DNA from: a virus
Length of the DNA stretch: 40,514 bases
Reading direction: 5' to 3' (one strand)
Virus record (IMG/VR): IMGVR_UViG_3300033144_004516
Span: 1 to 40,514 of that record
In this document: positions 1-40,514 of the stretch, in pieces
Layout: the number at the start of each line of letters is the position of its first letter
How positions within the stretch are numbered: the stretch's first letter is position 1
Made by a program: the position numbers and the translations under genes
The notes under the pieces: model-generated
Databases searched by the model: none
The model's input: the letters and a program-made list of their open reading frames with translations, nothing else
Told to the model about the DNA's origin: nothing

Positions 1-192
1 GTGATAAGCGCAGACCTGGACGGAGCCGAACTGAGGCGTGAGAAGCGCAAGAACCCCTATCACGTCCGATGCGACGGCAAGGCCGACGACCAGGATATCA
101 ACGATGCCATTCAAAGCGTGAACAAGAGCGCAAGATGGACCATCCTGGCTGATGTCTGGGAACGTATCTTCGGGGAGCGCGACAAACCATGA
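1..192 (+). CDS. hypothetical phage protein, probably 5'-truncated
   Basis: The reading frame is open from the first base of the window and ends at a TGA overlapping the next ATG. The GTG at base 1 may be an internal valine codon, so the true start is probably upstream. The visible 63 residues are charged and soluble with no motif I recognise. The overlap with the membrane-protein gene suggests one late or lysis operon entering from the left. Function unknown. Confidence 0.5.
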   Translation: MISADLDGAELRREKRKNPYHVRCDGKADDQDINDAIQSVNKSARWTILADVWERIFGERDKP

Positions 193-500
193 TGCCCCAG
201 GGGAACCCGCAGGGCAACCCGGAAGAGGATAAGATGGATGCCATCTACCGCGGCATGTGTCACCTGCTGGGTGACCCGGCGTTCCCGAACGGCCAAGGAA
301 TGATCGCCCGCCTGGAGGCGGCACTGAATAATATCAACGATACCATGAAGGCGCAGCAGGAGGAGATAGAGACGCTGAAGCAAACGGACATACGGCAGGA
401 AGAGAGGTGGGGGATGATCAAGTGGGGGGCCGGCGCTATCTCGGGGTTGGTGGTAAGTGCCTTCGTGACGGGAATCAAGGCCCTGCTGGGGGGGAAATAG
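189..500 (+). CDS. holin/XhlA-like small membrane protein
   Basis: 103 residues. About residues 40-75 form a heptad-rich amphipathic stretch rich in Glu/Gln/Lys, likely a coiled coil. Residues about 78-98 form one hydrophobic membrane segment (WGAGAISGLVVSAFVTGIKA), followed by a short Gly/Lys tail. Coiled coil plus C-terminal anchor is the plan of XhlA/hemolysin-type phage proteins that assist the holin in lysis. That assignment rests on architecture, not on a diagnostic motif. The start overlaps the previous stop as ATGA, which indicates translational coupling. A second protein of the same plan occurs at 39418-39627. Confidence 0.6.
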   Translation: MMPQGNPQGNPEEDKMDAIYRGMCHLLGDPAFPNGQGMIARLEAALNNINDTMKAQQEEIETLKQTDIRQEERWGMIKWGAGAISGLVVSAFVTGIKALLGGK

Positions 501-502
501 AA

Positions 503-659
503 ATGGAGTTACCCCGTTAAGATTGTACGGACATCCGAACTCAAGCAGAAGAACAGGGACCTCGTAGCACTATACGAGCGTGTCCTTCGGCTGGAAGAGG
601 ACCTGAAAGAGGAACGAGAGAAGACCAGGAAGCTACTCCTGCTCAAGGGCAGAGGTTAA
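503..659 (+). pseudogene. coiled-coil gene out of frame after an early CCCC run
   Basis: A G-rich ribosome binding site precedes ATG 503, but that frame stops after five codons (MELPR). Dropping one C from the CCCC at 512-515 joins the ATG to an open frame running to TAA 659, about 51 residues. This frame is strongly charged and coiled-coil-like (e.g. ELKQKNRDLVALYERV, then RLEEDLKEEREK). It is also in phase with the preceding gene, whose TAG at 498-500 is the only stop between them. Possibilities are a frameshift mutation or homopolymer sequencing error, +1 slippage on CCC-C, or readthrough of TAG. TAG is an ordinary stop for many other genes here, so general recoding is unlikely. Confidence 0.45.
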
Positions 660-790
660 CAAAGGCTTTGCCCCACTTTCAGGTGTTTTTCTCCGTGCCG
701 GCCCGGTAAGGGCCATGTTGTGTGCCTAGAAAATCAACGCTGAGGGCATACATATAGTGCAGGCGTTGCAGTTTCCACGACGTGGGGGGT
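660..790. other. non-coding stretch with small hairpins
   Basis: No convincing gene on either strand. A short palindrome (CAAAG-G-CTTTG) near 660-670 is followed by a T-rich run near 686-691. A second hairpin, GGCCC-GGTAA-GGGCC, lies at 700-714. These could terminate transcription from the lysis genes, although neither is a classic stem directly followed by a T tract. Confidence 0.4.
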
Positions 791-796
791 TTGTGT

Positions 797-804
797 GGTA
801 TAAT
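797..804 (+). promoter_or_regulatory. extended -10 promoter P1 for small RNA 1
   Basis: The TGGTATAAT core has a perfect TATAAT at 799-804 preceded by TG one base upstream, the extended -10 form that needs little or no -35. No good -35 is seen at 17 bp. The same GTGGTATAAT block recurs at 871-880. Transcription would start near base 811. Confidence 0.6.
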
Positions 805-810
805 GTACCC

Positions 811-870
811 AACTGCCCTGCAACGTGTAGGGACAGTCCTTAAGTCGTCCACCAGGGCGGCTTTTGATTT
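811..870 (+). ncRNA. candidate small RNA 1 with intrinsic terminator
   Basis: About 55-60 bases between promoter P1 and a terminator, with no sensible ORF. It contains a hairpin (CTG-CCCT / AGGG-A-CAG, roughly 812-836). It ends in a 7-bp stem GTCGTCC-ACCA-GGGCGGC (844-861, with G-U pairs in RNA) followed by TTTTGATTT. No family is recognised. The inference rests on tight spacing of promoter, hairpin and terminator. Confidence 0.45.
844..870 (+). terminator. intrinsic terminator of small RNA 1
   Basis: Stem 844-850 pairs with 855-861 around an ACCA loop and is followed by TTTTGATTT. The T tract merges into the second promoter element, so this unit ends where the next begins. Confidence 0.5.
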
Positions 871-872
871 GT

Positions 873-880
873 GGTATAAT
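873..880 (+). promoter_or_regulatory. extended -10 promoter P2 for tRNA-like RNA
   Basis: A second TG-G-TATAAT, with TATAAT at 875-880. The predicted start, 6-8 bases downstream, falls at 886-888, exactly where the tRNA-like 5' strand CGGGTAG begins. Confidence 0.6.
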
Positions 881-885
881 ATCGG

Positions 886-1050
886 CGGGTAGTGGTGGAA
901 TAGAGACACTAGGAGACCCGTAAGACTCGCATGGGAGCCGTGCTTTCTGCGGCGTACCGCGTTATTGTGAGTTGTCCAAGGGTGAGAGTCCCTTGGCTAC
1001 CCGGCCAGAACTGCTCCCCGCCGTTCCTCGGAACTGGCGGGGTTGTTTTT
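886..1050 (+). ncRNA. structured RNA with tRNA-like ends
   Basis: The RNA would start with CGGGTAG (886-892), which pairs perfectly with CTACCCG (997-1003). This is followed by GCCA, the layout of a tRNA acceptor stem, discriminator base and CCA. The next bases (TGGTGGAAT...AGACAC) resemble the D arm of tRNA-Leu. Just before the 3' strand lies a 7-bp hairpin CCAAGGG-TGAGAGT-CCCTTGG where a T arm would sit, but its loop is not TTCRANY. Between them is a GCGG-CGTA-CCGC hairpin and no normal anticodon arm. At 118 bases it is too long for an ordinary tRNA and too short for one with a group I intron. It is bounded by P2 and a strong terminator. Likely a stand-alone RNA or a degenerate tRNA-derived element; function unknown. 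Confidence 0.55.
1016..1050 (+). terminator. strong intrinsic terminator
   Basis: A 7-bp GC stem, CCCCGCC (1016-1022) with GGCGGGG (1036-1042), contains an inner GTTCC/GGAAC pairing. TTGTTTTT follows directly. It ends the tRNA-like RNA unit. Confidence 0.85.
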
Positions 1051-1077
1051 GCAACCTCGGATCATATCTTGTAAAAT
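1049..1077 (+). promoter_or_regulatory. promoter of the collagen-like gene
   Basis: TTGCAA at 1049-1054, a 17-bp spacer, then TAAAAT at 1072-1077 (5 of 6 to TATAAT). It begins on the T tract of the preceding terminator and lies about 24 bp before the start codon. An independent promoter for one gene is typical of a phage 'moron' expressed in the lysogen. Confidence 0.55.
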
Positions 1078-1100
1078 GCCCCCATAAGAAAGGGGGGATT

Positions 1101-1583
1101 ATGTCACGCCTCTTTGTTCTCTCCATGCTTCTCGTCCTACTACTTATTGGGGCCAGTGTAGGCATTACCTATCTCACCTTAGAGTATACGGGGTTCAGGG
1201 GTCCGGTTGGTGGGCAGGGGCCACAAGGGATACAGGGCATACAGGGACCGCAGGGGATTCCTGGCGAACAAGGCCCACAGGGGCTGCAGGGGCAGCCCGG
1301 GGAGGCGGTTCTTTTCTTCTGTGACCCGCCGTGGGTCTCGGGCTACAATACGTGGACGGTGTATGGCATCGGGTTCCCTGAGGACGTGGTGGTTCGCCTT
1401 GAGTTCGAGCGTTGGGGTGTATCAGGTTGGCAGGACTGGTTCACAGAGACCGTCGCGTCAGATGAAAATGGGTCCTTTGAAATCTACTTCGAGGGCCTGG
1501 GCTTCTACGCCCTCGTCTACTCAATGGCAACCATCGATGGCCAGCCCTGGGCGTATACCCCGATATGGTTCGGTCCAGCCTAA
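1101..1583 (+). CDS. membrane-anchored collagen-like protein
   Basis: 160 residues from ATG 1101, chosen because GGGGGG lies just upstream; an earlier in-frame start would run through the promoter and terminator. Residues about 4-28 are a hydrophobic signal-anchor ([19 protein letters not shown]). Residues about 31-67 are Gly-X-Y collagen triplets rich in Gln and Pro ([20 protein letters not shown]). The remaining ~90 residues are aromatic and strand-rich, perhaps an Ig-like domain. Bacterial and phage collagen repeats form trimers used in fibres or surface stalks. With its own promoter and position beside the integrase, this may be a lysogenic-conversion surface protein; a virion fibre is the alternative. 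Its stop overlaps the convergent integrase stop by four bases. Confidence 0.75.
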
Positions 1584-2611
1584 GTGGAGGCCTGCCGACC
1601 AAACGTTCTCCACCGTTCCGCTGAACTCTTCTCCTTTAACCGCAATAGCGGGTCGTGTATCCTATGTGCCCTCATGCCGTCCTCCTGGTTGATGGTAGTC
1701 AGATACCTCTCCGTGGTTCTCATGCTGCTATGACCAAGTATCTCCTGTAGGTATCTCAGACTGCCTCCACTTCGCAGGAAGTCAGTCGCAAACGTATGCC
1801 TTAACGTATGTGCAGAGCACCGAATATCCGTAATCCCGGCCCGCTCCTTCAACCTCTCTATGGCAATCTTGACGCCCTCTCTCGTCAACGGTCGCCTTTC
1901 CTCACTTAGCCATAGATAGTCCGTTTCTGGCCGATCAAACTTGAGGTAGCTTATCAGGGCTCGGCAGACTACTGGCGACAGATACAACCTCTGCTGCTTG
2001 TTGTTCTTGCGCCAGACAAGAACCTCGTGATTTGTGAGATCAAGGTTCCCCATCCTGAGATTACTCAACTCCGCCAGCCTCATGCCCGTACCATAGAACA
2101 TGAGGATAATGGCCCTGTTGCGGGCTCCCAGAAAGGTGTTGACGGGGCACAAGCCAAGTAGTCTGTCGATATGCTCATGAGACAGGATGGGTACGATAGG
2201 CCGAGGAAGTGGGGGGCGCTTCACGTGCTGCATGGGGCTCGCCTCTATCGCGCCTTCCTCAATAAGCCACTGGAAAAACCGGTGCAAGCCCCGGTAGAAC
2301 TTCTCCTGCGTGCTAACCGCCAAGCCCCTCTGCTTAAGAGATAGCAGCCATGCCCTGATGTGAGCAGGCTCAATCTCCCTGACCTCAAAGGGCAGACCTT
2401 CCCTCTCCAAGAAATCCCGGAAGTTTCCCAGAACCCCCCGCATATTGGAGAGCGTGCCTGTTGCCCTCCCTTCTGATGTATAGGCCAATAGGAGGTATGC
2501 GATTTGTCTATCGATACTAGGCTGTTTAGACTGGGTTCCAGCTAGGTAGGACCTCCACTGTGGGGCCTTGTTTGGACTAGCATATACAACCATGTTTTCA
2601 TATTCGGGCAC
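1580..2611 (-). CDS. int: tyrosine recombinase, phage integrase
   Basis: 343 residues with the XerC/D-type plan: N-terminal SAM-like core-binding domain (about 25-125) and catalytic domain (about 140-325). Active-site residues are visible: Arg178 (GTGMRLAEL), Lys in RKNNKQ near 202-205, His268 and Arg271 (HTLRHTF), His294 (LGHSS) and nucleophile Tyr303 (TERYL). It should integrate and excise the phage at the tRNA-Ile site 17 bp upstream of its start. The longest frame begins at a GTG whose GGAG lies only one base away, so ATG seven codons in (2593-2591) is a possible real start. It is transcribed away from attP. Confidence 0.95.
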
Positions 2612-2627
2612 TCCTAATTTTACAAAA

Positions 2628-2672
2628 TGGTGGGCGATAGTGGACTCGAACCACTGACCCCAGTCTTATCAG
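2628..2672 (-). other. attP: attP core: 3' half of tRNA-Ile(GAT)
   Basis: Read on the minus strand, 45 bases match a tRNA-Ile from the anticodon loop CTGATAA to the terminal CCA. They include a T arm with stem AGTGG/CCACT and loop TTCGAGT, then 3' acceptor strand ATCGCCC plus ACCA. The 5' half of a tRNA is absent, so this is not a tRNA gene. Tyrosine integrases commonly use the anticodon loop as crossover site and restore the host tRNA 3' end on integration. Phage genes lie on both sides, so this is attP rather than attL or attR. Confidence 0.85.
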
Positions 2673-2736
2673 GACATACCGCCAAAAATAATAGGAGCCC
2701 CGCCCTCCTTCCTGACAAAAGACTTCGGCGTACCAC

Positions 2737-3117
2737 CTAGTTTAAGGATCGCAACATAATCCTTACGGCCTCTTTCTTTTCTGGCGACAGCTTGGCCCAG
2801 GTGTAGAGGAAAAACTCTGTAATGTCGTATGGTATGTGGCCGTTCGGGCAGCCCTCTGAGGATTCGCCGTTCTCCCAACACAGGAAGTCCAAGCTCCGCC
2901 CGAGCACCCTGGCGATACGCAACAGCGTGTCCAGTTCCGGCAGGCTGCTTCCTTTCACCACATTGCTGATGGTCATACTCGGCAAGCCAGTGCGCCGCGC
3001 CAACTCCGCCTGAATCATCATCTGGCGGTCCAATTCTCCACGTATTCTCTCCGCCACCCTCTGCGCTATCCGCTTTCGCTGGGCAAGTTTTTGTTCATTC
3101 GTGAGTTTGCCTTCCAT
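2737..3117 (-). CDS. XRE-family (Cro/C1-type) repressor
   Basis: 126 residues. A helix-turn-helix occupies about residues 34-80 (AELARRTGLPSMTISNVVKG, then SLPELDTLLRIARVLG), the classic HTH_3 fold. The N-terminus is basic. The C-terminal part (IPYDITEFFLYTWAKL...) may form the dimer interface; there is no peptidase domain, so it is not a LexA-type self-cleaving repressor. It is divergent from the early operon across a region with promoters in both directions, which fits a lysogeny regulator controlling itself and the rightward promoter. Confidence 0.88.
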   Translation of the reverse strand: MEGKLTNEQKLAQRKRIAQRVAERIRGELDRQMMIQAELARRTGLPSMTISNVVKGSSLPELDTLLRIARVLGRSLDFLCWENGESSEGCPNGHIPYDITEFFLYTWAKLSPEKKEAVRIMLRSLN

Positions 3118-3145
3118 CTACCCCCCAGTATGCGTTTTCCCCTAA

Positions 3146-3174
3146 ATCTTAATATGTTTGGGTTTTACTGTCAA
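3146..3174 (-). promoter_or_regulatory. leftward promoter for the repressor
   Basis: On the minus strand, TTGACA (3174-3169), a 17-bp spacer and TAAGAT (3151-3146). About 29 bp separate the -10 from the repressor start codon. Confidence 0.75.
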
Positions 3175-3205
3175 CAGGGAACTACCGTCCCGGTTATTCT
3201 TCGTC

Positions 3206-3218
3206 TTAAGCGCCTTAA
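3206..3218. promoter_or_regulatory. candidate operator in the switch region
   Basis: Perfect inverted repeat TTAAG-CGC-CTTAA midway between the two divergent promoters. TTAA-type half sites recur nearby (TCTTAA near 3148, CCTTAA near 3320). The size suits an HTH dimer, but which protein binds is unknown. Confidence 0.45.
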
Positions 3219-3267
3219 TAAGTTTACAATGGGAGTTACGGTTTTCGGGGGAGACATACCTAATCTA

Positions 3268-3296
3268 TTGACAGTTCATAAAGGCGATGGTATAAG
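3268..3296 (+). promoter_or_regulatory. main rightward early promoter
   Basis: Perfect TTGACA (3268-3273), a 17-bp spacer and TATAAG (3291-3296). It faces the early operon, about 50 bp before the RHH gene, and is the likely lytic promoter held off by the repressor. Confidence 0.8.
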
Positions 3297-3346
3297 AGTT
3301 TCGTAATTCTCATAATTCCTTAAATTGCAATGTAACAGGAGGGCCG

Positions 3347-3583
3347 ATGCGAAAGAAACTAGACGGCGGAGGCGTTAAACCCATCACGGTGGCGTTAACG
3401 GCTGCGCAAATAGAGGAACTAGGGCAATACGCAGACTACCTTCACGACCAGACGGGAAGATTCGTCTCGGTCTCTCAGGTTGCCAGGGAGGCGGTTGACT
3501 TCTACTTCCTCTTCAGGGAGCCCCTTGACCTAGTAAGCCAGGCTATAGAGACCCTCCACAAACGCCTCCAGGATGGGCAGTAA
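3347..3583 (+). CDS. ribbon-helix-helix-like DNA-binding protein
   Basis: 78 residues with a GGAGG ribosome binding site (AGGAGGgccgATG). The order is a short strand (PITVALTAAQ), helix (IEELGQYADYLHDQTG), then VSVSQVAREAVDFYFLF. This resembles RHH proteins (strand-helix-helix with a conserved Ser/Val turn). As first gene after the early promoter it may act as a Cro-like or accessory regulator. The RHH call rests on pattern only. Confidence 0.6.
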   Translation: MRKKLDGGGVKPITVALTAAQIEELGQYADYLHDQTGRFVSVSQVAREAVDFYFLFREPLDLVSQAIETLHKRLQDGQ

Positions 3584-3591
3584 GCGTGCCC

Positions 3592-3747
3592 ATGCAAAAT
3601 CCGGAACCACCTCAACGTAAGCGGGGAAGGCCACGATGGGATGTGGCCCTGGTCCGTGCCCTTGAGAGTCTCAAAAAAGACGAGGAAAGGAGACGGGCAC
3701 TCCTATTGAACAAGACGGGGGCCGGGCCAGGACCACACCAGATATAA
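3592..3747 (+). CDS. small AT-hook-type basic protein
   Basis: 51 residues from ATG 3592; GTG 3586 in the same frame is an alternative start. The N-terminus contains RKRGRPRW, the AT-hook core GRP flanked by basic residues, which binds the minor groove of AT-rich DNA. A charged helix follows (ESLKKDEERRRALLLNK). The gene fills what would otherwise be a gap between two early genes. Its target could be the AT-rich iteron region, but that is speculation. Confidence 0.5.
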   Translation: MQNPEPPQRKRGRPRWDVALVRALESLKKDEERRRALLLNKTGAGPGPHQI

Positions 3748-3783
3748 CAGGCTGATACTACTTCGGAGAGCAAGGGGAGAACC

Positions 3784-4218
3784 ATGTCAAAAAATAACGT
3801 TAGTTGCAACATCGACGTCCTGCTCGGGGTAAGTGGCAAGAAGGTCCCGAAGTTGGGGTGCTCCCTGTGTGACGAATGGGACGAGGCAAGGGTCAGCGCT
3901 TCCAACCTCTTGAGAGAACACAGAGAAACCACCTATATCGCCGGCGAGATACTCCGTTCATGGTGGAGACAGGGAATGAACAAGATAACTTTGCCGAAGA
4001 GTGTCGAGCTGAAGCGTTCCGAAGCCAGATTGAAACAGGCGGAGAAGGCACATTTGCGGTGCGACAGGTGCACCATTCTCATCGGACCCAAGCACCACGA
4101 GAGGAAGGCACATTACATTGGCGAAAGATGCCTGTGTGATCATTGCGCCCTGGAACAAGAAGTAAGGAGGGATGATGACTTACAAGAACGTGCACGAACT
4201 CAAGGAGTACCTGCTTAG
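3784..4218 (+). CDS. zinc-binding hypothetical protein
   Basis: 144 residues, start supported by GGGGAG upstream. Cys pairs CSLC (about 26-29), CDRC (about 93-96) and CLCDHC (about 115-120) suggest two zinc sites separated by a helical, Lys/Glu-rich middle. No family recognised. Its last 47 bases overlap the next gene, whose own GGAGG lies inside this frame. Confidence 0.6.
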   Translation: MSKNNVSCNIDVLLGVSGKKVPKLGCSLCDEWDEARVSASNLLREHRETTYIAGEILRSWWRQGMNKITLPKSVELKRSEARLKQAEKAHLRCDRCTILIGPKHHERKAHYIGERCLCDHCALEQEVRRDDDLQERARTQGVPA

Positions 4219-5113
4219 GGGCGAACTCGAAATCGCGGCTCAGTACAAGAGAGACGAGGCCGACGGCAAAGATGCCATCGCTTTGCACTATGCCGGCTTG
4301 GCCGGGCACTACCGGTCTTTCCTAAAGCAGACTATTGCTATGCTGGAAAGAGACGAAGCCCGGTTGAAAGAGTTGGAGGTGGACAAAGCAGAGCGGGATC
4401 GTATTATTGAAAGCTTTGAGCCAATCATTGAACTCGCCCGCAAAATCAACTTTTGCGAGGACTATGAGTGCATCTACCCAGACGGCATGCACCGGGACGC
4501 CCGCTGCCTCGTGTGCGGCGAGAAGCCAAGCGAGCAAGAACTGCGGGACATGGACGCGGACAACGCGGGACATGGACGCGGACAACGTGGCCAAGGAGCG
4601 CCGGGAGCGCGAACTGGCGAGGGAGGAGGGCCAGCCATGTGCTTAGACATCGTAGACGAGACCCCGCGGCAGTATGAAGGCGAGTACGGCGTGGGCTGGA
4701 AGGTGTTTGTGAAGGTAGAAGACGGGCTGTACGAGGGGATTTACTACCTTAAAAACTCCTACCAGCAGGGGCAATGGTACGAGGATTGGCAGACAGGCAA
4801 TATATTGCCCAGCCGACCGTGTGACATCCCCAACACAACATGGGCGCTGGGCTACATGGCGGGTTACCACATCTTTGCGAACCACAAGGACGCTATGGCC
4901 TGGGCAGGCGCGATACGACCATGTGTAGAGATCGGCTCAGTCGTTGTGGCGCGTGTCCATTACCAAGACGTGGTAGCCAGCGGGTGGCAGTCACTCGGTC
5001 TTGTTTGGGTTAAGAAGGACCAGTGGGTATACGATCTTCACCCCGTCATAGTTGCCCGCCGCATGAAGATCGTAGAGGAAGTGCTGGAAGAGGAGGCCGT
5101 GGATGTTCATTAA
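4172..5113 (+). CDS. fused ORF made by a 22-bp tandem duplication
   Basis: As the sequence stands this is one 313-residue frame, but it looks like two genes joined by accident. Residues 1-128 are a charged helical protein with a CxxC (CLVCGE) near 113-116. Then come the duplicated bases, a Gly/Arg-rich linker (NAGHGRGQRGQG...), and from Met156 a different protein with its own GGAGG and ATG at 4637. Removing one 22-bp copy puts the first part into the frame ending at TAG 4644-4646 (…AKERRERELAREEG…), leaving two genes that overlap by ten bases, as elsewhere in this operon. The first protein is an unknown early protein. Confidence 0.6.
   Translation: MMTYKNVHELKEYLLRGELEIAAQYKRDEADGKDAIALHYAGLAGHYRSFLKQTIAMLERDEARLKELEVDKAERDRIIESFEPIIELARKINFCEDYECIYPDGMHRDARCLVCGEKPSEQELRDMDADNAGHGRGQRGQGAPGARTGEGGGPAMCLDIVDETPRQYEGEYGVGWKVFVKVEDGLYEGIYYLKNSYQQGQWYEDWQTGNILPSRPCDIPNTTWALGYMAGYHIFANHKDAMAWAGAIRPCVEIGSVVVARVHYQDVVASGWQSLGLVWVKKDQWVYDLHPVIVARRMKIVEEVLEEEAVDVH
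4544..4587 (+). repeat. perfect 22-bp tandem duplication
   Basis: Two adjacent identical 22-base copies, 4544-4565 and 4566-4587 (CGGGACATGGACGCGG...). The length is not a multiple of three, so one copy is frameshifting. It changes a two-gene arrangement into the fusion ORF. Confidence 0.95.
4637..5113 (+). CDS. hypothetical early protein (probable true second gene)
   Basis: 158 residues from ATG 4637, seven bases after GGAGG. Rich in aromatic residues and strands (GEYGVGWKVFVKVEDG, YLKNSYQQGQWYEDW), ending in an acidic helix (VEEVLEEEAVDVH). No known domain seen. It shares frame with the upstream ORF only because of the 22-bp duplication. Its end overlaps the next start by 11 bases. Confidence 0.6.
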   Translation: MCLDIVDETPRQYEGEYGVGWKVFVKVEDGLYEGIYYLKNSYQQGQWYEDWQTGNILPSRPCDIPNTTWALGYMAGYHIFANHKDAMAWAGAIRPCVEIGSVVVARVHYQDVVASGWQSLGLVWVKKDQWVYDLHPVIVARRMKIVEEVLEEEAVDVH

Positions 5114-5312
5114 GCTGCCGCAGTTTGGCCCCAATGAGGGGATGATTATCGATAATGACGTGCCGCCAGCCGACGTTCGGGAGATGGTCTTCACTATTGT
5201 CCTTGGCCCGAACGTGCTTGTGGACGACACCGAGGGCTACCTCAAGTGTGCCGCGCACATCATGGCCCAGTTCGGCGGACACAACGTCTCGCCGATCAAG
5301 AAGGTCAGATGA
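5103..5312 (+). CDS. hypothetical small early protein
   Basis: 69 residues. ATG follows GAGGAGG by six bases and overlaps the preceding stop; the end overlaps the nuclease start as ATGA. Mixed strand/helix, no motif seen. Tight coupling to the nuclease suggests co-translation; function unknown. Confidence 0.65.
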   Translation: MFIKLPQFGPNEGMIIDNDVPPADVREMVFTIVLGPNVLVDDTEGYLKCAAHIMAQFGGHNVSPIKKVR

Positions 5313-6058
5313 GCGAGCAGAAACGACCGCACCTGTCTCATACGCAGCTGAACATGTGGCTGCGATGCCCCCGCCAGTATGAGTTCCGCTACTGGAAGGG
5401 ACTCAAAATCCCCCCGGCGGGGGCCATGATCCAGGGCTCATGCTACCACGAGGCCCTGGCCCGGAACTTCACGCATAAGCTAGATACCCATGAAGACATG
5501 CCCGTCCCTGACATCTTGGACTACTTCAGCGACACCTGGGCCGCAAAGCTGGCCAGCGAGCCCGAGGTGGACTGGGAAGGTGACGACCCCGGCAGGCTCA
5601 AGGACGAGGGGGTAAGGCTCACCAAGATGTACAGGGAGCAGAAGGCCCCTGAGGTCCAGCCGTTCCTCGTCGAGGAGAAGCTCGTGCTGCCGCTGGACGG
5701 CCAGGACCTGGACTTCGTGGGCATAGTGGACCTGGTCTGCCTGGACGACCTGGTCGTGGACCACAAGACCGTAGCACGCACACCCACGCAGGCGGACGTG
5801 GACCAGGATATACAGGCTACAGCCTACGCATTCTTGCTACAGCGTGACATAGACTTCGCCATACATGCAGCCGTTAAGAACAAGACGCCCAAACTGGCTG
5901 AGATACGCACCCGCCGCACGCAGGCGGACATCGCCTGGTGGCTGGACATGGTGCAGGGCGTCTGGAGGCAAATGCAGACCGGCATAGCGCCGCCGAATCC
6001 GTGTGGGTGGCACTGCTCACCTGCAGGATGCGGGTATTGGCGGCTGTGCAGGCCGTAA
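5309..6058 (+). CDS. PD-(D/E)XK nuclease, RecB/Cas4-like, with Fe-S cysteines
   Basis: 249 residues from ATG 5309. Opening SHTQLNMWLRCPRQYEFRY is the usual start of PDDEXK_1 proteins, with Cys20. His47 (GSCYHEAL), Asp141 (GIVD), Asp151-His-Lys153 and a QxxxY motif (Q169-Y173) form the nuclease core. C-terminal Cys232, 236, 241 and 247 (CGWHCSPAGCGYWRLC) together with Cys20 resemble the 4Fe-4S staple of AddB and Cas4. In phages such proteins act as exonucleases in recombination or replication. It is followed at once by the RDF-like gene, suggesting a recombination pair. Confidence 0.88.
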   Translation: MSEQKRPHLSHTQLNMWLRCPRQYEFRYWKGLKIPPAGAMIQGSCYHEALARNFTHKLDTHEDMPVPDILDYFSDTWAAKLASEPEVDWEGDDPGRLKDEGVRLTKMYREQKAPEVQPFLVEEKLVLPLDGQDLDFVGIVDLVCLDDLVVDHKTVARTPTQADVDQDIQATAYAFLLQRDIDFAIHAAVKNKTPKLAEIRTRRTQADIAWWLDMVQGVWRQMQTGIAPPNPCGWHCSPAGCGYWRLCRP

Positions 6059-6072
6059 AGGAGGGAGAAGCA

Positions 6073-7056
6073 ATGAGTCCGATTGAAGGAGTAACCGACA
6101 GAGTCAGGCTGCCGCGCCTGGGCAAAATCCGCCTCGGCGTCAAGGTCCAGGGCGACAAGAGCCCGTACCCGAAAGCTGTCAACTATTTCGTTTGCCCGCC
6201 CGAGGTCCAGGCGGTACATGGTGAGAAGCCCAAAGAGCTGCCGATCATGTTTCCGACTGAGGAGCCGGAGCAGTGGGCAAGCCAGTACTACCGGGCTTAC
6301 TCACAGACCCGCGGGCTGGTGTGTAAGGGGGACGGCAGGACGGCTAATGCCCTGGTGGACAGCCGGACGGGGGAGATTGCCACGAGAGAGAGCAAAGAGA
6401 CGGAACTGAGGGAAGTCACCTGCGATCCCGACACCTGCCCATTGTACGAAAAGAAGGGCTGCCGAGCGATCATGAACCTGCAGTTTATGCTGCCCGACGT
6501 GCCCGGACTGGGTGTGTGGCAACTGGACACATCAAGCTGGAACTCGATTCGCAACATCAACTCTGCCATCACCCTGATTAAGTCCGCCTTAGGCCGCATC
6601 AGCATGATTCCGCTGCAGCTCAAGGTCGAGCCCATCGAGGTCAGCCCGGACGGCATGAAGAAGACCGTCTATGTGATCAACTTGCATGCACCCTACACGC
6701 TGACCGACATCATTAAGCAGCTGCAGCAGTTGCCGCCCGGCAAGTTCCTCTTGCCGACGCCTGACATTGAAAGGCCGGACGATCTGATCCCGGATGAGAT
6801 GGCGGTTGACAGCCAGGCGGCGCAGGGTGGTGTGGAGCAATCCGTGGGTGTTGACTGGAGCCGCCTGATGCGCGTGGCAGCCAAGATGGGGCTTGGCAGC
6901 ACGAGCCTTGTCTGCCGAGCACTGGAGGTCAGGGTGCCCGGCGAGTACCAGGGCGACACTGAGGCCGCGCTGGAGAAGTGCTTCTCGTGGGCGCGGGTCG
7001 CCGGAAAGCAGGAAGTGCTGGGCGTAGCGGACTGGCGGGAAGTGGAGGTGAAATGA
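6073..7056 (+). CDS. gp3-like/recombination directionality factor-family protein
   Basis: 327 residues from ATG 6073, after GGAGGGAG. The pattern IRLGVKV…YFVCPPEV…LPIMFPTEE…YSQTRGLVCKGDG…CDPDTCPLY…C…LQFMLPDVPGLGVWQLDTSSWNS resembles phage proteins grouped with the phiC31 gp3 recombination directionality factor. Four Cys near residues 118-135 could bind zinc. The phage encodes a tyrosine, not serine, integrase, so a classic RDF role is doubtful. A single-strand annealing or replication role next to the RecB-like nuclease is equally plausible. The family call is from memory of motifs. Confidence 0.6.
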   Translation: MSPIEGVTDRVRLPRLGKIRLGVKVQGDKSPYPKAVNYFVCPPEVQAVHGEKPKELPIMFPTEEPEQWASQYYRAYSQTRGLVCKGDGRTANALVDSRTGEIATRESKETELREVTCDPDTCPLYEKKGCRAIMNLQFMLPDVPGLGVWQLDTSSWNSIRNINSAITLIKSALGRISMIPLQLKVEPIEVSPDGMKKTVYVINLHAPYTLTDIIKQLQQLPPGKFLLPTPDIERPDDLIPDEMAVDSQAAQGGVEQSVGVDWSRLMRVAAKMGLGSTSLVCRALEVRVPGEYQGDTEAALEKCFSWARVAGKQEVLGVADWREVEVK

Positions 7057-7289
7057 TCGAGGCCTGTACCTATAGCTCTGAACTGGTTAAGTTGCGGTCT
7101 GAGAATGCCCGGAATGCTCGGTTGATAGAGGTGCTTAAAGCTGAGCGTGACCGCCACAAGGCGGCCCTGGAGAAGATTGCCAGGGCTAGACGGGGGCATC
7201 CCGATCCGGCTGGCAACCTAGAACACATGATTGTTACGTACGTATGTCGGCTGGACAGCATGATTGAGATAGCCCGGAAAGCACTGTAG
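7053..7289 (+). CDS. coiled-coil hypothetical protein
   Basis: 78 residues, ATGA overlap with the previous gene and GGAGG upstream. Residues 10-50 are a long charged helix (ELVKLRSENARNARLIEVLK), likely a coiled coil. Common as a filler gene in siphovirus early operons; function unknown. Confidence 0.65.
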   Translation: MIEACTYSSELVKLRSENARNARLIEVLKAERDRHKAALEKIARARRGHPDPAGNLEHMIVTYVCRLDSMIEIARKAL

Positions 7290-7297
7290 GAAGGGTC

Positions 7298-7459
7298 ATG
7301 ATGAGAATCAGAGGGATAATCCCATACGCTGACTTCAACTGGCGGCCTAGGTGGTGGCATTTCGGCGTATACCTGGACGTTAGCCGGGACATGGTGCACC
7401 TGGCAGTCGGTCTGGGGCCGGTCCATATGTGCTGCGGCCTGATGAGGTGGCCGCAATGA
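7298..7459 (+). CDS. Trp-rich microprotein A
   Basis: 53 residues (MMRIRGIIPYADFNWRPRWW…). The core W-x-P-x-W-W…LDVSRDMVHLAVGLGPVHM resembles the microprotein at 17199-17348 (…SPDFWVLGLTADLCRGM…LGLGPLHVGV), so the two are likely paralogues. AAGGG precedes the ATG, and the end overlaps the next start as ATGA. Function unknown. Confidence 0.55.
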   Translation: MMRIRGIIPYADFNWRPRWWHFGVYLDVSRDMVHLAVGLGPVHMCCGLMRWPQ

Positions 7460-7548
7460 CCCGACTGGAGGAGATTGTCCTGCGCGCTGAGCTTGTGGTG
7501 CTGGCCGCCATGGGCTGGCTGGTGATTATTGAGGTGTTAGGGGGATAG
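7456..7548 (+). CDS. 30-residue single-pass membrane peptide
   Basis: A short charged head (MTRLEEIVLR) followed by one hydrophobic segment (AELVVLAAMGWLVIIEVLGG). The start is coupled to the previous stop. Small membrane peptides of this kind in early regions may be superinfection-exclusion or host-targeting factors; nothing here decides that. Confidence 0.4.
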   Translation: MTRLEEIVLRAELVVLAAMGWLVIIEVLGG

Positions 7549-7553
7549 AAAAG

Positions 7554-8228
7554 ATGAGTGTTTCAAGACCGGGCGTGAAGCTAAGTAGCGACGAGGCTTG
7601 GGATATCTACGCGGACAAAGTCCTTGATCCTGACTGGCCTAAGGCTGTGGCTGATGCAGCGGCAGAGAAGGCGTGCCGGGCGTGCTGGCAATTCTGCAAG
7701 GACCACTATGACCTTCATTCTGGGGCAATAGCGCGGAAGTACGGCATCAGCCGTGCAGAAGCAAAGGCAGATTGTAATAACGCCCTGGCCGCATGGCTGG
7801 GAAAACAGGGAATCGAGGTACCCCGTCGAGAGGACGGGGAAGGCGCAGTCATGAACCAATCTGACATCGACCTCATCGCCACCAGAATCATGGAGTGGCA
7901 TCGGGGCACCGACCACCCCAACGAATGGCACGATGAACAAGGGTGTATAGGAGCGTTCGTGGAGAAATGGAACCCCGCGGAGAACTGGCCCGACTGCATA
8001 GAACTATGGCACCAACTGTTGGCGATGGGCTATCACGTTCGTGTAGATACCAAGGCTGATTGGGCTAGGGCTACCATATCCAAGTTGCTAGGATCGCAGC
8101 TACAAGAATATATAGCTGATGCGGAACTCGTATCCGCCGCTATAGCCGCTGCCGCCTTGAAACTGGCGAAGATGTTGGAAACGGAATGCCAGAGCGCTAC
8201 AGGGGGGCTGGATGCAGAGAGAGGTTAA
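7554..8228 (+). CDS. hypothetical protein, possible phage ABA-sandwich domain
   Basis: 224 residues. The first ~95 look like a separate helical domain with a CxxC (CRACWQFC) and an HTH-like stretch (SGAIARKYGISRAEAKAD). The second part (DIDLIATRIMEW…FVEKWNPAENW…ADWARATISKLL) resembles the small phage ABA-sandwich domain. It could be two fused small proteins: an internal ATG (MNQSDIDLIA) begins the second domain. GGGGG upstream supports the long start. Function unknown. Confidence 0.5.
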   Translation: MSVSRPGVKLSSDEAWDIYADKVLDPDWPKAVADAAAEKACRACWQFCKDHYDLHSGAIARKYGISRAEAKADCNNALAAWLGKQGIEVPRREDGEGAVMNQSDIDLIATRIMEWHRGTDHPNEWHDEQGCIGAFVEKWNPAENWPDCIELWHQLLAMGYHVRVDTKADWARATISKLLGSQLQEYIADAELVSAAIAAAALKLAKMLETECQSATGGLDAERG

Positions 8229-8625
8229 GTTCAGGGCCTGGGACAAGCTGGAGGCCAGGATGCGCTGGGGCCTCGACAATCTGTGGCTTGGCTTAGGTGG
8301 ACACTTGTTCTGGCAGGTAGGTTACAACGAGCCCGACATGCTTAGCCCAAGACGGGCAAGCGACATTGTACTTATGCAGTACACCGGCCTCAAGGACAGG
8401 AACGACAAGGACATCTATGAGGGGGACATCGTTCGAGGCCAGAGATACACCGAGGAATCAGCTGAAAACATCATGGGCTACGTGGTGTTTCAGATTGGCT
8501 GTTTTTGGTTAAACATGGAAGGGGAACCTTTTCCATTCATAGCGCTGCATGATGTTTGCGACAAGGAGGTAATCGGCAACGTCTGCGAGCACCCCGAGTT
8601 GCTGGAGGCCCATGAGGACGGGTAA
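8212..8625 (+). CDS. YopX-family protein
   Basis: 137 residues. REVKFRAWDK at the start and YTGLKDRNDKDIYEGDIVRG at about 62-81 are hallmarks of the YopX fold (PF09643), frequent in phages of many bacteria. Its role is unknown. Start chosen at ATG with GGGGGG upstream, overlapping the previous gene by 17 bases. Confidence 0.88.
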   Translation: MQREVKFRAWDKLEARMRWGLDNLWLGLGGHLFWQVGYNEPDMLSPRRASDIVLMQYTGLKDRNDKDIYEGDIVRGQRYTEESAENIMGYVVFQIGCFWLNMEGEPFPFIALHDVCDKEVIGNVCEHPELLEAHEDG

Positions 8626-8677
8626 CAAGTTCAACGCCCGCCGCACGTGGTCCGAACTGCTGGAGATGGGAGGCTAG
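8612..8677 (+). pseudogene. N-terminal relic of a DUF1064 gene
   Basis: Only 21 codons (MRTGNKFNARRTWSELLEMGG). NKFNARRTWSEL matches the start of the intact DUF1064 protein at 9170 (ANKYHAQRTWSEL), with 18 identical bases CGCACGTGGTCCGAACTG. A matching C-terminal relic lies at 9492-9539. This looks like the left part of an older copy split by insertion or recombination. Confidence 0.6.
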
Positions 8678-8977
8678 ATGGACGCGCCAGAACTGTTCAA
8701 GGTGTATGACTGTGAGCGCAAGGAGGAGTGTGTGTATAAGCAGGAGGAGATTGATATGGAGATACGTGATCTTGTAAATGCACTCAACCTTGGAGGTGTG
8801 CCAACCTGGGGTTCATGTTCGGGTCATGGCACACAGCGGGGATTCATCCTATTAAAGGACGGTCGCACTCTAATCATTCTACCTGCGGTTGATGACAGTT
8901 ACACGTGGGTGGAGAGGGAATTAGAGTTCAATGCCAAAACCTCTCTCCCAGCGGATTCCTCAGGATGCATGCACTAA
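8678..8977 (+). CDS. hypothetical protein
   Basis: 99 residues with GGGAGG six bases before ATG. Helical acidic N-terminus, then PTWGSCSGHGTQRGFILLKDG, which resembles small enzyme-like phage proteins with an SCSGH motif. No firm family. It lies inside the segment bounded by DUF1064 relics. Confidence 0.6.
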   Translation: MDAPELFKVYDCERKEECVYKQEEIDMEIRDLVNALNLGGVPTWGSCSGHGTQRGFILLKDGRTLIILPAVDDSYTWVERELEFNAKTSLPADSSGCMH

Positions 8978-9180
8978 AAGCCATTCAGGTCATACAAGTT
9001 GGGTGGACGTGGCCGTACGTGCTTCTTAGGCCACGTATATTCCCTGATGGGAACAAATGGTGCGCCCTCTATGGAGTGGGCCTCATAGAGGGGGTTACTG
9101 GTTTTGGCGATAGCCCTGCCTTAGCGGCTGCGGCGTTTGATCATGCCTGGCATAGTACGATGGAGAATCGTGGCAAATAA
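8965..9180 (+). CDS. hypothetical protein
   Basis: 71 residues from ATG 8965 (MHALKAIQVIQVGWTWPYVL). It overlaps the previous gene by 13 bases and its ribosome binding site is weak. Residues 45-70 (GFGDSPALAAAAFDHAWH) look like the C-terminal helix of small 'phage-associated' proteins. Function unknown. Confidence 0.55.
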   Translation: MHALKAIQVIQVGWTWPYVLLRPRIFPDGNKWCALYGVGLIEGVTGFGDSPALAAAAFDHAWHSTMENRGK

Positions 9181-9487
9181 ATATCATGCACAACGCACGT
9201 GGTCCGAACTGGCCCAGAGATATTTCGACTCGAAGGCGGAGGCTAGAAGGGGCGAGGAGCTTGAACTACTTGCCCGCGCAGGAGAGATACAGGGGCTCGT
9301 ATACCAGGTGACATACGAGCTGAACAGGAGACCGAAGGTCACGATCACAATTGATTTTGCCTACTACGAGAAGGGCAAACTCATCCTGGAGGACGTCAAG
9401 GGCGTAATCACAAGGGACTTCAGAACAAAAATGATCTGGGCCAAGCAACGTTTTGGAATCGAGATACGATTAACACGGCAGTCTTGA
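9170..9487 (+). CDS. DUF1064 protein
   Basis: 105 residues from GTG 9170, preceded by GGAG at good spacing; a longer in-frame start upstream has no support. NKYHAQRTW, FDSKAEARRGEELELLARAGEI, and TIDFAYYEKGKLILEDVKG…F…KMIWAK follow the DUF1064 pattern. This is a VRR-NUC/Holliday-resolvase-like fold with D and E-x-K (EDVKG) catalytic-type residues. A nuclease role in phage recombination is probable but unproven. Fragments of a second copy lie on both sides. Confidence 0.8.
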   Translation: MANKYHAQRTWSELAQRYFDSKAEARRGEELELLARAGEIQGLVYQVTYELNRRPKVTITIDFAYYEKGKLILEDVKGVITRDFRTKMIWAKQRFGIEIRLTRQS

Positions 9488-9491
9488 AGGA

Positions 9492-9539
9492 GTGAAGCAG
9501 CTGCACGGGCTGGAAATCAGGCTGATCAGGGCCAAGTAG
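9492..9539 (+). pseudogene. C-terminal relic of a DUF1064 gene
   Basis: 15 codons reading VKQLHGLEIRLIRAK then TAG, matching the intact protein's end (AKQRFGIEIRLTRQS). Together with the N-terminal relic at 8612-8677 it suggests an ancestral copy interrupted by the segment between. Confidence 0.5.
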
Positions 9540-9546
9540 GAGGACC

Positions 9547-9846
9547 ATGGACACACTGATGGCAAAGGCAATCTATGGTGATGGCTATGGTTACGAGCAT
9601 GGCGGGGGTGATGGTTCTGGTTGTGCTCAGGGCCAGGGGGCTAGTTTGGGCGATGGTTTCGGTTCTTATTGCCAGTATGGTTTTGGCGATGGTTCTGGCT
9701 CCCTCAATGGCCTAGGTTCCGGTTATGGCTGTGGCTCCAGTTTGGGCGATGGTGATAGTTACGGTTGCGGCTACAGCTACCGGGGCAGCCCGCCCCGACT
9801 GGCGAGGCAACAATGGGAAAGGAGGTCAGATGACCAAAGAATCTAA
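9547..9846 (+). CDS. glycine-dipeptide (GX)n low-complexity protein 1
   Basis: 99 residues. About residues 10-78 alternate Gly with Asp, Ser, Tyr, Phe or Cys (GDGYGYEHGGGDGSG…GFGDGSGSLNGLGSGYGCG). The tail is basic (RLARQQWERRSDDQRI) and overlaps the next gene. The start has GGAGG six bases upstream. The DNA is a run of degenerate GGYNNN hexamers, so it can expand or shrink by recombination. Alternating Gly can form silk-like beta sheets or disordered condensate-prone chains. Function unknown. A paralogue follows at 10189. Confidence 0.6.
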   Translation: MDTLMAKAIYGDGYGYEHGGGDGSGCAQGQGASLGDGFGSYCQYGFGDGSGSLNGLGSGYGCGSSLGDGDSYGCGYSYRGSPPRLARQQWERRSDDQRI

Positions 9847-10201
9847 AGAGATCACTATCAATGGAGTGGAGTATATCCGCAAGGACATGCTCCGCACACC
9901 TGCTGAGGAGAGGGACGGGATGCCGTATGTCATCGTCCGTTCCCCGTCCGTCGGCGTGTTCGCAGGCTACTTGGAGAGCCGCGAGGGCAGAGAGGTGGTC
10001 ATACGCGAGGCCCGGCGCATTTGGTACTGGGATGGGGCAGCCACGTTGAGCCAGCTTGCGGTAGACGGCACCAAGGCCCCGGAGAACTGCAAGTTCCCGT
10101 GCGCAGTGAACCGCGTCGAGGTGCTGGACGTCGGGGAAATCCTCTACTGCACCGAGCGGGCACGGCGGTCCATTCAGGCGGTGCCAGTATGGGAGAGGTA
10201 G
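9830..10201 (+). CDS. DUF6948-like conserved phage protein
   Basis: 123 residues from ATG 9830, GGAGG upstream. The motifs GVEYIRKDML, YVIVRSPSVGVFAGYLESRE, ARRIWYWDGAATLSQLAVDG, KAPENCKFP and SIQAVPVW are those I associate with the small phage family DUF6948. Strand-rich, no known activity. It is sandwiched between, and overlaps, two glycine-dipeptide proteins, which suggests they work together. Confidence 0.65.
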   Translation: MTKESKEITINGVEYIRKDMLRTPAEERDGMPYVIVRSPSVGVFAGYLESREGREVVIREARRIWYWDGAATLSQLAVDGTKAPENCKFPCAVNRVEVLDVGEILYCTERARRSIQAVPVWER

Positions 10202-10395
10202 GTTGCGGCTCCGGCTTCGGCTATTGGTCCGATGACGGCGACGGCTGTGGCTCCATCTCTGGCTCTGGCTACTGTTACGGCGATGGCTGCGGCTGCGGCT
10301 CTGGCTACGGTTCTGGCTGCGGCGACGACTGCGGCGACGGCTTTGGTGGTGGCTATGACGGCTGCGGCGATGGCTTTGGGAGCGGGAGCGGATGA
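10189..10395 (+). CDS. glycine-dipeptide (GX)n protein 2, Cys-rich
   Basis: 68 residues from ATG 10189, overlapping the preceding gene. Nearly every second residue is Gly over the whole length, with Cys, Asp, Ser, Tyr and Phe between (GDGCGCGSGYGSGCGDDCGD). About ten Cys could bind metal or cross-link. The GGCTNTGGC-type repeats continue to the end, where the stop overlaps the next ATG. Paralogue of the 9547 protein without its basic tail. Confidence 0.6.
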   Translation: MGEVGCGSGFGYWSDDGDGCGSISGSGYCYGDGCGCGSGYGSGCGDDCGDGFGGGYDGCGDGFGSGSG

Positions 10396-10649
10396 GGCTA
10401 CACGAGTTCAAAGAACAAGAAGAATACTGCCGGGCAAACAAGACGCCAGATGGTAGCGGTTGTGCCGGTTGCCCGGCTGTAGACAAGGAGCATTGTGCTG
10501 ATGCCCTTGTCACTCTCTGTAGCCAGTGGCTTCAAGCGATAGGGACAGACGGGTTTGACCAACTTAGCGGTCGCCTTGACCAGGAGTACGGCCTAAAGCC
10601 ATACAACCAGCTTGCCTTATGTCGTGGGGTCTTGGAGCTTGAGGAATGA
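10392..10649 (+). CDS. hypothetical Cys-containing protein
   Basis: 85 residues, ATGA-coupled. CRANKTPDGSGCAGCPAVDKEHC near residues 13-35 could bind zinc; the rest is helical. Overlaps the ASCH gene by four bases. Function unknown. Confidence 0.6.
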   Translation: MRLHEFKEQEEYCRANKTPDGSGCAGCPAVDKEHCADALVTLCSQWLQAIGTDGFDQLSGRLDQEYGLKPYNQLALCRGVLELEE

Positions 10650-11068
10650 AGGCACTTAGCATCAAGCAGCCGTGGAGTTGGCTGATTGTCCACGGCTACA
10701 AGGACATTGAGAATCGGCACTGGCCCCTGCCTAAAGGCATGAAGCAGAGGGTCTACGTTCATGCTGGGAAAACCTTTGATCATCAAGGGCTGGACTGGCT
10801 CGTGTTCTCGTGTAGGGCATATAACCAAGAGATACATGACGGAATCATGCAGGCATTCCCAGACCTGCGCACCTCGCCCCTCCCGGGCTGCATCGTGGGC
10901 GAAGTCACTATCACAGACTGTGTGACAAAGAGTGATAGCCCGTGGTTCACCGGCCCCTACGGCTTCGTGCTGGCTGACCCCATAGCGTACGAGAAGCCGA
11001 TACCCTACCGCGGCAGGCTGGGGTTCTTCGAGGTCCCCGAGGGTCTGAAGGAGGAGGTGCTTAAATGA
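10646..11068 (+). CDS. ASCH-domain protein
   Basis: 140 residues. ALSIKQPWSWLIVHGYKDIENRHWPLP and, later, GCIVGEVTITDCV and GPYGFVLADP are characteristic of the ASCH/PUA-like fold (PF04266), a beta barrel with a cleft for RNA or modified nucleotides. Some ASCH proteins are ribonucleases or cytidine-derivative hydrolases. Residue-level activity cannot be judged here. Neighbouring methyltransferase and HD genes fit a nucleotide-modification role. Confidence 0.85.
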   Translation: MKALSIKQPWSWLIVHGYKDIENRHWPLPKGMKQRVYVHAGKTFDHQGLDWLVFSCRAYNQEIHDGIMQAFPDLRTSPLPGCIVGEVTITDCVTKSDSPWFTGPYGFVLADPIAYEKPIPYRGRLGFFEVPEGLKEEVLK

Positions 11069-11334
11069 AGAGGTTCCGCAAGAAACCAGTGGAGATTAGG
11101 GCCGTCCAATGGGATGGCAAAGCCGAGACCCTGCAGCACCTGGAAGCTGAGGGTATGCAGACAGCGTTTTACGCCCTGGGTGCGCATGGCGTTGGTGATC
11201 TGCGCATCGAGACGCTTGAGGGCGTCTTTCATGCTTCGAAAGGTGACTGGATCATCAAAGGCATAAAGGGTGAATTCTACGCCTGCAAACCTGACATCTT
11301 CGAGGCGACATACGAGGAGGTGCCTGATGCCTGA
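11065..11334 (+). CDS. conserved phage protein with GDWIIKG motif
   Basis: 89 residues. RKKPVEIRAVQWDG at the start and ASKGDWIIKGIKGEFYACKP with PDIFEATYE at the end recur in many siphovirus genomes as a small beta-rich protein of unknown role. ATGA-coupled to the ASCH gene. Confidence 0.75.
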   Translation: MKRFRKKPVEIRAVQWDGKAETLQHLEAEGMQTAFYALGAHGVGDLRIETLEGVFHASKGDWIIKGIKGEFYACKPDIFEATYEEVPDA

Positions 11335-11596
11335 GATAGTGCATAGTCAACCTGCATATATCCCGGATAAGAACCCGCATAACTGGCTTAGCCGGATTGC
11401 AGATGATCGGTGGGCGTGTCAATACTGCGGCCTGGAGGGCACGATTGAGGACATTGACGCCATGGCCTGTACCCATGAGTACCCGCCCTGCAAATATTGC
11501 GGCCTTACACCTATCTGCGCTGTTGATTGTCCTGGAGTCTGGCAGGCGTTGATGAGCCCTGAAGTCTACCTAGCCGGGCAGGAGGTGCCTGAATGA
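11327..11596 (+). CDS. zinc-ribbon-like hypothetical protein
   Basis: 89 residues from ATG 11327. Cys pairs CQYC and CKYC with CTHEY and CAVDC form two likely zinc sites; Trp/His-rich elsewhere. A 15-codon frame (11593-11640) is coupled between this gene and the methyltransferase and may be a relay peptide. Function unknown. Confidence 0.6.
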   Translation: MPEIVHSQPAYIPDKNPHNWLSRIADDRWACQYCGLEGTIEDIDAMACTHEYPPCKYCGLTPICAVDCPGVWQALMSPEVYLAGQEVPE

Positions 11597-11636
11597 CACA
11601 CTGGCGGCTGAAGTGCAAGGAGCGAGAGGGCAAAGC

Positions 11637-12440
11637 GTGAGGCTGGTCCACATTGACATCTTTTCGGGCATTGGCGGCTTCGCGCTTGCTGCTGAATGGG
11701 CAGGATATGAGACAGTCTGCTTCTGTGAGTGTGACCCATACTGCCAACAGGTACTACGGAAACACTGGCCGAACGTGCCGATAGTGGAGGACATACATGG
11801 GTTTACAGCCAAGCGAATACGAAGAATGGGAATCGCAGCAGTTGACCTACTTACAGGAGGACCACCTTGCCAGCCAGCCAGTGTTGCCGGGAAGCGAAGA
11901 GGCAAGGAAGACGACCGCTGGCTCTGGCCGGAGACTGTCAGGGTGCTTGGTGAGCTCAAGCCCCGTTGGGCGCTGTTTGAAAACCCTACTGGAATCCTCT
12001 CAATGGGCTTCGACGATCTGCTATCTGATGTGGAGAGGCAGGGGTACGAAGTCGGGGCGGCCATTGTTCCAGCTTGTGCCGTCAACGCCCCGCATAGACG
12101 GGACAGGGTGTGGATTGTGGCCTACAGTGACGCAGTTCGATGCGACGTGTGGGGACCTGATGGGCAAGGAATACACGGGCAAGAACAAGCACGCGATGAA
12201 GTTGATTCAGGCGGTCAGGATGTTTCCGACTCCGCACGCAACATGCTCGACAGGACCGGGAACCCAGGGCAGGCAGGGTGGCGAGAACCTGCAAACGGCG
12301 ATTGGTGGGACGTTGAACCCGACGTTTGTCGAGTGGCTCATGGGGTACCCCGAAGGGTGGACCGACTTAGAGCACTCGGGAACGCCATCGTGCCCCAGGT
12401 AGCCTACCAGATTATTAGGGCCATAAAGGAGGCATCTTGA
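11637..12440 (+). CDS. dcm: C5-cytosine DNA methyltransferase
   Basis: 267 residues from GTG 11637, with AGAGGG upstream and GTGA coupling. Motif I DIFSGIGG (7-14), motif IV GGPPCQP with catalytic Cys78, motif VI ENP (115-117), motif VIII HRRDRVWIVA (153-162) and motif X RLRALGNAIVPQVA near 240-255 are all present. The enzyme transfers methyl from SAM to cytosine C5, probably to shield phage DNA from host restriction. The target recognition region (about 165-225) is short and low in complexity, so specificity is unclear. A second coding frame runs inside the gene. Confidence 0.92.
   Translation: MRLVHIDIFSGIGGFALAAEWAGYETVCFCECDPYCQQVLRKHWPNVPIVEDIHGFTAKRIRRMGIAAVDLLTGGPPCQPASVAGKRRGKEDDRWLWPETVRVLGELKPRWALFENPTGILSMGFDDLLSDVERQGYEVGAAIVPACAVNAPHRRDRVWIVAYSDAVRCDVWGPDGQGIHGQEQARDEVDSGGQDVSDSARNMLDRTGNPGQAGWREPANGDWWDVEPDVCRVAHGVPRRVDRLRALGNAIVPQVAYQIIRAIKEAS
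11797..12402 (+). CDS. gene nested in dcm in the +1 frame
   Basis: 201 residues from ATG 11797 with its own GGAGG six bases upstream. The motifs are those of a known phage methyltransferase-associated family: W…Y-MW…GT-SGRPLFQLVPSTPRIDG, GCGLWPTVTQFD, and near the end LNPTFVEWLMGYPEGWTDL. Both frames therefore look selected. CRVAHGVPRRVDRL of the methyltransferase and FVEWLMGYPEGWTDL of this frame are encoded by the same bases. It may aid the enzyme or be the product of an ancient frameshift. Activity unknown. Confidence 0.55.
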   Translation: MGLQPSEYEEWESQQLTYLQEDHLASQPVLPGSEEARKTTAGSGRRLSGCLVSSSPVGRCLKTLLESSQWASTICYLMWRGRGTKSGRPLFQLVPSTPRIDGTGCGLWPTVTQFDATCGDLMGKEYTGKNKHAMKLIQAVRMFPTPHATCSTGPGTQGRQGGENLQTAIGGTLNPTFVEWLMGYPEGWTDLEHSGTPSCPR

Positions 12441-12490
12441 TACCGTACATCGCATCGCCATACGGGGCACGGAACGGGGCAACGCTATGA
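12437..12490 (+). pseudogene. 17-codon relic, deoxyribosyltransferase/DUF4406-like start
   Basis: A TTG-started frame (IPYIASPYGARNGATL) coupled to the stop of dcm and the start of the HD gene. YIASPYG resembles the first strand of nucleoside 2-deoxyribosyltransferase-like phage proteins. Either a relic or simply a coupling peptide. Confidence 0.3.
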
Positions 12491-13029
12491 CTGAGACTAT
12501 CACCAGCGAAACCCTATGGATTGAGACATACACGGGGATAAAGTTCTATCCCTTGCGCCCTAGGGTGTCAGACATAAGGCCAGAGGATATCGGTCATGCC
12601 CTGAGCATGATATGTCGCTTCAATGGCCACTGCCATCAGTTCTACAGCGTAGCTGAGCATTGCGTCAGGGTGGCCGCATTGCTGCCCCCGCGATTACAGC
12701 TTGGCGGACTGCTTCACGACGCGGCAGAGGCTTACATAGCCGACCTATCCCGGCCAGTCAAACACCAACTGGCAGGCGTGGCAGATATAGAGCACGCCAT
12801 TCTCGACGTGATACTGGCGCGCTTTGGAGCGCCGTACGACCGGGACTTGGTGAAGTGGGCAGATAACGTCATGCTGGCCACTGAGGCTAGGGATCTCATG
12901 GCAAGCACGGATGGCTGGTACCTACCCGAGCCTGCACTTCCGGGGCGCATAGACCCCTGGCCTCAGCCAGTCGCTAAGCGGGCATGGCTGGACATATTCC
13001 ACGGGGTGAGCGAGGTGCCTGAGGCGTGA
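12487..13029 (+). CDS. HD-domain phosphohydrolase
   Basis: 180 residues. The HD signature is visible: His in SVAEHCVRVAALL (about 58), HD in LLHDAAEAYIADLSRPVK (about 78-79), and a late Asp in KWADNVMLATEARDL. The start (WIETYTGIKFYPLRP) is common in phage members of the YfbR-like 5'-nucleotidase group. Probably hydrolyses nucleotide phosphates to adjust host dNTP pools. Confidence 0.88.
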   Translation: MTETITSETLWIETYTGIKFYPLRPRVSDIRPEDIGHALSMICRFNGHCHQFYSVAEHCVRVAALLPPRLQLGGLLHDAAEAYIADLSRPVKHQLAGVADIEHAILDVILARFGAPYDRDLVKWADNVMLATEARDLMASTDGWYLPEPALPGRIDPWPQPVAKRAWLDIFHGVSEVPEA

Positions 13030-13087
13030 GCCCTACCCAAGCCCTGGACACCAGATTTGCAAAGCCCTGGACAACGAGGGGGCAGGC

Positions 13088-13843
13088 ATGCAATTAACGC
13101 TAGACGGCAGGGGAATAGACGAAGTGAGCATAGAGCGCATTCGAATGTTCGAGCCGCTGGAGGGCTATTATCTCGCTTTCTCGGGCGGGAAGGACAGCAT
13201 CGTGATCCTCGACCTGGCCAAACGCTCAGGCGTGCGGTATGACGCTCATTACTCAGTTGTAGGCGTAGACCCGCCTGAGTTAGTCCAGTTCATAAAGCGG
13301 GAACACCCTGAAGTGGTGTTCGACCATCCCAAGCGAACGATGTGGCGGCTGACTGAGACCAATGCCCTGCCTACCCGTCAGAATCGCTGGTGTTGCGCCA
13401 ACTTGAAAGAGGCACACGGTAACGGGCGATTCTTGCTCACCGGGATACGTGCGGCGGAGTCCGCCAGGCGCAAGGCCCGCAAGATGGTCGAGGTTTGTAC
13501 AGACAAGAACAAGCGATTCCTGCACCCTATCTACGACTGGCAGGACGCTGACGTATGGCAGTACATCAGGGAGCGAGGGCTTACTTACTGTTGCCTGTAT
13601 GACGAGGGGTTCACACGACTAGGGTGTGTCCTCTGCCCGATGAGGTCGGCCCAGCAAACAGCGTATGAAATAACGCGCTGGCCCAAGATAGCCGCGGCAT
13701 GGCGGGCGGCGGCAAGGCGATACTACGAGAGGGGCAGGCCGGCAGTTGCAAGATGGGCTACGTTCGAGGACTTCTGGAATTGGTGGATATCCCGAGAAGG
13801 CGGCAAGGCAGACGAGGCACAAGAGTGTTTCGTCTTTGAATAG
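13088..13843 (+). CDS. PAPS reductase/ATP-pyrophosphatase-family protein
   Basis: 251 residues. SGGKDS (about 33-38) is the PP-loop that binds ATP or adenylylated substrate. RWCCANLKE (about 99-107) and CVLCPM (about 178-183) supply Cys pairs, possibly Fe-S or redox. WQDADVWQYIRERGL matches the family's second helix region. Free phages have no sulfate assimilation, so phage members are thought to act in DNA or tRNA thio-modification; here it sits beside dcm. Start at ATG; a 23-codon frame at 13026 bridges from the HD gene. Confidence 0.85.
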   Translation: MQLTLDGRGIDEVSIERIRMFEPLEGYYLAFSGGKDSIVILDLAKRSGVRYDAHYSVVGVDPPELVQFIKREHPEVVFDHPKRTMWRLTETNALPTRQNRWCCANLKEAHGNGRFLLTGIRAAESARRKARKMVEVCTDKNKRFLHPIYDWQDADVWQYIRERGLTYCCLYDEGFTRLGCVLCPMRSAQQTAYEITRWPKIAAAWRAAARRYYERGRPAVARWATFEDFWNWWISREGGKADEAQECFVFE

Positions 13844-13852
13844 GAGGAAGGC

Positions 13853-14062
13853 ATGAAACGTATCGAGACCAGAACAGACAGGGCAATCAAGGGGAAGCTT
13901 GATGGTGTGTGTGACCTGGTAGATGACCTAGTAGGGGCACTAGAGCAAATCATAGAGCTCACCGGGCCCGCACCTCACCCTCAAGACCTGACAGAGGATG
14001 TGCTGGACCAAATCTGGGGGATAGCGCATGACGCCCTGCGCAGTGCAGAGGACTTCACATAA
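13853..14062 (+). CDS. hypothetical small acidic helical protein
   Basis: 69 residues with GGAGG before ATG. Mostly helix (LDGVCDLVDDLVGALEQIIE). No family recognised. About 100 GC-rich bases with no clear gene follow before the primase-type gene. Confidence 0.6.
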   Translation: MKRIETRTDRAIKGKLDGVCDLVDDLVGALEQIIELTGPAPHPQDLTEDVLDQIWGIAHDALRSAEDFT

Positions 14063-14161
14063 CCTGAAGTAGCAACACGCTGCCGGACACCGTGGGGAAG
14101 ACCCTCCGCCCCGCGGCGAGCCGGCGGGCGAAGGAGGAGACCATAGACAAGGAGACGGGTA

Positions 14162-14548
14162 GTGCCTAATCGAATTACCACGGAGTTGCTGCGGTATATG
14201 GCCCAGACGGCTAACCGCCGGGGCTCGACTGTGGCTGATATGGCCATCGAGTTGCAGGCGGCAAGGGATTATATCGATGATCCCCCTCCTCCACCTGCCG
14301 ACTATCCGGGCAGTCCTACCGAATACCACGAACTGATGCTCTACTACCTGTATTGCTGTATCAACGCCATCCTGAAGGAGTTGGACCGCCGCAAACAAAT
14401 TCAATACGACATTCGCCGTAATGCCGATGTTGAGATCATCCAGACGCTCAAGGAGCGCATACCGGTAGCGGATGTCATTGAGTGGTACACGGATGTCTTT
14501 TACTCAAACCGAGACCAGATGAGGTTTCGCTGCCCGCTATACCGGTAG
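14162..14548 (+). CDS. N-terminal part of CHC2 primase-type protein, frameshifted
   Basis: 128 residues from GTG 14162 (GGAG upstream). The N-terminal ~95 residues are helical with a proline run. The part from EIIQTLKERIPVADVIEWYTDVF is the leader of a CHC2 zinc finger. The frame dies (CPLYR stop) at an 80-bp perfect duplication. With one copy removed it continues as CPLHQDNHPSGVIYVRESRW and joins the next frame to give one protein of about 195 residues. Confidence 0.75.
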   Translation: MPNRITTELLRYMAQTANRRGSTVADMAIELQAARDYIDDPPPPPADYPGSPTEYHELMLYYLYCCINAILKELDRRKQIQYDIRRNADVEIIQTLKERIPVADVIEWYTDVFYSNRDQMRFRCPLYR

Positions 14549-14618
14549 CGGATGTCATTGAGTGGTACACGGATGTCTTTTACTCAAACCGAGACCAGAT
14601 GAGGTTTCGCTGCCCGCT
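14459..14618 (+). repeat. perfect 80-bp tandem duplication
   Basis: 14459-14538 and 14539-14618 are identical, base for base. Eighty is not divisible by three, so the duplication breaks the reading frame inside the zinc-finger coding region. A recent event or an assembly artefact. Confidence 0.97.
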
Positions 14619-14829
14619 GCACCAAGACAATCACCCCTCAGGGGTCATCTATGTCAGAGAGTCCCGCTGGCACTGCTTTCAATGCGGCCAGCACGGAGAT
14701 GTCCTTGATGCGGTCTGCCGGTTCGGGCGAACAGACCTACCGCACGCTATAGCCAAGCTGGCACATTACATCGGGATTGACACGAAGCCCATGCGCAGGG
14801 GGCGCAGGAAAGGCGGGGTCGAGCTTTGA
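14482..14829 (+). CDS. C-terminal part of CHC2 zinc-finger primase-type protein
   Basis: The real content begins near PVADVIEWYTDVFYSNRDQM; the residues before it are frameshifted. CPLH…CFQCGQHGD is a full CHC2 zinc-binding site (Cys, His, Cys, Cys), the DNA-sensing module of DnaG-type primases. No TOPRIM catalytic domain follows; the protein ends in a basic tail (KPMRRGRRKGG). It may recruit or assist a primase rather than act alone. TTGA overlap with the ATPase gene points to co-translation. Confidence 0.75.
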   Translation: MVHGCLLLKPRPDEVSLPAIPVADVIEWYTDVFYSNRDQMRFRCPLHQDNHPSGVIYVRESRWHCFQCGQHGDVLDAVCRFGRTDLPHAIAKLAHYIGIDTKPMRRGRRKGGVEL

Positions 14830-16076
14830 CCGTTCCCACCGTCACGGACTGCGTAGGGGGTTACGTCTACGAGTGGGAGCAAGAGCAGGTCCACGTTGAG
14901 GTATCCCGTCTGCGTAGTGACAGCAAGGGGGCTGTTCATGGCGAAGTTATCATTCGAACCTCGGCCCCCGGCTACGCGCCGCACCTTCACCAAGCACAGT
15001 TCAACTTCAGTTCAACGACCAGCCGCAAGGGCTTGGCCAAGTCCCTGTCGGAAGCCTACAAGGCGAACTGGGTGGAGATACTCGAGCAGGTCTGTGTCAA
15101 CACGCTTGAGCGTTTCCGCAAGGGCGAGCCAGTCATCGACCTCTGGACCAGCGATAACGTCAGCCCGCCCGAGTACCTGCTTGAGCCCCTGATCATCAGA
15201 AACTACCCGACCATCATCTTTGGCGACCCGAGCACGGCAAAGTCCACCATCAGCCTGATCCTGACCCAAATAGTGCAGCTGCCCTGGACCGACAACCCTC
15301 TTGGCCTCAGATGTCCGGACCGTCCGGTGCGGTGCCTGTACCTGGACTGGGAGACGGACTACGAGACGATTCAGTGGCAGATGACCACCTTGCAGAGGGG
15401 TATGGGGCTTCCTCCCCTGATGCTGAACTACCGTAACTGTGCGCTGCCCCTCTCACAGGACGTAGATCAAATCAGACGGCACATTCTCGATACGGGGTCT
15501 GAGTTGATAATCGTTGACAGTCTCGGGCTGGCCGCAGGGGGGGAACTCAAAGAGACAACCCCAGCGCTGACGTTCTATGCGGCTCTGCGACAGCTCAAGA
15601 CCACGGCCTTGATCCTGGCCCACACATCCAAGGAGCGGGACACCCGGAGGAAGACGGTGTTCGGCTCCATGTTCTTCGAGGCCAAGGCGCGCAACATATG
15701 GGAGATCACGAAGACCCAAGGCCAAGAGGACAACGAGCTGCACATCGGGCTCCGGCACCACAAACCACCGCCGTTCGGGAAGCTGTGTCATGGTATTGGG
15801 ATAAGGCTGGTATTTGGGGAGGGCACGATGCGGGTGTTCAAGGACGATCCTGCCATGAACCTGGAGTACGTAGACAGGCTTTCACCTACAGACAGGGTGA
15901 GGCACTACCTGGCGCAGGACGGCCCCATCGAAAGTGGCGAGCTGGCCGATATGGCGGGCCTACCAAAGGGCCACACAGCCAACATCCTGTCCCGGCTCAA
16001 GCGGAAGGGCGAGGTCCTGAGGTTGAAGGGGGACCGGTGGGGGCTCATCACCAACCGAGAGGAGGAAGGCAACTAG
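14826..16076 (+). CDS. RepA-like AAA ATPase/replicative helicase
   Basis: 416 residues from TTG 14826. Walker A FGDPSTAKST (132-141) is slightly unusual, with Ala before Lys. Walker B LIIVDSLG is at 227-234, and a sensor-like ALILAHTSK at 261-269. This is the RecA-like AAA_25 group that contains plasmid RepA helicases. A winged-helix-like domain closes the protein (SGELADMAGLPKGHTANILS). The CHC2 gene upstream and an iteron array directly downstream support a role in starting phage DNA replication. The C-terminal domain could bind the iterons. Confidence 0.82.
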   Translation: MTVPTVTDCVGGYVYEWEQEQVHVEVSRLRSDSKGAVHGEVIIRTSAPGYAPHLHQAQFNFSSTTSRKGLAKSLSEAYKANWVEILEQVCVNTLERFRKGEPVIDLWTSDNVSPPEYLLEPLIIRNYPTIIFGDPSTAKSTISLILTQIVQLPWTDNPLGLRCPDRPVRCLYLDWETDYETIQWQMTTLQRGMGLPPLMLNYRNCALPLSQDVDQIRRHILDTGSELIIVDSLGLAAGGELKETTPALTFYAALRQLKTTALILAHTSKERDTRRKTVFGSMFFEAKARNIWEITKTQGQEDNELHIGLRHHKPPPFGKLCHGIGIRLVFGEGTMRVFKDDPAMNLEYVDRLSPTDRVRHYLAQDGPIESGELADMAGLPKGHTANILSRLKRKGEVLRLKGDRWGLITNREEEGN

Positions 16077-16081
16077 GTGTC

Positions 16082-16303
16082 ATTTAGCCATTTAGCATTT
16101 AGCCCCCTGTATATATATACAGGGGGGGACTATGCTAAATTAGCCGCTAAATTAGCATCATTTAGCCGCTAAATCGTGCCTGGGGTTTACATAAGCAATG
16201 CTAAATCATCCCATAAGACCCACCACCGATTTTGGGGCCGGTTTAGGCGTCAACTAGACATAAAACGCATTTAGCATCGCGTACCAATGCTAAATTGACG
16301 CCT
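16082..16303. other. ori: iteron array, probable replication origin
   Basis: About 220 AT-rich bases without a gene hold ten exact 7-mers. ATTTAGC starts at 16082, 16090, 16097, 16160 and 16269, and its complement GCTAAAT at 16134, 16146, 16168, 16200 and 16289. Imperfect ATTAGC halves lie between. The array also includes a 24-bp palindrome and a wide inverted repeat AGGCGTCAA (16245-16253) / TTGACGCCT (16295-16303). Iterons, AT-rich DNA and position beside a RepA-like gene are the usual signs of an origin. A multi-site operator is the alternative. Confidence 0.7.
16103..16126. repeat. perfect 24-bp palindrome in the iteron region
   Basis: CCCCCTGTATAT followed by its exact reverse complement. 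The centre is all A/T, the arms are C/G runs. It could extrude as a cruciform or be a protein-binding site within the origin. Confidence 0.9.
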
Positions 16304-16345
16304 GACCTTGACATAAAAACAGGGAAAGGAAAGGAGCGTGAGTTC

Positions 16346-16990
16346 GTGTGGAAGAAGTACGTGGTCGAGCTACAGTTCACGGGGCCGTTTGCGGCCTCCA
16401 CACCGAAGGACCCGCAGGAGATCGAGGCCATGCTTGAGCACCGGACCCCGTCTGATGCCGAATGTATGCGGCGGGTGCGTGCGGGCGAAGTGCTGAAGAC
16501 GTTGAGTGACTTGGCTGAGGAAGTGGCGGAGGAAGTTGAGGCTGAAGAGGGTGAGAAGGGCTGGGCGACGTTCAAGAAGGATGAGGGGGGCCTGTACTAC
16601 GAGGGTCGATGCGTACGGGCTCACCTGAAGGACTGCGCCAATGTGCTGCAAAAGACCCTGCAAATCAAGGCGCTGAAGAGCAAGGTGGCGAACAGGGTCT
16701 ATGTGTTTCCCGAGCGCCTGTATCTAGACAAGATGGAACCTGATGGCCGCGAGTTGCGGATGGTACACGCCATGACGCCCAAGGGGCCGCGATCAAGCCT
16801 GAAGTTTGTGGATTACGTGATGCAGCCACGGATGAAGTTCTTTCTGAAGGTGCTTGATGATGGCGAGATCAAGGCGGATGTGCTTCGGGCGTTGTTCGAG
16901 TACGGCGGTGTGCATGGGATGGGGCAGGAGCGAAGCCAGCAATGGGGGCAGTATGAGGTCGTGAACTTCGGGGAGGTGGACGGCAAGTAG
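16346..16990 (+). CDS. conserved hypothetical early protein
   Basis: 214 residues from GTG 16346, nine bases after AAAGGAG. An in-frame TTG at 16295 exists but lies in the last iteron and has no ribosome binding site. WKKYVVELQFTGPFAAST at the start, an acidic helix (DLAEEVAEEVEAEEGEKGW), then a basic half ending GGVHGMGQERSQQWGQYEVVNF. The glycine-rich ending vaguely recalls RAMP-like folds, but I cannot name a family. Position after the origin suggests a replication accessory role. Confidence 0.6.
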   Translation: MWKKYVVELQFTGPFAASTPKDPQEIEAMLEHRTPSDAECMRRVRAGEVLKTLSDLAEEVAEEVEAEEGEKGWATFKKDEGGLYYEGRCVRAHLKDCANVLQKTLQIKALKSKVANRVYVFPERLYLDKMEPDGRELRMVHAMTPKGPRSSLKFVDYVMQPRMKFFLKVLDDGEIKADVLRALFEYGGVHGMGQERSQQWGQYEVVNFGEVDGK

Positions 16991-16999
16991 GCGAGTGCT

Positions 17000-17114
17000 G
17001 CCGAGTGATGCACTGGGTTGTACTGCATTGGAGCCGAGTGATGTATTGTTATGTACTGCATTGGAGCCGAGTGATGTTGTGGCTTGGTGTGGTATGGATT
17101 GGAGCCGAGATCTG
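17000..17114 (+). repeat. 33-bp direct repeats
   Basis: GCCGAGTGATG recurs at 17000, 17033 and 17066 with a degenerate copy at 17104. The longest exact repeat is 26 bases (17019-17044 and 17052-17077), centred on GCATTGGAGCCGAGTGATG. The stretch 16991-17198 has no well-supported gene. One frame stays open through it and gives an 11-residue repeat (LEPSDVLLCTA), but a strong GGAGG places the real start at 17199. Confidence 0.8.
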
Positions 17115-17198
17115 TCTTGTGGCGAACGGTGGTGGAGTGAGTTGAAGGCGAGGTTTGAGCCCCAGCGGGCTGCAAAAAACGATGGCAAAGGAGGTAAG

Positions 17199-17348
17199 AT
17201 GAGACTTTTGCTGGACTGGTACTGGTCGCCGGATTTCTGGGTCCTTGGCCTGACCGCTGACCTCTGTAGGGGGATGGCGTCTCTGTGGCTTGGGCTGGGA
17301 CCCTTACACGTAGGGGTTTCCCTGGAGAGGTTTCGTGAATATGGGTAG
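17199..17348 (+). CDS. Trp-rich microprotein B
   Basis: 49 residues, AAAGGAGG before ATG 17199. DWYWSPDFWVLGLTADLC and LGLGPLHVGV resemble microprotein A at 7298-7459. Possibly membrane-associated. The stop overlaps the next gene. Confidence 0.55.
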   Translation: MRLLLDWYWSPDFWVLGLTADLCRGMASLWLGLGPLHVGVSLERFREYG

Positions 17349-17520
17349 GCTGACTAATATGGGTCCCCGGGGCTACAGATTGCGGCGGGCCTTATGGATC
17401 GAGAGGGGCATAGAGCGCCAAATGCAGGAAGAGATGATACGGGGCCAAACGAAGGAGAGGCAGAAGCAAATACGGCGGGAACTCCTGGAGATTGCCCGGC
17501 AGTATCGAGGGTGGGCCTAG
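17335..17520 (+). CDS. basic helical hypothetical protein
   Basis: 61 residues, start GTG 17335 (ATG 17341 also possible) after GGAGAGG. Arg/Gln/Glu-rich helix (IERQMQEEMIRGQTKERQKQ). Likely a small nucleic-acid-binding or coiled-coil protein; family unknown. Confidence 0.55.
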   Translation: MNMGRLTNMGPRGYRLRRALWIERGIERQMQEEMIRGQTKERQKQIRRELLEIARQYRGWA

Positions 17521-18375
17521 GTGGAAGCGATACTCTACAGGGTAGACTATGGGTCCCGTAGCGATGTCTACAAACTATACCCTCTTGGAGACATCCACGG
17601 AGGCACCATCTACTGCGCTGAGGCCAAGATAAAGGCCCGCGTCAGGGCCATAGAGAAGGACCCCTATGCATTGTGGATCGGCATGGGCGACTATGCGGAC
17701 CTTGTGACGCCCCATGACCCAAGGTGGGAATGGCACATCATTGCGGACTGGGTAAGGCCGAGCAATGTGGCCGAGGACCAGTGCCAGTGGGTGGAGGCGC
17801 TATTCAAACCCATCCGGGATAAATGTGTCGGGCTCCTCTCCGGCAACCATGAGATAGCCATACGCAAGTTCAACCACTACGATTTCATGGTGAACCTCAC
17901 CGAGCGCCTGGGTGTACCCTATCTCGGCTACTCGGCTTTCGTCCGGTTCATCTTCAGTCGATCTGCGGGCAGTCGGACTACGTTTCTTGGCCATTTTACG
18001 CATGGCTCGGGGTGTCCGCAGACCGAGGGTGGCAAGGTCATGAACCTGAAGCGGAGCTTTGATAGTTTCGACGGTGATATCTACGCCAAAGGGCACATAC
18101 ATGATATCAAGGTCATGGACAAGCCCTACCTGTATGTGACTAAGGGTGATCCGCCGAGGATCGAGAACAGGAATAAGTGCGGGGCTATTACCGGCTGCTG
18201 GTTCGAGACCTACATGCAGGGCGTGGAGGCGAGCTACGGTGAGCAGAAGTCATACTCCCCGACGCCTGTTGATTGCCCGGTGTTCACGATCGAGCCCGAT
18301 AAGGGGCTTGTGAATGTCTATAGCAGGGCGAGCAGGATGGGGGTTGTTGAGGTCCCTACCGGGGGGTCGCAATGA
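17521..18375 (+). CDS. calcineurin-like metallophosphoesterase
   Basis: 284 residues, GTG start directly after the previous stop. Metal-binding motifs in order: GDIHGG (23-28), GMGDYAD (54-60), GNHE (108-111), GHFTHG (about 157-162) and GHIHD (about 197-201). This is a complete dinuclear-metal phosphoesterase core. It may hydrolyse nucleotides, DNA ends or signalling molecules. Phage members often sit near replication genes, as here. Confidence 0.88.
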   Translation: MEAILYRVDYGSRSDVYKLYPLGDIHGGTIYCAEAKIKARVRAIEKDPYALWIGMGDYADLVTPHDPRWEWHIIADWVRPSNVAEDQCQWVEALFKPIRDKCVGLLSGNHEIAIRKFNHYDFMVNLTERLGVPYLGYSAFVRFIFSRSAGSRTTFLGHFTHGSGCPQTEGGKVMNLKRSFDSFDGDIYAKGHIHDIKVMDKPYLYVTKGDPPRIENRNKCGAITGCWFETYMQGVEASYGEQKSYSPTPVDCPVFTIEPDKGLVNVYSRASRMGVVEVPTGGSQ

Positions 18376-18737
18376 GGATGATACCTGCACCTGCGCAGAT
18401 ACAGGTGGGCGCACGGGTCTACAGTGTCGAGGTGGCCCCCGAGCTGCTGGCCAACGATGGGATGTTTGGTGAGGTCAATCATACAACCTACACAATACGC
18501 CTACAGCCCTTGGTTAATCACCACAAGTGCAGTGAGGTATTCTGGCATGAGGTGATACACTGTGTGGCTTCGGTGTGGCTGAACGGTAAACTGGACGAGG
18601 AAACCGCTGACGCCCTTGGCCAGGGGGTGCATCAGGTGCTGCGGGGTATGGGGATTGAGATAGATTGGGGGTCGATGGCGGGATCGTCACCCCCTGAGGC
18701 GTGCCAAGAAAGGCTAAAGCCGCAGGCGGAGCAATAG
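18372..18737 (+). CDS. HExxH putative metallopeptidase
   Basis: 121 residues. FWHEVIHCVASVW (about 57-69) carries the zinc-protease HExxH motif. The surrounding plan (YTIRLQPLVN before, LDEETADALGQGVHQVL after) is that of small phage/ImmA-like minimal peptidases. Target unknown; ImmA relatives cleave repressors. ATGA-coupled to the phosphoesterase. Confidence 0.7.
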   Translation: MRMIPAPAQIQVGARVYSVEVAPELLANDGMFGEVNHTTYTIRLQPLVNHHKCSEVFWHEVIHCVASVWLNGKLDEETADALGQGVHQVLRGMGIEIDWGSMAGSSPPEACQERLKPQAEQ

Positions 18738-18744
18738 GGTGGCC

Positions 18745-18758
18745 GGGGGCCGGCCCCC
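18745..18758. repeat. GC palindrome between convergent genes
   Basis: Perfect GGGGGCCGGCCCCC between the plus-strand early operon and the minus-strand cassette. No T tract follows in either direction, so factor-independent termination is doubtful, but it resembles the first hairpin of the spacer elements at 19485-19530. Confidence 0.5.
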
Positions 18759-18774
18759 ATTGCCACTTGCCTAT

Positions 18775-18933
18775 CTAGCGGCTTTTGACGTAGTCTTCTC
18801 GGGACACGTAGATTCGCCCGCACTGCGAGCAGGCGTAGCGCTGAACCTTGCGGTGTCCCGACCATGCCCCCCCGGCCTTATGCATGTGATGGCCGCAATC
18901 GGGGCATGTGGGCTTGTTGCTGTTATCGCTCAT
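18775..18933 (-). CDS. small zinc-ribbon protein
   Basis: 52 residues on the minus strand (MSDNSNKPTCPDCGHHM…YACSQCGRIYVSRED). CPDC and CSQC with His make a zinc ribbon, as in transcription-factor or transposase-type ribbons. It is the last gene of the reverse cassette and starts three bases after the preceding stop. Confidence 0.7.
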   Translation of the reverse strand: MSDNSNKPTCPDCGHHMHKAGGAWSGHRKVQRYACSQCGRIYVSREDYVKSR

Positions 18934-18936
18934 CGG

Positions 18937-19134
18937 TCATTTTCTCCGTTCCTTTATGTATTCGGCCGCCAGGCAGACGGCCGCGGTGACTAGGGCGACG
19001 GTGAAGATTGAGATGCTGGGGGAATGCACCTGTAGTCTCCACGCAAGGTTAAGATCACGTGCGGCACTAGACGCTAGGTTTACAGCTACGTATGCCAGCC
19101 CTGCCAAGGCCAGCACGTCTAGTACCTTGGTCAT
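18937..19134 (-). CDS. small membrane protein
   Basis: 65 residues with two hydrophobic stretches (VLDVLALAGLAYVAVNLA and ISIFTVALVTAAVCLAAEY) and a basic tail (IKERRK). ATGA-coupled to the gene before it. Function unknown. Confidence 0.65.
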   Translation of the reverse strand: MTKVLDVLALAGLAYVAVNLASSAARDLNLAWRLQVHSPSISIFTVALVTAAVCLAAEYIKERRK

Positions 19135-19469
19135 TCGGCCAGCCTGGCCTTGAGGGCGCTAATGGTCGGCTCTGCCTCGTAGTTGCAGTCTACGAAGCAG
19201 TCCCAAATCCAGTCCTCATCATCCCTGAGATCGGGCGAGGAGGCCGGATCGGTAAGCTGGATGGCATAGCTTTGGTTGTTGTGGCTGAACGTCTCGTCAA
19301 CCAACCTGACAGCTACGGATGCCCCCGGATAGAGGAGCGGAAATATCTCCAGGTACACATCGCGTAGCTGTTCGGCAAACGTGAGCGCCTGCTCCTCTGT
19401 GACCGAGTCGCCCCAACCATCCGGGTTGGTCGGGACTGCCAGGTGTAGTTCTAGCCCTGTGTAATCCAT
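19131..19469 (-). CDS. hypothetical acidic protein of the reverse cassette
   Basis: 112 residues, GGAGG six bases before ATG. Contains LTFAEQLRDVYLEIFPLLYP and an Asp/Glu-rich part (SSPDLRDDEDWIWDCFVD). No family recognised. Confidence 0.65.
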   Translation of the reverse strand: MDYTGLELHLAVPTNPDGWGDSVTEEQALTFAEQLRDVYLEIFPLLYPGASVAVRLVDETFSHNNQSYAIQLTDPASSPDLRDDEDWIWDCFVDCNYEAEPTISALKARLAE

Positions 19470-19484
19470 GTGTTTCCTCCTTTC

Positions 19485-19530
19485 GCCCCGTTTGCTGGGG
19501 CGTATCCTAATGGGGGCCGGAGCCCCCGCG
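19485..19530 (-). repeat. double-hairpin spacer element 1
   Basis: In transcript sense: hairpin GGGGGC-TCCG-GCCCCC (19527-19512), ATTA, GGATAC, hairpin GCCCC-AGCAAAC-GGGGC (19501-19485), then GGAGG and ATG. The same order and partly the same bases recur at 19972-20042 and 20681-20719. Confidence 0.75.
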
Positions 19531-19535
19531 GATCG

Positions 19536-19958
19536 TTAGTCGCTAGGCTTGGGTGAATCGGTACTCACCCAGAGTTCGAGCCACTGGGCGTAGCCCGTGG
19601 GGGTCAGGTTTTGGTACCTGACGGGGGAGACATCGGCAACGAAAATCTCCCCCCAGTCGAGTGCAATCATGCAGTCGATTGCACTCGGTCGTTCCTGCCC
19701 GTTGATGGGGAACGGAGGTTTCCGGTCCCCGTTCACGCAGAAGGGATATGTTCCCTCTTGGCGGGTCGTGACAAAGTGCCACGACTCGTCGTTCGGGTCA
19801 CGAACGACCTCCCGTTCTCTGATAGCCTCCGCGAGGTCGCGGAGATCTACTGAGGGGTCTCCCATGTGGTCCTTTCGGACCCCTAGGATTACCCCTCTCT
19901 GGCGCATCAGGTTCCAGCGCCAGAGCGTTCGATTCATGATTGTGGATTTAGTATACAT
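19536..19958 (-). CDS. hypothetical protein of the reverse cassette
   Basis: 140 residues, GGAGG before ATG. Basic N-terminus (MYTKSTIMNRTLWRWNLMRQ), middle with GDPSVDLRDLAEAIRERE, later strand-rich (IDCMIALDWGEIFVADVSPV). No domain recognised. Confidence 0.65.
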   Translation of the reverse strand: MYTKSTIMNRTLWRWNLMRQRGVILGVRKDHMGDPSVDLRDLAEAIREREVVRDPNDESWHFVTTRQEGTYPFCVNGDRKPPFPINGQERPSAIDCMIALDWGEIFVADVSPVRYQNLTPTGYAQWLELWVSTDSPKPSD

Positions 19959-19971
19959 TGTCTCCTCCTTC

Positions 19972-20042
19972 GCCGGCCTCTGCGCCTTGCGGTCGCGACC
20001 GGCAGTATCCTAGTGGGCCTGGTCTCCCAGGCCCGCGGATCG
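19972..20042 (-). repeat. double-hairpin spacer element 2
   Basis: Transcript sense: CGATCCGCGG shared with element 1, hairpin GGGCCTGG/CCAGGCCC (20034-20015), ACTA, GGATAC, then a larger hairpin with outer stem GCCGG/CCGGC (20003-19972) and an inner GGTCGCGACC, then GGAGG and ATG. Confidence 0.75.
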
Positions 20043-20043
20043 T

Positions 20044-20289
20044 CTAGTCGTTGCAGGGTGGTGACCAGGTCCCGGCCAGCCACCCGTCAACGTCCAGATT
20101 GGGCTCAACCACCTGGACGTTCTCGAGTAGGTCTTGCTCAGTAGGGTAGCCATCGGCTCCGCCGAGCAAGTAGGGGCCGTAGACAGCGACGCGGTCTTCC
20201 GCGTCCACGAACCTTTCGTCTCCGGTCACGCGGTAGTACCGCGTGCCGTGTGGCGTCTCCGCCAGCACCAGGTAAACCTCATGTTCCAT
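20044..20289 (-). CDS. hypothetical small protein of the reverse cassette
   Basis: 81 residues, AAAGGAG before ATG. Strand-rich and acidic (MEHEVYLVLAETPHGTRYYR; GADGYPTEQDLLENVQV). No family recognised. Confidence 0.6.
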   Translation of the reverse strand: MEHEVYLVLAETPHGTRYYRVTGDERFVDAEDRVAVYGPYLLGGADGYPTEQDLLENVQVVEPNLDVDGWLAGTWSPPCND

Positions 20290-20302
20290 TTTCTCTCCTT
20301 TC

Positions 20303-20665
20303 TCAGGATCGAATTTCGATCCCGCTGTCCTTCATCCAGAACTCGCCTGGAGCGAGTCTGGGGGTCACATCAGGGAACGTGACCTCTACGTCCAGCCCGA
20401 ACCACCTTGCGGCGGCCCGGCGGAACCACTCTTTTGCCCCCATCGGCAGGGGGCGGGCCAGGTTAACACTAGCGACCTGCTTCGCCAGGTCGCGCCCGCT
20501 AGCAACGGCGTTGAGGTGCCGTTGCCGGGCCTTCTCAATCTGAGACTCAGACAGACCCCGATCGCGCCGGGCCTTTTCTTCAGCCGCCCACTCGGCGGCC
20601 GGGTCTGCGTTCAGGTACTCCTGGGCTTTGGCTTGGACTTCGTTGGCTGTAACTCTCGTTCTCAT
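20303..20665 (-). CDS. hypothetical helical protein of the reverse cassette
   Basis: 120 residues from ATG 20665 (GGAGG upstream); a longer frame upstream crosses the spacer element and is not believed. Charged helix in the first half (AEWAAEEKARRDRGLSESQI), Trp/Phe-rich C-terminal half (KEWFRRAAARWFGLDVEVTF). Function unknown. Confidence 0.6.
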   Translation of the reverse strand: MRTRVTANEVQAKAQEYLNADPAAEWAAEEKARRDRGLSESQIEKARQRHLNAVASGRDLAKQVASVNLARPLPMGAKEWFRRAAARWFGLDVEVTFPDVTPRLAPGEFWMKDSGIEIRS

Positions 20666-20680
20666 TTTCCCTCCTTCTCT

Positions 20681-20719
20681 GCGGCTTCCAGCCGCTATCC
20701 CTGGCCCCGGCAGGGCCAG
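20681..20719 (-). repeat. double-hairpin spacer element 3
   Basis: Transcript sense: hairpin CTGGCCC-TGCCG-GGGCCAG (20719-20701), GGATA, hairpin GCGGC-TGGAA-GCCGC (20695-20681), then AGAGAAGGAGG and ATG. Stem sequences differ from elements 1 and 2 while the architecture and GGATA are kept. Confidence 0.7.
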
Positions 20720-20732
20720 AGTAGGGGCTAGA

Positions 20733-21122
20733 CTATCGCTTGGTTGCTTTCTGGTAATGATGAACGTGGCCACTGGGCAAGAGCAGAAAGATGTCGCCAC
20801 TTCGACTTGCAGCCACCCGAAAGGGTTTGGGCAGCCTTTTGTAGGCTTTGATTGTGTCTCGTATGAGAGAGAAAGCGGCCAGGCCGAGGCCCCAGTCAAG
20901 CGCATTTTCAAAGATGTTCAGCGCCCAGTTGTTGTGGGCACTGTCCCCATCTTCTTCATGCACCCTCTCGATACTTTCGGGCTCACTGAGCAATTGCAAG
21001 CTGATATCGCGCAAACTCGTACCTCTCTTTAGCTCGTCGAGCATTGCGCGGGGCTGGATGTACCAGCTTGACACCGTGATGCCCCGGCGCGTTGTTGGAT
21101 TAACGATGGTGATGGTTTCCAT
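20733..21122 (-). CDS. hypothetical first gene of the reverse cassette
   Basis: 129 residues from ATG 21122, chosen because GGGAGG precedes it; a start nine codons earlier has none and sits too near the promoter. Contains ITIVNPTTRRGITVSSWYIQ, an acidic part (SEPESIERVHEEDGDSAHNN) and a C-terminal strand-rich segment (SGDIFLLLPSGHVHHYQ). No family recognised. Confidence 0.6.
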   Translation of the reverse strand: METITIVNPTTRRGITVSSWYIQPRAMLDELKRGTSLRDISLQLLSEPESIERVHEEDGDSAHNNWALNIFENALDWGLGLAAFSLIRDTIKAYKRLPKPFRVAASRSGDIFLLLPSGHVHHYQKATKR

Positions 21123-21155
21123 TGTCTCCCTCCCTTCCTGCTTACTCATGCTGCT

Positions 21156-21183
21156 ATCATATCATATCATACTCTGTTGTCAA
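21156..21183 (-). promoter_or_regulatory. promoter of the reverse cassette
   Basis: Minus strand TTGACA (21183-21178), a 16-bp spacer and TATGAT (21161-21156), inside a run of ATATGAT repeats. Confidence 0.75.
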
Positions 21184-21230
21184 GTCCCTGGGCATTACGA
21201 AAACATTACAGTTTTCTCGGACGAAAAGGC

Positions 21231-21259
21231 TTGACAACCCGGACCAGGTGTGGTAGAAA
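21231..21259 (+). promoter_or_regulatory. rightward promoter before the packaging genes
   Basis: TTGACA (21231-21236), a 17-bp spacer and TAGAAA (21254-21259). Its -35 and that of the divergent promoter lie in a perfect 9-bp inverted repeat GTTGTCAAG (21176-21184) / CTTGACAAC (21230-21238). A further inverted repeat, ACTTGT-GCTATG-ACAAGT (21272-21289), lies downstream of the start point and could be an operator. Confidence 0.65.
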
Positions 21260-21315
21260 GGTGGTTTGATTACTTGTGCTATGACAAGTAGACATTAGCC
21301 TGGACTTGTTCGTAA

Positions 21316-21678
21316 ATGACCACACCGGCTCGCACCGGCAGGAAGAAGATATCTCCGTTCACCGATCGCGGCAAGAACGCCATGCGTCGCCTTGACGAGC
21401 TCGCAGTCTCCGTCATCAAGCAGGCTCTTGCAGCTGGAGACAAAAACGCCGCCATGTTCGTCTACGAGCACAACCACGGTAAACCAAGACAAGGCGTAGA
21501 CGTGGAGGCGCAGCTGAGGGTTCAACTGTCACCGAGCGCGCTTCTAGATCACCGTCGCACCATTCTGGCATCGGACGAGACCCTGCTCCTGGAGGCGCCG
21601 GCTCCTTCCTGGCCCGATGAAAGCCAGGCCACGCCTGACGAGGACCACGAGAATGTGTCCGATGGGGACCCATTGTGA
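21316..21678 (+). CDS. possible terminase small subunit
   Basis: 120 residues. Basic start (TTPARTGRKKISPFTDRGKN), then LAVSVIKQALAAGDKNAAMFVYEHNHGKPRQG, a pattern seen in small DNA-binding proteins beside phage terminases, and an acidic tail (DEDHENVSDGDPL). It is the first gene of the packaging region, about 1.3 kb before the large subunit. Ribosome binding site weak. The role is inferred from position. Confidence 0.45.
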   Translation: MTTPARTGRKKISPFTDRGKNAMRRLDELAVSVIKQALAAGDKNAAMFVYEHNHGKPRQGVDVEAQLRVQLSPSALLDHRRTILASDETLLLEAPAPSWPDESQATPDEDHENVSDGDPL

Positions 21679-21908
21679 CTAGGTGGGGTCGCAAAACATG
21701 CATTATGCGACACCAGGCACGACATGGGTGGGGGCCGGGGCACCAGCTGGGCCGGAGGAAGGCTCCGGCTGTGGCCGGGCTGGTGCAGCCGGCAGGTTGG
21801 GAACGGGAAGTGGGTTGGGCGGACGGGGGATTGCTTTATGGTCAATGCCCCCACAGTGACCTTAAACCGGAATTACCCTACTTTACATAACGACGAGAAG
21901 GGGGGAAG
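21679..21908 (+). other. GC-rich stretch with a long hairpin, no firm gene
   Basis: Two short overlapping frames (ending 21890 and 21912) have Gly/Trp/Arg-rich, gene-unlike translations. A large stem-loop lies at 21740-21786: outer stem GCACCAGC/GCTGGTGC, inner GCCGGAG-GAAGG-CTCCGGC. Probably an untranslated structured region. Confidence 0.45.
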
Positions 21909-22223
21909 GTGAACGAGACGCAAACTGAAGGGGCGGGGAGGCCGCACGAGGCAATCATCAAGGTAGACAGCAAGTTACTCTTGCAGTTCTTACTGTTTGA
22001 TGGTGGGGAAATAGTGAAAGTCGTAGCACGTCCAGGGAATGAGTACCCGGATTATCTTGAGTTATGGATAAAGCACCCTGATCTCCCCAAGGTTCCTGCT
22101 CATGAAAGGGTGAGCGAGATAATACCTACCTATGTGTCTCATTGGGCCGATGACGGCACCCTGCTGCGGATAGAGCGGGTCAACCCGCCGGCGGGAGAGT
22201 CCGGGCGTGGTCCTACCGTTTAA
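21909..22223 (+). CDS. hypothetical protein
   Basis: 104 residues, GTG 21909 after GGGGGAAG. Strand-rich core (AIIKVDSKLLLQFLLFDGGE, YLELWIKHPDLPKVP). No family recognised. Confidence 0.6.
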   Translation: MNETQTEGAGRPHEAIIKVDSKLLLQFLLFDGGEIVKVVARPGNEYPDYLELWIKHPDLPKVPAHERVSEIIPTYVSHWADDGTLLRIERVNPPAGESGRGPTV

Positions 22224-22238
22224 TTTTCAAGGGGAAAG

Positions 22239-22424
22239 ATGGCCTTTGGGGGTAAAAGACGGCTCCTTCTACCCGTCAGGGGGTTAAGGGGCATAGTGCA
22301 TGCCTGGAAAAACAACGATAGGGGGAAAGAATGGCACACGCTGAGTTATGTCCAGTATGTTCGGGAAGTGGGAACGTGCTCGAGTACTTCGCCGAGAAGG
22401 CCTGTCATGGTTGTAGGGGTCTAG
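22239..22424 (+). CDS. doubtful small ORF
   Basis: 61 residues with a GGGG ribosome binding site, but composition is unremarkable (MAFGGKRRLLLPVRGLRG) and its last third overlaps the better-supported zinc-finger gene in another frame. May be untranslated leader. Confidence 0.3.
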   Translation: MAFGGKRRLLLPVRGLRGIVHAWKNNDRGKEWHTLSYVQYVREVGTCSSTSPRRPVMVVGV

Positions 22425-22573
22425 GGTGGATAACGGTGTTCGCTGACAGGGGTTGTGTGCCCTGTGTTCCGTGGCCGCGTCCTTTCCCATGTTGGACTCC
22501 CTCCGTTTGCTACACGACTACACACGGTGCAGGAACAGCACAAACAGGAGGTTCGATTGAGCAAGGTACTTAG
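22331..22573 (+). CDS. DnaJ-type zinc-finger small protein
   Basis: 80 residues, GGGGGAAAG before ATG. CPVCSGSG and CHGCRGLG are two CxxCxGxG knuckles as in DnaJ. Phage proteins of this type usually end soon after the second knuckle (…LGWITV). Here the frame runs on for about 45 residues of unlikely composition, so the tail may be frameshifted. Confidence 0.55.
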   Translation: MAHAELCPVCSGSGNVLEYFAEKACHGCRGLGWITVFADRGCVPCVPWPRPFPCWTPSVCYTTTHGAGTAQTGGSIEQGT

Positions 22574-22787
22574 TGTTCTCAAGGTGGTACTGGCGACTGT
22601 CAAGTTTGAGGCGAGGCTATCCGTGTGGATAGTGGGGGTCGATGTGAAACTGAAGTATGACCGGGGTGACATAGACTTTCACGCAGAGGCGGAGGTGTTG
22701 GCCCATGTTTATGGGGTAAGCATAAAGGGCCGGCTGCCCAAGCCCTCCGTGGGGTTCTATCATCGACCGGTGGTTGAAGGGGTATGA
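22557..22787 (+). CDS. hypothetical small protein
   Basis: 76 residues from TTG 22557 with GGAGG upstream; an in-frame GTG at 22455 would lengthen it but overlaps the zinc-finger gene. Hydrophobic N-terminus (LSKVLSVLKVVLATVKFEAR) followed by alternating strands (GVDVKLKYDRGDIDFHAEAE). Function unknown. Confidence 0.5.
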   Translation: MSKVLSVLKVVLATVKFEARLSVWIVGVDVKLKYDRGDIDFHAEAEVLAHVYGVSIKGRLPKPSVGFYHRPVVEGV

Positions 22788-22788
22788 C

Positions 22789-22944
22789 ATGAGTCCGCTT
22801 ACGAAGAAAGGCCGCAAGATCATGAAGGCCATGCGAAAGCAGTATGGCAAGAGGGCGGAAGAGGTATTCTACGCCTCCCGGAATAAGGGGGTTATTACGG
22901 GTGTAGAAGAGGGCGGGAAGAAGCACAGGCGCAAGAAGAAATAA
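22789..22944 (+). CDS. small basic protein common before phage terminases
   Basis: 51 residues: MSPLTKKGRKIMKAMRKQYG…EEVFYASRNKGVITGVE…KKHRRKKK. The pattern KKG-KI-KAM-KQYG…EVFYAS-NKG-I-GVE recurs as a short conserved protein in many phages near head genes. Very basic; probably DNA-associated. Confidence 0.7.
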   Translation: MSPLTKKGRKIMKAMRKQYGKRAEEVFYASRNKGVITGVEEGGKKHRRKKK

Positions 22945-22954
22945 GGGGTGGCGA

Positions 22955-24544
22955 TTGGCACAGACACCGGAGAATCCCAGGGTAAACCTGGAGTACGTCG
23001 AGAAACTGAAGGAAGAGGCTGAAAACGAGACCTATGATACCCCGGAGGATCGGACCAAGGCGCTTGTCGGATGTGAGACTTCCTTCGTCTACTTCCTTCT
23101 TCGCTTCGCCAATATCGTAGAGACATCCACAACAACCACCAAGGGCGGCACCATCAAGTTCGAGCTGTGGCCGCATCTTCTCGATGTCATATGGGCGCTC
23201 AAGTACAAGCGATTTATCGTCATCCTCAAGGCCCGCCAGATAGGCATATCGTGGCTCCTTGCCGCCTATGCACTCTGGTATGCCCTTTTCCATGACGGCG
23301 CTACGGTCCTTCTCTTCTCCAAGGGTGAAGAGGAGGCAATGGAGCTCTTGGGTAAGGCCAGGCGTATGTATAACCAGCTCCCCGACTGGCTGCGCCTGAA
23401 ACTGGGCAAGGACGCTCTCACGGAGATGGAGTTCCCCGACAGGGTATCTAAGATAAAGGCTTTCGCCTCCACACCGAGCGCCGGCATCAGCTACACGGCC
23501 TCCGTAATCATCGCCGATGAGTGGGAGTACCACCCGTACGCCGTAGATCACTGGAACAACGCCAAACCCACGGTTGACGCAGCTGGTGCCCAGTGGATAG
23601 GGTGTTCCACAGTAGATAAACGGAAGCCTGAGACTCTAATGAAAAGCATCTACAAGGATGCCAAAGAGGGCCGGAACAATTTCTACCCCTTGTTCTTCCC
23701 GTGGAATGTAAGGCCCAGCAGGTCCGAAGGATGGCTTGATGAGGTGATGAGGTCGACGCCCGAGAAGGCCATGGAGGGCATGCCCAGGGACCTCTACAGG
23801 GAGCAGAACTACCCGGCCAGTGAGGAAGAGGCTCTCAGGCCGTCCCGTACGATTGCCGCCGTGGACCTGACCGTAGTGGATGACATGAAGAAGTGCTGTC
23901 AGGCCCCGCTCAACGTCGTGAGGCAGGGTCTCGACCCCCGGGTGTGTCATATTTACCAGGAGTATCAGACAGGCAACCTGTATGTGGCGGCATCCGATAT
24001 CGCCCACGGGGTAGGGCTCGACTACTCTGTGACGGCTGTTATGAACGTCCGCACGGGTGCTGTGGTGGCCGATATCATGCACAACCTGCTCCCCCCAGAC
24101 GAGTTCGCCATGCATACGCTGGCCCTGCTTAAATACTACCAGAACCCCATCTGGTGGCCGGAGGACAACAACTGGGGGGCCGTGGTGATCAGCAAGGCCG
24201 TGCAGATGGGATACCAGAATTTCGGCTATCGGGACATAAAACACCTCAAAAGGGGCTGGCATACGGACGAAGAGAGCCGGATGGAGCTGTTCGGAGCTCT
24301 GATTCCAGCCTTCAACACCCGTCAGATTACCATTTTCAACTATGACGGCCTTCTACAGTTCGAGTATCTCATCAGAAACGCCGCTAAAAACGGCAGAATC
24401 GAGGCCCAGGAAGGTAAGAACGACGATTATCCCGTCGCCGTCGGCATCTGTGTGGCCAAACAGGGCGAGGTTTTGGAGAAAATGACGCCTCGAAAGGCGA
24501 AAGATACACTGCATTTCAGGTTATCACAGCCGGTCAGGAGATAA
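22955..24544 (+). CDS. terL: terminase large subunit
   Basis: 529 residues from TTG 22955. The ATPase domain has a Walker A variant KARQIGISW (92-100) and Walker B VIIADEWE (184-191), with a coupling TPSAGISYTAS before it. The nuclease domain begins near 345 (YVAASDIAHGVGLDYSV) with further Asp residues in VADIMHNLLPPDEF and GKNDDYPVAVGI. The enzyme pumps DNA into the procapsid and cuts the concatemer. Length is normal. The headful or cos type cannot be judged from sequence. Confidence 0.92.
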   Translation: MAQTPENPRVNLEYVEKLKEEAENETYDTPEDRTKALVGCETSFVYFLLRFANIVETSTTTTKGGTIKFELWPHLLDVIWALKYKRFIVILKARQIGISWLLAAYALWYALFHDGATVLLFSKGEEEAMELLGKARRMYNQLPDWLRLKLGKDALTEMEFPDRVSKIKAFASTPSAGISYTASVIIADEWEYHPYAVDHWNNAKPTVDAAGAQWIGCSTVDKRKPETLMKSIYKDAKEGRNNFYPLFFPWNVRPSRSEGWLDEVMRSTPEKAMEGMPRDLYREQNYPASEEEALRPSRTIAAVDLTVVDDMKKCCQAPLNVVRQGLDPRVCHIYQEYQTGNLYVAASDIAHGVGLDYSVTAVMNVRTGAVVADIMHNLLPPDEFAMHTLALLKYYQNPIWWPEDNNWGAVVISKAVQMGYQNFGYRDIKHLKRGWHTDEESRMELFGALIPAFNTRQITIFNYDGLLQFEYLIRNAAKNGRIEAQEGKNDDYPVAVGICVAKQGEVLEKMTPRKAKDTLHFRLSQPVRR

Positions 24545-24547
24545 ATA

Positions 24548-26395
24548 GTGGCTAAGAAGAGTTACGAGCCCAGCATAGACGAGATTCTGGACCTGGACGC
24601 TCAAACGGACAGCATCTACAGCAGGTTTCACAGCCAACTGGAGGAAGATGAGCGGTTCTATGAGATGGACATCAAGGACCTGCTCCAGATTCCCGACGAG
24701 TTCCGCAATATGGCTACGGTTCTCCCCACCCCGCGCATGATCGTGGACACATGGGTGGACAATACGGATATAACAAACGCCTCCATTACCGCCTCGGTGG
24801 TACAGCGGGGCAAGGAGCCCTCCGAGGCGGAGATAGAGGCGGCGGAGATCAGGCGGCTGTTCGCCGCGGGGCTGGTCTATATGACCAATATCAACCAGGA
24901 GATAGCCCCGTGGATGGTCTCGCGCAAGCACTTCTGGCTGCACGGCCTGACGGCCTTCCGGGTGCTCTACAACGCCGACGCTTGGCCGACGAAGCCCCGC
25001 GTCGGGGGCGACGGCGAGGTAAGCATGGGGAAGATGCAGAAGTATGAGCAGGACAAACTTCATGCAAACCCTATAGATATACGCGCCGTCAGCCCCTATT
25101 GGATAAAGGTCGATCCCTCCATCGGGGAACCGTCGTTTGTGATCGAAAAGACCAAGAATGTGTGCCTGGAGGTCAAGAAGCGATATCCCTACTGGTCCAA
25201 CCCCGAAGGCAAGGAGATACAGGAAGATGTGGAGCACATCTTCTACTGTGACAGGGACTTCTACTGCAACCTGTTTGACGGTGAGCCCGTCCTGCGCGGC
25301 GGCAGGGGGAGGGTTATCCCCCACGGGTATGGCTTCCTGCCGTATGTTGTCATCAACTCGGGGCTCGGCAATATCTCCTGCCGGAATGACATGAGCATGC
25401 GCTATGTCGGCATGCTGAGACACATCAGGGATTTGCTCGTGGCACAGTCACGCCTGTTCTCCAAGATGGACATCCTCACCTCAAGAAACATTTGGCCGTG
25501 GCTGGAAGGTAGAAACCTGGGTGATGCCACCATAGAGACCGGTCTGGGCAAGGTCAACTTCCTTCCCCAGGGGGCTGAGATAATTGAGCACGAGAGCAAG
25601 ATGCCGCCGGCGGAGGCGGGGCAGCTTCTTCAGTTTATCAGCGGCATGTGTGCGGATTTTGGTGCCCCCCCCGCCCTGCGGGGAACGAGCGAAGAGGGCG
25701 TGCGGAGCGCAGCCGACAGGCGCTTCATGTATGGACAAGCGGGGGCCAGGCTCAGAAACGCCGCCGATGCATACAAGTACCGCATAGCCAAGGTACTGGA
25801 GATGGCGGCGGAGGTATTCGAGCGCAAGGTCCCGGATGATATACGGATATACTCCTGTACCCCTACGGACAATTTCGATCGGGTTATCAAAAAGGAGCAG
25901 ATGAAGGGCCCGTACAACTACGCCGTCAACTTCCAGCATAGAAGCCCCGAAGATGAGTACAGGGAGCACGACGATCAGATACGGCAGAAGGCGGCGGGGC
26001 TTATAAGCAGGGAGTATATATGGCAGAGAAGGCCGGATGTCGATGCCAAGGCGATGAGAAAGCAGATTCTCAAGGAACGCATCGAGGACTCGCCTGCGCT
26101 GGCGAACCTCATACAGCAATACCTTGCCGTCAAAGGCGGTGACATCATGGGTCGTAGGCTGGCCGCCGAAGGCATTGCGGCGGGGTTGCCCCCCCCTCCT
26201 GTCGGCCCCGCCGAAACCCCTCCCCCCGGCGGGGGCCGGCCTCCGATGGGGCCGATGACTACCCCGATCCCGAATAGGGCGGTGCCCGGCGGCCCCGAGG
26301 AAATGCAGAACATCCTGCGGGCGGGTAGAAGCCAGGAGCCCAGGTCCGCCACACAGGGGCGTGGCGGCGGGGGTGCGAGAGGAGCGCAACGTTGA
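24548..26395 (+). CDS. portal protein
   Basis: 615 residues, GTG start three bases after terL. Conserved portal-like order: helical N-terminus, PTPRMIVDTWVDNTDITNAS wing region, central strands with HIFYCDRDFYCNLFDGE and IPHGYGFLPYVVINS, long helices (MRYVGMLRHIRDLLVAQSRL; RRFMYGQAGARLRNAADAY). A Pro/Gly-rich tail follows (GLPPPPVGPAETPPPGGG). Forms the dodecameric ring through which DNA passes. The call rests on size, position after terL and fold pattern. Confidence 0.8.
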   Translation: MAKKSYEPSIDEILDLDAQTDSIYSRFHSQLEEDERFYEMDIKDLLQIPDEFRNMATVLPTPRMIVDTWVDNTDITNASITASVVQRGKEPSEAEIEAAEIRRLFAAGLVYMTNINQEIAPWMVSRKHFWLHGLTAFRVLYNADAWPTKPRVGGDGEVSMGKMQKYEQDKLHANPIDIRAVSPYWIKVDPSIGEPSFVIEKTKNVCLEVKKRYPYWSNPEGKEIQEDVEHIFYCDRDFYCNLFDGEPVLRGGRGRVIPHGYGFLPYVVINSGLGNISCRNDMSMRYVGMLRHIRDLLVAQSRLFSKMDILTSRNIWPWLEGRNLGDATIETGLGKVNFLPQGAEIIEHESKMPPAEAGQLLQFISGMCADFGAPPALRGTSEEGVRSAADRRFMYGQAGARLRNAADAYKYRIAKVLEMAAEVFERKVPDDIRIYSCTPTDNFDRVIKKEQMKGPYNYAVNFQHRSPEDEYREHDDQIRQKAAGLISREYIWQRRPDVDAKAMRKQILKERIEDSPALANLIQQYLAVKGGDIMGRRLAAEGIAAGLPPPPVGPAETPPPGGGRPPMGPMTTPIPNRAVPGGPEEMQNILRAGRSQEPRSATQGRGGGGARGAQR

Positions 26396-26649
26396 AGCAG
26401 ACTGAGATTACCAGGATCGTAAGTGACATACTTGAGACCACGTTTGAGCTTGTGGATGAGGTCGTGGAGGAATGGCTGGAGCCCATGATGGAGATAGGCA
26501 ACCCTGAGAAGCTGCTCGGACCCTATGAGTCATGGGGGCCACAGGAGTATAGGTCTCTTTATATGGCCTATGGGAACGAGGAGGCGGAGGAGTTTCTCGC
26601 CAAGAAACTCTTTGAGGAAGTCAAGGAGATGGAGTCAGAGGAGGTCTAG
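26392..26649 (+). CDS. acidic helical hypothetical protein
   Basis: 85 residues, TTG start overlapping the portal stop as TTGA. Very acidic helices (TTFELVDEVVEEWLEPMMEI; EEAEEFLAKKLFEEVKEMES). Possibly a head-assembly chaperone by position; no family seen. Confidence 0.6.
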   Translation: MKQTEITRIVSDILETTFELVDEVVEEWLEPMMEIGNPEKLLGPYESWGPQEYRSLYMAYGNEEAEEFLAKKLFEEVKEMESEEV

Positions 26650-26651
26650 AT

Positions 26652-27623
26652 ATGGGCTGGGGTGCTTATACAAGGATAACCGACCCTAGTGGTGCGCCCG
26701 GTGCAGGGAGTTGGAGCCGGGAAGATGCATTATCCCTCTCCCCCGAAGAGCGCCAGGGGATGATTGATGAGCTCTACAGGACGGGCAACTGGAGTTGGAC
26801 CGAACTGATGTGGCTGAGTAACGCTCAACTCCAGAAGTTGTACGAGAGTGCTATGCCGAGCCCGGAGGATATAGAGCAAGAGGCGAAACAGACCGTAGGG
26901 CTTATGAACTGGAGTTACCTTCTGGAGGCCTGCCGTCTAGCAGGTATCGAGACAGAGGGGAAAACGCCTGCCCAGCTTACGCAGGAGTTGACGGATTACT
27001 ACGCCGAGGCAAAGGCCAAGGATCAGGCGGGGGAGGAACCGGAAGCCGAAGAAGAGGAGCAGCAAACAACGATATCCCCCGGCCCCAAGCCTGCTGAGCC
27101 TCCACCTGAGGGCTATGAATGGGGGATATCGAGCGATGGCATGTTTTGGATACCCGTCCCCATAGAGCGGGGGCCGCGGCCTACCGAACTTGCGGGATGG
27201 GGAAAGGAATGGGTCTGGGACCCCAACCGGCGCGAATGGGTGAAGCAGGGTATGGCCATGCAGGATCTCATGGCACAGCAGCAGTGGGCGATGAATCCCT
27301 ATAACTGGTATACCGTAGCCATGATTAACGCCGCACTCCCCAAGGAGCAAAGACAGTACACGGGCTACGTGCCCGAAGCGGTTGCCGGAATGGTTCAGGG
27401 ATTGGAGCCCGGACAACCGGCCTGGGAGCTATCACCTTCGGCTACGTACAAAACCGGTACGCCGTCCTTGGGTGAATGGGGAAGCCTCAGCGGCAGAGAG
27501 CAGCAGCAGGTACGAGGATGGCTGGAATCACCCGCCTCCGGGACCACATTCGAGGATTGGTGGAAGCAGACACGGAAAGTCGGTCCGCCCAGTGGATACG
27601 GCGGACAACTGAGTAGGCGCTAG
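26652..27623 (+). CDS. hypothetical virion-associated protein
   Basis: 323 residues. N-terminal helical half, a Pro/Glu-rich linker (PEAEEEEQQTTISPGPKPAE), a Trp/Pro/Tyr-rich segment (EPPPEGYEWGISSDGMFWIP; GWGKEWVWDPNRREWVKQGM) that may be short WW-like repeats, and a Gly/Ser tail. It lies between the portal and the giant gene, so it may enter the capsid with it. Confidence 0.6.
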   Translation: MGWGAYTRITDPSGAPGAGSWSREDALSLSPEERQGMIDELYRTGNWSWTELMWLSNAQLQKLYESAMPSPEDIEQEAKQTVGLMNWSYLLEACRLAGIETEGKTPAQLTQELTDYYAEAKAKDQAGEEPEAEEEEQQTTISPGPKPAEPPPEGYEWGISSDGMFWIPVPIERGPRPTELAGWGKEWVWDPNRREWVKQGMAMQDLMAQQQWAMNPYNWYTVAMINAALPKEQRQYTGYVPEAVAGMVQGLEPGQPAWELSPSATYKTGTPSLGEWGSLSGREQQQVRGWLESPASGTTFEDWWKQTRKVGPPSGYGGQLSRR

Positions 27624-30600
27624 ATGCCCGACAATTTTCTGCAGTACATGGAGCAGTTTCGCCCCGGAGGCGAAGGTAAGGGGGGTAGGGCTGCTCCAAC
27701 CGAGGAGCCCTACCTCTCATGGTGGCAAAAGCCCTTTGCATGGGCATATGACAAACCCGTGCTGGGCCACGCCCTAAAGGGGATGGAGTTCATCGAGGAG
27801 AAGGTGGGCAAGCCCTGGTATGCGGCGCTCACGGCACCGTTCAGCCCTTCCATTCCCGGTACAGAGGGCATGGGGTGGCTGGAGCGGGAGAAGGCCGAGT
27901 ATGAAGCATGGCAATCCCCGAAGTTCGTCAAAGGTATTACTGAGCTTACCAACCCTGTCTACTTCATACCCATAGGCGGCGCTGTAGGGCTGGCCGGGAA
28001 GGCCCTTGGAGGGGTCGGCCTCAAGGGATTGGGCAGGGGCGTCACAGCCGCAGGTAAGGGCATAACCGCGATGGAGACGCTGCCCGCAAGGGCTGTAGGC
28101 AAGACGCTCAAGGCGGTCAAACCTACAGCCGGACTTCTGGGCATGAAGCCCCGAAGGGGAGTACCTGAAGTCTCGATGGCGGGAAGGGAGATCAGCACCT
28201 TCTCGGAGAAGCTGGCCGAGATAAAGGGTGCGGATTATGTCAAGCTGCAAAGGCCGTTGCTTCAGCACCTTCAGACGGAGTTCCCCCGGGACGTCGAGCA
28301 GCGCGCCCTTCAGTGGGCCGCCAGGAACCCCGCTGGGCGCAAGATCGCCGGTCTCATAGACAGGGCGGCACTTGCCGATACCGACATGAAGAAGATGCTC
28401 ATAGGACATGTGCATCAGAAGGTGGAGGCGGAAAGTCTGGCCAATGCCGCGACAGCCGAGCTCAGGGCCATGGAAGCGCACAAGCTGTTCGGCTATGGCG
28501 CTGATATGAGGGCCACCCTTGTCACACCGAAGGAGCCCGGAGCAAGCCTTGCCATCAACGATATTCTGCGAAACCCGTCAAGGTACAAACTTGATCCAGC
28601 ACAAGAGGCTTACGTGGAGCTTTTCCACAAGGTAAAGGATGAGATGATGGGCATCCGAAAGGAATTGGGGCTGCGTACAGGCCGCCTACTTGAGGATGAA
28701 CTCTACGCTCCACGATCTGCGGCAGGGCGTCGTATGGCGGAGTTCCCCAGCGGGGAGAGAGTCCCGCTTGCAGAAGGTGCCCCCGTACCCCCGGGCGCGA
28801 AGGAAGTCACGCGACTCAAGGGGCGGATGATAAACAAGCCTCAGTTCTACAAGACCCAGGAAGAAGGGCTGAGGCACGGCGTAATCTACGATACACCGAC
28901 CGAGTCGTTGGAGCGATGGCTTAGGGAGAGTCACTTCGAGATAGCCGAGAAGGAGTTGCAGGAGCATGTGGACGCTATGGCAAGGGCGGCAGGCTACAAG
29001 CTGACCCCGCTGGAGAGGATGGACCAGGAGCTACGGGAAGCAACCAAAGCGGCGGGGCTCAAGGTCAGCCAGGGGAAGAAGATACAGCGGGCCGTCCAGG
29101 ATGCCGTACAGCAAAAGAAACTGGCGGGTGCCACGCTGGCAATGATCGAGAGGGAAATGCCCGACATAGCCAAACGCCTGAGGGAGACCCTCACCATGCC
29201 CATCCCCAAGCTCTCCAGGGCTCTCAAGGCCATCAACAAAGAGACATGGGACAGACTGGCGACCGCTGAAGCCGGATGGAAGCAGGTCGGCAAAGAGGGT
29301 GTCGAGGCAGTAGGGCGCATGGGGAAAGAGGCGGCACAGGTTACCAGAATGAGCAAAGACAACTTCATGGAGGCCGTGAAGGCGGCGCAGGCAAAGAGGT
29401 TGGCGGGCAAAGGGGTGACTCCTGAGATAAAGTTGTCCGATATAACATCTGCGATCAAGCAGATGAATCTCAGCAACGAGCAGTCACTCAAGTTGCTGAC
29501 GGAGATTTACGAGAATGCCGGTGAATGGCAGATAGGGCGGATGCCGCGGCTTAAACCCATCAAGGAGATGTCCCTGGAGCAACAGAAGGCCGCTAGGGCA
29601 GCGGAGCGTCAGGCCCGGAAGGCTCAGTTAGAGGCCCTCAAGGGTATTCGGGATGACGTTGTGAGCAGGGTGGAGGCGGCCAAGAAGGAGCTGGGGCCGC
29701 TGGCGCGGGAGTTTCAGTACCAGAAGCAACTAGCGTCCCTGCCTGAGGGTTGGGAAACAAGGGTGATACGCGGCGGCTTCTCTAGCAAAATATACCCGGC
29801 GGAGATCGGTGACGCCATAAACCAGATGTTTAGGGAGCAGATGGCACCCGACTTTCTGAAGAAGTTGGAGAAGGGCGTCGCCGTATCACGCACGATGATG
29901 TCCGCGATGGACTTCGGCGTTACCCAAATACATCTTCTCCCGCTGGCATTCAGGAATCCTGCAGCCTGGGCCAGGGCCTTCAAGGCTCAGTTTGATATGT
30001 TCATACACCCTATCAAGTACCAGCAATGGCAGGCCGCTAACCGTGAGGTTATTTCGGAAATGAGCCAGTACGGCATTCAGGTGGGCACGCGGGCCGCGGA
30101 GATGGTGGAAGCCCTCGGGGAAGGCGGCATACTGCAAAAGATACCTACTCTTGGCCGCTTTGAGACATCATTCAGCGGTGCGCTTTCCGTCGGGAAGGTG
30201 GAAACATGGAAGGCGTTGCGCAAACTCGCCGTCGGTGCGGATGGGCTTCTGGACCCCGTCAAGGCTTCGGAAGTGGCCAGCTACGTGCGGGCCATGACGG
30301 GCACTCTGGACAGCCGCCTTCTTGGTATCCCAGCGGGGCAGAGGGCCGCGGAGGCCGCCTTCATAGCCTTCGCCCCCCGCTATACACGCTCCTTGTTCGC
30401 CCTTTGGAAGTATGCGCTTACCCCAGGCATGATGCGCAAAGAGGCCCTCATGACGCTAGGTAGCATGGCCGCGGGGGCGACGGGGCTATATGTGGCCGCC
30501 TGCATGGCGCTGGGGCAGGAGCCCCAACTGAACCCGACCAAGGGTGGCTTTATGACGGTGCGTGTCGGCAACACGAACGTCGGCATAGGCTCGGGGCAGC

Positions 30601-31811
30601 TGGCGATGGTGAAATTCATGGCGAACTTGGCCGGGACGGCACTCACAAGTCCCGAGGATTTCCTGAAGATCAATCCCCGTGAGATAGATATGTGGCGGGA
30701 CAACCCGTTCGCCAAGTTCGTACGCGGCAGGCTGAGTCCGCTGTCCGGTGCAGCCACGGATATTATCAGCGGGCGAACGTTTCTGGGCGAACCAATCGAC
30801 AACGTACCCACGTTTCTTAAGGAAGAGGTGCTTCGTCGCGGCGTGCCCTTCTGGCTATCTTCCAGCCTCCTTGAGGGCGATAGCCTGACGGCGGGGGTTA
30901 TCCCCCCTGAACTCATGGGGCTTAGGGCTTACGAGAAAACGCACTGGCAGCATAGGGACCAGTTGCGGGAAGAGTATGCCAAGGAGACCTTCGGTGCGGG
31001 TTGGGAGTCCCTCAACATGCTCCAGCGCCGGCAGTTGGAGGAGCTGTACCCTGACCTTGCCAAGGCTGCCAAGGACGCCGAGGAGAGGGCTGCGCTTACA
31101 GGCGGCGTCAAGCAACAGACTTGGTATAGCTGGAAGGACGAGATGGCCCAGGTAAACGATTCTACAGCTGCAGAGTTGCGCAAGGCCGATGCAGCCGTTC
31201 GGGCCGGGAAAATGACGCTCAAGGAGTTCAGGGAGAAGTCCGGGGAGATATACGCTCAGGCTAGGGCCATGCGGGACCACATCAACAGCCAGCCCCGCTA
31301 TAAGTCGGTGATGGAGTTCTTTGACGCCCCGCTTGATAAGAGCAACATGCACCTTGAAGATATCGCCTATGCTGAGTACTGCGACCTGCTCTACTCGGAT
31401 GATCTGACCGATGAGTTTGGGCTGTATCAGTATGATGAGGCGGAAAGGCGCAGGCAGGCGATCCGGCAAAAGTATGGTCCTGAGGTCTACCAGTATATTC
31501 AGGAACGCCTTGCGATAGGCAAGGATGAGCCCCCCGCCATGAGGGCTCTCCGTGAGGCCAGGGAGATACTGAAGCCCTATTGGGAGATCGAAGATGAGGT
31601 ATGGTCGCAGTATTCGCCCGACATTAGGGCTGCCGCCGAGGGATTGAGGCGGTACCGGACCGCAGCGGAGGAGAGGCAGGCGCTAATGCGATTGCCGGAG
31701 GGTTGGCCCCAGATAATCATACGCAACAGGCTCATCATCGCCCGCCGGAAGAAGATGATGCGGATGATGCGCCCCGAAGTCCAGGCAGCGCTTGATATGT
31801 TCTATTACTAA
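27624..31811 (+). CDS. 1395-residue internal virion/polyvalent-type protein
   Basis: The largest gene of the window. Near residues 108-142 a Gly-rich hydrophobic stretch (NPVYFIPIGGAVGLAGKALG) could be membrane-active. Residues about 430-720 are long charged helices. Residues about 720-1090 (GAATGLYVAACMALG, RVGNTNVGIGSGQLAMVK, LSPLSGAATDIISGRTFLGE) resemble domains of phage large polyvalent proteins. The C-terminus is helical and basic (RRKKMMRMMRPEV). Location between portal and capsid suggests packaging in the head and ejection with DNA. No catalytic motif is identified. Confidence 0.65.
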   Translation: MPDNFLQYMEQFRPGGEGKGGRAAPTEEPYLSWWQKPFAWAYDKPVLGHALKGMEFIEEKVGKPWYAALTAPFSPSIPGTEGMGWLEREKAEYEAWQSPKFVKGITELTNPVYFIPIGGAVGLAGKALGGVGLKGLGRGVTAAGKGITAMETLPARAVGKTLKAVKPTAGLLGMKPRRGVPEVSMAGREISTFSEKLAEIKGADYVKLQRPLLQHLQTEFPRDVEQRALQWAARNPAGRKIAGLIDRAALADTDMKKMLIGHVHQKVEAESLANAATAELRAMEAHKLFGYGADMRATLVTPKEPGASLAINDILRNPSRYKLDPAQEAYVELFHKVKDEMMGIRKELGLRTGRLLEDELYAPRSAAGRRMAEFPSGERVPLAEGAPVPPGAKEVTRLKGRMINKPQFYKTQEEGLRHGVIYDTPTESLERWLRESHFEIAEKELQEHVDAMARAAGYKLTPLERMDQELREATKAAGLKVSQGKKIQRAVQDAVQQKKLAGATLAMIEREMPDIAKRLRETLTMPIPKLSRALKAINKETWDRLATAEAGWKQVGKEGVEAVGRMGKEAAQVTRMSKDNFMEAVKAAQAKRLAGKGVTPEIKLSDITSAIKQMNLSNEQSLKLLTEIYENAGEWQIGRMPRLKPIKEMSLEQQKAARAAERQARKAQLEALKGIRDDVVSRVEAAKKELGPLAREFQYQKQLASLPEGWETRVIRGGFSSKIYPAEIGDAINQMFREQMAPDFLKKLEKGVAVSRTMMSAMDFGVTQIHLLPLAFRNPAAWARAFKAQFDMFIHPIKYQQWQAANREVISEMSQYGIQVGTRAAEMVEALGEGGILQKIPTLGRFETSFSGALSVGKVETWKALRKLAVGADGLLDPVKASEVASYVRAMTGTLDSRLLGIPAGQRAAEAAFIAFAPRYTRSLFALWKYALTPGMMRKEALMTLGSMAAGATGLYVAACMALGQEPQLNPTKGGFMTVRVGNTNVGIGSGQLAMVKFMANLAGTALTSPEDFLKINPREIDMWRDNPFAKFVRGRLSPLSGAATDIISGRTFLGEPIDNVPTFLKEEVLRRGVPFWLSSSLLEGDSLTAGVIPPELMGLRAYEKTHWQHRDQLREEYAKETFGAGWESLNMLQRRQLEELYPDLAKAAKDAEERAALTGGVKQQTWYSWKDEMAQVNDSTAAELRKADAAVRAGKMTLKEFREKSGEIYAQARAMRDHINSQPRYKSVMEFFDAPLDKSNMHLEDIAYAEYCDLLYSDDLTDEFGLYQYDEAERRRQAIRQKYGPEVYQYIQERLAIGKDEPPAMRALREAREILKPYWEIEDEVWSQYSPDIRAAAEGLRRYRTAAEERQALMRLPEGWPQIIIRNRLIIARRKKMMRMMRPEVQAALDMFYY

Positions 31812-31815
31812 TGCT

Positions 31816-31998
31816 ATGACCGATGCTATGACCGAGGGCTTGACAGAATATACCGTTGATGGTATAAAGCTTGACAAACGGGAAGCTAGGATACTTCAAG
31901 CCATACGCCGTATGGCGTATGGTAAAATCACGGTACATGTTGCGGACAGCACGCCTGTGCGCATAGTCATGGAAGAGTCCGAGCAGCTTAATCAATAG
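31816..31998 (+). CDS. YezD/DUF2292-like small protein
   Basis: 60 residues; ATG 31816 is preceded by a 12-bp tandem repeat (ATGCTATGACCG twice). RRMAYGKITVHVADSTPVRI and preceding KREARILQAI match the pattern of DUF2292 (YezD), short proteins of unknown role. A near-consensus promoter lies within its first codons, so the region may have a second use. Confidence 0.6.
   Translation: MTDAMTEGLTEYTVDGIKLDKREARILQAIRRMAYGKITVHVADSTPVRIVMEESEQLNQ
31840..31868 (+). promoter_or_regulatory. near-consensus promoter before the capsid genes
   Basis: TTGACA (31840-31845), a 17-bp spacer and TATAAA (31863-31868). A transcript would begin near 31875, cross the DUF2292 gene and meet the terminator at 32066 before the scaffold gene. 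Confidence 0.65.
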
Positions 31999-31999
31999 G

Positions 32000-32022
32000 C
32001 TGATCACCTTAACAACTGAATA
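32000..32022 (+). promoter_or_regulatory. repeated leader motif copy 1, boxA-like
   Basis: CTGATCACCT then ACAACTGAATA; the same two blocks recur at 36664-36691. Within it CCTTAACAA is close to the rRNA/phage antitermination boxA (CTTTAACAA). It lies between a stop codon and a terminator. Confidence 0.4.
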
Positions 32023-32065
32023 GCGCTGCGTAAGGCAGAAACTACGTCTGATCGGAAAGACCGAA

Positions 32066-32115
32066 GGGCGAAGTCGAAACTCATTTGAGTGAAGGCTTCG
32101 CCCTTTTTGTTTTTC
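32066..32115 (+). terminator. intrinsic terminator/attenuator before the scaffold gene
   Basis: 8-bp stem GGGCGAAG (32066-32073) / CTTCGCCC (32096-32103), an inner ACTC-ATTT-GAGT hairpin, then TTTTTGTTTTT. About 27 bases before the scaffold start, so it should limit or regulate readthrough into the capsid genes. Confidence 0.85.
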
Positions 32116-32141
32116 CAAACTCAATGCAAGGAAAGGAGATT

Positions 32142-32900
32142 ATGGATACCGAAGAGACTGGTGCGGTTTCGCAGGACAACGAAGAGACCGTATCGCAGAA
32201 GTCCGCTGACAAAGAGACGGAGCAAGCTTCAACCCAAGATGCCAAGCCCGACTTGGACAAGATGGTACAGGAAGCGGTGGCAAAGGCGTTGACCTCTAAG
32301 ACCGACGAGATCAGCCGCCACTTTCAAAGCGTGAAGGACAAGGAGCTCCAGCCTATCAAGAAAAGACAGCAAGAGGCGGAGCGCAGGGCTGAGGCGGCGG
32401 AGAAGGCGCTGGAACGCCTGAGACAGGAGATCGACGATCCCGATTGGCAGTCCCGTATAGACCAGGAAATGGGCAGGTCCCGCCTCTCTTACTACGAGAG
32501 CCTTGAGGCTGATCGCAAGAAGGAAGAGGAACTGCGGGCCAAGGTGAGCCAGGAGCTCGCCGATATCCGAGAGGAAATCAAAGATATGGGCGTAGACCCT
32601 GACTCCAAGGAGATTGTGGACGCCATCAAGGGCATAGACCCGATAGCCAACATCTCGGCTGTGCGGAGGGCTGCACTCAAGGTTGCAAGGCAGATAGACA
32701 GGGACGCCTACCAGAAAAAGGTTGACCAGAGCCTTGCAGAGAAGCTTGCCGATTACGAGAAGCGACTGGGTATTCACTCCGTAGATGATACCCCTCCTGT
32801 AACTGCTGTTAAGGACATCCAACCGGGTGACTTTAGCAAGGCTGCGGCTACAGCCAAGACTCCCCAGGAGCTTCTGAAGAAGCTGGGAAGGGCCAAGTAA
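32142..32900 (+). CDS. capsid scaffolding protein
   Basis: 252 residues from ATG 32142 (GGAG upstream). Low-complexity Glu/Gln/Thr-rich start, then long Lys/Glu/Ala helices (KKRQQEAERRAEAAEKALER; EADRKKEEELRAKVSQELAD), and a basic end (AKTPQELLKKLGRAK). Composition, helix content and place before the capsid gene are typical of scaffolds that guide procapsid assembly and then leave or are cut. No protease domain seen. Confidence 0.75.
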   Translation: MDTEETGAVSQDNEETVSQKSADKETEQASTQDAKPDLDKMVQEAVAKALTSKTDEISRHFQSVKDKELQPIKKRQQEAERRAEAAEKALERLRQEIDDPDWQSRIDQEMGRSRLSYYESLEADRKKEEELRAKVSQELADIREEIKDMGVDPDSKEIVDAIKGIDPIANISAVRRAALKVARQIDRDAYQKKVDQSLAEKLADYEKRLGIHSVDDTPPVTAVKDIQPGDFSKAAATAKTPQELLKKLGRAK

Positions 32901-33257
32901 GTGGGGAAGATACCTGAGCAGTATCGCTTTGGACCAAGAGAACGGGGAAGGCCGAGAGTAGTCCGTCGAATCTGGTGCGGCGGTACAGCCGCGAGACCCT
33001 GTCACACCTGCATTGCCCAAGAGGTGGGTGACGGGGAAAGGGTGAACGGTGTACTCAAGCTCAAGACGGGCTACGAATGGTACTCCATCACGAAAGACTG
33101 GCTATGGATTCCAGGTAGGTGGTGGGGGAATACCGTCATATGCCCCAGGTGCGGTGCGGTTCAGAAATTACCCATAGACAAACCGTTAGTCGAAGGAGCA
33201 GGAGCGAATGGGAACGGCAACGAAAACCAAGTCAAAGAAACAGTCAGTAAAGACTAA
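32901..33257 (+). CDS. zinc-ribbon/AT-hook-like hypothetical protein
   Basis: 118 residues, GTG start directly after the scaffold stop. RERGRPRVV near the start resembles an AT-hook; CHTC and CPRC (about 34-37 and 81-84) probably bind zinc; the tail is Asn/Gly-rich. Perhaps a late regulator or head-associated protein; unknown. Confidence 0.55.
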   Translation: MGKIPEQYRFGPRERGRPRVVRRIWCGGTAARPCHTCIAQEVGDGERVNGVLKLKTGYEWYSITKDWLWIPGRWWGNTVICPRCGAVQKLPIDKPLVEGAGANGNGNENQVKETVSKD

Positions 33258-33633
33258 GAAATCCGCCCTCAAGGGGCCGGCAAGCGTCATAAGGGAAGCC
33301 TTTAACAGCCTTGACGGCACCAAGGGGGAGATAAGATCGGGGGCCGTGGCGAGAAACGGCGGGGACGTGTACACACGTGATGACAGGTCTCAGCCGAGGG
33401 AAACGCTGACCCCGAACGAGCAGATTGAAAAGGGAGTGTATATCGACCTGTTGAAGAGATGGGTTACTCCCGACTCGCTGGGAAAGAAGTCAACCGCCGA
33501 AGAGGACATGGAAGTGTTCGTGACGAAGATATCCCGAACCCCCCTGGAGGACCTGAAGGGGTTCTTTGAGTTTGACCTTCCCCTGGAGGTAAGAGAGGCA
33601 ATCCAAGCGAGGTATAGAGATATAAGTCCATAA
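33208..33633 (+). CDS. hypothetical head-region protein
   Basis: 141 residues, AAGGAG before ATG, overlapping the previous gene by 50 bases. Very basic Lys-rich start (TKTKSKKQSVKTKKSALKG), acidic later part. Between scaffold and capsid; may be a head stabiliser or assembly factor. Confidence 0.6.
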   Translation: MGTATKTKSKKQSVKTKKSALKGPASVIREAFNSLDGTKGEIRSGAVARNGGDVYTRDDRSQPRETLTPNEQIEKGVYIDLLKRWVTPDSLGKKSTAEEDMEVFVTKISRTPLEDLKGFFEFDLPLEVREAIQARYRDISP

Positions 33634-33648
33634 GGAGAAAGGAAATAA

Positions 33649-34506
33649 GTGGCGACTGGCACAAGCGAGTATCTAGACAACACTAGCCAGGACTACTTCA
33701 TCCCTGAGGTATGGTCCCCGATTATCCTGGACAGCAGAGAGGCAAACCTTCTGTTTGCCCAGTTCTGTGATACCAGGTATGAGAAGGGGCTCACGAAGGG
33801 TGATGTAATCCACGTAAACGACCTGCCGCTTCTATCGGCAAGGGAAAAGAGTGAGAACACGGCTGTTCAGTATGAGACGGTATCTCACTCGCAGACAGAC
33901 ATCAGTATCGACCAGTACTACTATGCGGCTATCGCAGTCGAGAAAGAGACGATGGTACAGGCCCTCAAGGACCAGGCGGCCATGTTCGCCCCCAAGATGG
34001 GCTATGCCCTTGCCCTTCAGATCGACGATACGGTGGCCGGACTGGTTGACGACCTGAACAACCATGTAGGCACCCTCACTGTAGGCACGACCGTCAATAA
34101 CTGGATTCGTGCAGTGCAGTACCTTGATGATGCCAACGCTCCCGATGAGGACAGGGTGGCTATTGTCAGCCCCGCCGAGTGGGGCAACATCATACAACAG
34201 GACTTCTTCGTCAAGGACTCCTACAAGGAGTCCGTGGGGCAGCTTTCGGCAAAAGCGAAGAGGGGCTACTTCGGCAGCGCCCTGGGCGTGAACTTCTACA
34301 AGTCCAGCAACGTGGAAGGTACAAACGCCGCGGGGCACGACAATGCCCTCTTCCACAAGTCGGCCTTTGCCCTGGTAAGACAGTTGGCCCCCACCACGGA
34401 GTCGCAGTATGACATTGACTACCTTGCCCGAAAGATCGTGTCTTACGAGCTGTTTGGCACACAGGAGATGAGGAACGATCACGGCGTATGGGTTAAAGGC
34501 AAATAG
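33649..34506 (+). CDS. major capsid protein
   Basis: 285 residues, GTG start. The opening (TSQDYFIPEVWSPIILDSRE), spine-helix-like ALKDQAAMFAPKMGYALALQ with IDDTVAGL, VAIVSPAEWGNIIQQDFFVK, and the A-domain end (GVNFYKSSNVEG … ALVRQLAP) follow the HK97-fold/P22-coat-type pattern. The lone capsid candidate, after the scaffold. No N-terminal delta domain, in agreement with a separate scaffold. Confidence 0.85.
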   Translation: MATGTSEYLDNTSQDYFIPEVWSPIILDSREANLLFAQFCDTRYEKGLTKGDVIHVNDLPLLSAREKSENTAVQYETVSHSQTDISIDQYYYAAIAVEKETMVQALKDQAAMFAPKMGYALALQIDDTVAGLVDDLNNHVGTLTVGTTVNNWIRAVQYLDDANAPDEDRVAIVSPAEWGNIIQQDFFVKDSYKESVGQLSAKAKRGYFGSALGVNFYKSSNVEGTNAAGHDNALFHKSAFALVRQLAPTTESQYDIDYLARKIVSYELFGTQEMRNDHGVWVKGK

Positions 34507-34518
34507 GGGGGTTGAATC

Positions 34519-35289
34519 ATGGAGAGATTGATTCACCTGCCGATTAGCAACGAGTTAAAGAAGGAGTTCGGCGGGCAGAGCATAACCTACAGGTTCCTGC
34601 AGCGGCTCTCGCTTGACTGCCTGGAGAAGTGTTACGACTTCTGCGGCGACACGATGCCCGGCGATGCTACGGCACCCGGCACCCTGGAGATCAAGCAAAA
34701 CGCCAGCGGCACAGCGACTATCCTGGCCGACCAGCTTAATGGCGTCTGCCAGATAGACACAGTAGGCACGACTGCAAATGACTACTGTTTTCTCTCCGTG
34801 CCCGAGTTGCCCTGCAAGGGGGACCTCTACTCGGTCGTGGCGGTAAGGCTTTCGGGGGTTAGCACCGTGGCCAACACCAAGATCGAGGTTGGCTTCTCTG
34901 ACGCCACTACCAATGCAGGTATAGTGAACGCCCTTGCCACGCCGACCTTTAACGCCACTGACGGTGTGTGCTGGATTTACGATACCAATGACACCGCCTA
35001 CTGGCAGATGGCCGGGGTAAAGGACGGCAGTGCGGCCACCAAGATAGAGCCCGAGTTGCACGCTCCGGCTGCCGGTACGTACCAGACGCTCGTGATTGCC
35101 TTAGAGGGCACCTTTGCCAAGTTTTACCTGCTGAACGCAGACCACGAGTTACTCTACGAGTCCACGCTGATGGATGCCGTAACGGCTTCTACCCAACTGA
35201 GCCCGTGGGTGGGTGTACAGACAAGGGCGGCTGCCGCTAGGAAAATCAACGTGGACTACATTGCGTTTTGGCAGTACAGAGATACATAG
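34519..35289 (+). CDS. strand-rich virion protein, possible decoration protein
   Basis: 256 residues. N-terminal ~45 residues helical (ELKKEFGGQSITYRFLQRLS), the rest a Thr/Ala/Gly-rich beta domain resembling a jelly-roll or LamG-like fold (FAKFYLLNADHELLYES, VQTRAAAARKINVDYIAFWQ). Directly after the capsid gene, so likely a head surface component. Confidence 0.6.
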   Translation: MERLIHLPISNELKKEFGGQSITYRFLQRLSLDCLEKCYDFCGDTMPGDATAPGTLEIKQNASGTATILADQLNGVCQIDTVGTTANDYCFLSVPELPCKGDLYSVVAVRLSGVSTVANTKIEVGFSDATTNAGIVNALATPTFNATDGVCWIYDTNDTAYWQMAGVKDGSAATKIEPELHAPAAGTYQTLVIALEGTFAKFYLLNADHELLYESTLMDAVTASTQLSPWVGVQTRAAAARKINVDYIAFWQYRDT

Positions 35290-35308
35290 AGAAGGAGAAG
35301 GTAAATAG

Positions 35309-35962
35309 ATGAGTTCTACAGCTTATTCGTACCCTAGTGTCAGCGGCAGTGGGGTAGACAAAAACATCCGCCTTGACCTGATGGGTAACACGGTCACAAC
35401 TCGTGACCTCATACAGTGGGCCATTGAGGGCAGGATTTGGACGGCGAGCGTGGGTTCGGCCTCTTCCCCCAGCGACTTCGCCAAGACGTCCTATGACGAA
35501 GATCAGCCCCAGATGGCGCTTTGTGTGCCCAACGGGACGGTGGCCATCCCCATCAAGGTGGAGGTGGCATTCGAGACGATGGCAGGCACGGTTAGCGAAG
35601 CTATTCTTGGCTTCTGCCAGAACAACATCGGAGCCGGGACTTCGACCGCTGTCACGCCCAAGCCCAACAGCACAGCCGTAGGTTCGACTAACAGCAAGTG
35701 CAAGGTTTACAGCCTCTATACGGGCAACTGCACAGCCCTGACCAACATGCAGGAGTTCTGGCGCGCCGTGTACCCGTATGCCTACTCCGATAATGATACG
35801 GAGAGAATGAACTTCAGGTGGAGTATGGTCGATGATGGCGACATTGTCATCCTGAAGGGTGAGTCATCTTTGATCCTGTGGGTTGATGGTACAACCACGG
35901 CTCCTACAGGCTATGCCTACATGACCTGGGCGGAGTTCACCACTTCGGAGTTGGGGCTGTAA
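35309..35962 (+). CDS. virion protein, paralogue pair member 1
   Basis: 217 residues. Strand-rich, with IPIKVEVAFETMAGTVSEAI, GAGTSTAVTPKPNSTAVGST and NMQEFWRAVYPYAYS. The same order of motifs occurs in the next gene, so they arose by duplication. Late head/neck position suggests minor capsid or decoration protein. Confidence 0.65.
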   Translation: MSSTAYSYPSVSGSGVDKNIRLDLMGNTVTTRDLIQWAIEGRIWTASVGSASSPSDFAKTSYDEDQPQMALCVPNGTVAIPIKVEVAFETMAGTVSEAILGFCQNNIGAGTSTAVTPKPNSTAVGSTNSKCKVYSLYTGNCTALTNMQEFWRAVYPYAYSDNDTERMNFRWSMVDDGDIVILKGESSLILWVDGTTTAPTGYAYMTWAEFTTSELGL

Positions 35963-35985
35963 TTGGCTACAAAGGAGGAAGCTAA

Positions 35986-36675
35986 ATGGCTGACGATATA
36001 GCCCTAAACCTGGTTCCTGCCAGCAGCACGGGGTACGCCGTTACTTCGGATGGGGCATTCCATCGCCTGACCGGCACCAGGGACGGTGCGCTATTCACGA
36101 GTGATTGGGTACAGGCCCAAATGATGAGGGGCAATGTGTTTTGTGCCAATGCCGGTACGGGCACCAGCCCTATCACGTTCGGGGCGGGTTCGATTGATAC
36201 CACTGAGCCTGATCTGCACATCAGCGTACCTGCCAACACTACCATCCTGCTGCTGGAGCTTGTGGTACACATGGAGACCTATGGGACAAGCCAGCTCTTT
36301 GAGGGCATGGCTTCCTATGGGACCGGTGGATCGGCTGGAACAGATACGGCGGTGACCCCGACGAACATGCGGAGTGATGCGCCTTCCGCCTCCAGCTGCA
36401 CGGTAGGTTGTGCCAGTGATGCTGATGCCACCTACACGACCACGAACGTAGTTGAGTTCTGGCGGTTTGGGCTTCAGAAGGCATTTACGACCGCTACGGC
36501 TGACGATGACTCTCCAGCCTATCCCTGCACCTTTGTGTGGAGTCACAAGATGGCTGGCTACATGCCTGTCTTGGTAGGGGCTTCACAGCTTCAGGTATTC
36601 GCAGGTGCGCAGGCCGGTACTGGTTTCATTCAGGCCAAGTGGGTGGAACTGCCGACGAACCAACTGATCACCTAG
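35986..36675 (+). CDS. virion protein, paralogue pair member 2
   Basis: 229 residues, GGAGG before ATG. TTILLLELVVHMETYGTSQL, SAGTDTAVTPTNMRSDAPSA and NVVEFWRFGLQKAFT align with the preceding protein. Ends with FIQAKWVELPTNQL, similar to its partner's TGYAYMTWAEFTTSEL. The two may occupy different symmetry positions on the head. Confidence 0.65.
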   Translation: MADDIALNLVPASSTGYAVTSDGAFHRLTGTRDGALFTSDWVQAQMMRGNVFCANAGTGTSPITFGAGSIDTTEPDLHISVPANTTILLLELVVHMETYGTSQLFEGMASYGTGGSAGTDTAVTPTNMRSDAPSASSCTVGCASDADATYTTTNVVEFWRFGLQKAFTTATADDDSPAYPCTFVWSHKMAGYMPVLVGASQLQVFAGAQAGTGFIQAKWVELPTNQLIT

Positions 36676-36720
36676 TACCTACAACTGAATAAAGCCAAGG
36701 GGGAGTAGCGATACTCCCCC
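36664..36720 (+). promoter_or_regulatory. repeated leader motif copy 2 and tetraloop hairpin
   Basis: CTGATCACCT (36664-36673) and ACAACTGAATA (36681-36691) repeat the blocks seen at 32000-32022. They are followed by a 9-bp stem GGGGGAGTA-GCGA-TACTCCCCC (36699-36720) with a GNRA loop and no T tract. More likely an RNA stabiliser or processing site than a terminator. Confidence 0.5.
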
Positions 36721-36744
36721 AAAGGCCATTGATAAGGAGAGAGT

Positions 36745-37137
36745 ATGGCTCTATTAGGCGTTAAGACACCCAAAGGCCCCAAAGACATTACCGCTGATAG
36801 CGAGGGGCGACTATATACGGCCCCGAAGATTGGCGGGTCTTGGCTGGTATTCAAGATTGCCGCTTCAGGCACTACGAGCAATGCGGTAGACCTCGGCGAT
36901 CACTACGAGAATCTACAGGTAATCCTCCCCAGTCTGACCTCTACCACCTTGCAACTTCAAGTATCGGAGACTCTTAGTGGCACCTATCAAGCCTTTGGAA
37001 ATGGGGTAACCACTGAGACTACTACAGGGTCATATAGTGATACGTGGACTCTTGGCGGGTGGCGGTTTGTGAAGATAGTGGCGGGGACCACGCAGACATC
37101 GGAGGTGATTATCAGGGGAAGGGGGGTGACACTGTAA
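36745..37137 (+). CDS. hypothetical structural protein
   Basis: 130 residues, GGAG before ATG. Strand-rich, Thr-rich (TSTTLQLQVSETLSGTYQAF) with GWRFVKIVAGTTQ near the end, an Ig-like or decoration pattern. Its stop TAA shares an A with the next ATG. Confidence 0.6.
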   Translation: MALLGVKTPKGPKDITADSEGRLYTAPKIGGSWLVFKIAASGTTSNAVDLGDHYENLQVILPSLTSTTLQLQVSETLSGTYQAFGNGVTTETTTGSYSDTWTLGGWRFVKIVAGTTQTSEVIIRGRGVTL

Positions 37138-37625
37138 TGGGACTCTCCATACTGAAGCCGGATGCATACCACCAGCGGATCGCTGGTGGTAACTACAAGC
37201 GGGCGACAAAGACCATTACCTTCGATGGCGGGACCGAGAACGCTATAGGCGACCACGATGGGACCGGGAACCCGGCCACGGTGTTTACCGTTACGGGGCA
37301 GGTGATAGTGCGGGTCATAGCGGTCTGCACTACGAATCTGACCTTTGATGCCAATGCGACGATCGAGCTGGGTATAGCGGGCAGCACGGCAGGGATCATC
37401 GCCCAGACGGACCTTACTGTGGAGGCGCTTACCGCGAAGGAGATATGGCACGATGCGACTCCGGACTCAGAGATTGAGGCCATTGGTGTACTGAAGGAGT
37501 TCATCATAACTGATGGCAACGATATCATCCTGACAGTCGGGACGGCGAATGTGACGGGCGGGGTAATCGAGTTTACCTGCTACTGGACGCCTGTCAGTTC
37601 GGATGGGAATGTGGTAGCAGCCTAG
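37137..37625 (+). CDS. hypothetical structural protein
   Basis: 162 residues from ATG 37137 (GGGGGG upstream). Strand-rich: TVTGQVIVRVIAVCTTNLTF, ATIELGIAGSTAGIIAQTDL, NDIILTVGTANVTGGVIEFT. Probably a head/neck or decoration protein; no family named. Confidence 0.6.
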   Translation: MGLSILKPDAYHQRIAGGNYKRATKTITFDGGTENAIGDHDGTGNPATVFTVTGQVIVRVIAVCTTNLTFDANATIELGIAGSTAGIIAQTDLTVEALTAKEIWHDATPDSEIEAIGVLKEFIITDGNDIILTVGTANVTGGVIEFTCYWTPVSSDGNVVAA

Positions 37626-37626
37626 C

Positions 37627-38367
37627 ATGATAGGGCCCATAGGACCGACAACCTTCAAGTGCTTGATAGATGAGAGGCGGGGCTCTGAAGTAGAGATAGG
37701 GGATGCATCCGCCGAAGTGTTCATTCCCCACGTCAAGTTGAAGCGGTGGGGCGGGGAATGCAGCGTATCAATGTGGTTCGCGGAAGATGGTGCATTACAA
37801 GAGGCGGGCGCAAACAGGGTTAGGTGGAGCAATGAAAACGTTGAGGTGTGGATGCATCCCCTTCTCCCTAGGGAGGCGCATGTAGTCGGCCCTGACGGGC
37901 AGGAGCACGTGTTCACCCAATGTGAGGAAGGCGGGTTTGAGGTCAACATCATCCTGAAGAAGAAGCCGGGCAAGAGCATGGCCACAAGGCTGAGAAATAT
38001 GCTGCCGTTCATGCGGTCCGACGAGTACTTCACCCTGGCCATGCCTATGGAGGTAGAGGGGCTCGTGTTCTACCACCAGCCTGCTTTGCATCCCGATCAT
38101 CCGACGTGGTGTGAGGAAGAGGGGGGCGTGAGTATATGCCCTGAGAATGTGGTAGGCAGCTATGCGGTCTACCATGCTGCAAAGGGGAATATGCACTCGA
38201 GCAGGGAGGAGGCGGAGAAGTACAAGGCGGGGAAGGCCTTTCATATCTACAGGCCGAGGCTTACCGATGCTACGGGCGCGAGTGTGTGGGGCAACCTGAC
38301 CATAGATGATGTGAACGGGTACTACATCGTGGATATTCCTTGGAGCTTCCTGGACAAGGCGGTATGA
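37627..38367 (+). CDS. conserved late phage protein
   Basis: 246 residues. FYHQPALHPDHPTWCEEEGG and NVVGSYAVYHAAKGNM are motifs I have seen in a conserved phage structural-region protein. The last part (GLTIDDVNGYYIVDIP-like, here LTIDDVNGYYIVDIPWSFLD) is strand-rich. Exact role unknown. Confidence 0.6.
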   Translation: MIGPIGPTTFKCLIDERRGSEVEIGDASAEVFIPHVKLKRWGGECSVSMWFAEDGALQEAGANRVRWSNENVEVWMHPLLPREAHVVGPDGQEHVFTQCEEGGFEVNIILKKKPGKSMATRLRNMLPFMRSDEYFTLAMPMEVEGLVFYHQPALHPDHPTWCEEEGGVSICPENVVGSYAVYHAAKGNMHSSREEAEKYKAGKAFHIYRPRLTDATGASVWGNLTIDDVNGYYIVDIPWSFLDKAV

Positions 38368-38452
38368 GAGTGCGGGAGCCTCTTCGGAGTCTTTTCTTTG
38401 GATTTGGGCTTCAGGTGGCGGCTACACAGGTGCCGATGGTACTGCAACTCAA

Positions 38453-38878
38453 ATGAGCGCATACTGCCACGGCGGCCTCAGTGACGTCTTTCAGTGTGCG
38501 CTTTATAAAGCCAGCGACGACTCCCTGGTGGACCATACTCAAGAGAACGAAGACCTTCATATGACAGGCGCGTGGCGCGATGTCGACTTTAGTAACCCCC
38601 CTACTATAAGTGGGATTACCTACTACTTAGCAGCATGGGCCAAGGGGACTTTCGCAGCGTTATACGGTGATAAGGGTGGGGAATATCCCGCAAAGATAGA
38701 CATGGACGAGACTTACCCCGAGTGGCCATCGTCTGCTGGTTGGAGCCTAAGTGAAAATTGGGTATTCTCCATCTACTGCACCTACACGCCCTCGGGCAAC
38801 GGGGGCGGGATCACGCATCCTGTTATCTCTGACGGCGAGTACATGAGTCCTATCTTCGGCGGTCGGGTGGTGAGGTAA
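38453..38878 (+). CDS. carbohydrate-binding-like virion protein, N-terminus disturbed
   Basis: 141 residues from ATG 38453. CHGGLSDVFQCALYKASDDS and TISGITYYLAAWAKG fit a beta-sandwich found in phage appendage proteins. The same frame is open upstream and reads GASSESF… YTGADGTATQ, the usual beginning of this domain, but has no start codon. The ATG coupled to the previous gene (38364) is in another frame and stops after 30 codons. A one-base indel near 38366-38378 would restore a single ~170-residue protein. Confidence 0.6.
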   Translation: MSAYCHGGLSDVFQCALYKASDDSLVDHTQENEDLHMTGAWRDVDFSNPPTISGITYYLAAWAKGTFAALYGDKGGEYPAKIDMDETYPEWPSSAGWSLSENWVFSIYCTYTPSGNGGGITHPVISDGEYMSPIFGGRVVR

Positions 38879-39418
38879 ATGTACCTGGGAAGCTGGAAGA
38901 TTGACGACTACTTGACCTTTGCGGTCAACACCCACGACCCGAGCACGGGGGCACAGACGGACGCCGATGCCGCTCCGGCCTACCGGATATATGAGGATGA
39001 GACGGACACGCCGATACTGACGGGCACAATGGCCCTTCTGGACGACGCCAACACGACGGGGTTCTACTCCGAGAGAGTCCAACTCACGGCGGCGAACGGC
39101 CTTGAGAAGGGCAAGTGCTACACAGTCAGGATCGCGGCGGCTGTGGGCGGGGTGACCGGGGCCGTCGTGCATACGTTCCAGATAGAGGCTGAGGTGGACG
39201 CCGAGACCGTGAGCGCTACGGGTGTTGATGCGGATGTGAAGAAGTGGAGCGGAACGAGCGTGGCGACGCCTGACACGGCAGGATACCCGAAGGTGACTAT
39301 CAAGGATGGTACAGGCACGAGAGAGCTCGACCTCGATAGCGGGGCCGTAGGGGCCAATGTTACCAAATGGAACGGCACCACAGTAGGCCGGCTGGCCGAC
39401 AGAATAAGGACGGTCTGA
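38879..39418 (+). CDS. tail/appendage structural protein
   Basis: 179 residues. MYLGSWKIDDYLTFAVNTHD and DANTTGFYSERVQLTAANGL with a C-terminal W-G-T…TPDTAGYPKVTIKDGTGT…W-N-G-T repeat-like part are common in BppU-like baseplate/tail proteins of tailed phages. Starts directly after the previous stop. Confidence 0.65.
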   Translation: MYLGSWKIDDYLTFAVNTHDPSTGAQTDADAAPAYRIYEDETDTPILTGTMALLDDANTTGFYSERVQLTAANGLEKGKCYTVRIAAAVGGVTGAVVHTFQIEAEVDAETVSATGVDADVKKWSGTSVATPDTAGYPKVTIKDGTGTRELDLDSGAVGANVTKWNGTTVGRLADRIRTV

Positions 39419-39627
39419 TGAAGAAATACACCGAGACAATCCCGGGAATCCTCGGGGCGATAGAGGATGGCAAGAAAGATAGCGCAAGCAGGGATAGGGA
39501 TATGGGGTTGACGCTGGAGCGCATTGAGCGCAACCTCGCCTGGTCCAAGATGGTCGTCATTGCATCCTGCATCCTCATGCTTGTGGTAATCAGTCTGTTT
39601 GGGGTCCTGATATGGCTACAAGTCTAG
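39418..39627 (+). CDS. small membrane protein with coiled coil
   Basis: 69 residues from ATG 39418, TGATG overlap with the preceding gene. Charged helix (DRDMGLTLERIERNLAWSK) then one membrane segment (VVIASCILMLVVISLFGVLI). Same plan as the XhlA-like protein at 189-500; may be holin-associated. Confidence 0.6.
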   Translation: MKKYTETIPGILGAIEDGKKDSASRDRDMGLTLERIERNLAWSKMVVIASCILMLVVISLFGVLIWLQV

Positions 39628-40514
39628 CAAGTCTGCGGCAGGAGCTAAGCAAATACTTGGGTGACTACTGGGCGGGCACCACAACCGATGATGGAGCCGC
39701 CGACGGCACCACGTTGATAGACTCTGCCCTCACGGAGTGGTCCAGCGATGAGGTGGCCACGGGGGCAGGCGGGCAACGGCCTACCTATGTCTTGGTAACA
39801 GATGATTCCCTCACCAAAGAAGAGAGGCGGGTATCATCCCTTACTACGGCCACGGGCACCATTACGGTCACCAGAGCATTTACAGCACAGGTGACGTCCA
39901 GCAAGACGTATGAGCTACACAAGCTGTTCTCGGCCACGGAGAAGGAGCGGGCTATCGCCAGGGCCGTCAAGGACGTTTACCCGCACCTGTATGTAGCCGT
40001 TGACTCCATATCCTTACGCTATGGGGACTGGCTGATAGACGGGTCATTTGAGGAATGGTCCAGCTCGTCGGCCCTGAGCAACTGGAGCAAGGCGGGGAGC
40101 GTGGCACTTGCACAGACCAGCACATCCGGTAAGGTCAGAGACGGCACGTACTCCTGCGCACTGTCTACGGCTACGGACTACATCTACCAGAGCAGCGCGG
40201 AGAATGCCGATCTTCTTTGGCTGGCGGGATTGACGCCCATCTTCCGGGTCTGGGGATGGGCCTCCACAGCGAACCAACTGTGCATCGCACTGCATGACGG
40301 TACAACGACTACTTACGGGAACCATACCAACCATGAGTCGAGCACAAAGGTCTATCACCCGGGCGACAGTACGTGGCGGCTTCTCGAAGTGAAGGCGACT
40401 ATAGCCGACAACCCCACGGACGTACAGGCGAGGATTTACTACGATGCTACGGACACGACGGCCTATGTTGATGATGCATCCATCACGGGGGTAGGAGACA
40501 AGGACTCCTATGAC
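39612..40514 (+). CDS. large late protein with CBM-like domain, cut by window end
   Basis: 301 codons are visible from ATG 39612 and the frame is still open at the last base. Residues 1-130 look like a neck/connector-type domain (LRQELSKYLGDYWAGTTTDD; SATEKERAIARAVKDVYPHL). From about 140 a carbohydrate-binding-module-like jelly roll follows (IDGSFEEWSSSSALSNWSKA … DGTYSCALS … WRLLEVKATI … AYVDDASITG). CBM_4_9-type modules in phage proteins bind surface glycans. The fusion of a neck-like head with a CBM-like module is unusual. Confidence 0.65.
   Translation, partial: MATSLASLRQELSKYLGDYWAGTTTDDGAADGTTLIDSALTEWSSDEVATGAGGQRPTYVLVTDDSLTKEERRVSSLTTATGTITVTRAFTAQVTSSKTYELHKLFSATEKERAIARAVKDVYPHLYVAVDSISLRYGDWLIDGSFEEWSSSSALSNWSKAGSVALAQTSTSGKVRDGTYSCALSTATDYIYQSSAENADLLWLAGLTPIFRVWGWASTANQLCIALHDGTTTTYGNHTNHESSTKVYHPGDSTWRLLEVKATIADNPTDVQARIYYDATDTTAYVDDASITGVGDKDSYD

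Follow-up and report, generated by a model that had tools for sequence, protein, structure and literature searches.

The window, i.e. the whole stretch of DNA analysed here, is a 40.5-kb virus record of IMG/VR with the gene content of a temperate tailed phage, including genes for an integrase (1580-2611, minus strand), a Cro/CI-type repressor (2737-3117, minus strand), a terminase (22955-24544) and a major capsid protein (33649-34506). Since it also carries, at 886-1007, an RNA that an earlier note had described as tRNA-like, the question arises what such an RNA, which has the D region and a T-like arm of a tRNA and lacks the anticodon arm, would do in a phage. From our point of view, the explanation that best covers the observations as a whole, to which we give slightly less than even credence, is that the RNA belongs to a tRNA-Leu-derived family and would act in trans as a tRNA mimic or decoy. 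There are precedents for noncoding RNAs that resemble tRNA, namely in plant viruses and in tmRNA, Y RNAs, t-elements and yjdF; a tRNA-mimic family in tailed phages was found neither in Rfam nor in the open-licence papers searched, and the latter do not describe the present family either.

The tRNA-like RNA and its predicted transcription unit

All elements of the RNA lie on the plus strand. As the earlier note had stated, the 7-base strand CGGGTAG (886-892) pairs perfectly with CTACCCG (997-1003) over a span of 118 nt, which yields an acceptor-like stem (P1), and GCCA, resembling the 3' end of a tRNA, follows at 1004-1007. Enclosed by this stem are a tRNA-Leu-like D region (UGGUGGAAUAGAGACAC, 893-909) with the D stem GUG/CAC, a variable insert (910-973) in the place of the anticodon arm, within which a helix P2 (924-931/966-973) is possible, and, preceded by GU (974-975), a T-like arm (976-996) made of a 7-bp stem (976-982/990-996) and the loop UGAGAGU (983-989). 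Folded alone, 886-1007 reaches -46.6 kcal/mol with a z-score of -1.4, which is not exceptional, and the case therefore rests on the comparison with homologues. For the window RNA, Rfam returned nothing at its own thresholds and a chance-level match (E 1.5) at a permissive one, and ARAGORN called neither a tRNA nor a tmRNA. As both are likewise blank for the six homologues described below, with ARAGORN and the Rfam tRNA model RF00005 missing all seven members, the statement that the RNA fits no known family has held up.

Just as had been noted, there are two copies of the extended -10-like element GTGGTATAAT, one at 795-804 and the other at 871-880 (both exact, plus strand); in the whole 40.5-kb window they are the only ones, even if one mismatch is allowed. 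Since the TATAAT of the second copy ends at 880, transcription of the tRNA-like RNA would be expected to start at about 887, so that the proposed start exactly at 886 stands to within 1-2 nt. Of the terminators claimed for the two units, a hairpin next to a T run is present in both cases: the tRNA-like RNA is followed by an intrinsic terminator (1016-1050, plus strand) with a stem at 1016-1042 and a good T tail (TTGTTTTT) up to 1050, the stretch folding at a z-score of -4.86, and the first unit has a hairpin at 842-863 with a poor tail (TTGATTTG), the stretch 838-870 folding at -3.95. This terminator-like hairpin is the second of two in a first predicted small RNA (811-866, plus strand), which folds at a z-score of -4.87 against shuffles. 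The description of 795-1050 as a tandem cassette is only weakly supported, as the first unit (795-870) is without a known homologue and the other members of the family lie in other settings. A sigma-70 scan gave no -35 partner for the copy at 795-804. Two separate small RNAs from this region are so far a prediction, and it is equally likely that 795-870 provides the region with an additional promoter upstream.

Exact copies of GTGGTATAAT are also present in related phages (L028:1792, plus strand; L028:5296, minus strand; L004:2011; L030:19191, minus strand; L025:1505), in two cases with the same following bases (AAGAGGTG), which suggests a common class of extended -10 promoters.

Homologues in other phages

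By capsid, the nearest relatives found for the window phage are L005 and L006 (75-77% identical); the integrase as query yielded no relative. L006 carries a homologue of the RNA (L025:1697-1870), located 8 nt before a genuine tRNA-Met, with the P1 strands UGCCAUG/CAUGGCA, the D region UGGCGGAAUAG... and the T-arm loop UGUAAGU. A T-arm pattern common to the window and L025 returned 31 loci, six of which have the D motif upstream (L096, on the same contig as L025, and L112, L119, L123, L129 and L135), the other 25 being without it. With the window, these six IMG/VR phage contigs give seven members or, L123 and L135 being related, about six lineages. The contigs were chosen by D and T motifs, and P1 pairing was left out of the selection. 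At fixed positions flush with the motifs, P1 forms 7 of 7 pairs in five contigs, as it does in the window, and 6 of 7 in L129; the chance of 7/7 is about 0.001 and that of 6/7 or better 0.013. The observation made in the window is therefore above chance.

As the collections were scanned with motifs from two members, the diversity of the family, all known members of which come from metagenomes, is underestimated. Exact and gapped patterns derived from the window alone retrieved nothing in viral or genome contigs, a scan with the D motif gave mainly chance matches and genuine phage tRNA-Leu genes, and blastn against cultured phages and plasmids found zero family members. Among genomes, the capsid profile reached only two distant Gemmatimonadaceae contigs, and the covariance model of the RNA had zero matches in 298 Gemmatimonadota genomes, a negative result of little weight. 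A block (GGRGACCMGWAAGAC) initially taken as shared by the window and L025 was dropped when comparison with further members traced it to nothing more than a long D loop in L025.

Conserved structure and covariation

Common to all seven members are a 7-bp P1, a D region of the form UGGYGGAA...GAC[G/A]C, an insert that measures 64-93 nt, and an unusual T arm, its stem having 7 bp and its loop reading UGNRAGU; the D stem is GCG/CGC in the members other than the window. In the alignment of the seven, 99% of the cells are paired over 14 pairs (P1 plus the T stem), the T-stem cells to 100%, and 8 of the 14 pairs have changed on both sides. Compensatory change in the 886-892/997-1003 stem, on which the earlier note had staked its reading, is hence found among related phages, with six of the seven P1 pairs changed on both sides. 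The covariation score is 0.70, as compared to 0.20 in shuffles and 0.05-0.20 when the strands are slid. In tRNA numbering, the invariant positions include U8, GG and GGAA in the D region, and in the T loop U54, G55, A58, G59 and U60. A covariance model assigns 85-108 bits to the seven members, the next best matches in 1 Mb being phage tRNA-Leu genes with 21-23 bits. Helix P2, directly 5' of the T arm in most members, is only suggestive (combined P of about 0.04). In some members, above all L119 and L025, pairing can continue beyond P1 into the flanking sequence.

The acceptor-like stem and the T stem form a stack of 14 bp, 2 more than the 7 + 5 bp of a tRNA (PMC4919913). Where an anticodon stem (5 bp, 7 nt) would directly follow the D stem, no consistent helix was detected in any of the seven members. 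With a tRNA-Leu-type D region and a T-like arm present and the anticodon arm missing in the window and in all homologues, as had been claimed for the window, we are highly confident that these RNAs form a family defined by two stems, a conserved D region and a missing anticodon stem. A role at the DNA level, as an attachment or packaging site, was rejected, since the positions of the members bear no relation to those of integrase and terminase, and since changes that keep the pairing speak for a strand that folds.

Relationship to tRNA-Leu

With tRNA-Leu, especially that of phages with UGC in the T loop, the family shares U8, the GGYGGAA and GACRC of the D region and a 7-bp acceptor-like stem, and with the UGC-containing phage genes also a 7-nt T loop starting with UG and the absence of the D-loop GG. 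It is unlike tRNA-Leu in that it has no anticodon arm, that the T stem comprises 7 instead of 5 bp in all members, so that the 12-bp stack of a tRNA (7-bp acceptor plus 5-bp T stem) is absent, that the base after P1 varies, and that CCA is encoded in one member of seven, namely that of the window. An encoded CCA end as a general property is thus not supported by the comparison; the genuine tRNAs beside L025, L112 and L135 do encode it. In the family RNAs, the usual way of forming the elbow contacts G18-U55 and G19-C56 is not available.

In a sample of phage tRNA-Leu genes (loci L040-L141), biased by the search motif that retrieved them, the T loop contains UGC in 14 of the 16 that lack the D-loop GG, and of the 6 that have it, 0 contain UGC and 5 UUC. 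In these genes, disappearance of the D-loop GG and the change of U55 to G go together, so that the G18-U55 elbow contact is given up in a coordinated manner. As the family carries both derived traits, the sequences make descent from this subtype of phage tRNA-Leu likely.

Given the clear likeness of D region and T arm to tRNA-Leu, one could also think of an ordinary tRNA-Leu gene with an intron or of a decaying tRNA pseudogene, and two other phages do carry tRNA-Leu-like genes with very long anticodon loops. Both versions were nevertheless rejected and are, in our opinion, highly improbable, since no anticodon stem occurs at a consistent place in the seven members, the 7-bp T stem and the UGNRAGU loop are found throughout, and the compensatory changes, together with the conservation between L123 and L135 described below, count against decay. 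The tRNA-Leu-like genes at L081:10093-9960, L081:9519-9401 and L041:2229-2126 (all minus strand) are 104-118 nt long, were missed by ARAGORN and have a normal 5-bp T stem and apparently at least 40 nt in the anticodon loop; they possibly represent introns or another anticodon-altered class.

Insert and tRNA-like part

The phages carrying L123 and L135 are about 90% alike in protein, their longer proteins being 87-96% identical. Between these two members, 23 of 24 aligned positions are identical in P1 and the D region and 28 of 30 in the T arm and the 3' strand of P1 (93-96%), and the two differences in the latter part, A-U to G-U and U-A to U-G, preserve pairing. The two inserts align with a score of 15.0 versus a shuffle mean of 14.9, and neither flank beats the best of its own shuffles. 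No conservation of insert sequence was found among the members, and none of six inserts folded alone exceeded shuffles. Because the inserts fold no better than shuffles and both halves of the tRNA-like part are kept, it is the latter that is conserved and on which selection appears to act.

One could, however, also imagine that the tRNA-like part serves as a cap for stability or processing and that the work is done by the insert, fitted to the target of each phage, a division of roles for which the tRNA-like domain of tmRNA offers a comparison. Both tmRNA and the family combine an acceptor-like stem, a D region and a T arm with another domain in the place of the anticodon arm; the family RNAs differ in that they comprise 118-170 nt, have no ARAGORN or Rfam tmRNA match and contain no recognised tag ORF or pseudoknots. 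An insert is present in every member, and between the close phages of L123 and L135 it was wholly replaced under a retained cap, both of which fit this idea. What a working part would lead one to expect in the inserts, i.e. conserved sequence or folding beyond that of shuffles, was not seen, and complementarity to the own phage genome is nothing unusual in six of the seven members. An antisense role of this kind was dropped, with a 13-nt match in L123 as the sole finding above chance. We consider a cap with a working insert unlikely, albeit one of the two main rivals.

Genomic context

In the window, the RNA has its own promoter-like element directly before and its own terminator directly after it. 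The L025 member is followed by tRNA-Met and then a terminator-like hairpin, that of L112 lies directly 5' of a tRNA-Ile and that of L135 about 90 nt 5' of a tRNA-Tyr. The L119 member is found in an intergenic stretch of about 500 nt between same-strand genes, along with other terminal-stem elements, and the L129 member is flanked by an ERF-like gene, as judged from its sequence, and by an ORF of 57 aa in the same orientation. No gene common to all seven phages was found, so the partner of the RNA, if there is one, probably belongs to the host.

The second main rival, which we rank equally low, is that the RNA is a t-element, i.e. a tRNA-like signal in cis within a longer transcript, where host RNase P and tRNase Z would cut and thereby part the neighbouring RNAs. 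For t-elements, tRNA enzymes do the cutting and charging is not required (PMC11658184; PMC4326828), and neither an unconserved insert nor an absent CCA would matter. The positions of L025 and L112 directly 5' of a genuine tRNA and of L129 and L119 between same-strand genes are in line with such a signal. Yet a location at the edge of another transcript applies to L025, L112 and L129 and not to the window, where the flanking promoter-like element and terminator leave little to separate, and the 14-bp stack, together with the extended P1 of some members, should put the cut out of register. The t-elements of plant mitochondria and Haloferax are the nearest functional precedent, being likewise tRNA-derived, non-translating and sometimes located beside other transcripts; unlike them, the family is phage-borne, has a longer T stem and forms a free-standing unit in the window.

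That the RNA is a tRNA-derived cis-acting leader or riboswitch controlling the next gene, as in yjdF, seems to us only marginally less improbable than an intron or pseudogene. The precedent is that a tRNA-like fold can be a riboswitch, that tRNA can be reused as regulatory RNA and that tRNA leaders raise translation (PMC9142559), and in L129 an ORF starts shortly after the RNA. However, the members have no common downstream gene, a terminator precedes the next gene in the window, and the next element in L025 and L112 is a tRNA. With the yjdF riboswitch, a homologue of tRNA-Lys, the family has in common that a noncoding RNA reuses the tRNA fold; tRNA ancestor and sequence are different, Rfam gives no match, and in the window the RNA is not an mRNA leader. 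Neither t-elements nor yjdF would readily account for a free-standing unit with a 14-bp stack. The tRNA-like module of bacterial Y RNA (YrlA) is a further example of a bacterial noncoding RNA that mimics tRNA; for the family, Rfam gave no match and no Ro-binding stem was recognised.

A possible tRNA mimic or decoy

Transcription of the RNA, its action in trans, its partner and its effect are what we infer from sequence. In the mimic or decoy reading, the 886-1007 RNA would represent a phage RNA family that has so far gone undescribed and goes back to phage tRNA-Leu. Selection for pairing would have kept the "top half" of the tRNA (acceptor-like stem, D region and T arm), a variable insert would have taken the place of the anticodon arm, and the T stem would have gained 2 bp. 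Because it has its own promoter-like element and terminator, the window RNA probably acts in trans. Most likely, a host factor that binds tRNA, such as an enzyme of tRNA maturation or modification or a defence that senses tRNA, would be offered the tRNA-like elbow together with the acceptor/T stack; with the acceptor end out of register, the RNA would be a bait or competitor instead of taking part in translation. The simplest account is that of a tRNA-derived noncoding RNA in which elbow and acceptor/T stack are what matters.

Taken by itself, the function as a trans-acting mimic or decoy is the reading we favour, tentatively, ahead of a cap with a working insert and of a t-element; it rests on seven members from about six lineages. 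We are a shade more hesitant to propose a new class of phage RNAs, namely anticodon-less mimics with an exchangeable central domain and a stack 2 bp out of register, which would bind a host tRNA enzyme or a defence that senses tRNA and so block or distract it. The mimicry would in any case be inexact, because the elbow contacts cannot be made in the usual way and tRNA enzymes should have difficulty accommodating a stack of 14 bp. The extended P1 of L119 and L025 is moreover unlike a free tRNA end, and for L119 and L129, placed between same-strand genes, a role in cis is possible. Several bacterial defences sense or cut tRNA, which would make a mimic that is unable to translate a natural candidate for counter-defence, and with the covariance model and the seven sequences of the family, means of testing this idea are at hand. 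One prediction is that the 14-bp acceptor/T stack may be bound by tRNA enzymes but should be badly processed.

Further observations

The intergenic array at L119:650-1120 includes, among further terminal-stem elements around the family member, a degenerate tRNA-like element that ends in CCA (about 651-720) and the element GGGGGCTGG...CCAGCCCCC. The phage contig of the L135 member contains a match to the int-alpA RNA (RF02996) at L135:1437-1508. In the window, 1101-1583 encodes a short collagen-repeat protein with a hydrophobic N-terminal segment, which adjoins the integrase and lies away from the structural genes. Finally, two type-II hammerhead ribozymes, both above the Rfam gathering score, are located at L026:3439-3502 and L026:5165-5227 (minus strand; contig IMGVR_UViG_3300024262_000093), in the same phage as the nearest capsid relative and a member of the family.

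Follow-up and report, generated by a model that had tools for sequence, protein, structure and literature searches.

Why does a virus carry half of an isoleucine tRNA gene beside its integrase gene, and what does that half say about the host? The question is raised by positions 2628-2672 of a 40,514-base virus record, which was analysed whole, is referred to here as the window, and comes from a contig classed as linear. The minus strand of this segment, CTGATAAGACTGGGGTCAGTGGTTCGAGTCCACTATCGCCCACCA, matches the 3′ half of a tRNA-Ile(GAT) gene exactly, running for 45 nt from the anticodon loop to CCA. Our reading, to which we give a probability of about 0.94, is that the phage is temperate and is present here in free form, either circular or replicating, that these bases are the core of its attP, and that the anticodon loop is where its integrase recombines attP with the tRNA-Ile(GAT) gene of a host.

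The probable attP core and its neighbors

The half can be read directly, element by element. It opens with a 7-nt anticodon loop, CTGATAA, in which GAT stands for Ile, and continues through the 3′ strand of the anticodon stem (GACTG), the variable loop (GGGTC), a T arm whose 5-bp stem pairs perfectly (AGTGG/CCACT) and whose loop is TTCGAGT, the acceptor 3′ strand ATCGCCC, the discriminator A and CCA. It is single-copy in the window, and 100 dinucleotide-preserving shuffles contain zero matches to it, even with three mismatches allowed. ARAGORN calls no tRNA in the window, at attP because the 5′ half is missing; the bases upstream of the core (..GGTATGTC) retain just three matching bases of the anticodon stem, GTC. 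A preliminary description of this DNA had recognized a tRNA-Ile 3′ half from anticodon loop to CCA, lacking its 5′ half and flanked on both sides by phage genes. Direct reading of the minus strand confirms the first point, the ARAGORN result and the residual GTC agree with the second, and the third is borne out by the genes on either side.

On one side is an intact tyrosine integrase, P0001 (343 aa; 1580-2611, minus strand; Pfam Phage_integrase 9e-34, PHROG integrase 1.4e-45), which begins 16 nt past the CCA on the same strand, so that the window holds a tRNA 3′ half, from anticodon loop to 3′ end, beside an integrase. The gene starts with GTG and has an in-frame ATG six codons further on. Its catalytic set R-K-H-R-H-Y is complete (R178, K202, H268, R271, H294 and Y303, by alignment to relatives and XerD). 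Pfam finds a SAM-like core-binding domain, and no arm-binding domain was recognized in the protein. On the upstream side lies a CI-like HTH repressor (2737-3117, minus strand; Pfam HTH_3 1.4e-10 and Phage_CI_repr 4.6e-05; PHROG transcriptional repressor 3.8e-10). A possible weak terminator between repressor and attP (2693-2709, minus strand), with a 5-bp stem followed by ATTATTTTTG, comes from a consensus scan only, in which three terminator-type sites were found against 1.5 expected in shuffles, not a significant excess.

The adjacency of repressor, attP and integrase on one strand is also the setting of integration-dependent immunity, in which attP lies within the repressor coding sequence and integration alters the repressor. 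In the window the repressor ORF ends 64 nt before the core, and integration would therefore leave the repressor whole. The repressor of an integrated relative described below likewise ends before the core, and this mode of immunity is very improbable here.

Integrated relatives in Dehalococcoidia

Relatives of integrase P0001 were sought in 393 genomes of the class to which genomes G003 and G008 belong, with a cut-off of E ≤ 1e-42, and were found at 32 places in 25 genomes, at identities of about 33-40%. An intact tRNA lies directly upstream on the same strand in 16 of the 29 integrase loci that were extracted, and at three of these, in G024, G144 and G247, it is tRNA-Ile(GAT). These three genomes belong to the order of a metagenome-assembled genome (MAG) named Dehalococcoidales, and the class is therefore Dehalococcoidia.

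Two of the three display the full integrated state, with a restored tRNA and a displaced fragment. In G024, a single 1.52-Mb contig, the intact tRNA-Ile and the integrase lie at 981 kb. At 955.6 kb, 25,568 bp away, 51 bp recur identically without the 5′ half, and this copy adjoins an S24/HTH repressor that ends before the core as in the window. In G144 the repeat is 46 bp long and its displaced copy is found on another contig, again by an S24/HTH repressor. In both genomes the first identical base of the repeat is the C at the start of the anticodon loop, which is also the first base of the tRNA segment in the window, and the order repressor-att-integrase on one strand recurs in integrated relatives. 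Use of the anticodon loop, as the preliminary description proposed, is thereby supported, and so is its assignment of attP to the tRNA-Ile(GAT) half, for which the attL/attR repeats of these relatives are joined by the viral contigs considered below.

The 25.6-kb element of G024 resembles the phage in its 37%-identical integrase, its tRNA-Ile(GAT) target and its repressor-att-integrase order on one strand. It differs in the acceptor stem of its target (GGGCCAT/ATGGCCC), in the T stem and in most of its cargo; no terminase was recognized among the ORFs scanned in it.

In G144, a gene for a large serine integrase (L073:3786-5519) also runs at its 3′ end into the displaced tRNA-Ile half (L073:3793-3837), so one tRNA site in that genome may serve recombinases of two types.

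In G003, one contig, C67 (L077), carries two orphan tRNA-Ile halves separated by 6.1 kb. Their upstream flanks are similar, which suggests tandem elements at one tRNA site; the half that stands ahead of a 36%-identical integrase has a different T stem. Such arrangements bear on the alternative that the half in the window is the attR or attL of a prophage within a host contig. Integrated members of the integrase family do exist and the contig is classed as linear, yet an attL would show a complete tRNA ahead of the integrase, where the window has no 5′ half, and an attR would show host genes after the CCA, where the window has an integrase and phage-type genes on both sides. The ORFs at the two contig ends, moreover, are in frame with each other, like those of a permuted circle. 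A tandem prophage array, as seems to be present in G003, could also leave a half flanked at either end by phage DNA and is the form of this alternative hardest to exclude. Taken as a whole the prophage alternative is unlikely, and the free, non-integrated form stated in the preliminary description is supported by the missing 5′ half and the phage-type genes on both flanks.

The targets of the relatives are many different tRNAs, and an integrase tree does not place the window among the tRNA-Ile users. Kinship was for that reason not used to call the target; with relatives so varied in target and only about 33-40% identical, the target is read from the phage's own attP.

Related integrases in viral contigs

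With P0001 alone as the query, no close viral relative was found. Eighty related viral integrase loci were retrieved with an alignment instead of a single sequence, and the 43 that had at least 450 nt upstream formed the tested set. A tRNA T arm occurs within 450 nt upstream, on the integrase strand, at 29 of these 43 loci. On the opposite strand only 2 of the 43 have one, and a control stretch 900-1350 nt upstream has one at 1 of 38 loci. Orphan tRNA-Ile(GAT) halves precede related integrases in three viral contigs (L095, L096 and L101); other loci carry halves of Ala(GGC), Pro(GGG), Lys(TTT) and further tRNAs, typically cut at the anticodon loop.

These counts weigh against regarding the half as a captured tRNA fragment with no part in integration, whether a transduction remnant, a decoy or a degraded phage tRNA. 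Orphan tRNA fragments are described in prokaryote genomes (PMC9897764), and an exact host copy of the half was not found among the 84,980 genomes searched. Against this, the half begins precisely where the anticodon loop does, satisfies every tRNA constraint and sits 16 nt ahead of the integrase, and the same placement is seen in relatives far more often than in the controls. Capture without function is extremely improbable.

Comparison with known systems

The elements most like the phage in their use of a tRNA are the Islander genomic islands and prophages whose attP is of the anticodon-loop type (type A), which share with it an element-borne 3′ tRNA fragment, a crossover at the anticodon loop, a tyrosine integrase and, at the ends, a restored tRNA and a displaced fragment (PMC4383910). 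Anticodon-centred sites are the commoner class among the 3919 islands of that study, numbering 2083 against 1836 in the T-stem region (PMC4383910). The present case differs in being a free viral genome whose exact host tRNA is absent from the databases searched. The ssrA-specific genomic islands of Dehalococcoides (DsiB; PMC3146451) are likewise site-specific, lie in an RNA gene of Dehalococcoidia and are bounded by a direct repeat; they rely on a serine recombinase and a tmRNA target, as opposed to the tyrosine integrase and tRNA-Ile found here.

Mycobacteriophages with tRNA-dependent lysogeny also combine a tyrosine integrase with an attB in a tRNA gene (PMC10865867). Their core is short (~10 bp), integration breaks the tRNA without rebuilding it, and the loss has to be made good by a tRNA of that isotype encoded by the phage. 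That such phages exist (PMC10865867) and that a tRNA-like fold lies near the integrase, at about 884-1004, speak for a similar arrangement in the window. However, the shared segment here is 45 nt long and rebuilds a complete tRNA-Ile, and neither ARAGORN nor Rfam finds a phage tRNA in the window. Dependence on a phage tRNA is accordingly highly unlikely.

The host

The preliminary description saw in the 45 bases a direct test of the host. An exact 42-mer of the half is absent from all 84,980 species genomes (0 of 84,980) and has no match in the viral contigs searched, so this test yields no species; what stands is a host at the level of class. The genomes searched contain no recognized copy of this phage in integrated form. 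Among the Dehalococcoidia genomes sampled, none has the half with up to three mismatches and the right acceptor stem. Dehalococcoidia tRNA-Ile genes within three mismatches were considered as the host target and rejected, as their acceptor stem is different (ATGGCCC).

The class emerges from a degenerate scan of the same 84,980 species genomes, which required a tRNA-Ile half to have the anticodon stem and acceptor of attP and left the outer T-stem pairs free. It returned 11 loci in 10 genomes, of which eight are Chloroflexota, most of them bearing the name Dehalococcoidales, Dehalococcoidia or SAR202, and two are CPR. All nine intact tRNA genes among these loci carry the 5′ half GGGCGAT with CAGTC, as had been predicted for the host from the acceptor strand and from pairing with GACTG. 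The nearest tRNA in which acceptor, variable loop and T loop are all right belongs to G008 (L015, MAG B1Sed10_194) and differs only in two T-stem pairs. The closest integrase relative in Dehalococcoidia genomes, G147 (39%), belongs to the same small order as G008. This order may be taken as a lead to the host, not as an identification; tRNA-Ile halves in its other genomes mostly have different acceptor stems. A relative of the terminase, 45% identical, occurs in one Dehalococcoidia genome, G152. We infer from these comparisons that the host is probably a Dehalococcoidia bacterium, at class level only. The tRNA scan is the main support for this call, because the genome searches with the integrase and the terminase covered Dehalococcoidia.

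Other features of the phage genome

Beyond the repressor lie genes for a terminase, a portal (a weak assignment) and a capsid protein. The ORF at the right end (39612-40514) runs in frame into the left end (1-192), giving a joined product of 364 aa, as would be expected of a circularly permuted complete genome. No phage homologue spanning the contig joint was found for the joined ORF, and for this reason the circular genome remains unproven. L002, a 10.9-kb contig from sample 3300033388, has about 99-100% protein identity to the window at 15.7-26.9 kb over most genes, and so records nearly the same phage a second time.

The tRNA-like fold at 884-1004 (plus strand, ~120 nt) has an acceptor-like stem, CGGGTAG/CTACCCG, and an arm, CCAAGGG/CCCTTGG, followed by GGCCA. 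It is not called by ARAGORN or Rfam, and its fold z-score is only -1.8. It was dropped as a candidate phage tRNA, having no exact-match relative in viral contigs. A collagen-like repeat protein with a borderline Pfam score is encoded at 972-1583 (plus strand). A Gp3-like protein (5938-7056, plus strand; PF18897, named recombination directionality factor-like) is 51% identical to a homologue near a large serine integrase in Dehalococcoidales G144; the phage itself shows a tyrosine integrase. The genome further contains a PAPS reductase-domain gene (13088-13843), a C5 cytosine methylase (11613-12440), a perfect 22-bp pair (4543-4586) and a perfect 80-bp tandem duplication (14459-14618). The last is not a multiple of three and lies at the junction of two overlapping ORFs, being either a recent frameshifting duplication or an assembly artefact.

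Proposed integration and its consequences

On the attP reading, the anticodon loop is where the tyrosine integrase would recombine attP with the host's tRNA-Ile(GAT) gene. At one junction, attL, the 5′ half from the host and the 3′ half from the phage would make up a whole tRNA-Ile gene, immediately followed by the integrase gene. At the other, attR, the original 3′ half of the host gene would lie at the far prophage end next to the repressor. The host would retain a working tRNA after integration. When three Dehalococcoidia 5′ halves are joined in silico to attP, ARAGORN calls a complete tRNA-Ile(GAT) with all stems paired. The strand-exchange point and the activity of P0001 are presumed from such comparisons. 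Integration of this kind, through an anticodon-loop attP, is a textbook mechanism, and the value of the present case lies in the call of the host class.

A wider and tentative proposal, which we hold at clearly less than even odds, is that one integrase family of Dehalococcoidia phages and islands keeps a single anatomy, in which a repressor, a tRNA 3′ half that begins at an anticodon-loop cut, and an integrase follow one another on one strand, has repeatedly switched tRNA isotypes and has reached tRNA-Ile(GAT) more than once. Circle closure would place the integrase downstream of the repressor and integration would place it behind a host tRNA gene, so integrase transcription may depend on whether the phage is free or integrated.

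The majority of Dehalococcoidia have not been cultured and, to our knowledge, few phages have been tied to them. The attP described here would link a 40.5-kb virus to this class and predicts its exact insertion point, so that a single 42-base query suffices to test each new metagenome bin. The comparisons also show one integrase family in that class inserting into many different tRNA genes, with the cut at the anticodon loop in common.
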